64,000 nt of DNA from Roseibium alexandrii DFL-11 (GTDB lineage Bacteria; Pseudomonadota; Alphaproteobacteria; Rhizobiales; Stappiaceae): positions 1,627,228-1,691,227 of the forward strand of contig NZ_CM011002.1 in assembly GCF_000158095.2 (NCBI RefSeq). Direction: 5' to 3'. The notes below the pieces were generated by a model that was given only the letters and a program-made list of their open reading frames with translations, had not been told where the DNA came from and did not search any database. Shown piece after piece: positions 1 through 64,000 of the stretch. Numbering within the stretch: position 1 is the stretch's first letter; each line of letters opens with the position of its first letter. The translations under genes and the position numbers were made by a program.

Positions 1-1
1 C

Positions 2-145
2 GAGCCAAAGCGTGGGTACGCCTGGGTGAAGAAGGAAAATGACGCTTTTGAGGGCAAATCTGCCCTCGATGTCATGCTGCGCGGTGAAATGTCCGACCTT
101 GAAAGCCTGCGCCGCTGGCTGAACGCCGAGCGTGGGGTATGGTAG
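2..145 (+). CDS. C-terminal end of a MbcA/ParS/Xre-type antitoxin (5' truncated by the window)
   Basis: Reading frame 2 is open from the window edge to TAG at 143-145 and encodes about 47 residues ending in LRRWLNAERGVW. The stretch with DVMLRGEMSDLESLRRWL matches the C-terminal DUF2384 region of antitoxins that pair with RES-domain toxins. The start lies outside the window. Only 3 bp separate its stop from the ATG of the RES gene, as expected for a translationally coupled toxin-antitoxin operon in antitoxin-first order. The family assignment rests on this short tail and on the neighbour, so it is strong in context but not independently proved. Confidence 0.75.
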   Translation, partial: EPKRGYAWVKKENDAFEGKSALDVMLRGEMSDLESLRRWLNAERGVW

Positions 146-148
146 GCC

Positions 149-841
149 ATGCCACATATCCGGCGCGTAACGTGGGCGCGAACCTTTCGTATTATCCGCT
201 CCCTCTACCCTCCCATTGATTTGTTTGAAGACATCGCCGACCCAAAAGACTGGGAAGCTCTGGCTTCGGTCGAAGCAAAAACCAATCCGCGCGTGCGCGG
301 CGAAATCGGCGACCTTGGCAAAGTTCCGGTGCATCGCCGGATTTCAGGCCCCGGGGTCAGCTATGTCATGGCACCGTTTGTCCATTGCTCTCCGCTGAGA
401 CCCGGCCGGTTTTCCGATGGCAGCTACGGGATTTACTACGCGGGCAATTCAGAGGACGTGGCTCTCGCGGAGACGATTTATCATCACGCACGATTCATGG
501 CCTCAACACGCGAGGACGCCGGATGGACCTCTCAGTTCCGGCTTCTGGTTGGATCTGTCGACGCGGACCTGACAGACGTCAATGATCTGCCGGGTGTCCT
601 TCATGTTTCCGATTACAGTCTCTCCCAGAAGGCCGGCGCCGAGATCCGAGCCTCAGGCAGCGATGGCCTTGTCTGGAACAGCGTCCGGTGTCCGGGCGGT
701 GAATGTCTGGGCGCATTCTGGCCGGATGTCGTTTCGGTCCCTCTCCAATCCTCGCATTTCAGCTATCACTGGAGTGGAAACCGGGTTGATTTCATCAAAC
801 GCCTGAACACCGGCGAAGTCCTGGAAGTGACAGACCCGTGA
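149..841 (+). CDS. RES-domain toxin (NAD+-depleting toxin of a type II TA system)
   Basis: 230 aa, a normal length for RES proteins. The core is visible around residues 84-111: R87 in RPGRFSD, Tyr 96/97 in GIYYA, and E108 in ALAETIYH. These are the Arg, Tyr and Glu positions that line the active site in characterised RES toxins such as P. putida Res and M. tuberculosis MbcT, which consume NAD+ by hydrolysis or phosphorolysis. No signal peptide or membrane segment is seen, so the protein acts in the cytoplasm. The upstream partial gene is the cognate antitoxin, 3 bp away. Activity is inferred from the family; the catalytic residues look intact. Confidence 0.88.
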   Translation: MPHIRRVTWARTFRIIRSLYPPIDLFEDIADPKDWEALASVEAKTNPRVRGEIGDLGKVPVHRRISGPGVSYVMAPFVHCSPLRPGRFSDGSYGIYYAGNSEDVALAETIYHHARFMASTREDAGWTSQFRLLVGSVDADLTDVNDLPGVLHVSDYSLSQKAGAEIRASGSDGLVWNSVRCPGGECLGAFWPDVVSVPLQSSHFSYHWSGNRVDFIKRLNTGEVLEVTDP

Positions 842-1092
842 AGTCTGCCGCACGAAACCTGCCACTATTTGCTCGCGTTATTGGCAAGTCAATTTGCCTA
901 AAAATGATGCTTCTAACACCCAGAGTAATGTAATTTTAAAATACACGTAGATTCTCAAAACCCTCCCCTATGATTTCTTCAAACTAAACGACTTTGTGAC
1001 GCCGATATTATTTACTTTTTAAAGCTCAGACTTTTAACTTCTATAGGTGTTACCGGTTAATGCTTCCATAGCATGGTTGGATGAAGCAGTAG

Positions 1093-1908
1093 ATGTCAGA
1101 TCCAAAAGCAGCGAAGCGAATTGTGAGTGGCTTGTCACGTCGATGGCAAGCGGTCGTTGCTGCCGGTTTGCTTCTCACTGCAGCAGTGTCCAATGGGTCG
1201 CCGGTTCAAGCCGCGACCGCTTTTCCAGAACTCAAGCTTTTTTCAGAAGACTGGAAGCCCTACCACTATGTCGAAGATGACGTGGTCAAGGGTCAAACAG
1301 CCGATCTCTTGGAGAAGATCCTTGAAAAAGTTGGGTCAACCCAAACACGAGAGGACATTGTATTCCTTCCTTGGGCACGCGCATTTCGCGAAGCTCAGGT
1401 TGATGCGAACACGGTTCTGTTTTCCACGGGCCGGACGCCCGAACGGGAACGCCTGTTCAAATGGGCAGGCCCGATACTCAAGTTCGACTCCTATTTCATC
1501 GGCAAGAAGGAGCGGAACTTTGAAATCGAAAGGTCAGAAGACCTCCATCAATACAAGGTCGGCGTTGTAATTGATGGAGCCAGTGCGGTTTTTGCAAAGC
1601 GGCACGGTATTCCGGAAGAAAACACGACGTTCAACAGTCAAGGCATTTTCAATGTCAAAATGCTGGCCGCCGACCGGATCGATTTCATCCCGATCCAATG
1701 GAAAAACTTTGCAAGGCTCGCGACCAAGGCAGGGATAGACCCCACCGAGTTCGAACCGGTGTTTCTTGCCGATACTGTAAGCCTGAACTTCGCCTTCAAT
1801 CTGGAGACGGCCGATGGCGTCGTTGACCGCTTTCAGACAGCACTCGAAGACGTTCTTGGTCTTCAAGAACAGGCCAAGGGTGAGACACCCACGCGCGAAG
1901 TGAACTGA
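1093..1908 (+). CDS. Orphan periplasmic solute-binding protein, family 3-like (copy 1)
   Basis: 271 aa. A charged N-terminus and a hydrophobic stretch (about residues 18-40) ending in VQAATA form a signal peptide. The mature part has the fold signature of family-3 amino-acid binding proteins: LKLFSEDWKPYHY at the start, then FLPWARAF, TPERERLFKWAGP and a second-lobe GVVIDGAS segment. No permease or ATPase gene is near. Two further SBPs lie at 13.7-15.3 kb and a paralogous pair at 30.6-32.4 kb, so the protein may serve as a sensor input or lend itself to a distant transporter. Ligand unknown. The ribosome site is weak, so the start (ATG at 1093) is not certain. Confidence 0.75.
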   Translation: MSDPKAAKRIVSGLSRRWQAVVAAGLLLTAAVSNGSPVQAATAFPELKLFSEDWKPYHYVEDDVVKGQTADLLEKILEKVGSTQTREDIVFLPWARAFREAQVDANTVLFSTGRTPERERLFKWAGPILKFDSYFIGKKERNFEIERSEDLHQYKVGVVIDGASAVFAKRHGIPEENTTFNSQGIFNVKMLAADRIDFIPIQWKNFARLATKAGIDPTEFEPVFLADTVSLNFAFNLETADGVVDRFQTALEDVLGLQEQAKGETPTREVN

Positions 1909-1933
1909 CGGGTTGGCCATCCCTCAAGATGCT

Positions 1934-1951
1934 AAGGGTCTTTCGGCCCTT
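1934..1951 (+). terminator. Weak hairpin after the SBP gene
   Basis: AAGGGTC and GGCCCTT form a 7-bp stem (with one G-U pair) around a TTTC loop, 26 bp past the SBP stop codon. Only two to three T residues follow, so termination is likely to be incomplete. Confidence 0.35.
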
Positions 1952-2137
1952 TGCCTTCTCCTCACGGTGGGCCAATCCAGGGGTCCGATGTCTTTCCAAT
2001 TGAAAGACCTGGTTATCGGTTCGAAGTCGCGCACCCGGGCCCTGTGATTGAAACTGCCCAAGACGATTGAAGTGCTCAGGGAATCGCCCGAGACTTAACG
2101 CCTACCGTTAGGGCACGAACCAACAGGTGAGACCGGC

Positions 2138-3727
2138 ATGCACTTTGAAGTCTTTGCGATCGGAACAGCGTTCGTGTTCGGCCTTGCTGTCAGGCAGGTG
2201 GGCCTCCCGCCCCTAGTCGGTTTTCTTGCTGCAGGCTTTTTCATCAACTTGATCGGACCGCGCTTTGGCATGCCCGGTGAAACGGGTCCAATTCTTGAAT
2301 ACATCGCAGAACTCGGCGTTCTGATGCTGCTGTTCACCATCGGTCTGAAAATGAAGTTGCGGCAGATCACCGAACCGCAAGTGGTTGGCGGCGCGCTGAT
2401 CCACTTTATCGTGTCCATTGGTGTATTCACACCGATCATTTGGCTGCTCTTCACATCCGAATGGATGGGTGCGCTGCTTGTTGGCATCGCCCTCGCCTTT
2501 TCCTCCACCGTGCTGTCGGCAAAAATCCTTGAGGCCAAGCGCGAACTTGGAACATTCCATGGGCGGACCGCCATCGGCATCCTGATCGTGCAAGACATTA
2601 TCGCGCTGGTGGTTTTGGCTATCTTCGCAGGCAAGCTGCCAGGCCCATGGGCTCTTTTAATTTTCGCGACGCCGTTGCTGAGGCCAGTCCTGTTCAAGTT
2701 GCTAGATCTTGCCGGGCACGACGAAGTCTTGTTGTTGGCCGGCATGATGCTCAGCCTTGTGATCGGCGGTGTCGGTTTCGAGATCATCGGATTGAAAGGC
2801 GAGATCGGTGCCCTCGTTATGGGGCTTCTGCTCTCCGGTCATCCCCGGGCGGGTGAGTTGTCCAGCTCACTTTGGGCGCTCAAGGAAGTATTCCTGATCG
2901 GCTTCTTCCTGTCGATCGGAATGTCCGGGCTGCCGGACTGGAATGCGATCATCTTTGCGTTGGTTCTGGCAGCACTGTTGCCCGTCAAAGGCATCCTGTT
3001 TTTTGCCGTCCTGATCGCTTTCAAACTCCGGGCAAGAACCTCCTTCGTCACCGCCTTGTCGCTAACCGCCTATAGTGAATTCGGCTTGATCGTCGCAGCC
3101 GGGATCCCCGCCGCTCAGGACTATCTCGTCCCTCTTGCGATTGCCGTGTCGGTGTCCTTCCTGATTGCAGCGCCCCTCAATCGCTTCGCGCACCAGATCT
3201 TCGAAAGGTTCGAACCTCAATTGCAACGGTTTGAACTGTCGACGCGTCACCCGGACGAACAACCCAAAGACCTTGGAGACGCGGACATCCTGGTATTCGG
3301 GATGGGGCGCACCGGGACCGCCGCATACAATGCTCTCATTGAAAAAGGACATCGCCCAATCGGTCTGGATGCGGATATCTACAAGGTCGAGGGACATGCC
3401 GAGGCTGGCCGAAATGCAATCTTTGCAGACGCAGAAGACAGCAATTTCTGGAACAGCGTCGACCTCACCAAGATCACCGCCGCCGTCTTGGCGATGGACG
3501 ATCTCGAGGCCAAACTGATCGCAGCACGCATGCTGCGGGCCAGTGGCTTTTCCGGCACGATCGTCAGCCATGCCCTGCATGCCGATCATGTGGCACAAAT
3601 CACCGAAGCCGGGGCGGACCAAACCTATCTGACCATGCAGGAAGCCGGGCAAAGCCTTGCCATTCATGCCCTTGAAACAACCGGTTCTGAAAACGCCGCG
3701 GATGGAGAAAGGGCAGCACCGGCCTAG
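2138..3727 (+). CDS. KefB-type cation:proton antiporter (CPA2) with C-terminal NAD-binding domain
   Basis: 529 aa. Residues 1 to about 360 are a Na+/H+ exchanger-type membrane domain with a dozen or so hydrophobic segments. From about residue 385 a Rossmann/TrkA-N (RCK) domain begins with ILVFGMGRTG, followed by acidic residues at the end of the second strand (GLDAD). This arrangement is typical of KefB/KefC-like or YbaL-like K+/H+ antiporters gated by a nucleotide or thiol adduct. Whether glutathione adducts gate this one cannot be told. ATG at 2138 is preceded by a purine-rich GGTGAGA. The TAG stop is part of the CTAG end of the palindromic repeat that follows. Confidence 0.85.
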   Translation: MHFEVFAIGTAFVFGLAVRQVGLPPLVGFLAAGFFINLIGPRFGMPGETGPILEYIAELGVLMLLFTIGLKMKLRQITEPQVVGGALIHFIVSIGVFTPIIWLLFTSEWMGALLVGIALAFSSTVLSAKILEAKRELGTFHGRTAIGILIVQDIIALVVLAIFAGKLPGPWALLIFATPLLRPVLFKLLDLAGHDEVLLLAGMMLSLVIGGVGFEIIGLKGEIGALVMGLLLSGHPRAGELSSSLWALKEVFLIGFFLSIGMSGLPDWNAIIFALVLAALLPVKGILFFAVLIAFKLRARTSFVTALSLTAYSEFGLIVAAGIPAAQDYLVPLAIAVSVSFLIAAPLNRFAHQIFERFEPQLQRFELSTRHPDEQPKDLGDADILVFGMGRTGTAAYNALIEKGHRPIGLDADIYKVEGHAEAGRNAIFADAEDSNFWNSVDLTKITAAVLAMDDLEAKLIAARMLRASGFSGTIVSHALHADHVAQITEAGADQTYLTMQEAGQSLAIHALETTGSENAADGERAAPA

Positions 3728-3936
3728 AGCATCGTGCGTTCAGGAAAACGCACACAGATGCCCGACCACTTAAAATCGATCAGCTATTGGATGTTCAACA
3801 GAACCCGGTTGAACATCCGCCGACCTCGTCCCAGATCAGCGGGCGTTAAATCAGGATCGATTTCACGCCCAAGGCTGATCGCTTTTAAGTGGTCGAGCAT
3901 CTTTGGGCGTTTCAAACAAAACACCCGATGATCTAG
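3724..3936. repeat. CTAG-bounded, multi-branched palindromic repeat element (about 213 bp)
   Basis: The ends CTAGAGCATCG (3724) and CGATGATCTAG (to 3936) are inverted repeats with one mismatch. Inside are: a hairpin GTGCGTT...AACGCAC; a long inverted repeat of about 28-bp arms with two mismatches (arms contain GACCACTTAAAA, about 3758-3785 and 3875-3902); inside that a perfect 11-bp stem GGATGTTCAAC/GTTGAACATCC and a GGGCGTTAAAT/ATTTCACGCCC stem; and near the right end a GGGCGTTT/AAAACACCC stem. The whole can fold as a branched cloverleaf. It supplies the kefB-like stop codon and lies downstream of both convergent genes (antiporter and cydB). It may act as a two-way terminator or be a non-autonomous mobile repeat; neither is shown. 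Confidence 0.75.
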
Positions 3937-3957
3937 TCCTGCCCCTCTTAGTGACAA

Positions 3958-4968
3958 TTAATCGTAGCGCAATTCCGTCGCCTTGCCGCGGAAGACGGTG
4001 TAGGCGAGGATTGTGTAGCCGATGATCACCGGCAGCACGAACAAGGCTCCCACCAGAATGATAAACAGGCTTTCGGGGGCGCTTGCGCTTTCATAAAGGG
4101 TCAGCTGTTCCGGCACCACGTAGGGGTAGAAGGAATAAGCGAGACCTGCGAATGCCAGGAGGAACAGGCTAGCCGTTGCCGTGAATGGCACCCACGCCCA
4201 CTTGTCGTCTTTCGCCGGCAGGTGCTGCAGCGCTGTGTACAGGATGAACACCAAAAGGGCCGACATCAACGGCAGGGGCGCCAGCAGGATCATCGAGGGG
4301 AATGAGAACCATTTTTCAAAGATCCGTTCGCTCACCAACGGGCTTGCCAGCGAGATCGCCCCAAAGCCCAAGACCACACCCCAAAGCCGCGTCCGCGCCC
4401 AACGGATCGCCTTCATCTGCAAGGTGCCTTCGGATTTGATGATCAGCCAGGTCGCACCGATAAAGCCGTAACCAGCCGTCAGACAGAGCGCGGTCAATAC
4501 GCCGAAAGCGACTGTTGCTGGAGTGTGTTCCAGGCCCATGATGTAGAGGCCGAGCATATACCCCTGCGCGAGCGAGGCTGACATAGAGCCAAAGAAGAAC
4601 GCCTGGTTCCAGCGATGCTTCTGCTTGCCGGTGGTCTTTGCGCGAAACTCGAACGCAACGCCGCGCAAAATGAGCCCGATCAGCATGACTGCCACGGGGA
4701 GGTAAAGCGCGGTCAGGATCACGCCGTGGGCGACCGGAAAGGCCACAAGCAACAGCCCCACCGCGAGCACCAGCCAGGTTTCATTGGCATCCCAAAAGGG
4801 GCCAATCGCCGCGATCATGCGATCTTTTTCTTGCTCATCCCCCAAGGGCAGAAGAATGCCCACCCCAAGGTCAAAGCCGTCGAGCACGACATAGACGAGG
4901 ATCGAGATGCCCATGAGAGCGGCGAAGGCCAGCGGCAACCAGACGGTTGGATCACCAAAAAAGGTCAT
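3958..4968 (-). CDS. cydB: Cytochrome bd-type quinol oxidase subunit II
   Basis: 336 aa membrane protein beginning MTFFGDPTVWLPLAFA, with the conserved early segment YVVLDGFDLGVG and the DANETWLV motif around residue 60, both diagnostic of CydB. It is partner to CydA, encoded 6 bp upstream on the same strand, and together they reduce O2 to water in the inner membrane using quinol. No small CydX-like reading frame is seen after it; the downstream space is taken by the palindromic repeat. Length is that of the short cyanide-insensitive (CioB-like) branch. Confidence 0.93.
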   Translation of the reverse strand: MTFFGDPTVWLPLAFAALMGISILVYVVLDGFDLGVGILLPLGDEQEKDRMIAAIGPFWDANETWLVLAVGLLLVAFPVAHGVILTALYLPVAVMLIGLILRGVAFEFRAKTTGKQKHRWNQAFFFGSMSASLAQGYMLGLYIMGLEHTPATVAFGVLTALCLTAGYGFIGATWLIIKSEGTLQMKAIRWARTRLWGVVLGFGAISLASPLVSERIFEKWFSFPSMILLAPLPLMSALLVFILYTALQHLPAKDDKWAWVPFTATASLFLLAFAGLAYSFYPYVVPEQLTLYESASAPESLFIILVGALFVLPVIIGYTILAYTVFRGKATELRYD

Positions 4969-4974
4969 TTTGTC

Positions 4975-6351
4975 TTACTCCGCCGGGACGAGGGCCACTT
5001 GGGCAGCACCAGAGTGCGGCCTTGTATCTTCAGGGTTGCTCGCTTTGCGGGCCAGCCGGAAGATGACTGTGATGTAGGCCACCAGCAGAACCGCATAGAC
5101 GATCAGGTAAGCGGCAAGGGTTGTCGCAACCATGGGCGCCGGGACATCCGCAACAGCCGCCTCGGTTGTCAGGACACCTTGAACCAGCCAGGGCTGACGG
5201 CCGATTTCCGTGGTGTACCAGCCTGCGAGTGTTGCCAGCCAGCCGGAAAAGGTCATGCCAACGAGGCCACGCAGCAACCACGGGTTCAAGCCGTCCACAC
5301 CGCTGTTCCGGCGCATCATGATGACAGTCGCCCAGCTCATGACGAGCATCAGTACACCTGTCCCAACCATCACGCGGAAGGACCAGAAGACCGGGGCCAC
5401 TGGCGGGTGAAGCGCGGTTCCATCCTCGGCATAAAAATCGTTCAGGCCCGGAACCACACCAGCCGGATCGTGTTTGAGGATGAGCGACGCGCCGCTCGGA
5501 ATGCCGATCTCAAAATCGTTCTGTCGCTTCTCCTCGTCCGGGAGGGCGAAGAGCAAAAGCGGAACGTGAGACGAGGTATCCCAGTTGCCTTCCATGGCCG
5601 CGACCTTCTGCGGCTGGTTCTCCAGTGTATTGAGGCCATGCAGATCACCTGCATAGATCTGTACCGGGATAAGGATAGCAGCCATCCACGCGCCGGTTTT
5701 GAAGGTCACGCGAACACCTTTGGACTGATCGCCGATCAAACGGCGGAACGCCGAGATGCCAAGAATGAGGAAGGCAACGGTCAAGCCGCTTGCGAGCAGC
5801 ATGTGCGCCAACCGGTAGGGCATGGACGGGTTGAAAATGATCGCCCACCAATCTGTGGCATGCACGATCCCATCGCGCAGCTCAAAACCGGTCGGTGTAT
5901 GCATCCAGGAATTCAGGACAAGGATCCAAAACGCGCTGACGGTGGTTCCGAACGCGACAAGAAAGGTTGCAAGCGTGTGCAGCCAATTCGGGACGCGCGA
6001 AGCCCCAAACAGCATGATCCCAAGGAAGGCCGCCTCAAGGAAGAAGGCTGTCAGAACTTCGTATGCGAGCAGCGGACCGGCGACGTTGCCGACCGTTTCC
6101 ATGAAGCCCGGCCAGTTGGTGCCGAACTGGAAGCTCATCGTGATGCCGCTTACAACACCGAGGCCAAAAGAGAGGGCAAAGATCTTTACCCAGAACATGT
6201 ATGCCGCCATCCAGCGGTCATCCCCGGTCGCGTTGAACCTCAGTTTGAAGAACAGCAGAACCCACCCCAGCGCGATGGTGATCGTCGGGAACAGGATGTG
6301 GAACGAGATGTTGGCCGCAAACTGGATACGGCTGAGAAGAAGTTCTTCCAT
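4975..6351 (-). CDS. cydA: Cytochrome bd-type quinol oxidase subunit I (short Q-loop, CioA-like)
   Basis: 458 aa from the chosen start MEELLLSRIQF, which aligns with normal CydA N-termini and has GGGAAAGAG just upstream; a GTG at 6420 would add 23 unlikely residues. Visible features: the heme b595 ligand His in ANISFHILFP, the quinol-loop segment QPQKVAAMEG, and the invariant GWYTTEIGRQPW. The quinol loop lacks the long C-terminal insertion of the E. coli enzyme, so this belongs to the short Q-loop group that includes cyanide-insensitive oxidases. Co-transcribed with cydB. A perfect palindrome about 200 bp upstream (6545-6563) is a candidate operator. No convincing FNR box was found. Confidence 0.93.
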   Translation of the reverse strand: MEELLLSRIQFAANISFHILFPTITIALGWVLLFFKLRFNATGDDRWMAAYMFWVKIFALSFGLGVVSGITMSFQFGTNWPGFMETVGNVAGPLLAYEVLTAFFLEAAFLGIMLFGASRVPNWLHTLATFLVAFGTTVSAFWILVLNSWMHTPTGFELRDGIVHATDWWAIIFNPSMPYRLAHMLLASGLTVAFLILGISAFRRLIGDQSKGVRVTFKTGAWMAAILIPVQIYAGDLHGLNTLENQPQKVAAMEGNWDTSSHVPLLLFALPDEEKRQNDFEIGIPSGASLILKHDPAGVVPGLNDFYAEDGTALHPPVAPVFWSFRVMVGTGVLMLVMSWATVIMMRRNSGVDGLNPWLLRGLVGMTFSGWLATLAGWYTTEIGRQPWLVQGVLTTEAAVADVPAPMVATTLAAYLIVYAVLLVAYITVIFRLARKASNPEDTRPHSGAAQVALVPAE

Positions 6352-6671
6352 GGCTCTTTCCCGGCCCGAAGGCCTGGTTGTGGTTGATCGCTGACTCATC
6401 ATATGGATCAGGGATTTCACCTACTCAATGTGAATCCGGTGAAGTGCGGCGACACGCCATGCGGCAGCCGGTCACATGCGATTTTTCAACGCTAGCAATG
6501 TTTTGGTACGGGGCCACCGGTGTCGGCACGCACCACCTCCCTTGAAATAACGTTGCGTTATTTTCACCCTTCCCAACGAACGGAAGTTGCGCATAAACTG
6601 TGCACGTGCGCTGAAAATTGCTTTGGTGACACATTGGCACGTTCCCATCACCTCACGGATTGCGAGGTTCC
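6352..6671. other. Divergent intergenic region between cydA and the sulfatase gene
   Basis: About 320 bp carrying the start regions of two divergent genes. Apart from the palindrome at 6545-6563 no clear -35/-10 pair or structured RNA was recognised. Confidence 0.5.
6545..6563. promoter_or_regulatory. Perfect palindrome, candidate operator
   Basis: AAATAACG-TTG-CGTTATTT is a perfect 8-bp inverted repeat with a 3-bp spacer, flanked by TG and CA so that the symmetry extends with one extra base. The spacing suits a dimeric helix-turn-helix protein. It lies between divergent cydA and the sulfatase gene and could control either. No regulator gene is adjacent, so the binding protein is unknown. 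Confidence 0.5.
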
Positions 6672-8297
6672 ATGCATTCTCTGAATATCTCCAAGCGATT
6701 GAAGGTTTTGACTCTTTCTCTCGTTCCCCTGGCTGTCACCGGGATGACCCCGGCAGCAGCACAGGACACAAAGCCCAATATCCTGGTCATCTGGGGTGAC
6801 GATATCGGGCAATCGAACATCTCCGCCTACACCTTCGGCCTTATGGGCTATCAAACGCCCAACATCGACCGAGTTGCCAAGGAAGGCGTAATGTTCACCG
6901 ACTACTATGCCGAACAGTCGTGTACTGCCGGCCGGTCGTCCTTCATCATGGGGCAATCCGTGTTCCGCACCGGGCTCTCCAAAGTTGGGCTGCCGGGTGC
7001 AGACGAAGGCATGCAGATTGAAGATCCGACCATTGCAGCGCTTCTGAAAGATGAAGGCTACGCGACCGGACAGTTCGGCAAAAATCACTTGGGTGACAGG
7101 GACGAACACCTGCCGACCAACCACGGTTTCGACCAGTTTTTCGGTAATCTCTATCACCTGAACGCCGAAGAGGAGCCCGAAAACGAGGACTACCCGCGCG
7201 ATGCAGTTCTGCCGGATGGCCGCACGTTCCTGGAGGCCTTTGGTCCGCGCGGCGTGATCCGCTCTTCTGCTTCTTACGATGGCGGCACGGTAACTCAGGA
7301 CATTGAAGATACCGGCCCGCTCAACATCGAACGCCAAAAGGTCGTCGACGATGAAACGTCAGAAGCTGCGCTTGCCTTCATTGAGGAAAAGACAGCCGAA
7401 GGCACGCCGTGGTTTGTCTGGTGGAACGGCACTCGAATGCACTTCCGAACCCACGTCAAAGATGAGATGCGTGAAACCGCGAACGGTCTGACCGATGGCG
7501 TTGCGGATGAATACACCGCCGGCATGATCGAGCACGATATGCACATAGGTCAGTTCCTCGACAAGCTCGATGATCTTGGTATCGCAGACAACACCATTGT
7601 ATTTTATTCCACCGACAATGGCCCGCACATGAACACCTGGCCTGATGCGGGAATGACCCCGTTCTGGGGCGAGAAAAACACTCAGTGGGAAGGCGCATGG
7701 CGAGTACCGGCGATGGTACGCTGGCCGGGGCAGATACAGCCGGGCACGGTGTCGAACGAGATTGTCCATCACATGGACTGGCTGCCGACCTTCCTGGCTG
7801 CGGCGGGCAACGAGACCGTGAAAGAAGACCTGCTTGAAGGCGTGTCCTCGGACACAATGGGCCGGGATTACCGGGTACATCTCGACGGATACAACATCCT
7901 GCCGCTCTTACAGGGTGAAGTGGAGGAAAGCCCGCGCGACGAGATTTTCTACTTCACTGACGATGGCGATCTGGCCGCGCTTCGTTACGCCAATTGGAAA
8001 ATCACGTTCCTGGAACAGAAAGCCTGGGCAACCTTCCGCGCCTGGATGGAGCCCTTAACCCCGCTCCGCGTCCCCTTGATCACCAACTTGCGCCGCGATC
8101 CTTATGAGCGCGCCTACCGGACATCCAACACCTATTATGACTGGATGATTGACCGGGCTTATTTGCTTGTTCCGGCGCAGCAATATGTTGGCAAGTTCCT
8201 GGCAACCTTCCAGGAATATCCGCCGCGCCAAGAAGCTGCGTCCTTCAGTCTCGATAAAGTGATGGAAAAGCTGAGTCAGCCTGGCGGGGCGCAATAG
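6672..8297 (+). CDS. Secreted sulfatase (arylsulfatase family, formylglycine type)
   Basis: 541 aa from ATG 6672, which follows GCGAGG; a TTG at 6660 is the less likely alternative. A signal peptide (about residues 1-30, ending AAAQD) sends it to the periplasm. Metal-binding WGDD is at 41-44. The key Cys is C84 in SCTAGRSS, fitting the C-x-A-x-R variant of the sulfatase signature in which Cys is converted to formylglycine. GTRMHF, FYSTDNGPH and WRVPAMVRWPG motifs follow in the usual order. The maturase is not in the window. It hydrolyses sulfate esters; the substrate cannot be read. A hairpin and then a small coiled-coil gene and a phosphatase of the same superfamily follow. Confidence 0.9.
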   Translation: MHSLNISKRLKVLTLSLVPLAVTGMTPAAAQDTKPNILVIWGDDIGQSNISAYTFGLMGYQTPNIDRVAKEGVMFTDYYAEQSCTAGRSSFIMGQSVFRTGLSKVGLPGADEGMQIEDPTIAALLKDEGYATGQFGKNHLGDRDEHLPTNHGFDQFFGNLYHLNAEEEPENEDYPRDAVLPDGRTFLEAFGPRGVIRSSASYDGGTVTQDIEDTGPLNIERQKVVDDETSEAALAFIEEKTAEGTPWFVWWNGTRMHFRTHVKDEMRETANGLTDGVADEYTAGMIEHDMHIGQFLDKLDDLGIADNTIVFYSTDNGPHMNTWPDAGMTPFWGEKNTQWEGAWRVPAMVRWPGQIQPGTVSNEIVHHMDWLPTFLAAAGNETVKEDLLEGVSSDTMGRDYRVHLDGYNILPLLQGEVEESPRDEIFYFTDDGDLAALRYANWKITFLEQKAWATFRAWMEPLTPLRVPLITNLRRDPYERAYRTSNTYYDWMIDRAYLLVPAQQYVGKFLATFQEYPPRQEAASFSLDKVMEKLSQPGGAQ

Positions 8298-8315
8298 TCC
8301 TTGGTTAAACGGAAT

Positions 8316-8335
8316 GGGGCGTCTTAGGATGCCCC
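8316..8335 (+). terminator. Hairpin between the sulfatase and the small coiled-coil gene
   Basis: GGGGCGTC-TTAG-GATGCCCC forms an 8-bp stem with one G-U pair, 19 bp after the sulfatase stop. The run GTTCTTA follows, a poor T tract, so this may reduce rather than stop transcription into the next two genes. Confidence 0.45.
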
Positions 8336-8360
8336 GTTCTTAGTATTTGGAGGCCGAGAA

Positions 8361-8597
8361 ATGCCGGACATCAAAGACATCGTGAATGAGCTGAAACAGA
8401 CCCGCGACGAGGTTAAACTGAAAATCCATCTGGGCAGCAAAGAGCTCCAGGAGGAATGGGACGAGCTGGAGAAGAAATGGGACAGTTTCGAAGCGGAAGC
8501 CAAACTCGGCGAATCCGCTCAGAACATCAGTGAAGCTACCTCCTTGCTTGGCGACGAGCTGTCCAAAGCCTTCAAGAAAATCAGGTCTGCACTTTGA
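8361..8597 (+). CDS. Small acidic coiled-coil protein, function unknown
   Basis: 78 aa, almost all helix-forming and charged (ELKQTRDEVKLKIH, ELQEEWDELEKKWDSF), with no signal peptide, cysteine or membrane segment. Heptad spacing of Leu/Ile/Val suggests a coiled coil or helical bundle. GGAGG stands 9 bp before the ATG, a strong ribosome site. Its TGA overlaps the start region of the alkaline phosphatase gene, so the two are translationally coupled. The family was not recognised. The position between two exported hydrolases suggests a shared operon but says little about function. Confidence 0.75.
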   Translation: MPDIKDIVNELKQTRDEVKLKIHLGSKELQEEWDELEKKWDSFEAEAKLGESAQNISEATSLLGDELSKAFKKIRSAL

Positions 8598-8599
8598 TC

Positions 8600-10291
8600 A
8601 TGCAAATGCGTTGGTTGGTTCTTGGCATGTTGGCGGCAAGTGCTGCCACATCGTCCCAATCCGAAGCCGAGGAGCATCCGAAGCTCGTCTTGCAGATCAC
8701 AGTTGATCAGCTGCGCGGTGACTTGATCGACCGGAACATTGCGCACTTTGGCGAAACAGGTTTCAAACGCCTTCTTCGAAACGGCATCTATTACACCAAC
8801 GCCCATCATCGGCACGCAAACACAGAGACGATTGTCGGTCATACAACACTGGCGACAGGCACTGATCCCGCCGTTCACGGAATGGTTGCCAACCTCTGGT
8901 TCGACCGAGCAACCGGCAAGCCGTTTTACAACGTTCAGGATCCTGATTATCCCCTGCTCGCGATGTCCGGGGTAGATCAATCTACCGAAATCGATCCTAC
9001 ACAGCGGGCTGCGACATCTGATGGACGTTCCCCCGCGTCGATCTTGTCATCTACGCTGTCTGATGAAATCGCGATCGCAAATGCAGGCGTTTCAAAGATA
9101 TTCGGGGTGTCCGTCAAGGATCGCGGTGCCATCTCTATGGCCGGCCACGCCGGAACTGCCTACTGGTTCTCAAAGAGCGATGGTCGGTTTGTCACGTCCA
9201 GCTACTACATGGACACCTATCCAGACTGGGTCAATGCTTGGAATGATGCCGGGCACGTTCTGGCCTACGCCTACACAGACTGGGAGTTGACTGACCCTGA
9301 ACAAACCTATCGCTTTGCTGCGTTCGATGATGCGGAATGGGAAACCGATTTTCCGGGATTTGGCCGCACATTTCCCCATCCGTTCGGAGCTTGGGACAGC
9401 AAGTACTATACGACATTTTTGACGCTCAGCCCGGCGGGCGATGAGTTGACGGCATCGTTTGCAAAAACACTGATCGACAAGGAGGGTATCGGTACAGACG
9501 ACGTTACCGATTATCTCTCCGTCAGTTTTTCATCGACTGATTATGTCGGCCACATTTTCGGCCCTTCCAGCTTGGAGTCCGAGGACAATCTGCGCCGTCT
9601 TGATGAAACCATCGGCCAACTGCTCGACCATGTGGATCAAAAAATCGGGTTGGAACACACATTGGTCGTTTTATCCGCAGACCACGGCGGCGCGGAAGTC
9701 CCGGGCTATTTGGAATATCTCGGTATTCCGGCCGGTTACTTCACTTTCGACGACATAGACAAGGAACCCGCCGCGAAAGCTCTGATTGCTGAGTTTGGGG
9801 TCGCTCAGGAGCTTATTTCCTCTTTTTCCCAACCCTATGTCTATCTCAACGAACAGCTTATTTCAGACAAAGGACTAGAAAAAGCGGACGTTGCCAGAGC
9901 TCTCGCCAAAGAACTGCAAAAGATGCCGGCCATTGCCTACGCGATATCCAGCGAGGATCTTGCAAGTGCTGCAATTGCCAAGACGACGGTCAGCGATGCA
10001 GTGCTGGCGAATTTTCATGCCTCACGGTCCGGCGACGTTTATGTGGTGTTTGAACCGCACTGGTTTGTGGGTGATTTTGACGGGCTTCACGTCGCCTCTC
10101 ACCATGGATCTCCGTGGACCTATGATACGCACGTCCCGATCATCTTTTCCCGGTCGGGGATGAAGGCAAGCCGCATCCCGGCGCGGGTTGAAACAGTCGA
10201 CCTCGCACCGACCGTCGCCGCCTACTTGCGGATCAAGGCACCCAGCGGCAGTCGTGGCAAGATCTTGGATGAGGTCGTTCATTCTCAGTAA
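8600..10291 (+). CDS. Secreted PafA-like alkaline phosphatase / phosphodiesterase
   Basis: 563 aa from ATG 8600 (a TTG at 8594 is possible). Residues 1-24 form a signal peptide. The alkaline phosphatase superfamily core is complete: metal Asp in ITVDQLRGD, nucleophile Thr77 in ETIVGH, Asn in HGMVANLW, the Lys/Arg pair in SVKDRGAI, FSSTDYVGHIFGP, SADHGGAE and the last metal His in SHHGSPW. The K-x-R pair with a Thr nucleophile is the mark of PafA-type phosphomonoesterases, which are often not repressed by phosphate. It releases phosphate from esters in the periplasm. It is coupled to the small coiled-coil gene and lies downstream of the sulfatase. Confidence 0.85.
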   Translation: MQMRWLVLGMLAASAATSSQSEAEEHPKLVLQITVDQLRGDLIDRNIAHFGETGFKRLLRNGIYYTNAHHRHANTETIVGHTTLATGTDPAVHGMVANLWFDRATGKPFYNVQDPDYPLLAMSGVDQSTEIDPTQRAATSDGRSPASILSSTLSDEIAIANAGVSKIFGVSVKDRGAISMAGHAGTAYWFSKSDGRFVTSSYYMDTYPDWVNAWNDAGHVLAYAYTDWELTDPEQTYRFAAFDDAEWETDFPGFGRTFPHPFGAWDSKYYTTFLTLSPAGDELTASFAKTLIDKEGIGTDDVTDYLSVSFSSTDYVGHIFGPSSLESEDNLRRLDETIGQLLDHVDQKIGLEHTLVVLSADHGGAEVPGYLEYLGIPAGYFTFDDIDKEPAAKALIAEFGVAQELISSFSQPYVYLNEQLISDKGLEKADVARALAKELQKMPAIAYAISSEDLASAAIAKTTVSDAVLANFHASRSGDVYVVFEPHWFVGDFDGLHVASHHGSPWTYDTHVPIIFSRSGMKASRIPARVETVDLAPTVAAYLRIKAPSGSRGKILDEVVHSQ

Positions 10292-10539
10292 TTTTTGATC
10301 AGGCGCGGCCCGCTCGATGACAGCATCACTGCAACGTATCCGAGACGTAAGGATCTGCATGCAGCAGCCTATAATAGGCCAAGAAAATGGTTATGGATTG
10401 ACAGAAAGTGTCCGTTACGGGAGGTTTCCTTCAAACATGCTCCTGCATGTCATACACGGTGCTGCGGCCATAAGCCCAATTCTTCACTCGAGCCGTCAGT
10501 CAACGGCGCGTTTCTAACGCGCAACTGCCAGGTAGGGCC

Positions 10540-11529
10540 TTAGGCCGCCGAGAACGGTACCAGCCTTTTGGTGTCTTCATCCCACAGCGCCAGATGCGCG
10601 CTTTCCAGGCTTTCCCAAATGGTGAGCTTATTAATCGAGGCCAGCTCCGGTTTCCCCGCCATGCATTCCTGCAAACGGTAATTCGGAATGTGACTGCAAA
10701 GGTGGTGGATGTGATGCAGGCCAATGTTGCCTGTGAACCAATTGAGTATGGCTGGCAACTCATAATAAGACGAGCCGAGGATTGCCGCGGTTTTCCGATC
10801 CCAAACGCCATCACGCGACCAATGCGTCTCTTCAAACTGATGCTGGATGTAGAAGAGCCAGACGCCGGCTGCGGCCGACAGTACCACGATCGGTGCAAAA
10901 ACGAGCGCGAAATGTACCCACCCCATAAAGAACGCGAGAGTGCCATAAACGGCAACAATGGCAAGATCCAACAAGAGCACGCTGGCAGTCATCTTCCAGG
11001 ACGGGCGCTGAACGGTAAACGGGAGCCGCTGGATAATCAAAAAGTGCAGAACACCGCCGACGAACGTCATGAAAAACGGATTCCGATAGATCCGGTACCA
11101 GACGCGTTTGACGAATGGCAGGGAACGGAATTCCTCAAGCGTCAGCGTATCAATGTCGCCAAAGCCGCGCCGGTCGAGGTTGGATGATGTGGCATGGTGA
11201 AGAGCATGCGCCCGCTGCCAATACGCGTAGGGTGTCAGGGTCAAGATGCTCATCAACCGCCCGATCGTATCATTGGCGGTTTTGGACGAGAAGAAAGACC
11301 CGTGGCCGCAGTCATGCTGGATGATAAACAAGCGGACGATCAATCCAGCGGTCGGGACTGAAAGAGCCAGCGTGATCCAATAGCTGATGTCCACCGTGAC
11401 ATACATGGCGGCAACCAGAGCAACGAACAAAGGCACGGTCGTGAGAACCTGGAAAACTGCCGTTACGTTGTTCGGCGTACGATACTGCTCGCAATGATCG
11501 ACAAGATCCTGAATCTGGCTCGGATGCAC
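10540..11529 (-). CDS. Membrane fatty acid desaturase (acyl-lipid, omega-6 type)
   Basis: 329 aa with three histidine boxes: HDCGH at 72-76, HALHH at 108-112, and HHIHH in the segment GLHHIHHLCSHIPNY near residue 275. Hydrophobic segments lie before the first box and between the second and third. These boxes bind a di-iron centre that introduces a double bond in membrane-lipid acyl chains. The omega-6/delta-12-like group is suggested by box spacing and by the FGDIDTLTLEEF segment. It stands alone, convergent with the phosphatase and divergent from selO. Confidence 0.88.
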   Translation of the reverse strand: MHPSQIQDLVDHCEQYRTPNNVTAVFQVLTTVPLFVALVAAMYVTVDISYWITLALSVPTAGLIVRLFIIQHDCGHGSFFSSKTANDTIGRLMSILTLTPYAYWQRAHALHHATSSNLDRRGFGDIDTLTLEEFRSLPFVKRVWYRIYRNPFFMTFVGGVLHFLIIQRLPFTVQRPSWKMTASVLLLDLAIVAVYGTLAFFMGWVHFALVFAPIVVLSAAAGVWLFYIQHQFEETHWSRDGVWDRKTAAILGSSYYELPAILNWFTGNIGLHHIHHLCSHIPNYRLQECMAGKPELASINKLTIWESLESAHLALWDEDTKRLVPFSAA

Positions 11530-11837
11530 TGGGAAATCCCGTTTTCTTCTTTTCGGGAGTATTCCCTTACGTGCGTGGTGCCAGACTGCGCGTGCTAGGT
11601 CAATGCAGACGGCAACATATGCGTCTTTTTGCGCAGTAAATGGTTTTCAATTTCCCGTTTCTTCACCGATAGGTTCGCTCCGGAAGGTGGGACAACCCTG
11701 TCCGCAAGTCCGCGTGAGACATCAAGCGAATCTCCTTCAATAAATGGAAGCCCGGTAATTGGCACACAGGGGTCGAAAGCAATCGGGATAAAAACTATAT
11801 AGCGGCAGTAGACAATGACCGACTGGATCTCGCCGCC
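11530..11837. other. Intergenic region between the desaturase and selO
   Basis: About 308 bp holding the upstream regions of two divergent genes. AT-richer runs near 11785-11800 (AAAAACTATATAG) may contain a promoter for selO. No repeat or structured element was recognised. Confidence 0.4.
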
Positions 11838-13319
11838 ATGACCACGCAGCCACCTGCCTTTCAGTTCGACAACACTTACGCTCGTGAACTTCCCGGGTTC
11901 TACGTCGAGTGGCAGGGCGCGTCCGTACCGGACCCGAAACTGGTCCTGTTAAACACCCCGCTTGCAGGTGAACTTGGTCTTGAACCCACCGCTCTTTCGG
12001 CTGCTGAAATGGCTGCTGTCTTTGCCGGCTCCGCAAGTCCTGAAGGGGCTTCCCCTCTCGCCCAAGTCTATGCCGGTCATCAATTTGGCGGGTTTTCGCC
12101 CCAGCTCGGCGACGGCCGGGCGCTCTTGATTGGCGAGGTGATCGATCAGGAAGGCCATCGCCGCGACATACAACTTAAGGGCTCCGGCCGGACACCGTTC
12201 TCACGCGGTGGCGACGGTAAAGCCGTGATTGGCCCGGTCCTGAGGGAATACATCCTCGGCGAGGCCATGCATGCGCTCGGTGTGCCAACGACACGTGCGC
12301 TTGCGGCCGTGACAACCGGCGAAATGATCCAACGTGAAGGCCTGAAACCTGGCGCTGTGCTCACCCGTGTTGCGTCCAGCCATTTGCGGGTCGGGACCTT
12401 CCAATTCTTTGCGGCCCGAAGCGATACAGACAAGGTGCGGCAGCTGGCGGACTACGCCATCGCGCGGCATGACCCTGACCTTGCAGATGCGGATGATCGA
12501 CATTTGCGTTTCCTTGCCCGTGTTGTGGACCGGCAAGCGCAACTGGTTTCCAAATGGATGCTGATCGGCTTTGTCCATGGTGTGATGAACACGGACAACA
12601 CTACGATCTCCGGTGAAACGATCGACTACGGCCCTTGCGCATTTTTGGACGGTTATGATCCGGCCGCTGTCTTTAGTTCAATCGATCATGGTGGACGCTA
12701 TGCGTTTGGCCGTCAGCCGACCATCATGCAGTGGAACTTGGCACGTTTGGCGGAGGCCCTGCTGCCCTTGTTTGATCCAGCGGACCTCGACAGAGCCGTG
12801 GAACTCGCAACTCAGGAACTCAACAAATTTCCAGACCTCTATCGATCCGCCTGGCTCAATGGCATGTCCAAAAAACTTGGCCTGACTGATGTACAAGATG
12901 AAGACGTCACTCTGTTTGAGGATCTCCTCGGCGCAATGGCGGCATCCGGGGCTGACTACACGTTGGTTTTCCGGCGTCTCTCTAATGCGGTCTCTGGAAA
13001 CACCGCTCCTCTTTTTGATCTCTTCGAAGACAAAGCGGGCATATCCGCGTGGGTAATTCGCTGGGAGCAACGGCGCTCCTCAGAAGGGCGCCCTGCCGAA
13101 GAAATCAGCCGCGGAATGAACCGAGTGAACCCGATCTACATTCCACGCAATCACAAGGTTGAAGAGGCGCTGGATGCCTCAGAAGCTGGAGATTATCATC
13201 TGGTTGAAGAGCTGCTGGATGTCTTGAAGGATCCTTATGAGGAACGTGCAGGGTTGGAGGCTTACGGAACACCGGCACCTCAAGACTTTGGCCCTTACCA
13301 GACATTTTGCGGGACCTGA
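11838..13319 (+). CDS. selO: Protein adenylyltransferase SelO (YdiU family)
   Basis: 493 aa, the usual length for bacterial SelO. It has YAGHQFGGFSPQLGDGRA, then LKGSGRTPFSRGGDGKA and EYILGEAMHALGVPTTRAL, followed by NTDN in GVMNTDNTTISG and YGPCAFLD, all highly conserved in this pseudokinase-fold family that transfers AMP to hydroxyl side chains of proteins. It ends TFCGT, so Cys491 occupies the third-last position, the place held by selenocysteine in the animal protein and by cysteine in bacteria. Cytoplasmic. The family is linked to redox balance. Stands as a single gene. Confidence 0.93.
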   Translation: MTTQPPAFQFDNTYARELPGFYVEWQGASVPDPKLVLLNTPLAGELGLEPTALSAAEMAAVFAGSASPEGASPLAQVYAGHQFGGFSPQLGDGRALLIGEVIDQEGHRRDIQLKGSGRTPFSRGGDGKAVIGPVLREYILGEAMHALGVPTTRALAAVTTGEMIQREGLKPGAVLTRVASSHLRVGTFQFFAARSDTDKVRQLADYAIARHDPDLADADDRHLRFLARVVDRQAQLVSKWMLIGFVHGVMNTDNTTISGETIDYGPCAFLDGYDPAAVFSSIDHGGRYAFGRQPTIMQWNLARLAEALLPLFDPADLDRAVELATQELNKFPDLYRSAWLNGMSKKLGLTDVQDEDVTLFEDLLGAMAASGADYTLVFRRLSNAVSGNTAPLFDLFEDKAGISAWVIRWEQRRSSEGRPAEEISRGMNRVNPIYIPRNHKVEEALDASEAGDYHLVEELLDVLKDPYEERAGLEAYGTPAPQDFGPYQTFCGT

Positions 13320-13673
13320 GCCTCATCTGCATCACAGTTGCTTTTGACAACAGGCTGGACGCCAGTATTCCCAACTCCTTGTGGCTTGCGCATTCAACTT
13401 ACGTATTCGACGGACAAATTTGCGTTTTTATGAGCCTTTGAAATCAGCAACTCAGAACCGAAGAACAATATATTTCATCTTTTGATTTGCAATGAACTGA
13501 GATTATTTACGATGTGACATGCCAGAAACAGAGACTTCTGAATACTTTAATAACCCTGTTCTCACTTTCACTTAAAATTCTCCCCACTCATAACCAAGAG
13601 TAAGGCCCTCACCTTTCTAATGACGGCTGCGAAATAAACAAAAGCAGTCCAATCGCTCCAGAAAGGAACCGAC
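13320..13673. other. Intergenic region upstream of an SBP gene
   Basis: 354 bp, AT-rich in its second half. TTGACA at 13344 is followed 17 bp later only by a poor -10, so no promoter is called. AAAGGAA just before 13674 is the ribosome site of the SBP gene. No coding sequence or repeat recognised. Confidence 0.4.
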
Positions 13674-14384
13674 ATGAAATTTGCCGCTGGCCTCATCGCC
13701 CTTGCCGCCGCTGCTGTGCTCACTCCGGCTCACGCTGCGGACATCAACCTCACCACCGAGGAATACAAACCGTTCAACTACATGGAAGGCGACAAGATCG
13801 TCGGCTTTGGTGCTGAGCAGGTTTTTGAGATCATGAATCGCGCAGGTCTGACCTATGACGTCGAAATGGCGCAATGGTCCCGTGCAATCGGCCTAGCTGA
13901 AAAAGAAGCGGATTACTGCGTGTTTACAGCGTCGCACACAGAGGCGCGTGATCCGTTGTTCGTTTGGGTCGAACCTCTGAATGTCGACCGGACGCTGCTG
14001 ATCAAAAAAGCTGGATCTGACGTCAACGCCACAACAATCGACGAAGCCATGGCCTACTCGGTCGGCACGCAGTCTCAGGACTACACGGAAGCGTTGTTGA
14101 AAGACAAAGGTTTCCCGAAAATCGATGCCGCCAAGGATATGGAAACAACCCTCAAGAAACTGGCAGCTGGCCGGATCGACATGGTCGCTGTATCCGAAGC
14201 GTTCTTCAACAGCTTGAAGAAAGACGGCGTCGCGGTCGAAGAAGCGGTTGTCTTGTCCGAGACAGTCCTGTCGATGGCGTGTAATCCGGGCACGAATGCC
14301 GACAACGTCAAAAAGATGCAGGACGCGCTTCAGTCGATGATTGATGACGGCACCCAAGCCAAGATCCTGGCGAAATATCAGTAA
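13674..14384 (+). CDS. Orphan periplasmic solute-binding protein, family 3-like (copy 2)
   Basis: 236 aa with a textbook signal peptide (residues 1-21, cut after AHA). The mature protein starts DINLTTEEYKPFNYMEG, followed by EMAQWSRAIG and SHTEARDPLFVWVEPL, the pattern of family-3 amino-acid binding domains. It ends with DGTQAKILAKYQ, the usual terminal helix. AAAGGAA is the ribosome site. No permease or ATPase is adjacent; a third SBP is encoded convergently just beyond the terminator. Ligand and partner unknown. Confidence 0.82.
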   Translation: MKFAAGLIALAAAAVLTPAHAADINLTTEEYKPFNYMEGDKIVGFGAEQVFEIMNRAGLTYDVEMAQWSRAIGLAEKEADYCVFTASHTEARDPLFVWVEPLNVDRTLLIKKAGSDVNATTIDEAMAYSVGTQSQDYTEALLKDKGFPKIDAAKDMETTLKKLAAGRIDMVAVSEAFFNSLKKDGVAVEEAVVLSETVLSMACNPGTNADNVKKMQDALQSMIDDGTQAKILAKYQ

Positions 14385-14410
14385 ATAGACGCCTCATCTG
14401 AACCGAATAA

Positions 14411-14455
14411 GAAAACGGCCCTTGCACATTGGTGCAGGGGCCGTTTTCTTTTTGT
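14411..14455 (+). terminator. Strong intrinsic terminator
   Basis: GAAAACGGCCCTTGCAC and GTGCAGGGGCCGTTTTC form a long stem with a 4-base loop, followed by TTTTTG. The A run at the 5' side makes it work for the convergent gene as well. Confidence 0.9.
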
Positions 14456-14488
14456 TGTTGAGATCTGCACAAATGACCGGACTTCCTT

Positions 14489-15256
14489 TTAATTCAAAGA
14501 CCGGGGCCGGATATACGGGCCAATAATTCGGTCAAATTCGCCGTTGGCTCTGATGATCTGCATACCGCGGTTGAAGGCATCCACGAAATACGGGCCATGT
14601 TCCGTCTGCCGAGAAATCAACAAGTGGTAAGACCATGGATAGGTCAGCCTCTCCAAGTGACCAATCCGCTTTTGCTGATCTTCCGTCAGATGCGCCAGGG
14701 CAGCCTCGTACCCGCTGGTTTCAAGCTCAGGTACGAAATCGACCCGGCCCATGGCCAGCATCTGAAAAAGCTGCTGATTGTTCGGAACTCTCGCGACGAT
14801 GATCGATCCATCATCAATCAAGGGAGCAAACTGCTGTCCGAATGCACTGGAATCCAGCGCCCCCATGACCTTGCCGTTCAAGTCCTTCAATTCCTTCGCT
14901 TCAACAGGATTGTCTTTTGAGTAGAAAATGACCTCCCGCAAAACAAACAACGGGTCGCTGGCAAGGTAGAGGCGCTCCCGCTCCGGCGTCAGCACCCACA
15001 TGAAAGTGCCGTCCCAAGCGCCCTGCTCCACAAGCAGCATCGCCCGGTTCCAGGGAAAGAAACCGTATTCAACGTCTATGCCGACCGCTTCGAAAGCCTT
15101 CGTCACAAGTTGAGACGAAACTCCGTATCCCGGTAAGTCTTGGGACTGATAAGGTGCCCATTCGCCATTGGTGAGACGTATCTTTGTGGGTTTTTCATCC
15201 GCGACAGCGGTTGCCGCAAACAGAAAAATGAACAGCTGAACGAAAAACATCCTCAT
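14489..15256 (-). CDS. Orphan periplasmic solute-binding protein, family 3-like (copy 3)
   Basis: 255 aa from ATG 15256 (MRMFFVQLF), chosen because AAGG lies 9 bp upstream and a signal peptide follows at once (to about residue 20, ATAVADE); an open extension of 45 residues upstream is unlikely to be used. The mature part begins KIRLTNGEWAPYQS, then FFPWNRAMLL, LTPERERLYLASDP and GALDSSAFGQ, and ends FDRIIGPYI. It resembles copies 1 and 2 in motif order but is clearly diverged. No transporter genes are adjacent. Confidence 0.8.
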   Translation of the reverse strand: MRMFFVQLFIFLFAATAVADEKPTKIRLTNGEWAPYQSQDLPGYGVSSQLVTKAFEAVGIDVEYGFFPWNRAMLLVEQGAWDGTFMWVLTPERERLYLASDPLFVLREVIFYSKDNPVEAKELKDLNGKVMGALDSSAFGQQFAPLIDDGSIIVARVPNNQQLFQMLAMGRVDFVPELETSGYEAALAHLTEDQQKRIGHLERLTYPWSYHLLISRQTEHGPYFVDAFNRGMQIIRANGEFDRIIGPYIRPRSLN

Positions 15257-15396
15257 GGCGCATGACCTTACGGCAAAACTACCGGAGGATGCAATCTTGA
15301 ACGCCTGTCCGGTCTTGTCGCGACACCGGAACTTTCCGGACCAAATGTTACTAAAGTCACGGCTGCTTGCTCCTAAAACCCCAAGCAGCACGAGTG

Positions 15397-15717
15397 TCAG
15401 GCGAAACTCTCCGCCACATCATACATCACCGGTTCAAAGCTCTTGCACAAGGCATGGATCCGGCGGTTGCGCTCGCGCATCTCATCGGACCGCAGCATGG
15501 CCAGAAAGTCTTCCCGCCGCCGCCACTGTGAGTAATTGGCGATCCGTGTCTGCGCATCGTTGACGTGTAGACCGGCACCGATAAATCCGGGCTGGTGCTG
15601 TATGAACTCCCGGTAGGCGTCTTTCAGCTCTTCCAAGAGGTCCAGGCACGTCCCCGGTGTCATCTCGAAGGTTGTTATGACGGTTTGGTAGTCGCTCGCT
15701 TCAGAAATCTTTGGCAT
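15397..15717 (-). CDS. Antibiotic biosynthesis monooxygenase (ABM)-like small protein
   Basis: 106 aa from ATG 15717, which has GGAG 6 bp upstream; an in-frame ATG at 15792 directly after the regulator's stop is also possible. The segment VITTFEMTPGTCLDLLEEL, FIQHQPGFIGAGLH and NYSQWRRREDFLAML is typical of ABM ferredoxin-like dimers, which include cofactor-free quinol monooxygenases and heme-degrading proteins. The substrate cannot be told. It forms an operon with the OxyR-like regulator upstream, which suggests a role in oxidative or quinone stress. Confidence 0.75.
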   Translation of the reverse strand: MPKISEASDYQTVITTFEMTPGTCLDLLEELKDAYREFIQHQPGFIGAGLHVNDAQTRIANYSQWRRREDFLAMLRSDEMRERNRRIHALCKSFEPVMYDVAESFA

Positions 15718-15792
15718 GGCTTGCTCCAACACGTTTGAAAAGCCGGCAAGAAGCGCCCGCTTGGGCAACGGCATCGGAGAGTGTAGCAGCAT

Positions 15793-16728
15793 TCATCCCG
15801 CAGTTGGTTCCACTCCGGGAACATTCATGCTCTCAATCGCTTCATGGGACAATTCATACAGCGTTTGAAAATGATTGTGCCGGGCACTGTTGCGCCGCCA
15901 GGCAATGCATATTGTCCGGCGGGTTTTCATTTCCGCAACCTGCTTCAAGACGATATCCGGTTCTTTTCCGAACTCGGACGCAATATAGGCCGCTGGAAAC
16001 AGGCACAGACCCATGCCGATGGAAACCATTTGCCGCAGAGCATCGAGGCTCGTCCCCTCATAGTCCTGACGGAAATCAGCGCCGCTCGCCCGCGCCAGGG
16101 ACTGAACATCGTCGTGAAGCCGAAACCCTTGGCTCAGCGTCAAAAGCCTTTCGCCCTGAAGCATGTCGACCGGAATGACTTCAAGGCCCGAAAGCGGATG
16201 TGTCCGCGGCACAGCAAGCGACAACTCTTCCTGGCACAGCTTCAAAACTTGAAGACGCTCTGACCCCGCCAAGTCGGGGGATATGATGCAGTCCAAAGTG
16301 CCATCCAGGATTTGCTGCTCCAGAACCACTGGCCGGTCTTCCCGGATATAAAGCTCAAGTTCCGGGTATTTCGACTTCAGAATCGGCAAGAGGTACGGCA
16401 TGAAATATGGCCCAAATGTGGACGGCACCCCCAACCGGATCAGGCCGCCGAGATTTTCACGCCCGGCTTCTGCAGCAGTCACAAAATCGTCCAACACCTC
16501 CAACGCGTGGCGCGCCAGCGGCAACAGCCGTTCTCCAGCTGCAGTCAGCCGCACACCGGTCGTACCGCGCTCTACGAGTGTTGTATCAACACTGTCTTCC
16601 AACAATTTGAACTGGTTAGATAAAGTCGGCTGGGAAACATGGCACTTCTTCGCTGCTTTGCCAAAATGCCCTTCCTCTGCCAGAGCAATAAAATACTCCA
16701 GCTGCCGCGCCGACGGTCGATAACCCAT
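15793..16728 (-). CDS. OxyR-subfamily LysR regulator lacking both redox cysteines
   Basis: 311 aa. Residues 5-64 are the winged helix-turn-helix (AAKKCHVSQPTLSNQFKLLE). The effector domain aligns closely with E. coli OxyR: GERLLTLSQGFRLHDDVQSL corresponds to the segment with the peroxide-sensing cysteines, followed by TSLDALRQMVSIGMGLCLFPA. At the place of Cys199 there is Arg203, and at the place of Cys208 there is Ala212, so the usual disulfide cannot form. Other cysteines (C29, C147, C165 and two near the C-terminus) lie elsewhere. It is divergent from two small genes, with an OxyR-type operator between them, and upstream of the ABM gene in an operon. Confidence 0.85.
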   Translation of the reverse strand: MGYRPSARQLEYFIALAEEGHFGKAAKKCHVSQPTLSNQFKLLEDSVDTTLVERGTTGVRLTAAGERLLPLARHALEVLDDFVTAAEAGRENLGGLIRLGVPSTFGPYFMPYLLPILKSKYPELELYIREDRPVVLEQQILDGTLDCIISPDLAGSERLQVLKLCQEELSLAVPRTHPLSGLEVIPVDMLQGERLLTLSQGFRLHDDVQSLARASGADFRQDYEGTSLDALRQMVSIGMGLCLFPAAYIASEFGKEPDIVLKQVAEMKTRRTICIAWRRNSARHNHFQTLYELSHEAIESMNVPGVEPTAG

Positions 16729-16754
16729 GGCCGCCTTTCCTCCTGAATACTCTT

Positions 16755-16791
16755 ATAGAGATATTCTATCGGTTTTATCGAAACAATGTAT
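16755..16791. promoter_or_regulatory. OxyR-type operator (four ATAG/CTAT elements)
   Basis: The sequence reads ATAG-N7-CTAT-N7-ATCG-N7-GTAT. The E. coli OxyR consensus is ATAG-N7-CTAT-N7-ATAG-N7-CTAT, so all four elements are present at exact spacing, the first two perfect and the last two with one mismatch each. It lies 27 bp upstream of the OxyR-like gene and about 65 bp upstream of the divergent small gene, a normal place for autoregulation and divergent control. Confidence 0.75.
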
Positions 16792-16857
16792 TTCCGCTAT
16801 TTCGATCTACTCCCCATATCGGAGGTGCAACGATGTTTAAAAAGAGGAGCCCAAGAG

Positions 16858-17040
16858 ATGTACGCACGTCTGAAATCCCTTCAAAGCCAGCACGGCACCT
16901 TAGACAACCTGATCCAGCGGGAAGAACAGCACCCTTATCCAGACGTGGAGCACATCCGATCTCTCAAGAAATTCAAGCTGCGATTGCGCGATGAAATTCA
17001 GCGCGTGGAACGCACACTCCGCCCCGCCCAAACTGCGTGA
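16858..17040 (+). CDS. DUF465 (YdcH-like) small helical protein
   Basis: 60 aa from ATG 16858, which has GAGGAG 8 bp upstream; the longer frame from 16786 would start inside the operator. The sequence LDNLIQREEQHPYPDVEHIRSLKKFKLRLRDEIQRV is a typical DUF465/YdcH helical hairpin: a charged helix, a Pro-containing turn, and the K-K-x-K-L-x-L-x-D-E-I signature. Function of the family is unknown. Transcribed away from the OxyR-like regulator, together with the next gene, so both are probable members of its regulon. Confidence 0.8.
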   Translation: MYARLKSLQSQHGTLDNLIQREEQHPYPDVEHIRSLKKFKLRLRDEIQRVERTLRPAQTA

Positions 17041-17077
17041 CCCGCGGACCTACCTGCCAATACAGAGGAGCCCTAAC

Positions 17078-17290
17078 ATGACCCTTTTCTGGCCTTATTA
17101 CGGAATTGGCGCTTTGCCGTCCGGTTCGAACTCTAACCGCGCCCGCCGCGCCCGCCTGCGGGATCTTGAAGCCCGCATGGAAACCTTCCTGGTCGAGAAA
17201 GAGAACAAACAGGAAGTCTGCACCCGCGTGCTTGGCAACGTGAAGGAGTGCAAGACCCGTCTGCGCGGCGAACTGGCCCATCTTAGCTAG
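17078..17290 (+). CDS. Small hypothetical protein with helical C-terminus
   Basis: 70 aa from ATG 17078, with GAGGAG 9 bp upstream, the same ribosome site as the preceding gene. The N-terminus MTLFWPYYGIGALPSG is hydrophobic and aromatic; the rest is a charged helix (RRARLRDLEARMETFLVEK) with two Cys. No family recognised. It probably forms an operon with the DUF465 gene 37 bp upstream under the OxyR-type operator. Confidence 0.6.
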   Translation: MTLFWPYYGIGALPSGSNSNRARRARLRDLEARMETFLVEKENKQEVCTRVLGNVKECKTRLRGELAHLS

Positions 17291-17362
17291 AGCGGTGCAT
17301 CTTGGCCCTCTCCCTCCCCAGGGCCAGAATGTTACCCGCCGGAGCGCGATCAGCTCTGGTTA

Positions 17363-17398
17363 CGCCGCCTGCCGCCGCCCGGCAGGCGGCGTTTTTTA
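17363..17398 (+). terminator. Intrinsic terminator between convergent genes
   Basis: CGCCGCCTGCC and GGCAGGCGGCG form a perfect 11-bp stem with a 7-base loop, followed by TTTTTT. It ends at the stop codon of the RND pump gene on the other strand. Confidence 0.88.
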
Positions 17399-20300
17399 TT
17401 CGCCGGGCACGGGTGCCGCGGCGGTTGGGACGGTTTCTTCTTTGGAAGACGGTGTTTTCGTTGTTTTCGTGGGCCGGATACGGAAGAACAGCGCATAGAG
17501 AACAGGCGCTGCAATCAATGTCAGGACTGTCGCGAAGGCCAGACCGCCCATGATGGTGACCGCCATGCCGCGGAAGAAAGCATCCGACAACAACGGCGCC
17601 ATGCCAAGGATTGTTGTGACCGCCGCCAGCATCACGGGCCGCATACGCGAGACACTCGCCTCAACGATGGCCTGATACTTCTCTTTGCCCTCCCGGATCA
17701 TCAGATCGATTTCCTCAAGCAAAACAATCGCATTCTTAATCAGCATGCCTGAGAGCGACAGGAAGCCGAGCAGCGACATAAATCCGAAAGCCGTATCTGT
17801 CGCAAGAAGGGCAATCGCAACGCCATTGATCGACATCGGCACCATCAACCAGATGATCAGCGGTTGCCGGATCGAGCCAAACAGCAGGATCGAGATGATC
17901 AGCATGACCAGGAAACCAAGCGGAAGCTGCGCACCAAGAGACGCTTGCGCGTCATTGGTGCTCTCGTATTCCCCGCCCCACTCCAGCGCATAACCTCGCG
18001 GAAGCGCGATGGCTTCAATCTGAGGTCGGACACGGGCAAGCGCGGCCGTCGCTGTTTCGCCGCCGGTGGTTTCCGCAGCCACTGTTATGGTCCGCACACG
18101 GTCGCGGCGCTGGATCAAGGTGTCCTGCGGTTCCATGACAAACTCCTGAACGACCTGGTCGACCGGAACGTACCGGCGTTGGCTGGCGCTCCAGACAACC
18201 GAGTCCGACACACTTTCGTTCACCGAAATACCGTCAGTTCCGGCCTTTCGGGCCACGATCGGAATGCTTTCGTCGATATCGCGGTACGCACCGACCTGAA
18301 CACCCTCAGTGGCGAACTGCAGTGAAAGAGACAGTTCTTCCCGTGTAATTCCGGAAATCCGGGCGCGGTCTTCGTCAAAGATCGGCCGGACCACAAGTTC
18401 GCGCTGGCGCCAATCCGTGTTGACGTCCGCCAGGCGATTGTCCGGCATCTGGAAGACGGCCCGGGCTTCCTCCCCGAGACGCTTCAGGATGTTCTCATCC
18501 GGTCCTGAGAACCGCGCCTCGATCTTCGCTCCGCCGCCAGGACCAAAGACCAGACGTTTGGTGATGATCTGGGCTGACGGGAACCGTTCACCGAATTGCT
18601 CCCGCAAATCCAACGCCAGAGCATCAATGTCATCCCGGCTGTGGGTCCTGATGATCATGTGGCCGTAGGCGGGATTTGCATCTTCCGGCGAATACGTAAG
18701 CATAAAACGGGTTGCCCCGCCGCCGGCAAAACTGGTGACCGTTTTGACCCGTTCATCTGCGAGGACAACGGCTTCCATGTCCCTCAGATCCGCCTCGGTA
18801 GACCGGATGTCGGTGCCTTGAGGTTTCCAATAATGGACATAAAAGAGCGGCGTGTTGCTATCCGGAAAGAAGGCCTGTTTCACATTGCCGAAGGCCATCA
18901 CACAAGCAACCGTCACGCCAATCAACACCGCGATTGTCAGCAGACGGGCATGCAGCGTTCCAATCAGGAACTTCCGGTAGATTGTATAAAGGATGCCTTT
19001 GTAGGGATCATGATCATCGCCAACTCCCTCAGCTGTGCGGAAAAAGTATTTTCCGAACAAAGGCGTCACCGTGATCGCAAATATCCAGGAAAGCAGCAGC
19101 GATATCCCGATAACCGCAAAGAGCGAGAACAGGAACTCACCCGTTGCATCTGGGGACAGACCGATGCCCGAAAATGCCATAATGCCGATCACAGTCGCAC
19201 CAAGCAGCGGCCACATGGTCTGTTTGACCACCTTGCTGGCTGCTTCGATCGCCCGCATGCCGCGCTGCATGTTGATCATCATGCCTTCTGCGACAACGAT
19301 GGCGTTGTCCACCAGCATGCCCATCGCGATGATCAGGGCGCCAAGCGAAATCCGCTCCATCTCGATGGCAAACAACCGCATGAACAGGACCGTTGCCATC
19401 ACCGTCAACAGAAGCACGGTTCCGACTACCAGAGCAGCGCGCCATCCCATGAACAACGCCAGGACCGCGATCACAATCACCACCGAGGCTGCGAGGTTGA
19501 TGATGAAGCCGTTCACAGATTCGTCGACAACGATGTTCTGCTCGTAGATCGGATGGATCTGCATCCCCACCGGCAGTTGCGCTTCGACCTCTGCGAGTTT
19601 TTCAATCACAAGGCCGCCGACTTCAACGATGTTCGTACCGTCGATCTGCGAAACACCTATGGTGACCGCTTCCTGTCCGTTGTGGCTGATCAGCCGGGAC
19701 GGCCGTTCAGGTTCACCAAGTTCCAGCGTCGCAATGTCCGACAAGCGGATCATCGCCGTGGTGCCCGGCCGGCCGATCACGAGATCCTGAATGCCCGTAA
19801 AATCGTCAAAGGCGGATGCCGTCATCAACCGGATGCGCTTGTCCCCTGAAATGCCGGATCCGTTGGTCTGGATCCGGTTTTCCGCATCGAGCACGCTGGT
19901 GATGTCGGTCATCGAAATACCAAGGCCGACCATCTTGTCGTGGTCGACATTCAGGTAAATGACATCTTCCGGTTCGCCGGAGACATCGACCTTGCCAACG
20001 CCCGGAACCGTGAGCAGCTCGCGCCGGATCCGCTTGACGGTCGTGCGAATATCCCGGTTGGTGTACCCATCTGCGGTGAAGGCATAGAAAAGACCGAACA
20101 CGTCGCCGAAATCATCATAGACCAACGGCGTTCCAGCACCGGCAGGCAGAGCGCGCTGCTCATCACCAACCTTTCGGCGAAGCTCGTCCCACACCTGCGG
20201 CAATTCGGTGCCGTCATAGGTGTCTTTGATTTCGACACGAATACGCGACAGGCCCGGTTCGGAAACAGACGTAATTTCCTTCAGCTGCGGCAGCTGCTGG

Positions 20301-20578
20301 ATCGCGGTCTCGAGGATCTCGGTGACCTCGTTCTCCACTTCCGCAGCCGTTGCGCCCGGGTAGCTGGTAATAACCTGCGCTTCCTTGATGGTGAAGGCCG
20401 GATCTTCCAGGCGGCCAACAGTGCTGAGTGCCCACAAACCGCCAAGCAACGACAGGATGACGATCATCCAGGTGTTGACCGGTTTCTGGATCGAATAACG
20501 TGCAATATCCAAGGGATCAGATCCTTGTTCGGTATTATCTGTCAGATCAGCGCAGCGGTCGCACAATCTGGCCATCAC
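17396..20578 (-). CDS. RND-family efflux pump, inner membrane transporter
   Basis: 1060 aa, full length for an AcrB/MexB-type pump. Two repeats of six membrane segments with large periplasmic loops are visible. The fourth segment reads MGMLVDNAIVVAEG; the second Asp of the AcrB VDD pair is Asn here, as in many members. The tenth segment has the essential Lys in SGMLIKNAIVLLEE. It works with the periplasmic adaptor encoded just upstream, whose stop overlaps this start by about 30 bp; a GTG-ATG pair (20578/20575) or an internal TTG are possible starts. No outer membrane channel gene is linked. Substrate cannot be predicted. Confidence 0.92.
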   Translation of the reverse strand: MMARLCDRCADLTDNTEQGSDPLDIARYSIQKPVNTWMIVILSLLGGLWALSTVGRLEDPAFTIKEAQVITSYPGATAAEVENEVTEILETAIQQLPQLKEITSVSEPGLSRIRVEIKDTYDGTELPQVWDELRRKVGDEQRALPAGAGTPLVYDDFGDVFGLFYAFTADGYTNRDIRTTVKRIRRELLTVPGVGKVDVSGEPEDVIYLNVDHDKMVGLGISMTDITSVLDAENRIQTNGSGISGDKRIRLMTASAFDDFTGIQDLVIGRPGTTAMIRLSDIATLELGEPERPSRLISHNGQEAVTIGVSQIDGTNIVEVGGLVIEKLAEVEAQLPVGMQIHPIYEQNIVVDESVNGFIINLAASVVIVIAVLALFMGWRAALVVGTVLLLTVMATVLFMRLFAIEMERISLGALIIAMGMLVDNAIVVAEGMMINMQRGMRAIEAASKVVKQTMWPLLGATVIGIMAFSGIGLSPDATGEFLFSLFAVIGISLLLSWIFAITVTPLFGKYFFRTAEGVGDDHDPYKGILYTIYRKFLIGTLHARLLTIAVLIGVTVACVMAFGNVKQAFFPDSNTPLFYVHYWKPQGTDIRSTEADLRDMEAVVLADERVKTVTSFAGGGATRFMLTYSPEDANPAYGHMIIRTHSRDDIDALALDLREQFGERFPSAQIITKRLVFGPGGGAKIEARFSGPDENILKRLGEEARAVFQMPDNRLADVNTDWRQRELVVRPIFDEDRARISGITREELSLSLQFATEGVQVGAYRDIDESIPIVARKAGTDGISVNESVSDSVVWSASQRRYVPVDQVVQEFVMEPQDTLIQRRDRVRTITVAAETTGGETATAALARVRPQIEAIALPRGYALEWGGEYESTNDAQASLGAQLPLGFLVMLIISILLFGSIRQPLIIWLMVPMSINGVAIALLATDTAFGFMSLLGFLSLSGMLIKNAIVLLEEIDLMIREGKEKYQAIVEASVSRMRPVMLAAVTTILGMAPLLSDAFFRGMAVTIMGGLAFATVLTLIAAPVLYALFFRIRPTKTTKTPSSKEETVPTAAAPVPGE

Positions 20579-21641
20579 TCAAGAATGCGGCTCCGGCAGC
20601 AACAATGTCTTCGCCAGCTCCAAGGCCCGAACTCACCGGGATGTAGTCGCCCATGACGGTGCCGACTTCGACCTTGCGTTTTGAGACGGCATCGCTTCCA
20701 TCATCATAGATCCAGACATATGACTGACCATCGCCATCAACGGCGACCGATCCGGTCGGAATGAGAAACATCTCCCCAAGGGACAGCCCTTCCGGGAGGA
20801 ACTTGACCCTTACAGACGCGGTCATTCCCGGGTACAGCTGGTCTGCTCCCTTACGAGGCATTGCAAGCGAAACACGGTAGGTCTGTGTTACATCGTCGAC
20901 CTGGGAAGAGTGCTCGCGATAGATCAATGGGAAATACTTGTCGCCGTAGGCTGGAAACTTGGCTTCGATCGAGACGACTTCCGTGTCCCTCACCCGCCCA
21001 AAAAGGGCCTCGGCCACATTGATGTCGACCTGGATTTCCGACACATCGTGCATCCGCACCACCGGTGTTCCAACGCTTACCGTGGTGAAATTGTCGATCA
21101 GACGCAGGGAAACAATGCCGTCAAACGGCGCACGAAGCTCGGAGTATTCGAGATCCAGCTTGGCTTCTTTCAGCGCCTCAACAGCCAGGTCATGCTTGTC
21201 CTGCTGTGCGTCGAAGGCCGAAACCGCAATCACGTTCCGGTCGCGCAGGGTCGCAAGGCGGTCCAACTCGCGTTTTGCTTGTTCGACATTGATTGTCGCC
21301 TCACGCAGTGCGCGATCATAGTCGGCGGTATCGAGCCGTGCGATCAGATCGCCTTTCTTCGCCTGCTGACTTTCCAGAACCGGCAACTCAACGATCCGGC
21401 CAGCAACCTGGAAGGAAAGATCGACTGTTTGGACCGCTGCCACCCGTCCGGCAAACCGGCGTTCCAAAAGACCGAGCTGATCGGAAACAGTAAAGATCTT
21501 GGCCGGTCTTGGGGCGGCGTGAAGTTTTGCCTCCGCCTCGGCGATCGGATCTATTGCATCGTCCTGGCATGCGGCCAATAAACCCGCCGACAAAACGATC
21601 GCTGCCACCCTTGCGGCGGGCGTCTTCAACAATGCCAACAT
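20547..21641 (-). CDS. RND efflux periplasmic adaptor (membrane fusion lipoprotein)
   Basis: 364 aa. A lipoprotein signal ends with LLAAC, so Cys25 would be lipidated and anchor the protein. The order is that of MFP proteins: a first beta strand set with SFQVAGRIVELPV, a helical hairpin with NVEQAKRELDRLATLRDRNVIAVSAFD split around residues 115-170, then LRAPFDGIVSLRLIDNFTTV and a beta barrel ending in a DGQIVRPL tail. It links the RND pump to an outer membrane channel. The gene starts 11 bp after the TetR stop and overlaps the pump gene, so the three form one operon. Confidence 0.92.
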   Translation of the reverse strand: MLALLKTPAARVAAIVLSAGLLAACQDDAIDPIAEAEAKLHAAPRPAKIFTVSDQLGLLERRFAGRVAAVQTVDLSFQVAGRIVELPVLESQQAKKGDLIARLDTADYDRALREATINVEQAKRELDRLATLRDRNVIAVSAFDAQQDKHDLAVEALKEAKLDLEYSELRAPFDGIVSLRLIDNFTTVSVGTPVVRMHDVSEIQVDINVAEALFGRVRDTEVVSIEAKFPAYGDKYFPLIYREHSSQVDDVTQTYRVSLAMPRKGADQLYPGMTASVRVKFLPEGLSLGEMFLIPTGSVAVDGDGQSYVWIYDDGSDAVSKRKVEVGTVMGDYIPVSSGLGAGEDIVAAGAAFLSDGQIVRPLR

Positions 21642-21652
21642 AGAGTTCCGTC

Positions 21653-22204
21653 CTATTGGTTGAGTTCCTTGAGCCGGCCACGCAATTCTTCGAAAACTGC
21701 TGTCCGGTCTTCATCCGTCAGTGTCGAAACGCAGTGCGCTTCGGAAAAATGCAATCCCTCGAGGCTGGTCCAAATGACCCACGCAGCTCCAAGTTGCGAT
21801 GTTTCTTTCAATATCGCGGCCCGCAGCCGGAGCTTGACGTCGATGAATGGCTGGCGAAGGTCCGGCTTGTCAGCGGTCGCCGGTAAAATCGCCCGCGCAA
21901 CATCGCGTTGCTCACTTAACCAGCCTTCTGTGACATCTACCATGGCGGCCAGCGTCGGAGAGGCTGCCCCGCCCGAATTTTCACGCGCGGCGGCAATTTC
22001 GGCTTCGAATTTCCCGGCCAGAAACTCGACCATGCCCCGAATGAGGGCATCCTTGCTTGGGAAATTGTAAAGCAGTCCGCCTTTGGAGAGCCCTGCTTCT
22101 TCCGCTACAGCATCAAGCGTCAACGCCGGTGAGCCCGCTCGCCTGACGACCTCGAGTGCTGCGGTCAAGATCTGACATTTTGTGTTTTTGGTAGACTTCG
22201 ACAT
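21653..22204 (-). CDS. TetR-family repressor of the efflux operon
   Basis: 183 aa. Residues 8-55 form the TetR helix-turn-helix (ILTAALEVVRRAGSPALTLD, AEEAGLSKGGLLYNFPSKDAL). The rest is a helical ligand-binding and dimerisation domain. It is the first gene of the tetR-adaptor-RND operon, the common arrangement in which the regulator represses its own operon until an efflux substrate binds. Two related 17-bp sequences just upstream are the likely operators. Confidence 0.88.
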   Translation of the reverse strand: MSKSTKNTKCQILTAALEVVRRAGSPALTLDAVAEEAGLSKGGLLYNFPSKDALIRGMVEFLAGKFEAEIAAARENSGGAASPTLAAMVDVTEGWLSEQRDVARAILPATADKPDLRQPFIDVKLRLRAAILKETSQLGAAWVIWTSLEGLHFSEAHCVSTLTDEDRTAVFEELRGRLKELNQ

Positions 22205-22216
22205 CTTGGATTCTGA

Positions 22217-22266
22217 ACCGTCTGGTCAGTACAGTTTCAAGCCATATATACCGTTCAGCCGGTACA
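22217..22266 (-). promoter_or_regulatory. Tandem candidate operators of the TetR regulator
   Basis: On the minus strand TGTACCGGCTGAACGGT (22250-22266) and TGTACTGACCAGACGGT (22217-22233) share 12 of 17 positions and begin 33 bp apart, about three helical turns. They lie within 65 bp upstream of the TetR start codon. The core TGTAC-N7-ACGGT is roughly self-complementary, as expected for a TetR dimer. Confidence 0.55.
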
Positions 22267-22451
22267 GACAAGGAGTCTGTAGCAGCCCTTAGGCGATAAA
22301 TTTGACGGCGTTTGTTCAGGAGGCTGCGGAACAGCGACAAAAAAGAGCAGAAATTTCTGAGGGTTGCCACATAGACGCCTTCGCCACGAAAGATATGAGT
22401 GCATGACGAAACAAACGCTTGAATTAGATTGTAATCGGGCTGGTCCCAAGA

Positions 22452-24152
22452 TCAGGCGGCTTCGTCTTCCATGGAGGCTTCGGCTGCGGCCTGTTCTGCA
22501 GCGGCCGCTTCGGCGGCTATCCGTGCGCGTTCACGGGCTTCATCTTCGACACGCTCGGCGAATTCGATGAACTCTTTGGCAGGCATGGGCCTTGCGAAGT
22601 AATAACCTTGAGCTGCCGTCACGCCGAGCTCCATCAGGCGGTCGATCTGCTCTTCCTCCTCGACACCTTCAGCGATGATGCCCATGCCGAGATTGTCAGC
22701 AAGCTCGACCATGGAATCAACGATGGTCGTGGAGTTGTCGTCGGAACTGATGCTGTCGATGAACATCTTGTCGATCTTGATGATATCGACACCAAGTTTC
22801 TGCAGATAAGCCATGCCACCATGGCCCGTCCCCACATCATCCAGCGCAATGCGGACGCCGAGAGCCTGCAATTCGGCCATGATCTTGCGCGCCAGTTCCA
22901 TATCCTCAAGCGGATAGCGCTCGGTGACCTCAACAACGATTTGCTGATAGGAGATCTCGGAGTTCTCAAACGTGTTCTTGATGTCTGCCACAATCTCTCG
23001 GTCGAGAAAATGCCCAGCGAAGAGATTGATCGACAGCTTGAAATCCGGATGCTCGCCATAAAGCGCGCCCACTTCGTCGCTTGCCACCCGCATCATGTGG
23101 CGGGTCATGTCAAAGATATGCCCATTGGCTTCCGCATAGGCCATGAATTGGCCAGGTGAGACAATCATGCCGTTCGGGCGGCGCCAGCGCATAAGAACCT
23201 CGCAGCCACGAACACGCTTGGTCTCGATATCCATGACCGGTTGGTAATACGGAATGAACTCGCCGTTGCGGATCGCGGCGACGAACTCGTCGTTCGCCTC
23301 GCTCTCCGGCCGCCAAGAGTACCAGATGCCAATGGCGACAAACAGAACAGCAATCGCTGCGCAGGCCGCCGCGGCAATGACTTTCAATTGTTGAACGACC
23401 TGCAAGGCCGCCGAGGCAGGCGCATTAACGATGGCAATCAGCGGATAAAGCTCAGATGCAACTTCAACCGACAGCATTTCACTTGGATCGTTGCCTTCAG
23501 AATTGTAGCCGCCGACCTGATACCAGAGCAGATTGTCGCCAAGGCGCAATTCGGTCCGCCTGTAAGACCTCAGATATTCGGGACCTGGATCCATTGCGAT
23601 CACCGCCGGGGTAATCTCGGCAAACAACCGGGTCTCGTTTTTCAGATCCCAACTGACCACGGCCGCCCTGGCGCCAAGGTAACTGCGCTCCAGCATGCCA
23701 ATGCCCACAAGCGGGCCATCTGGACGCAGAGGCGGAAGTACCACTTCTGCAGCCAGCTCACGGTCCGGGATGATGCACATGCGCTGCCCGGCAGCGTCCA
23801 CCAACCCAATGGCATCAATCATGCCGTGGTCGATGATCTGCTGCTCATAGATGATCCGGTCAGCTGCATCACAGGTTTCGACGTCGTCGCGATCCAGCCT
23901 TTGCAGGAAAGAAACAGTGGTGGTGATGGCTTCTTCCGCACGGCGGATGGACACCTGCCCCATCGCTTCCATCTCGCTGACGGCACGGCTCTCGGCATAT
24001 TGGTTGAGGATAATATTGATCGCAAACAACGGCGTTGTCGCAAGCACCAGTGCGATCAGAACCGTCTTAGCAAAACCGAAATAACGAAAGGACAATGCGC
24101 AAGCCCGTTGAGTAACATCTCCCGCAGACCATGCCGCGAAATGGGTAAACAA
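22452..24152 (-). CDS. Membrane-bound c-di-GMP phosphodiesterase (EAL domain) with periplasmic CSS-like sensor
   Basis: 566 aa. Membrane segments at about 28-50 and 256-279 enclose a periplasmic domain with two cysteines (C94, C126), arranged like CSS-motif sensors of E. coli phosphodiesterases whose activity depends on a periplasmic disulfide. The EAL domain starts near 290. The signature reads EVL (E318) but metal and catalytic residues are all present: SINLFAG, VEVTERYP, DDVGTGHGG, IIKIDK, AEGVEEEEQ and QGYYFARP, so it should cleave c-di-GMP. The last 40 residues are Ala/Glu-rich and unusual. The start is a TTG with a weak ribosome site and is uncertain. Confidence 0.85.
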   Translation of the reverse strand: MFTHFAAWSAGDVTQRACALSFRYFGFAKTVLIALVLATTPLFAINIILNQYAESRAVSEMEAMGQVSIRRAEEAITTTVSFLQRLDRDDVETCDAADRIIYEQQIIDHGMIDAIGLVDAAGQRMCIIPDRELAAEVVLPPLRPDGPLVGIGMLERSYLGARAAVVSWDLKNETRLFAEITPAVIAMDPGPEYLRSYRRTELRLGDNLLWYQVGGYNSEGNDPSEMLSVEVASELYPLIAIVNAPASAALQVVQQLKVIAAAACAAIAVLFVAIGIWYSWRPESEANDEFVAAIRNGEFIPYYQPVMDIETKRVRGCEVLMRWRRPNGMIVSPGQFMAYAEANGHIFDMTRHMMRVASDEVGALYGEHPDFKLSINLFAGHFLDREIVADIKNTFENSEISYQQIVVEVTERYPLEDMELARKIMAELQALGVRIALDDVGTGHGGMAYLQKLGVDIIKIDKMFIDSISSDDNSTTIVDSMVELADNLGMGIIAEGVEEEEQIDRLMELGVTAAQGYYFARPMPAKEFIEFAERVEDEARERARIAAEAAAAEQAAAEASMEDEAA

Positions 24153-24521
24153 GCCCTGAATGCAGAAGCATTTCTTAACCCTGACAGGGCGATTTCACTA
24201 AGCCAGCAGGCTATTTGGCAGCTTATGATGAACCCAAACTGCGACTGCGCACGCTGTGGCTGCGCCTACCGCAGTTTTCATTTTCCACAACCTTTCGGCG
24301 CGCATTTACCGGCCCAAGTGCGGAAATCCGCCAAGAGCGTGATCGCCGTCACATTGTCGCTGCACCAATCGGGTGACAAAACCCTCGAGGCAGGTCAAGA
24401 AACCGGTCTCTTTTTCAATTCGCACCAGCTGCAATAAATGGGTCCCTATCTGTCGCCGTTGGTATTAAGCTATGACGCAGGCTCGCGTCAGCCCTGACAC
24501 TTCACGTTTGGAGTACACATC
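24153..24521. other. Divergent intergenic region with one structured hairpin
   Basis: 369 bp between the EAL gene and the next divergent gene. Besides the hairpin at 24236-24277 no coding sequence or clear promoter was recognised. Confidence 0.4.
24236..24277. other. Two-tier hairpin, possible terminator or small RNA end
   Basis: Outer arms AAACTGCG/CGCAGTTT are a perfect 8-bp stem and inside them TGCGC/GCGCA-type arms form a second stem. TTTTCATTTT follows on the plus strand. It lies far upstream of the plus-strand gene at 24522 and in the leader side of the minus-strand EAL gene. Confidence 0.35.
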
Positions 24522-25691
24522 ATGATTTCCAAGAAGTCCCGGATCGGCCTCGGCCTTTCAACCGCAGTTGGCCTGTTTTTGGCTCAGGCTGCACCGGCCC
24601 TTGCTTTCGACCCGAGCGGCGTACCGGTTGCCGATGCGTTCTTGAAACTCCTCGATTCCGACAGCAGCGACGTGGAAAGCTATGGCAGCGTCAACGAAAC
24701 GGGCGGTGACGTCACCATTGCCGACCTCGTTCTTAAAAGCGAAGAGGACGACAGCACTGTCACGATCGGAACCACGACCCTCTCCGGCGGTTCTGTTCTG
24801 GACAATGGCCGTTTGAAACTGAGCGGCCTTCAGCTCCAAGACCTCGAACTTGCTGCCGACGACGGCGGCCTCACCATGGCAAACATGACCGCAACGGATC
24901 TTGTCTTGCCAGCGGCTGAAGAAGTTCAAAACGGCGCCCCGACCGTTGATCCGAGCTACAAGACCTTCGAAGCCTCGACCATCCAGATCAACGATGAAGA
25001 CGGCAAGATCGCCACAATCGACACGATCACTTCTTCCATCGACGAAATGGACGGCGATCAGCCAACAAGTGGTAAGTTCGCAATCTCCAACATCGTTGTG
25101 GATGTGAAAGAGATCCAGGCCGAAGAGGCCAAATCCCTGCAGGACCTTGGCTACGAAACCCTCAACATGAACGTTTCGGGCTCCGGCAAATGGGATCCGG
25201 ATGCGGCAACCATCAATATCCCGGACCTTAAAATTGATGGTCAGGACGCTGCCGCGCTGTCCCTGTCTCTCTCTCTCGGCGGTGTGACGCGCGAAGTTGT
25301 GGAGGAGCTGAACAAGGCCTCCGACAATCCGGAAGAATCCATGGCGCTTCTTCAGAACATCACCGTGTCCAATGTCCGCATCCGTTTGGATGACGCGTCT
25401 CTGACCGGCCGGGTGCTGGATCAGGAAGCTCAAAAGGCCGGCGTCGACACCCAGCAGTATGTTGCTGGTCTGACGGGCAGCCTGCCGCTGATGCTGGGCA
25501 TGCTGCAGAACAAGGAACTCGAAGGCCAGGTCGCCGAAGCTGTAACGCAGTATTTGACCAACCCGGGTTCTCTGGAAATTACAGCGTCTCCGGAAAACCC
25601 GGTCCCGTTTGCCCAGATCATGGGTGCGGCGATGATGGCCCCGCAAATGGTCCCGCAGCTGCTGGGTGTGTCCATTACTGCCAATCAATAA
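24522..25691 (+). CDS. Secreted envelope protein of unknown function
   Basis: 389 aa with a clear signal peptide (residues 1-28, ending ALAF). The mature protein is acidic and rich in Asp, Thr, Ser and alternating hydrophobic residues (GGDVTIADLVLKSEEDD, STVTIGTTTLSGGSVL), suggesting long beta strands like those of lipid-transfer or AsmA/YdgA-like periplasmic proteins; this is only a resemblance. The C-terminal part is helical with a Met/Pro-rich segment (AAMMAPQMVPQLLG). No Cys. GGAG precedes the ATG. The convergent neighbour is also an unrecognised exported protein. Confidence 0.7.
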   Translation: MISKKSRIGLGLSTAVGLFLAQAAPALAFDPSGVPVADAFLKLLDSDSSDVESYGSVNETGGDVTIADLVLKSEEDDSTVTIGTTTLSGGSVLDNGRLKLSGLQLQDLELAADDGGLTMANMTATDLVLPAAEEVQNGAPTVDPSYKTFEASTIQINDEDGKIATIDTITSSIDEMDGDQPTSGKFAISNIVVDVKEIQAEEAKSLQDLGYETLNMNVSGSGKWDPDAATINIPDLKIDGQDAAALSLSLSLGGVTREVVEELNKASDNPEESMALLQNITVSNVRIRLDDASLTGRVLDQEAQKAGVDTQQYVAGLTGSLPLMLGMLQNKELEGQVAEAVTQYLTNPGSLEITASPENPVPFAQIMGAAMMAPQMVPQLLGVSITANQ

Positions 25692-25710
25692 TCCCTCATC
25701 CGAAAACAAA

Positions 25711-25747
25711 AAAACGCGGCGGGACACACCGCCGCGTTTTCTATTTT
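25711..25747. terminator. Bidirectional intrinsic terminator
   Basis: AAAACGCGGCGG and CGCCGCGTTTT flank a 7-base loop, with A-rich DNA on the left and T residues on the right, so it can end both convergent genes. Confidence 0.88.
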
Positions 25748-25759
25748 CATCAGTCTTGT

Positions 25760-26344
25760 TCAGGTATTGGTAATTTCGAAGCCGATGGCGTCGAAGAAGG
25801 TGATGTCGAACAGATCACCCCCCTTGATCTTCAAATCACTCAAGATATCCGGGTTTTGAACTGTGTATGCGCGGTCCTCGCCATCCGGCCCGGTGAAACG
25901 CACCTTTCCGGTTTCCGTATCCGCGGTGAGGATCTTGACTGTGACGGTCATTTGACGGGCTGTCAGGCCCGCAGGCAACCGGTCTTCATCGGCCAGAACG
26001 ACCGTTTTTGAGGCATCGATCTCAGGCTTGGTGTTTTTGCTTTTTTCGATGTCGATGACGACACCGGCAAGATACGTCACATTCAGGAACTGGTTTTCCC
26101 GCACCGATGCGATGTCAAATCCGGGCTGAACCGGCACGGCGAACTCATTCCGGTCCTTCGCTTTGACGATGATCTCGTTGCGGGCCGGGTTTGTCGTGAC
26201 GACCTGAGCTTTGTAGGAGATCGTTTCAGCAGCCGCGAAGGCTTCTTCAAAGGTTGGCTCGGACATCGCCGAGGCGGCACCAGAAAAAGCAAACACCGAC
26301 AATGCGGCGGCCGCAATGGTTGAAATGACGGGACGTGCTGACAT
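25760..26344 (-). CDS. Exported protein of unknown function
   Basis: 194 aa from ATG 26344 (AAAGGA 8 bp upstream; the frame is open to a TTG six codons earlier). The signal peptide ends about ASAMSE. The mature protein has repeated short beta-like motifs (AQVVTTNPARNEIIVKAKD, FLNVTYLAGVVIDIEK, RQMTVTVKILTADTETGKVRFTGPDG), suggesting small beta-barrel or OB-like repeats. No Cys and no known catalytic motif. Not recognised as a named family. Confidence 0.7.
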   Translation of the reverse strand: MSARPVISTIAAAALSVFAFSGAASAMSEPTFEEAFAAAETISYKAQVVTTNPARNEIIVKAKDRNEFAVPVQPGFDIASVRENQFLNVTYLAGVVIDIEKSKNTKPEIDASKTVVLADEDRLPAGLTARQMTVTVKILTADTETGKVRFTGPDGEDRAYTVQNPDILSDLKIKGGDLFDITFFDAIGFEITNT

Positions 26345-26568
26345 TTGAAAAGTCCTTTGCAAAATCGGTCAAGATTTTTGATGACGCCAGGGCCACTCGC
26401 TGATCAATCAGCCATGTGCCTGGTTTCGCTAAGCAAACATCTGAACCAATTGCGGCTCTTTCATGAACGCAACGATTGCAAATAATTTAGATTTCGCGCG
26501 ACGAAGGGAAACTGATCGACCCATCGCCGACGGGTCGCTTGATAAACGCTTGCGGCGCGGCGGGAAAA

Positions 26569-28356
26569 CTACTCCGCCGCTTCCGTCTTGTCCTGAAACT
26601 GCAGATCACAGAGCCGGCGGTAAATTCCATCATGATCGTACAGCCGGTCATGCGTTCCGCTTTCAACGACCCTGCCCTGATCCATAACGTGGATCTGGTG
26701 GGCATGGCGCACTGTTGAGAGCCGGTGCGCGATGACCAAAGTCGTCCGGCCGGTCATCAGGGTTTCCAGGGCGGACTGGATCTTGGCTTCTGATTCTGCA
26801 TCCAATGCCGATGTTGCCTCGTCCAGCAAAAGGATCGGCGCGTCGCGCAGCATGGCACGGGCAATGGCGATCCGTTGGCGCTGACCACCGGAGAGATTGT
26901 TCCCGCCCTCCCCGGCGCTGGTGTTGTAGCCGTCCGGCAGAGTGGTGATGAAATCGTGCGCATTCGCCGCCTTCGCCGCTTCGATGATGTCAGCTTCGGT
27001 TGCGCCAGGCACACCAACGCCAATATTTTCGCGAAGGCTCATGTTGAAGAGGTAAGCATCCTGCCCGACATAGGCGATGGACCGGCGCAAGGTCGCGACC
27101 TGGACCTCCTGAACCGGCTGGCCATCGATCAGGATTTCGCCGGATTGGGGATCATAAAACCGCTCGATTAGCGAGAACACGGTCGATTTGCCGGCACCCG
27201 AGGCACCGACCAACGCGGTCATTTTGCCCGGTTCGGCCTTGAAGGACGCCCCGCTGAGTGCTGCACCGTCTCCATAGGAAAACCGCACATCGTCGAAAAC
27301 AATTTCGCCGCTCGAAACGGCAAGTGGCTTGGCTCCGTCGCGATCCTTCAGATCCGCCCGTTCATCGATTAAATCGTACATCAAACGCAAGCCGACCATC
27401 TCTCGGCCGAGATTGACATTAAGCCGGGCAAGGCGCCGTGCCGGATCGTAAGCGAGCAGAAGCGCCGTGATGAAGGAGAACAGCGAGCCCGGATCCTGAC
27501 CCAGCTCTACAACGGAGTACCCACCGTAAAAGATTACCATCGCGATGGCGAACCCGCCGAGCGTATCCATCATGGGAGATGTCCGGGCGCTCAAGGTTGC
27601 GATCTTGTTGGCCTGTCTTTCAACATCCTCTACAGAGTGGCCCATGCGGCCTCGCATGGCGTCTTCCATACCAAACGCCTTGACCACACGAACGCCAAGC
27701 ACTGTTTCCTGGAGGGCTGCCGTGATTTTGGCGGTAGAGACCACCTGGCGGTTCATATGCTTCTTGACCCTTCGGATCAGAATCGCCACGCCGATGACTG
27801 CCGGCGGCATGATGACGAAGGCAAAGAAACTCAGCAGCGGGTTCTGAACGACCATCACGATGACAAGACCGATCAAGGTCAGAAGATCACGGCCGAGAGA
27901 GACGACAACCATGTCCATCGTCATACGGGCGGAGTTCACACCTTGAGTGACGATCACATTGATCTCGGCGAGTGACTTCCGGTCGTAATAGGCCTGGTCG
28001 AGCTGCAGTATATGGTCGAACAGGCGCTTCTGCAGGCTGGCGATGATCGCGTTGCCGACCCGGGCAAGCACCACCAACTGGCCATAGGTGGACACGCCCT
28101 TGACCGCGAAAATCAGCATCACCACACCGGCAATGACATAGACCATCTGCTGGTCGCGGTTGACGAACACCTCATTGACCACATCGCGCATGATCCAGGC
28201 ACTGGCCGCTGTGGTCGCCGCCACAAACCCCATGAACACGAAGGCGAGCGCGTACTGAGGCAGATAGGTCCTCAGGTTTTCCCCGAAGAGACGCCGGATC
28301 AAGGGAATGGTTTCATTCGGATCCGTCTCAGCGTTCACTTTCCGAAATTTGAGCAC
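26569..28356 (-). CDS. ABC exporter, fused permease and ATPase (MsbA/LmrA-like)
   Basis: 595 aa half-transporter. Residues 30 to about 320 hold six membrane segments; the ATPase has Walker A GASGAGKST, signature LSGGQRQRIAIARA, Walker B LLLDEATSALD and the H-loop VIAHRLST. It would act as a homodimer exporting lipids or hydrophobic compounds from the inner leaflet. MsbA itself is possible but no lipid A gene is adjacent. The start is a GTG (28356) with AAAGG about 10 bp upstream. The next gene is aspS on the same strand, about 300 bp upstream, so it is probably a separate unit. Confidence 0.88.
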   Translation of the reverse strand: MLKFRKVNAETDPNETIPLIRRLFGENLRTYLPQYALAFVFMGFVAATTAASAWIMRDVVNEVFVNRDQQMVYVIAGVVMLIFAVKGVSTYGQLVVLARVGNAIIASLQKRLFDHILQLDQAYYDRKSLAEINVIVTQGVNSARMTMDMVVVSLGRDLLTLIGLVIVMVVQNPLLSFFAFVIMPPAVIGVAILIRRVKKHMNRQVVSTAKITAALQETVLGVRVVKAFGMEDAMRGRMGHSVEDVERQANKIATLSARTSPMMDTLGGFAIAMVIFYGGYSVVELGQDPGSLFSFITALLLAYDPARRLARLNVNLGREMVGLRLMYDLIDERADLKDRDGAKPLAVSSGEIVFDDVRFSYGDGAALSGASFKAEPGKMTALVGASGAGKSTVFSLIERFYDPQSGEILIDGQPVQEVQVATLRRSIAYVGQDAYLFNMSLRENIGVGVPGATEADIIEAAKAANAHDFITTLPDGYNTSAGEGGNNLSGGQRQRIAIARAMLRDAPILLLDEATSALDAESEAKIQSALETLMTGRTTLVIAHRLSTVRHAHQIHVMDQGRVVESGTHDRLYDHDGIYRRLCDLQFQDKTEAAE

Positions 28357-28664
28357 GCACTCATGCCTTTCTTCAGCGCATCTGGACCCTGTGTCCTTCC
28401 CTGCGCCGCCCTGCCCGCACTATCTATCGCGTTTCGCATCAATCTTAAAACCAGAAGCATCGCCCATTGCGTTGAAATCAGTGATTTCAGGCAGCGATAG
28501 GTGAGACCACCGTTTCGCGAACTGCATTGGTGCGATTCGATCAGCGGCAAATCACCAATCGGAGCTTTCTAGCCGTCTGATACGACAAAGGCCAGCAAAG
28601 CCGGCCTTTGTGCTCCAGCGGACTGGAAGTTTGTATCAGGCTTTCGCACCCTCTCCCGAAAAGA
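28357..28664. other. Intergenic region between the ABC exporter and aspS
   Basis: 308 bp. It holds the aspS-side hairpin at 28585-28611 and otherwise nothing recognised. Presumably the exporter's promoter lies near 28400-28550. Confidence 0.4.
28585..28611 (-). terminator. Probable terminator of aspS
   Basis: ACAAAGGCC and GGCCTTTGT are a perfect 9-bp inverted repeat with a 9-base loop, about 55 bp past the aspS stop. The T tract after it on the minus strand is short and broken. Confidence 0.55.
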
Positions 28665-30446
28665 TCATTCCTCCGGGAGGTTAAGCCGCAGGTGCAGTTC
28701 GCGCAGCTGAGCGGTATCCGGCTCATTCGGGGCGCCCATCATCAGGTCTTCAGCCTTCTGGTTCATCGGGAACAGCATAACTTCACGGATGTTCGCCTCG
28801 TCAGCCAGCAGCATCACGATCCGGTCGATACCGGCCGCACAGCCACCGTGCGGCGGAGCGCCGTACTGGAACGCGTTGACCATGCCGCCGAAACGCTTGT
28901 TGACTTCCTCGTTCGGATAACCGGCGATCTCGAACGCCTTGTACATGATCTCCGGCTTGTGGTTCCGGATCGCACCGGACACCAGCTCGTGACCGTTACA
29001 AGACAGATCGTACTGCCACCCAAGAACCTCCAGCGGATCGCCTTCCAACGCTTCCATCCCACCCTGCGGCATGGAGAAAGGGTTGTGTTCAAAGTCGATC
29101 TCGCCGGTTTCTTCGTCCTTCTCGTAGATCGGAAAGTCGACGATCCAGGCAAATTCGAACCGGTCCTTGTCGGTGTGGCCAAGCTCTTCACCAATGGTGA
29201 CACGGGCTTTTGCGGCAACGGCCTGGAACTGCTTCGGCTTGCCGCCCAGGAAGAAGGCCGCATCGCCGACTTCAAGACCAAGCTGCTGACGGATCGCTTC
29301 GGTGCGCTCCGGACCGATGTTCTTCGCCAGAGGACCGGCCGCTTCCATGGAACCGTCTTCGGCCTTGCGCCAGAATATATAGCCCATACCCGGCAAGCCT
29401 TCGCCTTGCGCGAACTTGTTCATGCGGTCGCAGAACTTGCGGCTGCCGCCTTTTGGGGCCGGAATGGCGCGGATTTCCGTGCCCGGCTGCTCCAGAAGGT
29501 TGGCAAAGATCGCAAAGCCGGATCCGGCGAAATGCTCGGAGACGATCTGCATCTTGATCGGGTTGCGAAGGTCTGGCTTGTCAGTACCGTACCACAGCGC
29601 GCTGTCCTTATAGGAGATCTGCGGCCAGTTGCGGTTGACCGGACGGTCGTTGCCGAACTTCTCAAAAACGCCTGCAATCACCGGCTCGATCGTGTCGAAA
29701 ACTTCCTGCTGGGTCACGAAGGACATTTCCATGTCCAGCTGGTAGAAGTCGGTCGGCGAACGGTCGGCACGCGGATCTTCATCGCGGAAACACGGCGCGA
29801 TCTGGAAGTACTTGTCAAACCCTGAGACCATCAGCAGCTGCTTGAACTGCTGCGGCGCTTGCGGCAGCGCATAGAACTTGCCCGGATGCAGACGGGACGG
29901 CACCAGAAAGTCGCGCGCGCCTTCCGGGGAAGAGGCCGTGATGATCGGGGTCTGGAACTCGTTGAAGCCAATCGCCCACATGCGGTCGCGGATATCGCGC
30001 ACGACATTGGAGCGCAGGATCATGTTGTTGTGCAGTTTCTCGCGGCGCAGATCCAGGAAGCGATATTTCAGGCGCACTTCTTCCGGATACTCCTGCTCGC
30101 CGAAAACCGGCAGCGGCAATTCCTTGGCAGAGCCAAGAACTTCCATGTCCCGGATGAAGACTTCGATCTCGCCAGTTGGAAGGTCCGGATTGATGGTTTC
30201 TTCTGTCCGCTTCTTCACGGTCGCGTCAATGCGGATACACCACTCGGAGCGAACAGTTTCGGCCAAACCGAAGGCCGCAGAATCAGGATCGACCACGCAT
30301 TGTGTCATTCCATAGTGATCGCGCAGATCGATAAACAGCACCCCGCCATGATCTCGGACCCGGTGGACCCAGCCGGAAAGACGGATGGTCTGGCCTTCGT
30401 CGGACAGACGCAGATCACCGCAAGTATGGCTACGGTAGGGATGCAT
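28665..30446 (-). CDS. aspS: Aspartate--tRNA(Asp/Asn) ligase
   Basis: 593 aa, the normal length of bacterial AspRS. The N-terminal OB domain ([22 protein letters not shown]) is followed by class II motifs: [22 protein letters not shown] with motif 1, QLKQLL-like [34 protein letters not shown] (motif 2), a GAD insertion and GIDRIVMLL (motif 3). Alphaproteobacteria normally use it as the nondiscriminating form together with GatCAB. The gene starts with ATG 30446 and seems monocistronic. Confidence 0.96.
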
Positions 30447-30645
30447 TCTCGTTCCTCAATTCTTGTTCAGATGTGCAGAGCGCCTCAAACCGCCAGTCGC
30501 AACGTCGAGACACAGGAAACCATTACGGCCCGCAGAACGCAGGCCGTGCGCGCTGCACAAGCCATGCCCAGCGCGGAATGTCAAGGGAACGGGAAGCAAT
30601 GATCAAAACGAAGAGCTGGAAAACGGGACGGCCCCCCCAACCGGT

Positions 30646-31455
30646 CTACCGGATCATGTCTTCCGGTTTCTCGTCCCTATCCGCCGCCTCGGCCGCCAGC
30701 TCGGCGTGAGGCCCGAGGATGCTGCGGATCTGACCGCTCTTTTGAAGGTCTGAGATACGGCTATTGATGGAAGCGACAAACGCCCGCCCCGGCTCATTGT
30801 CGTGGCAGACAAAGGATATTGGCAGGCGAATGTTGTGGAGCGTGATCGGACTGACACGCAGCGCATCCGGCTTCCCCAATTCCTCCAAAGCAAGTGCCTT
30901 ATCCGGATGGTGCCCCAGGAATGCATCCAGGCGCCCGAGACTGAGCATTTCAATAAGCTGTTCTTACGATGGGATCGGATAAAACTTTTCCGCGTCTGCA
31001 AGGCCGTGAATGCTGCCAGACCCTTCGATGTAACCCACCCGATACGGATCGAAATCAGACAGAGATGTAAAAGACGCCCCGTTGGTCGTGGTGTAGACAC
31101 GGAGCGATACAATATCGACAGGATGAGAGGCAATCAGAGTTGCCGTTTGATCCCCGGCATCAAGCCCCATGATGTTTGTTGGGAAGAGGCAGCTGCCGGT
31201 ATCACCGAGGAACAGGGCCCTTGCACGATTGAGCGGGGCAGCTCCCCTTGGCACCTGAGCAAGTTTGCCTGACAGCGCTACGTCCAGCAAAAGATCATAT
31301 TGCTTGCCGCTGGTTTCGGTCAGCCTGTGCGGAAGGTAGTTCAGATAGAGCTTAACGGTGTCTGGTTGCTGCGCGCCCGCAGAGCCCGGCAACAAAATGA
31401 CCGACGCAAGCAACAAAAGTCCGATATGGCCAAGTCTAAGTTTCTTGCAGGTCAT
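30646..31455 (-). pseudogene. SBP paralogue interrupted by one in-frame stop codon (copy 4)
   Basis: Together the two open parts (31455-30964 and 30963-30646) make a 270-codon gene collinear with the intact paralogue at 31557-32369. They are in the same frame and divided only by TAA at 30966-30964. The intact paralogue reads PIPSEEQLIRML and this one PIPS-stop-EQLIEML, so a Glu codon GAA has become TAA. The signal peptide (to about residue 28) and conserved pieces YLPHRLTETS, SCLFP, GRLDAFLGHHPD and SFVCHDN are kept. The truncated product of 163 aa would lack the second lobe. The damage must be recent, or it is a sequencing error, or the stop is read through. Confidence 0.85.
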
Positions 31456-31556
31456 GATGTATTCTGTCTTTGCAACGCGCCGGGATCAAGCCTAACCCTC
31501 ATCGAATAGTCCGTGATGACCGTTCTCCGTCAGAACGATCCGTTAAAACGTCATTC

Positions 31557-32369
31557 TCATTGAGAGACTTGGGCGCCAATTGCATCTTCGGCATCCGTCG
31601 GGAGATTGGCGTGGGGGCCAAGCACCCGGCGAATGTCTCCGTCTTGATGGAGCTGCCGGATCCGCGCGTTCACCTCTTCAATGAAGTGCCTCCCGTCCGC
31701 CGTGTCATGGCAGACGAAAGAGATTGGAAAACGCACATTGCTCACCGTGATGGGACTGACGCGAAGCAGACCTGGTCTGTTCAGGTCTTCCAACGCCAAA
31801 GCTGTATCCGGGTGATGACCCAGGAACGCATCAAGACGTCCGAGTTCCAGCATCCGGATAAGCTGTTCTTCAGACGGAATGGGAACGAAGAGCTCATGCT
31901 TGGGGCCGAGACCTTGCACAGTCCCGGACCCCGCGATGTAGCCGACCCGTTTTGGGTCAAAGTCATCGACAGATGTAAAGGCTTTCTCTGCATCGCCGGT
32001 CGGCGTGTAAAGCCGCAGGGAAACGATGTCGATCAGGTCTGAAGACACAATTGCGTCCGGCTCGGCGACTGCGTGAAGCGCCTTGACGCTGATCGGAAAG
32101 AGGCAGCTGTTGCGGTCAGACAAGAACAGCGTCAACGCGCGTTTCATGGGGGACGCTTCGCGGGCAACCGTCAGCTCGGTGCCAGTGAAAATCTCGTCCA
32201 ACAGGCGGTCATACTGCTTGTTGCTGGTTTCCGTCAGCCGGTGCGGCAGGTAGATCAGATGAAGATCCGTTTCGGCATAAGCTGCCGCCACAGGGCCCGC
32301 CAGATTCAAGCCCATCGCCAAAAAGACAATAGCAATTAGACGCCTGGCATTTCTGTATAGCGTATTCAT
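31557..32369 (-). CDS. Periplasmic solute-binding-like protein (copy 5, intact paralogue)
   Basis: 270 aa from ATG 32369 (a GTG precedes it). The signal peptide ends near AAAYAE. The mature part starts DLHLIYLPHRLTETSNKQYD and has SCLFPIS, VGYIAGSGTVQGLG, EEQLIRMLELGRLDAFLGHHPD and SFVCHD, with two Cys that could form a disulfide. It resembles the second half of family-3 SBPs but is a distinct subgroup shared with the broken gene next door. No transporter genes are nearby. An imperfect 17-bp tandem repeat lies just upstream. Confidence 0.72.
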   Translation of the reverse strand: MNTLYRNARRLIAIVFLAMGLNLAGPVAAAYAETDLHLIYLPHRLTETSNKQYDRLLDEIFTGTELTVAREASPMKRALTLFLSDRNSCLFPISVKALHAVAEPDAIVSSDLIDIVSLRLYTPTGDAEKAFTSVDDFDPKRVGYIAGSGTVQGLGPKHELFVPIPSEEQLIRMLELGRLDAFLGHHPDTALALEDLNRPGLLRVSPITVSNVRFPISFVCHDTADGRHFIEEVNARIRQLHQDGDIRRVLGPHANLPTDAEDAIGAQVSQ

Positions 32370-32380
32370 CACCGCTCTCT

Positions 32381-32422
32381 ACCCAGTGATCTGCAGTACC
32401 CAGTGACCTGCAGTATCTGCAG
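32381..32422. repeat. Short tandem repeat (two and a half 17-bp units)
   Basis: ACCCAGTGATCTGCAGT is followed directly by ACCCAGTGACCTGCAGT and then the partial unit ATCTGCAG. It lies 10 bp upstream of the SBP start and may spread or duplicate a regulatory site. Confidence 0.7.
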
Positions 32423-32784
32423 AGCCATTCCTGACCTCCCGTTGCGGAAGCCTACTATTTCATTCCGGGCGTCAGGTCACCCATAAATCTAGCCATATTC
32501 TCCCAATTTGGGATAAGCGCCGCTGACTGCGGCTTGTTGTGATGTGCTAACTATTTAAATCAATAAGATATTCTAACCGCTCAAGTTGTTCCAAGCACAA
32601 TCACGTCAAATGACTCTGCGGTGTGGATATACAGCAGTGGTCAACCGCAAAGACTCATCTCCTTGTTTCGAACAGACCTTGTTGCTCCGCCGGTTCAGCA
32701 TGTTTGCCCAAAATCAAACGCATTGCGCAGTCTTACAAGCATCCCCAGTCTGCTGGTCCTCTCCGACTTAAAACTCGGCCCCCG

Positions 32785-32905
32785 AGGTATTGTCGTGGCA
32801 GATGAGGTTCACCGGACACGTCGAAGTATCCAACCTTGGCCCGGTCTTGCCAATAACCGACTTCTATAACCTTAGCCTTCCCGGGGAGAAAATCGTTGAG
32901 AGACA
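32785..32905 (-). pseudogene. Possible relic of a third SBP paralogue
   Basis: On the minus strand one frame reads SLNDFLP... then VGYFDVSG, resembling SLSDFDP and VGYIEGSG of the broken SBP. The overlapping next frame reads CPVNLICHDNTSGAEF, resembling LPISFVCHDNEPGRAF, and shares the 14 bases ATTGTCGTGGCAGA (plus strand) with that gene. The roughly 85 residues normally between these motifs are missing, so this would be a deleted and frameshifted copy. The evidence is short matches only. Confidence 0.3.
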
Positions 32906-33160
32906 ACGGCAACGGTCACAATGCCATTTGGCTTCTGATCGACATCTTCTGGTCGCAACCCAGTTTCTTTTTTAGGTTCAGACAAAACTTGCAACCAATC
33001 CGGATCATTCCAGTTTGAAAGATCCAATTTTCTCTAACGATTAGGGTGAGGCAAATTTTAGCGAACACCTTTAACCAACTTAAACCGGTCGTATTGTTTT
33101 TGTAACGGACGCCTGCGCGCATAATACTCACCGCACCGGTCACCAAAGCCGCGATACGCA

Positions 33161-34336
33161 ATGATGAAAAGGCCTTCAATGCTTCGCTTTACCGCCATCA
33201 TAACCGTCTTAGTTGGCCTTCTGTTAGGATCATTTAGCGGCATCGGTGCAGGTGTCGCGCAGGAAAATGAGACACTCACGACACCATCCCTTGTCGTCGA
33301 TCTCGACACCGGCGCTGTCTTACATGCCGAAGCGGCTGGACACCCTTGGTATCCCGCGTCTACAGCGAAGCTGATGACCGCGCTCATTACGTTCCAGGCC
33401 CTTGAGCGCGGGGACGTCGACCTCTCAACGCCGGTCATCCTGTCCCACAACGCAATGGACCAGTCCGCTGCATATGCTGGGCTCAAGGTCGGCAATGCAA
33501 TGACGCTGGAAGATGCGCTCTATGCGGTATTGGTCGGTTCGGCAAATGAAGTGGCCGTCGCGCTCGCGGAAACCGTTGCTGGGACGGAGGCTGCGTTTGT
33601 CGACCTGATGAACGCGCAAGCGGACCGTCTCGGTCTGACGGCAACGCATTTCACCAACCCGAACGGCCTCTTCGATCAGAAGCAAACCGTATCAGCGCGC
33701 GATCTTGCGGTTCTCGGCCGTGACCTTTTCCAAGTATATCCGGATTACCGCCGGATGTTCCGTACAGCTGCCGTCACCATCGATGACAAGGAACTGATCT
33801 CGTACAATGAGCTGATCACTCGCTACCCCGGAACGCTGGGTCTCAAGACCGGTTTTGTGTGTTCTGCAGGCCGCAATATCGTGGCGATTGCCGAACGGGA
33901 CGGCAAACGCTTGCTGGCGGTTGTTCTTGGCGCAACAACAGGCCGGGAACGATCAGAACGGACCGCAAAATTGTTCGATGACGCCTTTGCCGGAAACCTC
34001 ACCGCAAATGGTCAAGCCCTTGCCGAACTGCCCAACGCGTCGGAAACCCAGCCGGAAGACATGCGCATGCGGCTATGCAGCAATGAAACCGCTGCCTATG
34101 AGGCCGGACAAAACCGGCGCTACCCGATGGGCCTCCCCGGAGCGCCAAGCTATCTCAAGGATCCCGTTTCCGCCCCCACTTACAGTTTCCAGACATGGTT
34201 CGTGCCCCAGCCTGAGTTTGTTCCCGTGCCCAGCGCAAAGCCTGTACAAGCGGTCGAGCTCATGACCACTCCGCAAGCAAGCGGAGCTAAATTCGAAATC
34301 GTACCGCCCAGCAAACCGCCGTTGCCAAGGAGCTAA
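33161..34336 (+). CDS. D-alanyl-D-alanine carboxypeptidase (peptidase S11, DacA/DacF-like)
   Basis: 391 aa. A signal peptide (to about residue 34, GVAQE) exports it. The three penicillin-binding motifs are intact: S67-T-A-K70 in PASTAKLMTA, S127-A-N129 in VGSANEV, and K229-T-G231 in GLKTGFVCSAG. It trims the last D-Ala of peptidoglycan side chains. The C-terminal 100 residues are Pro-rich and lack a clear amphipathic anchor. The start is ATG 33161 or, with a better ribosome site (AAAAGG), ATG 33179. It stands alone. Confidence 0.92.
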   Translation: MMKRPSMLRFTAIITVLVGLLLGSFSGIGAGVAQENETLTTPSLVVDLDTGAVLHAEAAGHPWYPASTAKLMTALITFQALERGDVDLSTPVILSHNAMDQSAAYAGLKVGNAMTLEDALYAVLVGSANEVAVALAETVAGTEAAFVDLMNAQADRLGLTATHFTNPNGLFDQKQTVSARDLAVLGRDLFQVYPDYRRMFRTAAVTIDDKELISYNELITRYPGTLGLKTGFVCSAGRNIVAIAERDGKRLLAVVLGATTGRERSERTAKLFDDAFAGNLTANGQALAELPNASETQPEDMRMRLCSNETAAYEAGQNRRYPMGLPGAPSYLKDPVSAPTYSFQTWFVPQPEFVPVPSAKPVQAVELMTTPQASGAKFEIVPPSKPPLPRS

Positions 34337-34366
34337 TCCGTCACGGCATCCCAGGACTACTGCTGC

Positions 34367-34750
34367 CTATTTGTCGTTCAGACTGATTGAGATATGGAGC
34401 TTGTTGCCGTCCGGATCCCGGACATAAGCGCCGTAGTAATCCGGATGGTAATCGCGTGGCCCGGGCGACCCTTCATCCGTTCCGCCGTTGTTAAGTGCAG
34501 CGGAATGAAACGCGCGCACACCGTCCTTGTCAGCAGCATGAAAGATGAACTGGGTGCCGTTCCCAAACGTCGCAGGCTTGTTGTTGTAAGGCGTTACGAT
34601 GAATATAGTCACCCGTCCGTCTGTTTCCGCATAGCCTCTTTCATGTTCGCCCTGAAATGCAGGCGTCACCCCGATCGTTGCAAACACAGCATCGTAAAAC
34701 TCTGCCGCTTTCGCCATGTCGTTTGTCCCGATGCAAACACCGCTCAGCAT
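34367..34750 (-). CDS. VOC (glyoxalase/bleomycin-resistance fold) protein
   Basis: 127 aa from ATG 34750 (AAGGA 8 bp upstream), chosen over an open 23-residue extension. It begins MLSGVCIGTNDMAKAAEFYDAVF and ends with YGAYVRDPDGNKLHI, the two halves of a single VOC module; the FHAADKDGVRAFHSAAL region lies between. The metal-ligand His/Glu set is only partly recognisable. The subgroup is common in bacteria and of unknown substrate. It is followed by the histidine kinase gene's end region on the same strand but looks unrelated to it. Confidence 0.8.
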   Translation of the reverse strand: MLSGVCIGTNDMAKAAEFYDAVFATIGVTPAFQGEHERGYAETDGRVTIFIVTPYNNKPATFGNGTQFIFHAADKDGVRAFHSAALNNGGTDEGSPGPRDYHPDYYGAYVRDPDGNKLHISISLNDK

Positions 34751-34854
34751 GTTGAAATCCTTGCAGTTACTGGGTATTTGGCAGGCTTTTACGAGGTGCG
34801 GAATAACTGTCTCTGCCATGGCTTATTGCGGAATGTCGCCGCTATAGCGATCTG

Positions 34855-36597
34855 TCACGACGCAAGTTCTGTTTGAAGGACAGTTTTCAGCTTGTCCAGA
34901 CTAATCGGTTTTGTGAGAAAACCATTCATGCCGCTTTGGAGGCAAAGGTCCATATCCTGCTGCATGGCATTTGCGGTCATCGCGAAAATGGGCACAAGGC
35001 CGGCAGGACCTGGCAGCTGCCGAATTCGGCGCGTTGCCTCTAGGCCGTCCATCACCGGCATCTGCATATCCATGAAGATCATGTCGTAGTCGGCTGACTG
35101 CACACGATCAATGGCTTCCTGCCCATTGTCCGCGATATCTGCTTCATATCCGAGTTTTTGAAGAAACCCAGTGATAACCAGCTGGTTCGTCACGATGTCT
35201 TCAACAACAAGCAAGCGCGGAAGAGACCCGGGCTCAGCTTCTGAGACTTGATGCGTAAATTCGGGTTTCGTGTCTTGCACCCGGTGAGATGTCGGCATAG
35301 GGTTTCCAAGAAGCGTGTTCTGGATTGCGCTGCGGGTCAAAGGCTTTGGGAGTACAATCGTGTTTTGCGCAATCGCTGGCTCCAAATCCGCCGCGTCGAA
35401 CACAAGATTTGACGTCAGAATGACCTCTGCAGTGCTGTAACCTGACACCATACGTGCCTGTCTTAAGAACTCATACGCTTCGGCCTCAGAGACTGCGCTG
35501 ATCAGAATGGTGTCTGTCCGATTTGCAGAGAGTTTCTGCAATGCATCGGCAGATGTTGATGCGCTGACAACTGTGTGACCCAGATCATCAACCAGCGCAA
35601 CGAGCGTCGTTCTTGCAAGAGGCTCTCCAACCAGACACAGCACGGTCTTCGGTGCCTGGTCCTGAGACATCGTTTTTGCAGTCTGTCCGAGCTGTTGGTC
35701 GTCTTTAAGCAGTGGCAGTTCGAACCAGAAGAGACTGCCTTCGCGCTCTTCGCTTTGCACGCCAATCCGCCCGCCCATCAGACTGATCAATTGGCGGGTA
35801 ATCGCGAGGCCAAGGCCGGTGCCGCCATGTTGCCGGGAGGAACTTGGATCGACCTGAACAAACTTATCGAAAAGTGTTGGAAGCTGGTCCTGCGGAATGC
35901 CGATCCCCGTATCTTCGATCTCAAACCGAACCTTACCGGAAGACTTGGCCTCTGAGACCCGAACGGCAACGGTGCCCTTGTCTGTAAACTTCAGGGCGTT
36001 CCCAGCGAGATTGAGCAGGATTTGGCGCAAGCGGCCAGCATCGCCAACCACACTGGTTTGCAGCTCCATGGGCAAAAAGCTGACAAGGTCCAATGACCTA
36101 GAAATTGCCGCTGGAGCCAGGATCTCCAGGACGCCATCAATCACGTCCGCCAACTGAAACTCCTCGTTGGAGAGTTCCAGACGTCCGGCTTCGAGTTTCG
36201 AGAGATCCAGAATGTCATTGATGATTGTCAGCAGTGCATCGCTGGATTCCCGGATCGTGGTCGCGTAATGCCGTTGATTGTCTGACAAAGAAGTGTCGAG
36301 CAGCAAGGTTGCCATGCCAATGACGCCGTTCATCGGTGTCCGGATCTCGTGGCTGATGTTTGCGAGGAACTGGGACTTGGCTTCATTTGCCTTCACAGCA
36401 TCCGACATTGCTGTTTTGAGCGCTGCAGTGCGTTCTTCAACCTGCGCTTCCAAATCGCCGAGCGTGGAGATCAGTTTCTGATTGATCTCATAAAGCTCAC
36501 TGCTCTTGTCTTCCAGGAGCCGCTCAGCTTCCTTGCGCGCCATGCGTTCGCGTTCAAAGCGCCGTTTCCATTTTATCGCGTCGGGATGATCGCTCAC
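34855..36597 (-). CDS. Hybrid histidine kinase coupled to H-NOX
   Basis: 580 aa, cytoplasmic, without a sensor domain of its own. Residues 1-75 are a charged coiled coil. HisKA has His83 in [15 protein letters not shown]; the ATPase domain has N, G1 and G2 boxes ([20 protein letters not shown]). Next comes a receiver-like region without a phosphoacceptor Asp, then a true receiver domain with Asp510 in [10 protein letters not shown] and Lys563 in LTKPIS. The start is GTG 36597, overlapping the H-NOX stop by 4 bp (GTGA), so the two proteins are made together. By analogy with H-NOX/HnoK pairs, NO binding to H-NOX should control kinase activity. No histidine phosphotransfer protein is adjacent. 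Confidence 0.9.
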
Positions 36598-37139
36598 ACC
36601 GGCCTCTCCCGCCTGATCATGAACTGTACTTCGTGCGGGCCGTTTTGATCTGTGCGTTCGATCTCCAGATCGTCCTTAAAATGCGCGCCACATCCACGTA
36701 TGAGCCCATGAGCGAGGTCTCCAAAAGGCCGCTTCGATTTATAATTCATTTCCAACTTGTCAGGTGCATGCCGGATACAGCGGAAGGTGGGAAGCTCCGC
36801 ATTCGGATAGAGCTTTTTCACCTCGACATGAATGTAGCCTTCAATGTTTTCCAGAAAGTCGAGACTGCATGTTGCCCCGCTGAAAAACTGAGAATGGGTC
36901 ACAGTGAAGCGCTGAAAAAGATGCTGACCGAATGCGGTGATCAGAGCATCGATTTCCATTCCCGTAACCTTGTGCAAGGCTGCGACCAGTTTGACCATGT
37001 CTGTGTGGGAGTATTCCTGGACCGCTGTGAAGCCGGTTTCGACACCGACCCCGGAAATATCCATGATCTCGTCGGCCACATCAAAGGAGAACTCGTCTTC
37101 GACCATCTCCATGAATTCGGTGAACACCACGCCAAGCAT
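36594..37139 (-). CDS. H-NOX heme protein, nitric oxide sensor
   Basis: 181 aa, the usual length for a stand-alone H-NOX. The N-terminus [20 protein letters not shown] is typical. The heme-ligating His is H104 in [19 protein letters not shown], and the heme-propionate motif Y-x-S-x-R is present as YKSKR (133-137). These residues indicate bound heme that senses NO. No distal Tyr typical of O2-binding members is evident. The gene overlaps that of the hybrid kinase, its likely partner, and is divergent from a thiolase gene. Confidence 0.9.
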
Positions 37140-37413
37140 CTCTGTCGCCCCTCACCCGAATGCTTCGGGTCTCTTTGACCAGCCGCAGAACTTTCTCCCG
37201 CAGCGTAATTTGACCGGCACTCCGGTCAACACGTTTTTGCAGATCCCGTAAACGCAATCCGGCATTCCTGCTGGCCAAGCTTAAGACGATTTGGTTGCGA
37301 ATGCGGAAACCGGCCTCAGACTTACCCTGAAAGGTGTAGCTGACGACGTTGACGCTTGCGGTAGCAAGATCGGACTGCCAAAAAGATGCAACGTCAGATT
37401 TGGAGATACTAAG

Positions 37414-38595
37414 ATGAAAGACATTGTCATCACCAGCGCAGCCAGGACAGCTGTCGGCAGCTTCGGCGGGTCCCTGAAAGACATGGCACCGATTGACCTC
37501 GGCACGGCTGCTGCAAAGGCTGCAATTGAGCGCGCCGGCATTCAGGCCGACCAGGTCGAACAGGCTTTCTTCGGCAATGTCATCCACACAGAGCCGCGGG
37601 ATATGTACATCTCGCGTGTGGCCTCCCGGCAGGCCGGTGTGCCAGACCATGCGCCCGCGCTCACCATGAACCGTCTATGCGGGTCCGGTCTTCAGGCAAT
37701 TGTCTCCTCGGTCCAGGCCATCTCCATGGGCGATGGCGATGTTACCCTCGCAGGCGGCGCTGAAAGCATGAGCCGGTCCGGATATCTGATGCCTGCCGCC
37801 CGTTGGGGCCAGAAGATGGGTGACACCACCGCACATGACATGATGACCGGCGCCCTGCACGATCCATTTGGCATTGGTCATATGGGCGTTACGGCAGAAA
37901 ACGTTGCAGAGCAGAATAACATTTCCCGCGAACGTCAGGACGCGTTCGCGCTGGAAAGCCACCGGCGTGCCAGCGAAGCGATCAGGAATGGTCACTTCAA
38001 AGATCAGGTCATCCCACTGACCGTTGGCCGCCGCGGCAAGGAAACCGTTTTTGATACGGACGAACATGTCCGCCACGATGCCAAGATTGAGGATATTGCC
38101 AAGCTGCGTCCGGTCTTCAAGAAGGATGGTCTGGTCACCGCCGGCAATGCCTCCGGGCTTAATGACGGGGCAGCCGCGATCACGCTCATGACGTCTGAAA
38201 AAGCCGCTGAACTGGGTGCCACACCGCTGGTGAAAATCCGCGCTTATGGTGTTGCCGGTGTTGATCCGGCCGTCATGGGCATTGGTCCGGTCCCGGCCAT
38301 GCAGATCGCGATGAAACGCGCTGGCATCACAGCGGCCGATCTGGATGTGGTGGAATCCAACGAGGCTTTCGCCGCACAGGCCTGCGCTGTCAACGATCTG
38401 CTCGGATTGCCGGGCGAAAAAGTCAACCCAAATGGCGGTGCGATTGCGCTTGGCCACCCGATCGGAGCAACGGGAGCTATCATCATGACCAAGCTCATTT
38501 ACGAGTTGAAGCGGACCGGTGGCTCTCTCGGTGCTGCCACCATGTGTATCGGCGGCGGTCAAGGCATAGCGATCATCGTCGAAAACGCCGGCTGA
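37414..38595 (+). CDS. Acetyl-CoA C-acetyltransferase (thiolase)
   Basis: 393 aa from ATG 37414, which has GGAGA 7 bp upstream and begins at the normal thiolase N-terminus (MKDIVITSAARTAVGSFGG). Catalytic residues are C89 in RLCGSGLQA, H348 in IALGHPIGATG and C378 in MCIGGGQG. Motif spacing and length match biosynthetic acetoacetyl-CoA thiolases (PhaA/AtoB type), which join or cleave two acetyl-CoA units. No phaB or other pathway gene is adjacent, so the pathway cannot be fixed. An intrinsic terminator follows. Confidence 0.92.
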   Translation: MKDIVITSAARTAVGSFGGSLKDMAPIDLGTAAAKAAIERAGIQADQVEQAFFGNVIHTEPRDMYISRVASRQAGVPDHAPALTMNRLCGSGLQAIVSSVQAISMGDGDVTLAGGAESMSRSGYLMPAARWGQKMGDTTAHDMMTGALHDPFGIGHMGVTAENVAEQNNISRERQDAFALESHRRASEAIRNGHFKDQVIPLTVGRRGKETVFDTDEHVRHDAKIEDIAKLRPVFKKDGLVTAGNASGLNDGAAAITLMTSEKAAELGATPLVKIRAYGVAGVDPAVMGIGPVPAMQIAMKRAGITAADLDVVESNEAFAAQACAVNDLLGLPGEKVNPNGGAIALGHPIGATGAIIMTKLIYELKRTGGSLGAATMCIGGGQGIAIIVENAG

Positions 38596-38617
38596 CGCAT
38601 AAGAAGACTGCATCAAT

Positions 38618-38645
38618 GGGCGGTCCTGGTGACCGCCCTTTTTCT
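38618..38645 (+). terminator. Intrinsic terminator after the thiolase gene
   Basis: GGGCGGTC and GACCGCCC form a perfect 8-bp stem with a 5-base loop, followed by TTTTTCTTTCT, 22 bp past the stop codon. Confidence 0.9.
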
Positions 38646-38744
38646 TTCTGCAAACGACGATGCTGAAATGGCGCGCTGTATCCCTTGGGCGCGGGATAAA
38701 ACAGCTCTGCAGAATGCTGCCCCTCTTTTTCATATGAAACATGG

Positions 38745-40115
38745 TTGCTAGAACGGGTCTGGATTCTGGCCCCGGAGCTCTCGCAGTTGTTTTCCGTTCT
38801 TGTAAACCGAACCTACCGGCACCTGTTCTTTGCTCAGGTGGTTGCCCTGTTCGGCACTGGTCTCATGACTGTAGCGCTGGCTCTGCTCGCCTACGACCTT
38901 GCAGGCGCGGATGCTGGCATTGTTCTCGGCACTGCCCTTGCGATCAAGATGATCGTCTATGTGACCTTGAGCCCGGTGGCTGCCGGATTTGCAGCCCGGT
39001 TTCCAAGGCGCGCGTTTCTGATCTTCCTGGATTTGGTCAGAGCAACGCTCGCTCTGGCCCTGCCCTTCGTTGATGCGGTTTGGCAGATTTATGTGCTGAT
39101 CGCGCTGCTGCAGTCGGCGTCAGCCGCTTTCACACCGACGTTTCAGGCGACCATTCCGGATATCTTGACGGACGAAGACGACTACACAAACGCTCTGTCA
39201 CTTTCCCGGCTCGCCTACGATCTTGAAAATCTATTGAGCCCGATGGCCGCCGCGATCCTTGTAAGTGCGATAGGCTTTCACTGGCTCTTCACCTGGACCT
39301 CTGCAGGCTTCCTGGTATCGGCTGCTCTAGTATTCTACACCGCCCTGCCAGCCATGAAGGCGGCACAAACCGCATCCCCCATAAAGCGGATCAAAAATGG
39401 GGTGAAAATCTATCTCAAGACACCGCGATTGCGCGCCTTGATGGCCCTTAATCTCACGGTCGCAGCCTCCGGCGCCATGGTGATTGTCAATGGCGTTGTT
39501 CTGGTCAAATCCAAACTCGGGCTCAGTGACACAGATCTCGCTCTTTCCATGGCGGCCTATGGCGGCGGGTCAATGGCTACCGCGTTTTTCGTCCCCAAGT
39601 TCTTGAAACGGTATACGGAGCGGTCCGTGATGCTTACTGGCGGCGCGATGCTGCCAACACTGCTTCTTGTGTTCGCCGCGCTCTATTCAAATCTGGCTGA
39701 GAACGCCCTCTGGCCCGCTTTGCTTATCTCCTGGGCATTCATGGGCGCCAGCATGTCGGCAGTGCTGGTGCCGTCTGGCCGCCTGTTGCGGAACTCGGCG
39801 CACGCTGAGGATCGGCCGCTTGTCTTTGCCGCACAATTCGCGCTGTCCCATGCCGGCTGGTTGATCACCTATCCGCTGGCCGGTTGGCTCGGCAGTGCCG
39901 TCTCCATCCAGCAAACCTTGACCGTCCTTGCGCTTGTCGCAGCACCCGCTGCCCTTGCTGCATGCTGGCTCTGGCCGAAGGACGATCCAAGGTTCCTCAT
40001 CCACGATCACCCGGACCTGCCGCCCGATCACCCGCATCTCATCAATGCCCATGGCAACAGGCACGGGCATGATTTCGTCATCGATGGCCTCCATCCGAAT
40101 TGGCCGGACCGATAA
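38745..40115 (+). CDS. MFS transporter with histidine-rich C-terminal tail
   Basis: 456 aa with about 12 membrane segments from residue 20 to 410. The last 45 residues form a cytoplasmic tail with about ten His (HDHPDLPPDHPHL, AHGNRHGHDF, DGLHPNWPDR). Such tails bind divalent metals in some carriers, for example NreB-type nickel exporters, but the membrane part resembles general drug-type MFS members. The start is uncertain: TTG 38745 opens the frame, while TTG 38787 (GGAG 9 bp upstream) would give a better-fitting N-terminus. Stands alone after the thiolase terminator. Confidence 0.8.
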   Translation: MLERVWILAPELSQLFSVLVNRTYRHLFFAQVVALFGTGLMTVALALLAYDLAGADAGIVLGTALAIKMIVYVTLSPVAAGFAARFPRRAFLIFLDLVRATLALALPFVDAVWQIYVLIALLQSASAAFTPTFQATIPDILTDEDDYTNALSLSRLAYDLENLLSPMAAAILVSAIGFHWLFTWTSAGFLVSAALVFYTALPAMKAAQTASPIKRIKNGVKIYLKTPRLRALMALNLTVAASGAMVIVNGVVLVKSKLGLSDTDLALSMAAYGGGSMATAFFVPKFLKRYTERSVMLTGGAMLPTLLLVFAALYSNLAENALWPALLISWAFMGASMSAVLVPSGRLLRNSAHAEDRPLVFAAQFALSHAGWLITYPLAGWLGSAVSIQQTLTVLALVAAPAALAACWLWPKDDPRFLIHDHPDLPPDHPHLINAHGNRHGHDFVIDGLHPNWPDR

Positions 40116-40163
40116 TTTCAGCTGTGGATGCCGTCACCATTTAGGCTGCTGTTTCGCCTACAT

Positions 40164-40790
40164 TCAGGTATCGACGGCCTGCAACAACGGATGCCATTGG
40201 CCACGAATCTCGTGGGATTGCGCATCGGAATAGTCGAATATCCCGGATCCAGCGGCGGCATGCTTGGCGTAGGCAACGCGATCCGTTATGCGACACAAAA
40301 CCGGGTAGCCTTTTTTTGACAAGGTTTGTTCCAGTTCCCCGACCTGTGTTGACCGCCGGTTGATCCTGTTGGCGATGACGTGGATCTCAGCCTTTCCTTT
40401 GCGAACACGTTTGATTTCCGAAATGCCATCGAGAAATTTCAAGGTCGCGTTCCAGTCGAACGCAGACGCCAGAACCGGAACAAGAATATCTGAAGCTTCT
40501 GCAATCAGTGTCTTGGCAAGTTCGGACCGCAATCCTCCTGGCCCATCAATGACGACTGCATCAAGCCCCTTCGACTTGTCACCAATACTGCTTTCCTTAG
40601 TCCAGTCGAGGCCTTCGATTGACGTCATTTTTTTTGGCCGACGCTTGACCCAGGAAAGGCTCGACTTTTGCCGATCAGCATCAGCAAGAGCCACGTCCTC
40701 ACCGCGCGCAGCCAAAGCCACAGCCAAATTCGTTGCAATTGTCGTCTTGCCGCACCCGCCTTTGGAATTCACCACCAAGATCTTGCGCAT
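40164..40790 (-). CDS. Orphan ParA/MinD-like ATPase
   Basis: 208 aa from ATG 40790, preceded by GGGAG at good spacing; the frame is open 14 codons further. The deviant Walker A is KGGCGKTT with the signature Lys (VNSKGGCGKTT), the second Asp motif is DADRQKSSLSW, and VVIDGPGG is the Walker B-like strand. It is a short ParA-type ATPase of the kind that positions chromosomes, plasmids or protein clusters. No ParB or centromere-like repeats are near, so the cargo is unknown. It is divergent from rnd. Confidence 0.85.
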   Translation of the reverse strand: MRKILVVNSKGGCGKTTIATNLAVALAARGEDVALADADRQKSSLSWVKRRPKKMTSIEGLDWTKESSIGDKSKGLDAVVIDGPGGLRSELAKTLIAEASDILVPVLASAFDWNATLKFLDGISEIKRVRKGKAEIHVIANRINRRSTQVGELEQTLSKKGYPVLCRITDRVAYAKHAAAGSGIFDYSDAQSHEIRGQWHPLLQAVDT

Positions 40791-40931
40791 TCCCGCTCCC
40801 CGTTCAAAACTTCCCATTATATCCGCGCCCACACTAGGCGCACATATTGCACCTTTTCAAGATCTACATCGCCAATCGGTACCATTTCGTGGCGACAAGC
40901 AGACAGAACTCGGGTATAGCTTTCGATCACC

Positions 40932-42110
40932 ATGGAAGTGATTACAAAAACTAAAGACCTCGCCGCTGCCTGTCAGCGTCTTGCCACCAACGACTATGTC
41001 ACCGTCGACACGGAGTTTCTCCGCGAAACGACCTTCTGGCCGAAGCTGTGCGTCATCCAGATGGCCGGTACAGAAATGGCCTTTATCGTTGACGCTCTAG
41101 CTGAAGGCCTTGATCTAGAGCCCTTTTTCGACCTAATGCGCGACGACAGTGTGACAAAGGTGTTTCACGCTGCCCGGCAGGACATCGAAATCATCTACCA
41201 TTTGGGCGGCTTAATCCCTGCCCCTCTGTTCGACACGCAAGTCGCAGCCATGGTCTGCGGATTTGGGGACTCCATTTCCTATGATCAGCTCGTCTATAAG
41301 GTGACGGGTGCGCGGATAGACAAGTCCTCCCGATTTACCGATTGGGCCCGTCGGCCGCTCACTGCCAAGCAACTGGATTACGCCCTTGCCGATGTCACCC
41401 ATCTGCGGGATGCCTTTCAGTTCCTGAAGGCGAATCTGGCCGAACAGAACCGGACCCACTGGGTGCAGGACGAAATGACAGTCCTGACGTCGGTTGCAAC
41501 TTACCGCGCGGATCCGGACCAGGCCTGGAAGCGCTTGAAACTGCGTGTGCGCAAACCGGTTGAACTCGCAGTCATGATGGAAGTCGCGGCCTGGCGCGAA
41601 ACTGAGGCCCAAAACCGGGATGTCCCACGCAGCCGCGTGATCAAGGACGACGCCATCTATGAACTGGCTGCACAACAGCCTGTGACGACGGAAGCGCTTG
41701 GACGTCTGCGCACCATCCCGCGCGGCTTTGAGCGATCCCGCAACGCAGATGAGATCCTGAAAGCGGTCCGCCGGGCACTGGAGATCCCCAAATCTGAGCT
41801 CCCGAAATTGCCGAAAGGCCGGCAAGCGCCGGATGGATCGGCTGCCGCCGTCGATTTGCTGAAAGTCCTATTGAAACTCGTCAGCGAAGCGCATGGTGTT
41901 GCAGCCAAGGTGATTGCCACTGTCGACGATCTGGAAAAAATTGCAGCTGATGACAACGCTGATGTTGCTGCGATGAAAGGCTGGCGGCGGGAGCTGTTTG
42001 GAGAAACGGCGCTCAAGCTCAAGCGCGGAGAAGTGGCTTTGGCATTCCAGAACCGGCAAATCACTGTTTTGGAACAGACACCTCAGCAGGCCACGCAAGC
42101 AGCAGAGTAA
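40932..42110 (+). CDS. rnd: Ribonuclease D
   Basis: 392 aa. The 3'-5' exonuclease domain has the DEDDy residues: D26 and E28 in [10 protein letters not shown], the Asp in [10 protein letters not shown], and Tyr/Asp in [10 protein letters not shown]. An HRDC-type helical region follows ([20 protein letters not shown]). It trims tRNA and other RNA 3' ends. In many alphaproteobacteria rnd lies next to aspS and ppx; here ppx is the convergent neighbour and aspS is 10 kb away. Confidence 0.95.
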
Positions 42111-42136
42111 TTTCAGACTCAACATAGAGATCTGAC

Positions 42137-42167
42137 AAAAAGGTGCCGTTTCAGGCACCTTTTTTCA
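42137..42167. terminator. Bidirectional intrinsic terminator between rnd and ppx
   Basis: AAAAAGGTGCC and GGCACCTTTTT form a perfect 11-bp stem with a 6-base loop, flanked by A and T runs, so it can serve both convergent genes. Confidence 0.92.
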
Positions 42168-42206
42168 TTTCAGATCAGCAGCCTAATCGAGTGCCAGAGA
42201 AAATAG

Positions 42207-43730
42207 TTATGCACTCACGCGCACACTCACCGGCGCGTCAATACACTTGGACAGCTGACCGACACGCTTGCGCAGGCGCTCCCCATCGAGATCGGCCAGT
42301 TCGGTGCCAAGATCAAGGACAAGCTCCTCGCCCTCCATGCTGATGCCGACCTTCGGCAGCATGCCCCCCATGGACGCGCTTAAAAGTGAGGCAACCCTCA
42401 AAGTCGCGCCCAGAACCTTGGCGCGGATCCGAAGGCGGTCGGTGAACAGCTCCCGGATTACGGTCGACAGCGCCCCTTCCCTGAGCCCTTCATGCCGGTA
42501 GAACACAGCAGCGGACAAATACGCCCTGCTTGCGTGATCGAGCCCTACGAACGATGCATTGGAAATGATGTTGAGGCTCTGCTCCCCGCGATAGTCCGGA
42601 TGAGCCCGCCAGCCAATGTCAGACAAGAGGCAGGCCGCATGACGCAACCGGGTTTCATTGGCCGTCTCTTCGATCGAAAGCATATGGAACAGGGCGTCGG
42701 ACCAGCCAATCAGTTCCTCGGCGAATTGCGGCGATCGCGCCCTCAGCACACAGAGCTCGCGGGCCGCCTCAATAACCGGGTCCTGCGCCTGCATTTCCGG
42801 TGACAGTTTGGAATGCAGTAGTCCTTCCCGAACACCGGTTGCCGAAAACACCAGCCGTTCCGCCTTCATGGCGGTGAGCACACGCTCCAGAACTACGGCC
42901 CCGATCGGAACGAGCGGACGGCGCTGCTTGGAAACGACTTCGGCAAGTTCCACGCCTTCAAGATCCGGAACGGCGATCTTTCGACAGAACTCAATCGCCT
43001 CATCGGCGTTTATTTGATAGTTGTGCATCACGTGCAGCGGATAGTTTTTCTGCATCAGATGAAGACGGCCCAACGACCGCCACGTTCCGCCGACTGCATA
43101 GAACGTCCGCTCGCCCGGCGGCAAATCCGGCCAATGGAAATCCTTCAGTGTTGCTTCAGCGATCTCGGAGGCCTTTTCGATGCTACTCTCTGCCATTTCC
43201 GCAAGACGCAGGCCGCCGAGCGGGAAGGTCATGCCAAGGCCAGGGCCTTTGTCATCGACTTCGACGAGCTCCAGACTGCCCCCGCCCATATCCCCGACGA
43301 GTCCGCGCGGCTGCCAGAACCCTGCAGTAACGCCAAGGGCAGAAAAATAGGCCTCTTCGTTGCCGTCCAATATGCGCACAGGTGCTCCGAGGATCGCCTC
43401 GACCTCGCGGACAAAATCCGGCCCGTTCTCTGCATCGCGCGTCGCAGCTGTTGCAACAATGTAAATGTCCTGACAACCTGTATGACGAATGAGCGCGCGA
43501 AAGCGCACCAGCTCGCCAAGTGCCGCTTTTACAGATCCATCAGCCAATTGCCCGGTCGCCGCAACGCCGCGCCCAAGTCCCGCCAGCATCTTTTCATTGA
43601 AAAGCATCGTCGGCGTCCGCGCCTTGCGCTCATAGATCACCAGACGAACGGAGTTGGATCCGATGTCGACCACAGCGATTGGGCCGGTGCCGTTAAGCCG
43701 GCCACGTGCCGGCTGATGTTGGGAAGACAT
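42207..43730 (-). CDS. ppx: Exopolyphosphatase (Ppx/GppA family)
   Basis: 507 aa from ATG 43730 (a TTG precedes it). The actin-like ATPase fold is seen in AVVDIGSNSVRLVIYE (phosphate loop 1), ATAATRDAENG, the catalytic Glu in LDGNEEAYFSALG and GLVGDMGGGSLELVEV (phosphate loop 2). The second half is an HD-like helical domain (LLSDIGWRAHPDYRGEQ). It degrades polyphosphate or pppGpp. It follows ppk on the same strand, so synthesis and breakdown of polyphosphate are encoded together. Confidence 0.93.
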   Translation of the reverse strand: MSSQHQPARGRLNGTGPIAVVDIGSNSVRLVIYERKARTPTMLFNEKMLAGLGRGVAATGQLADGSVKAALGELVRFRALIRHTGCQDIYIVATAATRDAENGPDFVREVEAILGAPVRILDGNEEAYFSALGVTAGFWQPRGLVGDMGGGSLELVEVDDKGPGLGMTFPLGGLRLAEMAESSIEKASEIAEATLKDFHWPDLPPGERTFYAVGGTWRSLGRLHLMQKNYPLHVMHNYQINADEAIEFCRKIAVPDLEGVELAEVVSKQRRPLVPIGAVVLERVLTAMKAERLVFSATGVREGLLHSKLSPEMQAQDPVIEAARELCVLRARSPQFAEELIGWSDALFHMLSIEETANETRLRHAACLLSDIGWRAHPDYRGEQSLNIISNASFVGLDHASRAYLSAAVFYRHEGLREGALSTVIRELFTDRLRIRAKVLGATLRVASLLSASMGGMLPKVGISMEGEELVLDLGTELADLDGERLRKRVGQLSKCIDAPVSVRVSA

Positions 43731-43883
43731 CAAAGGTCAATCCTTGCCCTTGCGGCCTGTCAGCGGGCAGTTTTTCCGACCGCTGATCTTGAATGTGCCT
43801 GCACTTAACGTCATCGGATCACAGGGTCAATTCCGGAATTACAGTTTCCGCCGCCCATCTGACGGGTCCGGATGCGGTTGGCA

Positions 43884-46106
43884 TCATCGTCTCTTTGTTC
43901 GCTTAACAAAAGGCTTCGGACGGTCGCTTTTCAATGACTTTCCGCGGCCGGACAAAGACGGGTTCGTCATGAAATAGCGATGAGCATTGAACGGCTCTTC
44001 ATTGGCACCGGGTTCAATCCGCTCATGGCTTCCGTTTGAAAGGATCCGCCAGCTTTGCTGATTGTCCTTCAAATTGGCCACCATGATCTGATCAAGGACC
44101 TGCTCATGCACTGTCGGTGTCGTGAGCGGTACCAGCACTTCCACGCGGCGGTCGATGTTGCGCGGCATCAGGTCGGCGGAGCCAATATAGACATGCGCTT
44201 CCGGCGACGGCAGGCCATGACCGTTGCCGAAACAGAAAATCCGTGAGTGTTCCAGGAACCGGCCAACGATGGATTTCACCCGAATGTTGTCGGACAATCC
44301 GGCAATCCCCGGCCGGAGGCAACAGATGCCGCGGATAACCAGATCGACCTGAACGCCCGCCTGGCTCGCCTTGTAGAGCGTATCGATGATTTCCGGATCG
44401 ACCAGGCTGTTCATCTTCATCCAGATTTGTGCTGGACGGCCTGCCCGGGCATGTTCGATTTCCGCTTCGGTCATTTCGATCATGCGCTTGCGCAAGTTCA
44501 CCGGTGACACAGCAAGGAAATTGAGTTCCGCAGGTTCCGCGTAACCGGTGATGTAATTGAAGACCCGCGCAGCATCCTCGGCAACACCCGGATCATCGGT
44601 GAAGAAGGACAGATCCTCGTAAATCCGCGCCGTGATCGGATGATAGTTGCCGGTACCGATGTGGCAGTAAGTTTTCAGCTGCCCGTGCTCCCGCCGGATG
44701 ACCATGGAGAGCTTCGAATGGGTCTTCAGCTCGATAAAGCCGAAGACAACCTGGACACCGGCGCGTTCCAGGTCCCGCGCCCATTTGATGTTGGCTTCTT
44801 CATCGAAGCGTGCCTTCAGCTCGACCAGAGCGGTGACTGACTTTCCAGCTTCGGCCGCCTCCGCCAGTGCCTTGACGATCGGTGAATTGTTTGATGTCCG
44901 GTAGAGGGTCTGCTTGATCGCGACCACATCCGGGTCTCTTGCAGCCTGGCGCAAATACTGGACGACGACATCAAAGGACTCATACGGATGATGGACAATG
45001 ATGTCCTTCTGGTGGATCGCTGCGAGGCAGTCTCCACCATGTTCCCGGATGCGTTCTGGAAAACGGGCCGTGTAGGGCTCAAACTTCAGATCCGGCCGCT
45101 CCAGATCCACAATCTGAGACAAGTTGTTCAGCGCCAACAGTCCTTTGGCGAGGAAGATCTCCTCCCCGTCCACATCCAGGGCGTCTGCCACGAACTCCAG
45201 CAGAGCCGGCGGAGTCGTTTCCTGGATTTCCAGACGGATCACCGATCCGCGCCGGCGGCGTTTTAGGGCGCTTTCAAACAAGCGCACCAGATCTTCCGCC
45301 TCTTCCTCAATTTCCAGATCACTGTCGCGGATGACCCGGAAGGCGCCTTTGCCGCGGATTTCGTAGCCCGGAAACAAGCGATCAATGAACAGCGAGACGA
45401 CCTTCTCGATTGCAATGAACCGTTCGGCCCCATCACTGGTCTTGGGCATTCGAACGAAGCGGGCGACCTGACTTGGAATACGCAGGAGGGCAATCATGCT
45501 GCGCCCGCCCCCGGTTGGCGCCAGCTCAAAGACGATTGAAAAACCAAGGTTCGGAATGAACGGGAACGGGTGCGCAGGATCGATCGCCAGAGGCGTCAGC
45601 ACCGGGAAAATGTAAGACAGGAAATGATCTTCCAGCCATTGTTTTTCCTTGGCGTCCAACAGGTCGCCATGAAGGATCTCGATGCCTTTTTCAGCGATCT
45701 CACCGCGCAATTCGCCCCAGATCTGCTGTTGGGTCGCTTGCAACTGATGAACTGCTTCGCTGATCTTCTCCAGCTGCTCCGTTGGCGTCAGTCCGTCATC
45801 GGAAAGGTGTCTCACTTCGGCCCGTTGCTGTCCTCGCAGACCGGCGACGCGCACCATGAAAAACTCATCCAGGTTGTTGGCTGAAATCGACAGGAACCGA
45901 ACCCGCTCCAAAAGCGGATGGTTGCGGTTCATGGCTTCTTCCAAAACCCGGAGGTTAAACTGCAACCAGGAGAGTTCGCGGTTCATGAACCGGGCTGTCG
46001 ATGTCGGAAGATGCTCTGCCGTATCCCGTGCCGCCTTGATGTCCGGGTGGTTGGGCACCTTTTGCGCTGAGGAAGCAGTGTCAGGTGCGTCAACAGTCTC
46101 GGTCAT
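43884..46106 (-). CDS. ppk: Polyphosphate kinase 1
   Basis: 740 aa with the four PPK1 domains. The N-terminal domain has [20 protein letters not shown]. The first catalytic segment carries the phospho-His in [20 protein letters not shown]; the second has [24 protein letters not shown] with conserved His and the phospholipase D-like fold. The C-terminus is basic ([15 protein letters not shown]). It makes polyphosphate from ATP at the membrane. Upstream, between hdaA and ppk, is a composite palindromic repeat that probably separates the two transcriptionally. Confidence 0.95.
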
Positions 46107-46184
46107 AAGGCTCCTCCGGTCCGAAGTATTTGCTCAACTCAGCACGTTGCCGTGTCGCTTCTGGTCATAACATCTGAAAGCTCA

Positions 46185-46365
46185 ATGGCCTAGTGTGGTG
46201 AATTTGAAATTCGCCTCACTAGAGCGGCACGCTCCGTAGCGAACTCTAAAATCGAAAACCACACTAGAAACATAAACTTGCTAGTCACCCTTTTGAATCT
46301 GAAGTTCGCACCGGGCAGGCTGCACAATGAGACGAACTTCAGATTCAAAAGGGTGACTAGGCCAT
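46185..46365. repeat. Composite CTAG-bounded palindromic repeat
   Basis: Outer arms ATGGCCTAG (46185) and CTAGGCCAT (to 46365) are a perfect 9-bp inverted repeat. Inside are two palindromes that each begin and end with CTAG: 46190-46267, with CTAGTGTGGT/ACCACACTAG ends and an inner GAATTTGAAATTC, and 46281-46360, whose 28-bp arms are perfectly complementary (they contain CACCCTTTTGAATCTGAAG). A 13-bp spacer lies between. The layout is that of a three-way junction. It lies between the hdaA stop and the ppk start and may be a non-autonomous mobile repeat or a transcription barrier. Confidence 0.85.
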
Positions 46366-46372
46366 GTGGCCT

Positions 46373-47053
46373 CTAATCGGTGCCTGTGACAGTTTCAAGA
46401 ACGCGGCCCGCCAGTGGCTTGCTGATCTTCACCCGGCCGGCAAGCGCTTCCCGGTCAATGGCATCCACAGCCCTCAAAGCGACCTCAAGCGATCGCTCCA
46501 TACGCACGACCAGATAGTCCACCACACCGATGTCAACGCCGATTTGCCGGTCTGCGAAGAGCTTCACCAGAACCCGCCGCAGCAGATCGTCATCCGGCTC
46601 AAGCACCTCGACCGGTGTTGCCGCACGCAGCCGCGATAAGAGATCGGGCAAGGATATCTTCCAGGACGCCGGCCAGGTGCGGCTGGTGATCAGAACCGTC
46701 TTGCCCGCCTGACGCGCCGCGTTCAGCAGATGAAACAGGGCCGTGTTGTTGACACCGCGATGCGCATCTTCAACGACACAGGCAGGCGCTGCGACAAGCG
46801 CGGAGACACCAGCCTCGGTCAAATCCCGCGCCTGGATAACTTCAGCACCGGTCTCATCACGAAAGGCCTCGACCAGATGCGTTTTGCCGGAGCCGACCGG
46901 ACCAGCAAGGATGATAACGGGCGACGGCCAATCCGGCCAGCGCTCCAGGAGCTCAAACGCAGCCTGATTGGATTTGCCCACAAGGTAGTCTTCGCGGCCA
47001 AGGGCAGCATCGTGCGGCAAATCCAGGGGCAACTGGCGCGGTGTTTCCGCCAT
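46373..47053 (-). CDS. hdaA: HdaA, regulatory inactivator of DnaA
   Basis: 226 aa. The N-terminus has the sliding-clamp-binding motif QLPLDL (residues 8-13). A AAA+ core related to DnaA domain III follows: Walker A GPVGSGKTH, Walker B-like ACVVEDAHRG, sensor 1 LITSRTWPASW, box VII LLSRLRAA. Bound to the clamp it stimulates ATP hydrolysis by DnaA and prevents re-initiation. It starts 10 bp after the AI-2E permease gene, so the two form an operon, the usual alphaproteobacterial arrangement. Confidence 0.92.
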   Translation of the reverse strand: MAETPRQLPLDLPHDAALGREDYLVGKSNQAAFELLERWPDWPSPVIILAGPVGSGKTHLVEAFRDETGAEVIQARDLTEAGVSALVAAPACVVEDAHRGVNNTALFHLLNAARQAGKTVLITSRTWPASWKISLPDLLSRLRAATPVEVLEPDDDLLRRVLVKLFADRQIGVDIGVVDYLVVRMERSLEVALRAVDAIDREALAGRVKISKPLAGRVLETVTGTD

Positions 47054-47063
47054 CTTAACTCGT

Positions 47064-48179
47064 CTACTCGTTGGCGCCCTCTTGGGAGGCGGTGTCCTCA
47101 GGCCCGATCTTACTCAATCGGCGGCTCCCGGTGTAAACCGGGCTCGCTAGGTACTGCTTCAGCGCAAAACGTGCAAGCACGCCAATCATGGCCGCTGCCG
47201 GAACTGCAATCAACATCCCCACAAATCCAAAGAGATATCCAAAGGCAAACAGGGCAAACATCAGCGTCACCGGGTGAAGGCCAGTGCTGTTTCCAACGAG
47301 TTTCGGCTGGAGGATGTTCCCTTCAAGAAACTGACCGACGGCAAAAACTGCACCGATGACCAGGATCATCGGCCATTCCGGCCAGAATTGCACGACCCCG
47401 ACCCCCATGGAGACAATGAAACCCAGTCCCGCACCGACAAACGGGATGAAGCTGACGAGGCCGGCCCCCATTCCGATCAAAAGACCGAAATTCAACCCGG
47501 CAACGGCAAGCGCGATGGCATAGAACGCGCCGAGCAAAAGACAGACGGACAGTTGGCCGCGGACAAATCCGGCAACGGCGCCATCCATCTCGCGGGCAAG
47601 CCCGCGGATTTCCTCAAGATGATCGCGCGGCAGCCAGCCGTCGATCTTTGCGATCATGTGATCCCAGTCGAGCAGAAGGTAGAATGCCACGACGGGCGTA
47701 ATGACGAAGAGAGACAGGATTGACAACAGCGCCTGACCGCCGCTCCAGACCGATTGCGCCAGTTTGCCGACAAACGCAGCGCCCTGCCCCACCATTTCGG
47801 CCATGCTGGCCTGAAGATCTGCAAGATTGATCCCGGCAGCTTCTGCAAGACGCTGGCCCATTTGATCGTTCACCAGGCCCTGAAGCTGGCGCACCAGCTC
47901 TGGAAAGCGTTCAAGAAACGATGCCAGCTGGTTTCCGAGCACCGGCAACAGCAAGATAAAAAACAGGATCAGCAGGAAAACAAACGCCAGCAGAATGGTG
48001 AACGTCGCCCAAAGACGGCCCATGCCCAGTTTTTCCAGCCGGTCGCACACAGGATCGAGCAGGTATGCAACGGCAGCGCCGGCCACGAACGGCAGCAAGA
48101 CGCCTGAAAACACATAGAGAAACGCGCAGAAAGCGAACAGGGAAATCAGCCAGAACTGGATCTGACGCCGCAATGTCAT
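47064..48179 (-). CDS. AI-2E family permease (PerM/YdiK type)
   Basis: 371 aa with about eight membrane segments and the family pattern: two N-terminal segments ([33 protein letters not shown]), a long loop with amphipathic helices, then [13 protein letters not shown] segments and the signature [23 protein letters not shown] (seen as [15 protein letters not shown]). Members move varied substrates or protons; AI-2 export is shown for few. Located upstream of hdaA in an operon and divergent from purM. Confidence 0.88.
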
Positions 48180-48395
48180 GTGTCGGTTTCCTTGTTCCGA
48201 ATACGGTCTGCCGACTGCACGATATGCATCCCTGTGCCCGGCACTCTCTCGTTGTGTGCAGTTAGGATGCCAGGGGCTGGCAGGTCAAGAGCCCGCCATT
48301 TGCCGGTGACTTCACCCGCCCGGCTCTTGTTTTCTGAAGCCCCAGGCTGTAAGCGCAGCAGGCAAAGCCAACCGCAGCCAGCTTTGGAGCGCCTC

Positions 48396-49472
48396 ATGAG
48401 CCAATCGTCTTCTTCCGGTTCCAACGGTTTGACCTATGCCGATGCCGGGGTCGACATCGACGCTGGCAATGCGATGGTCGATCGGATCAAGCCGCTGGTC
48501 AAGGCGACATCCCGCCCCGGTGCAGACAGTGATATTGGCGGTTTTGGCGGTCTCTTCGACCTCAAAGGTGCCGGATTTACAGACCCGGTTCTGGTGGCGG
48601 CCAATGACGGCGTTGGCACCAAGCTGAAAATCGCGATTGAAACGGGCCAACACCGCACCGTCGGGATCGATCTTGTTGCCATGTGCGTCAATGATCTGAT
48701 TGTTCAGGGCGCTGAGCCTCTGTTTTTTCTCGACTATTTTGCAACCGGTGCGCTGGATGTCGACACGGCCACCGATGTGGTCGCCGGCATCGCTGATGGC
48801 TGCAAGATGGCCGGTGCTGCCCTGATTGGCGGTGAAACCGCCGAAATGCCAGGCATGTATGCCGCTGGCGACTATGACCTCGCAGGTTTTTCCGTCGGCG
48901 CTGTGGAGCGCGGCGAAATCCTGCCGCGCCAGGATGTGGCTGACGGCGATGTGCTCCTCGGCCTCGCGTCCTCCGGCGTCCATTCCAACGGCTATTCCAT
49001 GGTGCGCAAGATCGTTGAGCTCACCGGTCTTGAATGGTCAGCCGCGGCGCCCTTCGCAGAGGGCCTGACCCTTGGCGAGGCACTGATGGTCCCGACCAAG
49101 ATCTACGTCAAACCGCTGCTTGCCGCCTTGAAGGAAACCAGCGGTATCAAGGCGCTCGCTCACATCACCGGTGGGGGCCTGCCGGAGAACCTGCCGCGGG
49201 TCCTGCCAAAAGGGTCTTCTGCGCGCATTGACCTTGCCAAGATATCCGTTCCGCCGGTTTTCTCCTGGCTCGCCGAAAAGGGCGGAGTTGCAGAAGCTGA
49301 AATGCTGCGCACCTTCAACTGCGGCATCGGCATGGTTGTTGTGGTCGCAAGCGATGAAGCCACAGCGGTCTCGGCCGCGCTGGAAACAGCTGGTGAAACC
49401 GTTGTCAAAATCGGCCGGATTGAAACGGCCGGCAGCAGCCCTGTCTTGTTTGACGGCGCACTCAAGCTTTAA
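48396..49472 (+). CDS. purM: Phosphoribosylformylglycinamidine cyclo-ligase
   Basis: 358 aa from ATG 48396, with GGAG 8 bp upstream; an open extension back to 48180 is not expected to be translated. It starts with [22 protein letters not shown] and has [21 protein letters not shown] and [15 protein letters not shown], all diagnostic of AIR synthetase. It performs the fifth step of purine synthesis (FGAM to AIR with ATP). purN follows 51 bp downstream on the same strand. Confidence 0.95.
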
Positions 49473-49523
49473 TCCGCCAACATTGATCCGAAAGCCATTA
49501 TCTGAAACCGGGGGCCTGCCATC

Positions 49524-50174
49524 ATGAGCCGCAAAAAGACCGCCATCTTGATATCCGGCCGCGGCTCAAACATGGGCGCCTTGATTTCCGCGGCCATGGA
49601 TCCGGCTTTTCCGGCAGAGATCTCGCTGGTCATTTCCAACCGGCCCGACGCCAAGGGTCTTGAGCGGGCTAAGGAGTTCGGGATTGCCACAGCTGTCGTC
49701 GATCACACGGAATACGGCGGGGACAGGCAAGCCTTTGAGCGCTCCGTCGATGAGGTCCTCAAAGCAGCCAAAATAGACCTTGTTGCCCTTGCCGGCTTCA
49801 TGCGGATCCTCTCGCCGTACCTTGTCAACGCCTGGGCGGGCCGGATGATCAACATCCACCCGGCCCTACTGCCCTCGTTCAAGGGCCTGGCGACCCACGA
49901 GCGAGCGCTTGAAGAAGGCGTCAAACTGCACGGCGCGACGGTCCATTTTGTGTCTGCCGAAATGGATGACGGACCGATCATCACACAAGGCGCCGTCCCG
50001 GTTCTCGATCAGGACACGCCCGACAGCCTCGCGGCCCGGGTTTTAGACGTGGAACACAAGATCTATCCGAAAGCCCTGCAGCTTGTGGCGTCCGGAAAAG
50101 CCAAGATCAAGGGCGGCACCAAAGTCGCCACCGGCGATGCGGACGAGACCGTTGCACCGCTGATCTGGCCGTAA
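49524..50174 (+). CDS. purN: Phosphoribosylglycinamide formyltransferase
   Basis: 216 aa. ILISGRGSNMGAL is the phosphate-binding start. The catalytic triad is N110 and H112 in INIHPALLPSFKG and D148 in EMDDGPII, at the same relative spacing as N106/H108/D144 of E. coli. It adds the formyl group from 10-formyl-THF to GAR in the third step of purine synthesis. Probably co-transcribed with purM; no hairpin was seen between them. Confidence 0.95.
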   Translation: MSRKKTAILISGRGSNMGALISAAMDPAFPAEISLVISNRPDAKGLERAKEFGIATAVVDHTEYGGDRQAFERSVDEVLKAAKIDLVALAGFMRILSPYLVNAWAGRMINIHPALLPSFKGLATHERALEEGVKLHGATVHFVSAEMDDGPIITQGAVPVLDQDTPDSLAARVLDVEHKIYPKALQLVASGKAKIKGGTKVATGDADETVAPLIWP

Positions 50175-50178
50175 CCCC

Positions 50179-51066
50179 TCACCGCGTCCCGATTTGCTCC
50201 ATCGAAATTTTGCGGCCAAAAACCCGTTCGGCGTTCTTGTAGGCGAGTTTTTCGGCGATCTCGCGCGGGAATTGGGAGAGCCACAGGCGGTTCATGTCCA
50301 TGATCGCCGAATAGTTCTCCCACTGGCTGTTCACCCAGGTGTCGCTGCCAATCATCAAACGGTCCTGGAAATCGAGAATGATTTCCACCCACTCGGGGCT
50401 GAGCTTGTCGCCCGGCCCGGCAATCTCCCATTCCCTCAAAGAGGTGTCGGCGAGAAGTTCCGGAAACGCCTCCATCAGCGCGTAGACCTCTGATGCCGGT
50501 GTGGACAGGCCGGCATGCGCCCAGATGATCTTCACATCCGGGTCCAGCCCATAGAGCCAGCGGATCGGGTCCGCGCCGGAGTGAACGTGCAAGTAGATGT
50601 CCCGGTCCTTCGCCATCTTGATGATCTTGCGGAAGAGCGGCTCATCAGACGTGTCCAGGCGGTGGATGTGGAATTCACCAATGCCCTCGTGCGGATAAGT
50701 CTCAAGACGCGTCTCCAGGTAGGCGTCCATCCCCTCCGTCTTGGTCCAGTTGGAAGACCCGGCCGCGCCGTGATAGGGCCGAAGCTCCGGGACGATGCGA
50801 TTGGGGGCATATTCCCAAAGCATGATGGTGCCTTCATCCGGCGTGGACGACACCAGAGCCATGGCGACCCCGTTTTCGTCCATCAGTTCGATGATGGTTT
50901 CGACCGGGAACCTTTGCCATGCCGGTTCCTTGTAATGGACATGCGCATCGAACAGCGGAATATCCTTGATCGCTGCACCGATTGGCGGCCCATCGGGTCC
51001 GGCTGCATGCGCCGCTGAGAATGCGCCGAGCGCCAGAATGGCAGTGGCAGTCGATTTGAAACCCAA
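50179..51066 (-). CDS. Secreted amidohydrolase (amidohydrolase 2 family)
   Basis: 295 aa beginning at TTG 51066, supported by GGGAGG 7 bp upstream. The signal peptide ends in AHAAG. A TIM-barrel metal site is recognisable: HVH in LFDAHVHYKEP, His in LHVHSGADPIRWL, His in IIWAHAGLSTP and Asp in MIGSDTWVNSQW. Members hydrolyse or decarboxylate small molecules; an exported one is unusual and the substrate is unknown. It is convergent with purN (4 bp between stops) and divergent from the MocR regulator, which may or may not control it. Confidence 0.85.
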   Translation of the reverse strand: MGFKSTATAILALGAFSAAHAAGPDGPPIGAAIKDIPLFDAHVHYKEPAWQRFPVETIIELMDENGVAMALVSSTPDEGTIMLWEYAPNRIVPELRPYHGAAGSSNWTKTEGMDAYLETRLETYPHEGIGEFHIHRLDTSDEPLFRKIIKMAKDRDIYLHVHSGADPIRWLYGLDPDVKIIWAHAGLSTPASEVYALMEAFPELLADTSLREWEIAGPGDKLSPEWVEIILDFQDRLMIGSDTWVNSQWENYSAIMDMNRLWLSQFPREIAEKLAYKNAERVFGRKISMEQIGTR

Positions 51067-51205
51067 AACGTGTCCTCCCGGCGTTTCCTTTGTGGCCCTT
51101 GAGTATAGAGCCCTGACGAGATGCCGAAAGACGCACCGCGTTCGAAAAACATCTCTTCATGTTTCAACGGATTGCTGTGGGCTGACAAAAATGAATGACT
51201 GCGCT

Positions 51206-51227
51206 ATACAGTCAATATGCAGTCAAT
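51206..51227 (-). promoter_or_regulatory. Tandem direct-repeat operator of the MocR regulator
   Basis: On the minus strand ATTGACTGCAT-ATTGACTGTAT is a tandem repeat of two 11-mers differing at one base, 18 bp upstream of the MocR start codon. Direct repeats about one helical turn apart suit MocR dimers. The same ATTGACTGCA core recurs twice before the DUF983 gene at 52794. Confidence 0.7.
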
Positions 51228-51244
51228 TTGGGAAGTGATCGACA

Positions 51245-52639
51245 ATGACCGACTGGTGCCCTGACCTCAGCCGCAGCGCAGCGCCCCGCTATCTCGCGCT
51301 TGCCGACAGCATCGAGGAGGATATTGCATCGGGCGTCTTGAAAACCGGAGACCGGCTGCCTGCACAGCGGCGGCTGGCCGTTCAACTCGGGCTCGACTTC
51401 ACCACCGTCGCCCGGGGCTATAATGAAGCGCGCCGCAGAGGGGTGATTTCTTCGCTCGTGGGCAGCGGTACATTTGTCTCCGGAGACAAGAACACGGTCC
51501 CGATCGGTGCGCTGTCGCAAAACCCCATGCGTATGGCTGCTCCTGATTTTTCCATGAACCTGCCGCCTGAGCCGAGTGCCCCCGAGCTTCAGGCGAAGAT
51601 GCAGAAAAGCCTTAGCGCGCTCTCTGCCGATCTTCCTGCCCTGATGCGCTATCAGACATTTGAGAGCTCAGAGCAAGACGTGAAGGCCGCTGGTCTCTGG
51701 CTGCACCAGACTGGCTTGGCGCCAGACACTGACCGCATTCTGATCGCTCCGGGCGCCCAGGCAGCACTGGCTGCGATCCTTACGATTTTGACCCGCCCAG
51801 GCGATCATATCGCGTGCGAGAATATCACCTATCCAGGCATCAGATCGCTTGCTGCTCAAATGGGTCTGCAGCTTACTGGACTTGACATGGATGACGACGG
51901 GATCGTGCCGGATGCATTGGAAAAGGCGTGTAAAAAAGTTGATCTGAAAACGCTTTACCTCAATCCAACGATCCAAAACCCGACTACGTACACAATGCCG
52001 GAGGAGCGCCGCAGCGCTATCGCCAATATCGCGGCCCGGTATGGCTTACCGATCCTGGAAGATGATCCTTACAGCCCCTTGCTGCCCACCGCTCCACCGC
52101 CGCTGGCAGCACTCTGCCCCCGGAACACATGGTACATCGGCTCGTTATCTAAAACCATCGGCGCGGGGCTGCGCGTTGCCTACGTGCAAGCACCGTCCAA
52201 AAAAGCCGGCTGGCAGGTCTCCCGCGCGCTGCGCACCGGTCAGGTGATGCCCGCTCCGCTCACCGTTGCGCTTGCAACGCAGTGGATCCTGGAAGGAACA
52301 GCGGCCGAAATCTGCGCCGCTGTTGGTAAGGAAAGCGCGGAGCGGCAAACGCTCGCTGCGCACCATCTTCAGGACCTAGCGCATCGCACGGACCCTAACG
52401 GTTTTCATGTCTGGCTCACGGTCGATAATGGCTGGACCCGCTCAAGCTTTGCAAGCCAGCTGCGCGGCCTTGAGATCGGAGTGACGGAAAGCGACGCATT
52501 TACGGCGGCGGGCTCATCGGCAGAGGCTGTACGCCTGTGTCTGGGCGGCCCTGTCCCGCGCACCACTCTGAACACGGCACTGGAGACGATCGCGAGCCTG
52601 CTGGACAGCTCTCCGGAACAGGCATCTGCCTATTTCTGA
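51245..52639 (+). CDS. MocR-type regulator (GntR DNA-binding domain fused to aminotransferase fold)
   Basis: 464 aa. Residues 13-80 are a GntR winged helix (YLALADSIEEDIASGVLKTG, LPAQRRLAVQLGLDFTTVARGY, GSGTFVSG). From about 110 the fold-type I aminotransferase domain follows, with PLP Asp in LEDDPYSPLL and the Schiff-base Lys303 in YIGSLSKTIGAGLRV. Such proteins sense PLP or an amino compound and often control divergent or nearby genes. Its probable operator stands before its own gene and before the DUF983 gene downstream. Confidence 0.9.
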   Translation: MTDWCPDLSRSAAPRYLALADSIEEDIASGVLKTGDRLPAQRRLAVQLGLDFTTVARGYNEARRRGVISSLVGSGTFVSGDKNTVPIGALSQNPMRMAAPDFSMNLPPEPSAPELQAKMQKSLSALSADLPALMRYQTFESSEQDVKAAGLWLHQTGLAPDTDRILIAPGAQAALAAILTILTRPGDHIACENITYPGIRSLAAQMGLQLTGLDMDDDGIVPDALEKACKKVDLKTLYLNPTIQNPTTYTMPEERRSAIANIAARYGLPILEDDPYSPLLPTAPPPLAALCPRNTWYIGSLSKTIGAGLRVAYVQAPSKKAGWQVSRALRTGQVMPAPLTVALATQWILEGTAAEICAAVGKESAERQTLAAHHLQDLAHRTDPNGFHVWLTVDNGWTRSSFASQLRGLEIGVTESDAFTAAGSSAEAVRLCLGGPVPRTTLNTALETIASLLDSSPEQASAYF

Positions 52640-52709
52640 TCTGCAGCGCTTGCGGCAGAACCAAAATGCCGCACCGACCCTGCTTGCGAAACAGGTTCAA
52701 TTTTGAGAT

Positions 52710-52753
52710 ATTGACTGCAGACAAAATGACATCAATTATCAAATTGACTGCAT
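52710..52753 (+). promoter_or_regulatory. Pair of MocR-like operator half-sites upstream of the DUF983 gene
   Basis: ATTGACTGCAG (52710-52720) and ATTGACTGCAT (52743-52753) begin 33 bp apart, about three helical turns, and match the repeats at the MocR promoter. TTGACT of the first copy could also be a -35 element with AATTAT 17 bp downstream, so bound regulator would sit on the promoter. The second copy ends 40 bp before the DUF983 start. Confidence 0.65.
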
Positions 52754-52793
52754 ATAACGGCCAGGGAAAGACCTGACCGGAAAGGCTTCCGAC

Positions 52794-53220
52794 ATGAGCA
52801 CACAGCATCAATGGCCCAAACTGCCCCCGGTTCAAACCGGCATTCGTGGCCGCTGTCCCCGGTGCGGTGAAGGAAAGATTTTTGACGGCTTCCTAACCAT
52901 GGCCAAGGGCTGCAAGGTTTGCGGGCTAGATTACAGCTTTGCAGACCCGGCAGACGGCCCGGCTTTATTCGTGATCTGCTTTGGCTGTATTCCGGCAGTG
53001 GCGTTCGGCATCTGGCTGGAAATCGCGTTCACCGCGCCATACTGGGTGCATTTGATCACCACCCTGCCGTTGATCCTATTGACCTGCATTCACGATGCTG
53101 CGCCCACTGAAAGGCTGGCTGATCGCAAGCCAGTATTTCTACAAGGCCCAGGAAGGCCGGTTGGTAACGGCCGACGACGCCGAACCGGACACCAATTCGA
53201 CGAGTAACGCAACGAGCTAA
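52794..53220 (+). pseudogene. DUF983 membrane protein gene with a frameshift
   Basis: The N-terminal part is a normal DUF983 protein: GIRGRCPRCGEGKIFDGFLT, KGCKVCGLDYSFADPADGPA and two membrane segments, with two CxxC motifs for a zinc ribbon. After LPLILLTCI the frame runs into residues unlike the family (HDAAPTERLADRK) and stops at 53207. In the +1 frame, from 53095, comes MLRPLKGWLIASQYFYKAQEGRL, the proper family C-terminus, ending at TAA 53218-53220. A one-base indel near 53090-53095 therefore splits the gene, unless it is a sequence error. The family's function is unknown. It lies under the probable MocR operator. Confidence 0.82.
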
Positions 53221-53363
53221 ACAGACCTGCAGCAGCGCTGAGTTTCCCGCATTCAATGTCGGTGATGCAGCGCGGCGGAATAATGTTTTTTTACAATTCA
53301 ACACGATCGGTAATGCCGTTTCGAGACCCTTCCACAGGCATCGAACCGGCTGCACCGCCCATC

Positions 53364-53404
53364 CGGCCCCGCCCCACCCCTCAATCCCGAGGGAGGGGGC
53401 CGGA
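53364..53404. other. GC-rich hairpin in the space after the DUF983 gene
   Basis: CCGGCCCC and GGGGCCGG form a perfect 8-bp stem with further partial pairing of GCCCC/GGGAG inside. No T run follows on either strand, so it is not a typical terminator. It separates the convergent DUF983 and HlyD genes. Confidence 0.4.
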
Positions 53405-53427
53405 CGGGATTTCAGGGTGTCTAATCC

Positions 53428-54630
53428 CTAATGTCCGCCGCCGGCCAGTCCGACACCGGTGACCAAAGCGATCCAGACTTTGATCCGCAGTCCCCAGGCC
53501 TTGATGATACCGAGCCCGCTCAATACGTGACCGCCAAGACCATGACCAAAATTGCGATCATAGGTCTGCACAATACATCCACTTCCATTGACCAGAAGTT
53601 GCTCGTGTTCCGGGTGAACCATTTCAAGAAGCACCGTGACTTCGCCTCTTACCGAAAACTGGGAAGGCTCCAGCAAACGGCCGGTCGCCGTTATCTGGCC
53701 TGCTGCGATCTCCGGCTGAATCCCTGCAATTCGCGCAGGAAGAACGGAATCGACCATCGCAACATTGAAGTTTGTGTCACACGCTACCTCTGCCGGCATG
53801 CCGACATAAAGAACCGACCGGGCCACCTGAGAAAAGCCAGCAAGGACCCGCCTTGGGTGTTCCGGATCCCGGTCCGGTATGATGATCATGGCCGGGTTGG
53901 TCGCGATCTGGGACGCGCGGGCTCCCACATGCAAGGTCAATTGATCGATCATTCCGTCCACCTGAGACCGGACCACAGTCTTCTCAAGTTCCACTTGCGC
54001 CTGTTTTAGCGCCGCCTCGGCACTGGCCCTTTGGGCCGGGATAACCTCTTCAAGCTGCAGGTTTGCCTCATCAAGCATCGCCTGAGCCTGGGAGACCTTG
54101 GCCTGGCCCGCATCCCTGTCGGCAACGGCCGCTTCATAACGGGTCGCCGTATAAGCAGCGGACTGGCGGACCCGCAGCTCCTCCTGGTCTTCAAAAACCT
54201 CGACGGCTTGCTGCAACACCGCCTCTTCGCGATCCAGAGAAGCCTGCGCCGACCGAACCTGCGCTTGCGCAAGAGCAAAAGCCTTGTCGATTTCGGCCAA
54301 CTTCAGCTCGGCAGTCCGAACCGCAGCCTGTTCGGTCTCATCACTGACCCTAAAGAGGACCTGACCGGGTTCTACCTTGGTGCCGTTGTCGACCTCGATC
54401 TGTGTCACGGTGCCGCCATTCTCGCTGACGACCGGGACAATGCGAAACGGAACAAACCCTGTGTAAGACTTCGGATAATAATAGAAGACGGTGAAGAACA
54501 CCGCGAAAGCCAATGCCAGCCAGGCAAAGAGCGCAATGTGAACATTGTAGAGTGTGATCGGAATGCCGCGCCAGCGCAGGTAAAGGATCCGCAGGACGAA
54601 CGGGATTGAGGTAACGGTCAACTCAATCAT
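53428..54630 (-). CDS. HlyD-family membrane fusion protein (YibH/EmrA-like)
   Basis: 400 aa. One membrane segment at about 28-52 (NVHIALFAWLALAFAVFFTV) is followed by a lipoyl-like half motif (VSENGGTVTQIEVDNGTKVEPGQVLFRV), a long coiled coil (about 100-215), the second half motif and a beta barrel. At the C-terminus there is an extra Gly-rich hydrophobic stretch. The partner encoded upstream is a membrane protein, overlapping by 8 bp; no ABC or MFS transporter is linked. This resembles the E. coli yibH/yibI and yiaV/yiaW pairs, whose function is poorly known. Confidence 0.85.
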   Translation of the reverse strand: MIELTVTSIPFVLRILYLRWRGIPITLYNVHIALFAWLALAFAVFFTVFYYYPKSYTGFVPFRIVPVVSENGGTVTQIEVDNGTKVEPGQVLFRVSDETEQAAVRTAELKLAEIDKAFALAQAQVRSAQASLDREEAVLQQAVEVFEDQEELRVRQSAAYTATRYEAAVADRDAGQAKVSQAQAMLDEANLQLEEVIPAQRASAEAALKQAQVELEKTVVRSQVDGMIDQLTLHVGARASQIATNPAMIIIPDRDPEHPRRVLAGFSQVARSVLYVGMPAEVACDTNFNVAMVDSVLPARIAGIQPEIAAGQITATGRLLEPSQFSVRGEVTVLLEMVHPEHEQLLVNGSGCIVQTYDRNFGHGLGGHVLSGLGIIKAWGLRIKVWIALVTGVGLAGGGH

Positions 54631-55243
54631 TGCCGGTTCCTCCTTTGGACTTGTCTGAAGGTGTTACTGGTGATGGGGGCGGCGTATCTGGCCGTTCAGG
54701 TGCAAGATCATGAGCCTCTGCTATCACCGTTTGGCCGGAGGCTTGTTTGGGCGCGGTTCGGACCCGTTTTCCGTCCCGGTCGTGCTCACCAAGATGCTCA
54801 TGCTGCAGCTCTTCGAGCATGATTCCCTCAAGCTCCCCCTTCAGCGTGTGTTCTTTCATTGGCTCAAACCAAAGCATCAGATCGCGTGCGAGAGCCGTCG
54901 CAATCAAAGAAAGCGGCAGGAGAATGCTGAAATGGCTCAAGGGCGGAAAAATCTCGTACGCAAAGGCAATCATCAAGAGGGTCGGAATTGTGGTCTGAAG
55001 AGGGGTTCCTTCATTGTGTTTCTCAGCGAACCGATCGAACCGCGCGTACATGTGGAAGACAGCAAACAACAAGAGAAACAGGAGCACGAGTGCAGAAAAC
55101 GCAGTTGTGTCCGTTTCGCCGGGACTTGACCACCATGGGACTGTTTGTTCTCCGACATCGGTCGATGATGCCCTGGCCGGAATTGAAAGAAGTGCAGTAA
55201 AAAGCAGCAAAAGAGTCCTGCAAATCAGTTGGCTTGGTTTCAT
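54623..55243 (-). CDS. Small membrane protein paired with an HlyD-type protein
   Basis: 206 aa from ATG 55243 (GGAG 9 bp upstream). A signal peptide-like segment ends about ARASS, then two or three membrane segments (FSALVLLFLLLFAVFHMYARF; TIPTLLMIAFAYEIFPPL; ILLPLSLIATALARDLML, each in part) and a charged, Pro-rich cytoplasmic tail. It may correspond to the DUF3302-type partner of YiaV/YibH proteins, but this is by position and topology only. Translation is coupled to the HlyD gene. Confidence 0.7.
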   Translation of the reverse strand: MKPSQLICRTLLLLFTALLSIPARASSTDVGEQTVPWWSSPGETDTTAFSALVLLFLLLFAVFHMYARFDRFAEKHNEGTPLQTTIPTLLMIAFAYEIFPPLSHFSILLPLSLIATALARDLMLWFEPMKEHTLKGELEGIMLEELQHEHLGEHDRDGKRVRTAPKQASGQTVIAEAHDLAPERPDTPPPSPVTPSDKSKGGTGND

Positions 55244-55533
55244 ATATTGCCACTCCAATCAGATAAAAACTTTCAGTATGAAATCGGCGAACCGCGTCCT
55301 TTAGGCCTTTCTAGACAAAAACTCTAACAGTTTGAAAATCAAGATCGGATTCTAGGCTTAACAAACCGCTCACCACTCTTTTGAGGGCTCTCCTGCCCAA
55401 TTCTGAACGACGAGACCCAACGGGTACGTTCGCGATTTACAGAAAAGCACTAGCGTGAAATACAGCAAACGCATGACTCTCTGCTACTTGAAGTTATATT
55501 AAGTCCGCAGCTCGCCTCTTTATGGAGACAACT

Positions 55534-56586
55534 ATGGCTCGACTTATAACCGCTTTTCTTTTCCTAATGCTCGCCGCACAACCAAAATCCGCGCAAGAAA
55601 TTATCGATCGTGAGTTCTACCGAGGCTATTTCAGTGACCCAAGCATCATTGTCTTGAACACATTCCGACCGATGAAAGCTGGTGACTTAGTCAAAATATT
55701 TGGGCCTCAAAACTATCGAGTTCATAGTCTTTCCAATTGCATTAGATCAAGTCGCAGCACATCGCCGCTTCGGCAAAAAAGAACCTTGGCTGTCAAAACA
55801 ACCAGTCAAAACATCGATTGGTACGAAAGTTTTACCATAAATGGTGGAATACTCGGTTTAGGAGGATCCTACGAAAACACTATTTCCCGACAGGATATCG
55901 CAACTTATTCGGGTTCAGGAAACCAGTCCGCATTCCGAGCTTATGCTAGCGATCTGGCGATTGGTCTGTTCGACATACCAACAGTCATAGATGCATCCAA
56001 GTGCCCCAAGTACCTTAATTGGGCGGGGGCTAGTGGTGGATGGGTAATACCGGAGACCGTGTACTGCTTCGAAGGAGATCTCGCAGTTTCCTCAACAGTT
56101 ACGCTCAAGGCTCAGCAAGAATTTTCGCTATCTCTAGATGCAATAGAACCACTGGTTCGACAGATACCCTGGGCATCAGCTGTACTCAAGTCGACATCAA
56201 TGAGCGGGAAAAACGTCGACGAGTTTTCATTCACTACAGATATGAATGCCAATTTTCCGGGATCTGATAAAGACGTGGAGCCGACTGCTCTGGCACTACG
56301 TCCGCTATATATTAACCCCGAGATCGCATCGGAAATCAGTCGGTTGTTCCGAAAGCATCTTGAAGAAAACATTTCAGATACCGAGAAAGCAAAGGCCGTG
56401 ATTGAAGAACTTCCCGAGCTGAACACGAAAAGCGAAGGTAGCCTCATCAATCGTGTCTTCGCACCTAGCGAAACCATATATCGGGAATGGATCTCCGAAA
56501 CAAATGAGCAAGTCGAACGAAATCGGCAAATTGCTTATGATGTCAGAAGAACTCTTCTCATGAACTATCTACTGTATGAAGGGTAG
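55534..56586 (+). CDS. AT-rich orphan secreted protein, unknown
   Basis: 350 aa from ATG 55534, which has GGAGA 6-7 bp upstream. Residues 1-20 form a signal peptide (LITAFLFLMLAAQPKSAQ). The mature protein shows no known motif. Early parts have VLNTFRPMKAGDLVKIFG and a Gly-rich GGILGLGGSYENT; four Cys could form disulfides; the C-terminal 100 residues are helical and charged (EISRLFRKHLEENISDTEKAK). Base and codon use are clearly richer in A/T than in all neighbours, including the 290 bp before it. This suggests acquisition by transfer. No mobile element remains at its borders. Confidence 0.7.
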   Translation: MARLITAFLFLMLAAQPKSAQEIIDREFYRGYFSDPSIIVLNTFRPMKAGDLVKIFGPQNYRVHSLSNCIRSSRSTSPLRQKRTLAVKTTSQNIDWYESFTINGGILGLGGSYENTISRQDIATYSGSGNQSAFRAYASDLAIGLFDIPTVIDASKCPKYLNWAGASGGWVIPETVYCFEGDLAVSSTVTLKAQQEFSLSLDAIEPLVRQIPWASAVLKSTSMSGKNVDEFSFTTDMNANFPGSDKDVEPTALALRPLYINPEIASEISRLFRKHLEENISDTEKAKAVIEELPELNTKSEGSLINRVFAPSETIYREWISETNEQVERNRQIAYDVRRTLLMNYLLYEG

Positions 56587-56595
56587 CTTGAGCAT

Positions 56596-58692
56596 CTATA
56601 CCACCCGCACCCACACGGCTGTGTCGTGATAGGCCGCACCGCCGTAAGGGGCGACCGGGTCGGCGCCGGTGAGCGTGTTGATGCCACGGCCATCCTCAAA
56701 AGCCTCGTTCGGCCAGATGCCTTCCGAAATCACCGTGCCCGGAGCGACCGTCTCAACAAACCGCGCATGAAGCGTGACCGCGCCGCGCGCATTGCCCATC
56801 CTCACCTTGGCGCCATCGGCTATCCCGAACTTTTCGGCATCCTCCGGCCGCAGCCAGACTTCCGGCCGGCCCTCCTTCTTGCGCGAGCCATCGGTTTCGT
56901 TGAAGCTGGAATTCAAGAACGAGCGGGCTGGTGCCGTCACCAGCCGTAGTGGATATGCCTCGTTTGCTGCCTCAATTGCATCCCACTGGTCCGGGAACTC
57001 GGGCATCTGCTGCCACGGACCGAAAGGGTCGCCTGCCGGTTTGTTGGGAGCAGCGGAGCGGCCCCAATCCGGTTTAAAATGAAATTTCTGATCCGCATGG
57101 CCAAAGCCGTTCAGATAATGCGCCTCCGCAAAATCCGGTTGCAAATCGATCCACTTGTTTGCTTCCAGATTTTCCAAGGTGCCATAGCCGGAATTTTCCA
57201 GCATCCAGGCAATATGGTCGCGCGCGCTTTTCTCAAAGCCTGCATGAGACTTTGAATCAACACGGGCCGCGATCTCATTCAAAACAAAAAGATTTTCCTT
57301 CGGCCCTTCAGGCGGCTCAACCACTTTCGGCCCAAGCAGCAGGTACTGATGGCCACCACCCTTGTAGATGTCGTCGTGTTCGAGGAATTGCGTTGCCGGC
57401 AGGACGATATCTGCCATTTCGGCGGTTTCCGTCATGAATTGCTCGTGGACGACGGTGAAGAGATCCTCACGCTCAAACCCCTTGCGGACAAGCTCCTGCT
57501 CCGGAGCGACCGACATCGGGTTGGTGTTCTGGATCAGCATGGCCTTGACCGGAGGCCCGCCCACCAGCGCGTCCTGATCGCCCGTCAGGATCCGGCCAAT
57601 GAGGCTTTGATCCAGCGTCCGGACAGATGGATCGATCAGGCTGTTTGCCTCGATCATTTCCTTGTTCAGCTGATAGATCGCGCCGTTGTTGTGAAACGCA
57701 CCGCCCCCCTCAACTTGCCAAGCGCCGGTGACCGCTGCGATAGAAGCCGCCGCATGCATGGCCACCGCACCGTTGCGCGCGCGGGTGAACCCGTACCCAA
57801 GGCGGAAGAAGGTCTTCTTGACCTCGCCGATCAACCGGGCGACCTCTTCGATTTGAGCCACCTCAAGACCGGTGATCGCGGCTGCCCAATCCGGTGTCCG
57901 CGTTTGAAGATGTGAGTCCAGTTCCTTCGGGAAGTCTGTGTATTTGCTCAGATAATCCCAATCGGCAAAACCATCACGGAAGAGCACATGCATGATCGCG
58001 CAGGCAAGTGCGGCATCGGTGCCCGGTTTCAGGATCAGGCCAATATCAGCCTGTTTCATGGTCTCTGTCTTATAGACATCGATGACGATGATCTTCGCCC
58101 CGCGCGCCTTCCGGGCTGCAATCGCGTGGGTCATGACGTTGACCTGTGTTGCAACCGCATTGGTGCCCCAGATCACGATTTGGTCGGACACGGCCATTTC
58201 GCGCGGGTCAGGCCCGGCCAGTTTGCCGGTGCCTGCGACATATCCGGTCCAGGCCATGTTGGTGCAGAAGCTGTCGAACTGGCGGGAGTAGCCCTTGGCA
58301 TGGCGCAAGCGGTGAATGCTGTCGCGCTGCACGAGCCCCATAGTCCCGGCATAGTGATACGGCCAGACGCTCTCTGCGCCGAATTCGGCTTCTGCTTCCA
58401 GGAACTTTTGGGCAATCAGGTCCAGTGCGGTGTCCCAGGAGATTTCCTCAAACCGCCCTTCCCCCTTCTTCCCAACCCGCCGCAAGGGCTTCAGCAAGCG
58501 CTCCGGGTGATAAAGCCGCTCGGCGTAGCGGGCGACCTTGGCGCAGATAACACCGGCGGTATACGCGTTGTCCTTGGCACCGTTCAGCCGCTTCACATCG
58601 CCATTAGGGTAAAAATGCACATCCAATGCACAGGTGGACGGACAGTCATGCGGACAGGCGGAAAATGCAGATTTTGGCGGCTGCTGCGTCAT
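56596..58692 (-). CDS. Molybdopterin-dependent oxidoreductase (cytoplasmic, DMSO reductase family)
   Basis: 698 aa. An N-terminal [4Fe-4S] site is formed by C13, C17, C21 and C50 (SACPHDCPSTCALD, GVICAKVARY). The molybdenum ligand is probably Cys143 in FDSFCTNMAWTGY. Molybdopterin-binding segments follow (IVIWGTNAVATQVN, LIQNTNPMSVAP, ETAEMADIVLPATQFLEHDD) and the C-terminal cap with VRMGNARGAVTLHARF. No Tat signal is present, so it works in the cytoplasm. No small subunit or membrane anchor is linked, and its substrate cannot be inferred. Confidence 0.88.
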   Translation of the reverse strand: MTQQPPKSAFSACPHDCPSTCALDVHFYPNGDVKRLNGAKDNAYTAGVICAKVARYAERLYHPERLLKPLRRVGKKGEGRFEEISWDTALDLIAQKFLEAEAEFGAESVWPYHYAGTMGLVQRDSIHRLRHAKGYSRQFDSFCTNMAWTGYVAGTGKLAGPDPREMAVSDQIVIWGTNAVATQVNVMTHAIAARKARGAKIIVIDVYKTETMKQADIGLILKPGTDAALACAIMHVLFRDGFADWDYLSKYTDFPKELDSHLQTRTPDWAAAITGLEVAQIEEVARLIGEVKKTFFRLGYGFTRARNGAVAMHAAASIAAVTGAWQVEGGGAFHNNGAIYQLNKEMIEANSLIDPSVRTLDQSLIGRILTGDQDALVGGPPVKAMLIQNTNPMSVAPEQELVRKGFEREDLFTVVHEQFMTETAEMADIVLPATQFLEHDDIYKGGGHQYLLLGPKVVEPPEGPKENLFVLNEIAARVDSKSHAGFEKSARDHIAWMLENSGYGTLENLEANKWIDLQPDFAEAHYLNGFGHADQKFHFKPDWGRSAAPNKPAGDPFGPWQQMPEFPDQWDAIEAANEAYPLRLVTAPARSFLNSSFNETDGSRKKEGRPEVWLRPEDAEKFGIADGAKVRMGNARGAVTLHARFVETVAPGTVISEGIWPNEAFEDGRGINTLTGADPVAPYGGAAYHDTAVWVRVV

Positions 58693-58797
58693 GGATCATT
58701 CCGGTCTTTGAACACGAGCGATCCTTATCCCTTTTCGCGCGCACAACCGTCAAGCACAGCTTTGTCCGGGTGACATTTAGAGCGACCGCGTCTCCGC

Positions 58798-59241
58798 TTA
58801 TCCGCCAAGCAATTTGATCCGCGCGTCGCGGTCGTGCCATTTGGTCTGAAATTCCTCGGCACTGACCACTCCATCCTTGTTTTCGTCCATCAGGTCGACC
58901 CAGGTGCCCGAATTCGACATGAATTCACCGGCTGACACTTTGCCATCGCCATCCACGTCATTCAGATCGAGGCCCATCAGGACGGACGTGTCTGCGGACT
59001 GTGTCTCCGGTTCAGCTTGGGCATCTGCTAAAAACTCATTACTGTCCAGAAAGCCATCCTTGTTGGTGTCAAGCTTTGCAAAAAGAGCTTGCCTGCGCTT
59101 TTCAGCTTCTTCGATAGAAACGACGCCGTCGTTGTTCACATCCCAGCGTTCCATGAAACTGGCGCCAGCATCATCTGCCGCCCAAACACACGTTGAGGTC
59201 AACACGCCAGCAACCAACGTCAACACGAGTTTTCGATCCAT
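58798..59241 (-). CDS. Exported calcium-binding protein with four EF-hands
   Basis: 147 aa with a signal peptide (to about residue 21, VWAADD). Four EF-hand loops are readable: DVNNDGVVSIEE, DTNKDGFLDSNE, DVDGDGKVSAGE and DENKDGVVSAEE, each with acidic residues at positions 1, 3, 5 and 12. It should bind Ca2+ in the periplasm or outside the cell. A single gene; role (buffer or signalling) unknown. Confidence 0.9.
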   Translation of the reverse strand: MDRKLVLTLVAGVLTSTCVWAADDAGASFMERWDVNNDGVVSIEEAEKRRQALFAKLDTNKDGFLDSNEFLADAQAEPETQSADTSVLMGLDLNDVDGDGKVSAGEFMSNSGTWVDLMDENKDGVVSAEEFQTKWHDRDARIKLLGG

Positions 59242-59330
59242 AAACAGCCCCCAATATCAAACAGTGGGGCACACGCACTATTTATGCGAATGACAAGAAT
59301 GCATGCGCCCACGCACCCTTGTCTCCTTAT

Positions 59331-60464
59331 TCAGCTGCCACTGCAAGGGCTGCGGCCGCCTTGGCGGCGTTGGCCCTGGCGAGGTCCGGCTCCGGGCGGT
59401 GGTGGGCGGTGGCCGCCTTGCAGAAACCGTGGCCGATGCCCGCCTTGAGCCTGGATAAGCGTCAGGGCTTCCTCCCTGTTGTCGCTCATGGCGGTGAAGC
59501 CGATCGTGGGTCTGTTTGTAGCGGGGTCGGCGGCAAGTGCCGCGAACTGACTTTCTGCCTCATCACTTTGGACATCGGCCCGACGTTTCAACCGCTTGAA
59601 GCTTGAGTCCGGCGCGCCCATCCAGCAGCGCGGAATGTACGGAAAACTATCTGTAAGGACGTAGTGATACGTCCCATTCGGATATTCCGGTGTAACGGCA
59701 ACCCGGCCGTTGCACTGGTCCAGATCCCCTGCGCCGGCAACATATGCCCAGTCCTGGGTGAACTTGCCATTGTAGCGCTCGCCCGGTCCGCTTGGACGGG
59801 TTCCGCTCTTGATCCGGTAGCTGCTTTTCAGCTTCTTCACGGCCGACGTCTGCTCAGATTTCGAATAGCCATAGGGGCCGTAGATCGGAAATCCATCAGC
59901 TGCCCAGCCGATCAGCGCGGGAACGGACCGGCCACCTTCAGAGGCCAGAATCCCTGTCGGAATGCCATGATAGTGGTAGCTCCCATCCGGCTGCACGTGG
60001 GCATTGTATGTGTCGAGCCCCAACTTGCAGGCCCCGCCCAGCGCTTCGTAATTCCACCCCGACCTGCGGTTGTTTTGCCAGTATTCGGCTGTGCCCGGAT
60101 CCATAACAACACCGTTGATCGCAATGCCGAATACAGACCCTTGGGCATTTGTTGCGCGACCGGTCTTTCGCGGGTTTAGCGGGATTTTGAGGTTGTAGTT
60201 CTTTTTGGAAATACTGTGCGGATTGTTTCGGTTCGGAAAGGTGCCTGGCTTCTTGATCGGATAACCGTTGGCACGGATCCGCCTTGAATTGCCATCCACC
60301 GTGATGTCCGCAGAGGCCTCGGCTTCAGGAACCAGCAGCTCCAAAACACCTTCTCCTAAATGGTGATGTTCGAGCGCTTCTTCACCTGTCAAAGGTGCCG
60401 AACTGTCATGCGCTACTGCTGGTGAGGCAGCCAGTGCGCAGATGAGAAATGCCGTTTTATGCAT
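59331..60464 (-). CDS. Exported YHYH-domain protein
   Basis: 377 aa from ATG 60464 (GGGAGA upstream; a TTG two codons earlier is open). The signal peptide ends AVAHD. The YHYH domain is marked by GSYHYHG, preceded by NAHVQPD and followed by WAADGFPIYGPYG and a second Y-H-Y in GTYHYVLTDSFPY; the His residues suggest metal binding. The last 40 residues (QGGHRPRFLQGGHRPPPPG) are Pro/Gly-rich and doubtful: a neighbouring frame is equally open there and ends in an Ala-rich helix. Function of the domain is unknown. Confidence 0.82.
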   Translation of the reverse strand: MHKTAFLICALAASPAVAHDSSAPLTGEEALEHHHLGEGVLELLVPEAEASADITVDGNSRRIRANGYPIKKPGTFPNRNNPHSISKKNYNLKIPLNPRKTGRATNAQGSVFGIAINGVVMDPGTAEYWQNNRRSGWNYEALGGACKLGLDTYNAHVQPDGSYHYHGIPTGILASEGGRSVPALIGWAADGFPIYGPYGYSKSEQTSAVKKLKSSYRIKSGTRPSGPGERYNGKFTQDWAYVAGAGDLDQCNGRVAVTPEYPNGTYHYVLTDSFPYIPRCWMGAPDSSFKRLKRRADVQSDEAESQFAALAADPATNRPTIGFTAMSDNREEALTLIQAQGGHRPRFLQGGHRPPPPGAGPRQGQRRQGGRSPCSGS

Positions 60465-60582
60465 CTCCAAGTCTCCCGTGTCTTAAGCCCAAGACACGCT
60501 CAATATGACTGCATCGTCAAGCAGATGCTGTCACCAAGAGGTATGGAATTGTATCAAGGTGTACCAGTGGCGCTTTACCCCC

Positions 60583-60655
60583 CTCGCCGTCCCGGCCTCG
60601 CGCCGGGACATGACATCACCGTTTGGAGGTGGTCCCGGATCAAGCCCGGGGCGGC
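60583..60655. repeat. Dispersed GC-rich palindromic repeat remnants
   Basis: Two hairpin-like units lie close together: TCCCGGCCTCGCGCCGGGA and GTCCCGGATCAAGCCCGGGG. Units of this kind (CCCGG...CCGGG around a short loop) are scattered in intergenic regions of many Rhizobiales genomes. No function is evident. Confidence 0.55.
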
Positions 60656-60686
60656 ACGGAGAAAACAGAAGGTGTTCTCCAAAACG

Positions 60687-60723
60687 CAAAAAGGACCGGC
60701 CGATTTTCGCGGCCAGCCCTTTC
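60687..60723 (-). terminator. Intrinsic terminator of ndk
   Basis: Read on the minus strand, GGGCTGGCCG and CGGCCGGTCC form a stem with a small mismatch around GCGAAAAT, followed by TTTTT, about 25 bp past the ndk stop. Confidence 0.7.
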
Positions 60724-60745
60724 AAATCAAAACAGCTAAGAAAAA

Positions 60746-61168
60746 TTAGCCGACCAGCTCGGTGCCGGAGAACCAGAAGGCGATTTCTTCTGCAGCTGTT
60801 TCCGGGGCGTCGGAACCGTGAACGGAGTTTTCACCGATGGACAAGGCGAACTCCTTGCGGATGGTGCCTTCAGCAGCGTCCGCCGGGTTGGTTGCACCCA
60901 TGACTTCGCGGTTTTTCGCAATCGCGTTTTCACCTTCAAGAACCTGAACAACAGTCGGGCCGGAAGACATGAATTCAGTCAGTTCGCCGAAGAACGGACG
61001 CTCGGAGTGAACTGCGTAAAATGCTTCAGCTTCGCGGATAGACATCCATACGCGCTTGGAAGCAACAACCCGCAGGCCTGCGTCTTCGAACTTCTTGACG
61101 ATAGCGCCGGTGAGGTTCCGTTTGGTGGCATCCGGCTTGATCATGGAAAACGTGCGTTCAATCGCCAT
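60746..61168 (-). CDS. ndk: Nucleoside diphosphate kinase
   Basis: 140 aa, full length. It starts [18 protein letters not shown] and has the phospho-His H117 in the signature NSVHGSD. It keeps NTP pools in balance by moving the gamma phosphate from ATP to NDPs. A single gene with its own terminator. Confidence 0.97.
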
Positions 61169-61403
61169 TTTGTCGTCTTTCTTGAGCTAGTGGGTCGGAC
61201 CGGCTGGTCCGCCGCATCCTGCATCCGTTTTTGAATTTCGCGGCCTTCATAACGGGGCCCCGCCCTGCCCGCAAGGGGGGCAGGCGATGACATTTTCATG
61301 TCGATGACTGTCTGCTTGGATCTTAAGGCCGCTGGTCATCCCCCCAATTGCCGCCTAATCTGATACCAGACCAGATTACACCTGCCTGAAAAAGGTTCGC
61401 TGA

Positions 61404-62279
61404 ATGCGCCACGTCCTGACCCGTTTCCGTCCATTGCTTCGGACGAGCCTCTCTGCAGCGGGACTGGTTTTGCTCGGCAGTTTTGCGGCAATCGCATCAA
61501 TAGACAATGTTAGAGCAAACAGCTTCGCTTCCCAAGACGCACGGCTTTCAGAACTGCCCTCTGAAGATCTGGAAGACCTCCTGGTGTTCGTCGGCGGCAA
61601 TGCGCTCTTCGCAGCCTATCACGAGGCCGGGCATATGCTGGTCTCCGAACTCAGCATCCCGGTCCTTGGCCAGGAAGAAGACGCCGTCGACAATCTTGCG
61701 ACCTTATCCATGCTGGCTGCTGACAATGATGAGACGGACCTTTTGTTGATCAATGCGATGATTGGCTGGTTCCTGGTTGCATCGTTCGGCAGCGATGACC
61801 TCATCTTTTACGGTGAACATGATCTCGATGAACAACGCGGCTACAGAATCCTCTGCCTGATGGTCGGCGCGGATGAAGATGCGTTCCTGGATCTGGCGCG
61901 TGATCTTGAGCTCCCGGAAGAACGCATCGAGACCTGCGCCTTTGACTACGAGCAAACAGCCGATTCCTGGGAAGCGGTAACCGACCCGTACCTGCGCGAG
62001 GGCGATACGCCGGCTGGTCGGATCAAGGTTGTCCATGATGCGGCCCCTTCGGGACTGGAAAGCGTTGCCTTGTTCCTGCGGGAAGCAGAAATCCTGGAAC
62101 AGGTCGCCGACGAGCTCGACACCTTCTATAATCTGCCCGAGCCTGTGACATTCCGCGCGTCAAGCTGCGGGGTCGAAAATGCCTTTTGGGACCCGGACAC
62201 GCGGGAAGTGATCCTGTGCCACGAATTTCTGGGTGGATTGGCTGAACTCTATCTCGCCGATCTGACGTTCGACAATTAA
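61404..62279 (+). CDS. Exported DUF4344 putative metallopeptidase
   Basis: 291 aa. The N-terminal hydrophobic segment (about 13-36) is a signal peptide or anchor. The zinc motif is H73-E74-A-G-H77 in YHEAGHMLVSEL. Other family marks are VLGQEEDAVDN, the DEQRGYRILCLMVGAD segment and the end CGVENAFWDPDTREVILCHEF. The four cysteines may pair in the periplasm. Substrate unknown. It converges with the AraC gene; the two stop codons overlap in TTAA. Confidence 0.85.
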   Translation: MRHVLTRFRPLLRTSLSAAGLVLLGSFAAIASIDNVRANSFASQDARLSELPSEDLEDLLVFVGGNALFAAYHEAGHMLVSELSIPVLGQEEDAVDNLATLSMLAADNDETDLLLINAMIGWFLVASFGSDDLIFYGEHDLDEQRGYRILCLMVGADEDAFLDLARDLELPEERIETCAFDYEQTADSWEAVTDPYLREGDTPAGRIKVVHDAAPSGLESVALFLREAEILEQVADELDTFYNLPEPVTFRASSCGVENAFWDPDTREVILCHEFLGGLAELYLADLTFDN

Positions 62280-63298
62280 TCGGCAGCCTGCATTTTCTTC
62301 CGGTAATCGCCCGGCGGCATCCCATAGCGTTTCTGAAACTCTCTATAAAAATTCGAGCGTGTCAAAAAACCGGCCTTTTCCATGACCTGTGTTGCCGGTG
62401 CATCAGTCGTGGTCAGCAATCGCGCGGCTTCTTCCACACGCAAATGATTGACGAACTGACTGACGCTCTGCCCCTTGCCTGCGTTGATCGCACGTGACAA
62501 CTCACGATCCGGAACCCCCACACGCCGTGCGAGCCGGGTCGCCGTCAACCCGGTATCGCGAAACAGTTCCTGCTCCACCAAAACACCGTGCGCCTTCTGA
62601 ACGATCTTCTCGTTCCCCCCATTCAAAGCCGGCCGGGCCGCCGCGCGCAAACCGCCTTTGGCGCCCAAGTTCACCCACATCAGCACTGCGGCCACTGTTG
62701 TGATCAAACCAAGTGTCGCCAATGACACGAGCCATGCTGCCGCCCTCTCTTCAGAATGCGCAAACAGGACCGCAATCCCGCCATCAACAATCAGAGTTGC
62801 AATCATCGTGGCAAGAACGACCGCTTCGATACGGTGCCAGCGGCCGGTCAACTGAACTGGGATCTGGCTGAGCTCATCCGGACCGCGGAGCCAATGCCGC
62901 GCCAGCAGCACGGCGTAGGCGGTAAAACTCAGCGCGATCACGACGTCGGGCAAGACACGCGCTTCTTGCGGGAAAAGCACCAGCATGGCTGCGACGCTGG
63001 CGATGACACCATGAAACAAAAAGGATTTTCGCAGACGTTCTAAGGCCTGCGTCAACGAAAGGAAACTCAGGAACGCAAGCGGCGCGATCCACACCGGCAA
63101 CACCCGCTGCAGTGGCAGGAAAGAAAAGATCCCGAAGGCAAAACGCAAACCGACAAAAACGGTCTCTAGAACCAGCAGCGCCAGCAACAAAGCAAAACAT
63201 AGCCGGGCTATGACCGGAAGACCGCGCCAGAAAACAACGGACAGCAATAGCCCAAGAAAAAGCGCTGCGAGAAGAAACGATACGGGAATGCTGATCAT
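62276..63298 (-). CDS. Membrane-anchored AraC-family regulator
   Basis: 340 aa. Residues 1 to about 210 contain about seven hydrophobic segments (SIPVSFLLAALFLGLLLSV onward). The C-terminal 110 residues are an AraC DNA-binding domain with both helix-turn-helices (TATRLARRVGVPDRELSRAI; VMEKAGFLTRSNFYREFQ) and the PGDYRKK end. Such proteins bind DNA from the membrane, as in other 7TM-AraC regulators. It is divergent from the alpha/beta hydrolase gene at 63442, a possible target. Confidence 0.88.
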   Translation of the reverse strand: MISIPVSFLLAALFLGLLLSVVFWRGLPVIARLCFALLLALLVLETVFVGLRFAFGIFSFLPLQRVLPVWIAPLAFLSFLSLTQALERLRKSFLFHGVIASVAAMLVLFPQEARVLPDVVIALSFTAYAVLLARHWLRGPDELSQIPVQLTGRWHRIEAVVLATMIATLIVDGGIAVLFAHSEERAAAWLVSLATLGLITTVAAVLMWVNLGAKGGLRAAARPALNGGNEKIVQKAHGVLVEQELFRDTGLTATRLARRVGVPDRELSRAINAGKGQSVSQFVNHLRVEEAARLLTTTDAPATQVMEKAGFLTRSNFYREFQKRYGMPPGDYRKKMQAAD

Positions 63299-63441
63299 GC
63301 CGGTCCGGCCAAATGGAAAAAGGTTTGAGTTCCCTGTCCTTTATCACGTTTGAGGACAGGACACAGGCCGTCAGGCGGTTGTCATCAGGGGGGTCCTCAT
63401 CTCATCTCAGGCACAGTCCTTTGTTGAAACCCGGAGCTGTT

Positions 63442-64000
63442 ATGACCTCTTCATTTCCAATCTCACCGAGCCGCCATCTGCCAATGATGCTGGCCCTGTT
63501 GGCACTCACCGTCTTGCCGGCACGGCCCGCAGGTGCCGCCCCCGCTGAAACAACTTTCTCAGCGACGTTTGGCCCGGGAGTTCAAGAATTCCAGGTTCAA
63601 GACGACCAAACCGATCGCCCGCTGGCCGGTCACATCTGGTATCCAACGCCAACGCCGAACCACGCGCCGCGGGCAGACAGGAGCAAGGTCTGGCAAATGG
63701 CGCCCGCAGATCCAGGTGCCGAAGTTGCCGACGGGACATACCCGCTGCTGGTCGTATCGCACGGCATGTTCGGCAACACCTTCAATCAGGCCTGGCTCGG
63801 ATCAGAACTTGCAAGGCATGGCCATGTCGTTGCGATGGTCAATCACCCCGGGACAAGTTCTTTCCTGCGCGATCCTTTGCAAGCCCAACAGCTCTGGGAA
63901 CGGCCAAAGGATCTGTCGCGCTTGATTACACACCTGACGGAGCGCAGCACCTGGCGGGACTTCATCGATCAAAGCCGAGTTTCTGCGGCCGGCCATTCGC
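63442..64000 (+). CDS. Secreted alpha/beta hydrolase (3' end outside the window)
   Basis: The first 186 codons are present. ATG 63442 has GGAG 7 bp upstream. A signal peptide (to about residue 32, AGAAPAE) is followed by an alpha/beta hydrolase start: LAGHIWYPTP, LLVVSHGMFGN with the oxyanion-hole region, and VVAMVNHPGTSS. The window ends at AAGHS, the beginning of the G-x-S-x-G nucleophile elbow, so the catalytic triad cannot be checked. The pattern resembles dienelactone hydrolase- or PAF acetylhydrolase-like predicted hydrolases. Divergent from the membrane AraC regulator. Confidence 0.8.
   Translation, partial: MTSSFPISPSRHLPMMLALLALTVLPARPAGAAPAETTFSATFGPGVQEFQVQDDQTDRPLAGHIWYPTPTPNHAPRADRSKVWQMAPADPGAEVADGTYPLLVVSHGMFGNTFNQAWLGSELARHGHVVAMVNHPGTSSFLRDPLQAQQLWERPKDLSRLITHLTERSTWRDFIDQSRVSAAGHS

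Follow-up and report, generated by a model that had tools for sequence, protein, structure and literature searches.

The window analysed here, a stretch of 64,000 nucleotides from Roseibium alexandrii DFL-11 (contig NZ_CM011002.1), contains a gene for a LysR-type regulator and, divergent to it across an intergenic stretch of 129 bp, a gene for a small protein of the DUF465 (YdcH) family (Table 1). The regulator has 311 amino acids, with HTH_1 and LysR_substrate domains, and a two-box operator stands between it and the divergent gene, as is general for regulators of the LysR type. The start of the DUF465 gene was chosen by alignment with orthologues, and its Pfam match (48 bits) was scored on a longer open reading frame beginning at 16786. 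The small protein encoded after DUF465 was likewise queried as a longer open reading frame (16991-17290), for which no Pfam match was found. Downstream of the regulator, beside the ABM-domain gene, two genes for family-3 periplasmic solute-binding proteins face each other (13674-14384 on the plus strand and 14489-15391 on the minus strand).

Table 1. Features of the regulator locus, in positions of the window
Feature	Position	Strand	Remarks
ABM-domain protein, downstream of the regulator	15397..15792	-	PF03992, 34.8 bits; start probably further in
OxyR-related LysR-type regulator without peroxidatic and resolving cysteines (R203, A212)	15793..16728	-	assigned by domains and alignment
Operator tetrads	16755..16791		ATAG 16755-16758, N7, CTAT 16766-16769, N7, ATCG 16777-16780, N7, GTAT 16788-16791
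Regulator-proximal operator half, probable recognition site	16755..16769	.	ATAG-N7-CTAT, centre 16762; GATAG-N7-CTAT conserved in relatives
Target-proximal operator half, probable activation site	16777..16791	.	ATCG-N7-GTAT; conserved in relatives
Putative promoter of the divergent gene	16792..16820	+	-35 TTTCCG 16792-16797, 17 bp, -10 CATATC 16815-16820
60-aa DUF465 (YdcH-family) protein, conserved divergent partner	16858..17040	+	PF04325
70-aa small protein after DUF465	17078..17290	+	relatives in 20 of the best 80 named loci (of at least 590 confirmed stretches)

By sequence as well as by fold, the best PDB matches of the regulator are OxyR proteins, and the structures of BenM, CbnR and CcmR are also found among its fold matches. 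BenM/CatM and CbnR are ligand-responsive LysR proteins with a divergent target, a two-box operator and a ligand cleft between the regulatory subdomains; the sequence of the regulator, in contrast to theirs, groups with OxyR. The top NCBIfam model is OxyR, at 200.7 bits against a model cut-off of 329, and the katG-linked OxyR of the same genome also stays under this cut-off (249.7 bits).

The initial annotation had reported that Arg203 and Ala212 replace the two redox cysteines of OxyR, and OxyR alignments bear this out. A MAFFT alignment that includes the genome's own OxyR, together with an E. coli reference identical to the NC_000913 gene, puts R203 and A212 at Cys199 and Cys208 of E. coli OxyR (GFRLHDDVQSLA versus GHCLRDQAMGFC in this stretch), and a phmmer alignment of the regulator to C. 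glutamicum OxyR (6g1b) arrives at an identical register. The arginine occupies the position of the sensing cysteine, which is also that of the one-cysteine (DrOxyR-type) OxyR, and the alanine that of the resolving cysteine. The cysteines present in the regulator are Cys29, Cys147, Cys165, Cys242 and Cys274. According to PMC7038661, C199, T129, A147, P99 and T100 make up the H2O2-binding environment of OxyR, and a paper on the Deinococcus radiodurans protein DrOxyR (PMC2225504) ties T238 to the disulfide. At P99, T100, T129, A147 and T238 the regulator has S103, T104, P133, P151 and C242, so that T100 alone is kept.

The closest relatives among the matches kept, L064 to L066 (Labrenzia or unclassified), show 95% identity, and nearer records may be missing from this set. 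Between the regulator and a 95%-identical relative, 70 of the differing codons are synonymous and 15 are not; the corresponding numbers for the DUF465 gene are 18 and four. Most codon differences in both genes are thus synonymous, as expected for maintained genes.

The operator and the putative promoter

The four-element spacing of canonical OxyR sites, claimed for the divergent promoter in the initial annotation, is present at exactly the positions given in Table 1, where 14 of 16 bases fit the OxyR four-tetrad consensus. The E. coli oxyR-oxyS locus, which served as a positive control, likewise has 14/16 at its best site. When the 129-bp intergenic stretch was shuffled 2000 times with dinucleotides preserved, no shuffle reached 14 and one reached 13; the second-best match within the window has 11/16. 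In the genome of 5.46 Mb the operator, with two mismatches, is the sole place within three mismatches of the pattern, and a stricter pattern derived from relatives also occurs a single time. A backwards control pattern gave six matches per strand at three mismatches in the same genome, so that a lone three-mismatch match would be unremarkable; what gives the operator its weight is that it has two mismatches, stands between divergent genes and is conserved. The match at 16755-16791 is beyond chance. Two T-N11-A boxes 22 bp apart are a layout general to LysR-type regulators too, and the site is therefore OxyR-like, not OxyR-exclusive.

The putative -35 element would abut the operator. By eye, the -10-like CCATATC and TATTTCnnCTAT recur in close relatives. 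The centre of the regulator-side box lies about 65 bp upstream of the inferred start site, which is the typical geometry of LysR activators. An extra CTAT (16797-16800), 5 bp past the four-tetrad operator, was also seen by eye to recur in close relatives, and is perhaps a second activation sub-site.

Relatives of the regulator and their neighbouring genes

At E values of 1e-60 or better, matches to the regulator were found in 39 of 87 genomes of its family and in 20 of 297 genomes of an order-wide sample, its own genome being included in both counts. Scanning named genomes gave at least 590 confirmed stretches, the top 80 being retained and referred to below as the best 80 named loci; this set overlaps with that of the 48 unnamed loci, L028 being identical to L142 and L025 to L137. 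Families named among the relatives include the Stappiaceae, Rhizobiaceae, Phyllobacteriaceae, Xanthobacteraceae, Devosiaceae and Kiloniellaceae. Judged from these matches, the regulator is a member of a widespread alphaproteobacterial group and no isolated oddity.

Cysteine stands at position 199 in one of the best 80 named loci and in none of the 48 unnamed loci, and at position 208 in 25 of the 80 and 12 of the 48. The single named relative with Cys199 is L095 (Phyllobacteriaceae bacterium SP17), which has Ala at 208 and falls inside the Cys-less branch. For the canonical set, alphaproteobacterial OxyR matches were chosen by similarity to the genome's own OxyR; the 25 fetched, of 30 matches listed, all have Cys199, and 24 of them have Cys208 as well. 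Further residues were counted in 102 Cys-less rows, a few of which are the same gene twice, comprising 77 rows of a subclade A and 25 of a subclade B, the assignment being confirmed by the tree for rows included in it and made by similarity for the others. T129 is replaced by Pro in 98 of the 102 rows, and A244 by Tyr in 101; A147 is kept in four and T238 in seven, and D229 is found in all. The position of T100 holds Thr in 88 rows and Ser in 14, and P99, where the regulator of the window has Ser, is retained in 91. Since T100 and P99 are largely kept, something of the old H2O2 site remains. By sequence, the group as a whole appears to be without peroxide sensing by way of the 199/208 pair. 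A counterpart of Cys208 without Cys199 occurs in 22 of the 25 subclade-B rows, and this lone cysteine looks like a relic of the pair.

In a quick tree the Cys-less rows (45, of which 35 belong to the best 80 named loci) group on a single, fully supported branch. They and 28 canonical rows split from nine LysR paralogues of the genome at a support of 99, and Cys-less and canonical rows split from five LysR paralogues at 94, with outgroups that have long branches and leave out near families such as CynR. Among LysR proteins, the place of the regulator is on the OxyR branch. In the quick tree the Cys-less branch arises within canonical OxyR, next to E. coli OxyR (84), but an AU test did not reject canonical OxyR as one clade (p 0.62), and the tree constrained in this way was 5.2 log units better than the free tree. 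We therefore dropped the claim that the tree proves a loss of the cysteines; a single loss and an ancestor that never had them both stand.

The operator is conserved among relatives. In subclade A, the 7-7-7 spacing with at least 12/16 bases occurs in 64 of the 67 loci that belong to the best 80 named loci, and with at least 13/16 in 54 of them; twelve alternative spacings reach at least 12/16 in 0 to 25 of the 67 and at least 13/16 in at most 12. Read towards the regulator, the consensus of the relatives is AT.cATTGTtt.aAT.....tgATAG.....atCTAT, in which AT.cATTGTtt.aAT is the target-proximal half. Among the 13 named loci of subclade B, five have at least 12/16 with this spacing and eight have a perfect single ATAG-N7-CTAT box. 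The best sites at L093 (10/16) and L120 (8/16) are no better than shuffles.

A divergent DUF465 gene was recognized by a position rule in 64 of the best 80 named loci, with a profile built from 52 of the same loci in which it was counted; by subclade, the numbers are 63/67 in A and 1/13 in B. The initial annotation had overlooked this conserved divergent gene. Regarding the exceptions in subclade A, L124 has a longer DUF465 protein just outside the position rule; at L120 (Mesorhizobium qingshengii) a transposase-like gene (L120:4524-5636), seen by eye, stands between the regulator and DUF465, and no four-tetrad site is left; at L121 and L129 the DUF465 neighbour was not found. The genome has four DUF465 matches; a further two of these, separated by about 400 bp, form a divergent pair (G000:C1:4475119-4475788). 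In subclade B, inspection by eye showed regulator genes (L130, L133, L134, L137, L139 and L143) divergent to genes resembling those of NhaA sodium/proton antiporters or universal stress proteins, and such neighbours were noticed in this subclade only.

The ABM gene was found at 16 of the best 80 named loci, a count that includes a few contigs ending nearby (for example, L068). Fourteen of the 16 belong to Labrenzia, Roseibium or Stappia and the other two (L065 and L073) are loosely named records; in six, the ABM gene is found some 1.3 to 2.6 kb past the regulator. By these counts, conservation of ABM as a partner does not extend beyond close relatives.

A second, Cys-bearing OxyR, which the initial annotation had proposed to look for, is present in the genome (L002, with GHC-N8-C) and is divergent from katG. 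Among 54 genomes with a Cys-less gene, 49 have a match to this OxyR at 1e-60 or better (44/44 for subclade A and 5/10 for subclade B), matches being counted by E value and not by cysteines, and subclades being assigned by identity to the window protein; four of the 49 matches carry one stop codon inside the matched stretch. In the 260 bp upstream of the genome's own oxyR, facing katG, the best four-tetrad match is 9/16. This intergenic region (L002:1226-1485) contains a diverged site, of the TGATAAG type and not GATAG-N7-CTAT, so the two paralogues may differ in operator preference. Peroxide-defence targets are not predicted for the regulator, because its single site in the genome lies beside DUF465 and katG is divergent from the other OxyR.

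Target and signal of the regulator

The regulator shares with canonical OxyR (that of E. coli and the genome's own L002) its fold and its branch in the LysR tree, and also the form of the sensing-loop motif, the operator of four tetrads and the divergent arrangement. In contrast, it is without Cys199 and Cys208, has Pro, Pro and Cys at T129, A147 and T238, and its one predicted site adjoins DUF465 and not peroxide-defence genes. PMC2225504 indicates that DrOxyR also departs from the two-cysteine scheme and is also without T238; DrOxyR, however, keeps the sensing C210 without its partner, whereas the regulator has no sensing cysteine and most of subclade B (22/25), unlike DrOxyR, keeps only the partner.

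The reading that we favour, with some confidence, is that the gene encodes a dedicated local regulator of the OxyR branch, which would act on itself and on DUF465 and would not sense peroxide via Cys199/Cys208. It draws on the group-wide absence of Cys199, the changes at neighbouring H2O2-site residues, the conserved operator and DUF465 gene, the separate Cys-bearing OxyR and the uniqueness of the operator in the genome. From sequence we infer binding, activation, autoregulation and a ligand as follows. A predicted tetramer would occupy 16755-16791, with one dimer on the regulator-proximal box, where it would bring about autoregulation, and the other on the box abutting the -35 element of the divergent promoter. 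The signal would be a small molecule bound in the cleft that takes up H2O2 in OxyR, the simplest reading in view of the clade-specific conserved residues; on its binding, the target-side dimer would shift and bring RNA polymerase to the DUF465 gene, with which one further small gene would be expressed in this genus. The initial annotation had supposed that the protein keeps the DNA site of OxyR and answers to another signal, and this general idea gains from the group-wide absence of 199/208 sensing, the changed H2O2-site residues and the conserved OxyR-type operator.

Two of the specific forms given to that idea found no support. One of them, in which the signal would be a product or substrate of the ABM protein from the regulator's operon, has in its favour that the ABM gene is adjacent and on the same strand in the window. 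With ABM at 16 of the best 80 named loci, mostly those of Labrenzia, Roseibium and Stappia, and with the operator and DUF465 conserved far beyond these, it is so improbable that we rejected it. Competition of the regulator with the true OxyR for its sites is scarcely more credible and was rejected too: the recognition-helix stretch is like that of E. coli OxyR (CHVSQPTLS in both) and the operator matches the E. coli oxyR-oxyS site in having 14/16, but the genome's own OxyR has CAISQPALS in this stretch, the genome contains a single such site within three mismatches, and the best match before its own oxyR, facing katG (the sole OxyR target covered), is 9/16.

The main rival, although unlikely in our estimation, is that the regulator still senses through thiols, by way of Cys29 of the DNA-binding domain (E. 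coli position 25) and/or Cys147 and Cys165 of the regulatory domain. Cys29 and Cys147 occur in all 77 subclade-A rows, and this invariance leaves room for thiol chemistry; Cys165 occurs in 57 of the 77, and Cys147 and Cys165 lie on successive predicted strands. In canonical OxyR, Cys147 is found in two of 26 rows and Cys165 in none; 19 of the 26, however, also have Cys29. The counterpart of Cys29 is not known to be the sensor in canonical OxyR. Moreover, 20 of the 77 subclade-A rows are without Cys165, and subclade B has neither Cys147 nor Cys165 (0/25). A parallel is offered by the mycobacterial protein OxyS, an OxyR-like LysR protein that, according to PMC3260234, senses H2O2 through Cys25 in its DNA-binding domain, and Cys29 may be the counterpart of this residue. 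The same source describes OxyS as a repressor of katG, whereas the conserved neighbour of the regulator is DUF465. A bolder form of this rival, which we think still less probable, is that an OxyR-type scaffold was rebuilt as another sensor of thiols or thiol ligands (Cys147 and Cys165, with Cys29, substituting for the 199/208 pair) dedicated to one DUF465/YdcH gene; if true, this would be the first regulatory handle on the DUF465/YdcH family.

Next in our ranking, and about as improbable as the rebuilt sensor, comes a regulator independent of any signal, either locked in the active state or acting as a plain repressor, in which case the level of DUF465 would be fixed by the amount of the regulator itself. 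PMC7038661 reports constitutive activity of E. coli OxyR for substitutions at C208 and A147. The regulator has other residues at both positions (A212 and P151), so it could be locked on. In those E. coli mutants, however, C199 is intact, and here it is gone. The regulator-proximal box lies just upstream of the regulator's own start, as autorepression would have it, but the regulatory domain is conserved, and the clade-specific P133, D229 and Y248 suggest a specific ligand or conformational role.

One observation that we count against the favoured reading, of a regulator that does not sense peroxide via Cys199/Cys208, concerns E. coli ydcH, which PMC4207228 lists, from one array study, as H2O2-induced and OxyR-regulated, and which thereby raises a possible oxidative link. 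The 300 bp upstream of E. coli ydcH gave no four-tetrad site (best 9/16), and we keep OxyR control of this gene as an ancestral link only as a weak lead. An expression table of a Sinorhizobium meliloti study (PMC8343143) includes another DUF465 gene, SMc03999, but sheds no light on the present case. In searches of open-licence papers, read as the openings of abstracts, neither a Cys-less OxyR group in the Alphaproteobacteria nor a LysR-DUF465 pair was described.

Among the 120 matches listed, 45 rows carry a name, and in 27 of these it is "peroxide-inducible activator" or the like. Because the rows read are without the sensing cysteine of OxyR, the name "hydrogen peroxide-inducible activator" given by databases to the regulator's group probably misleads, and recognizing the group would allow names to be corrected in several families of the Alphaproteobacteria. 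The group would also be a natural experiment in how one LysR scaffold varies in signal with its operator kept, and it would link the uncharacterized DUF465/YdcH proteins to a testable regulator.
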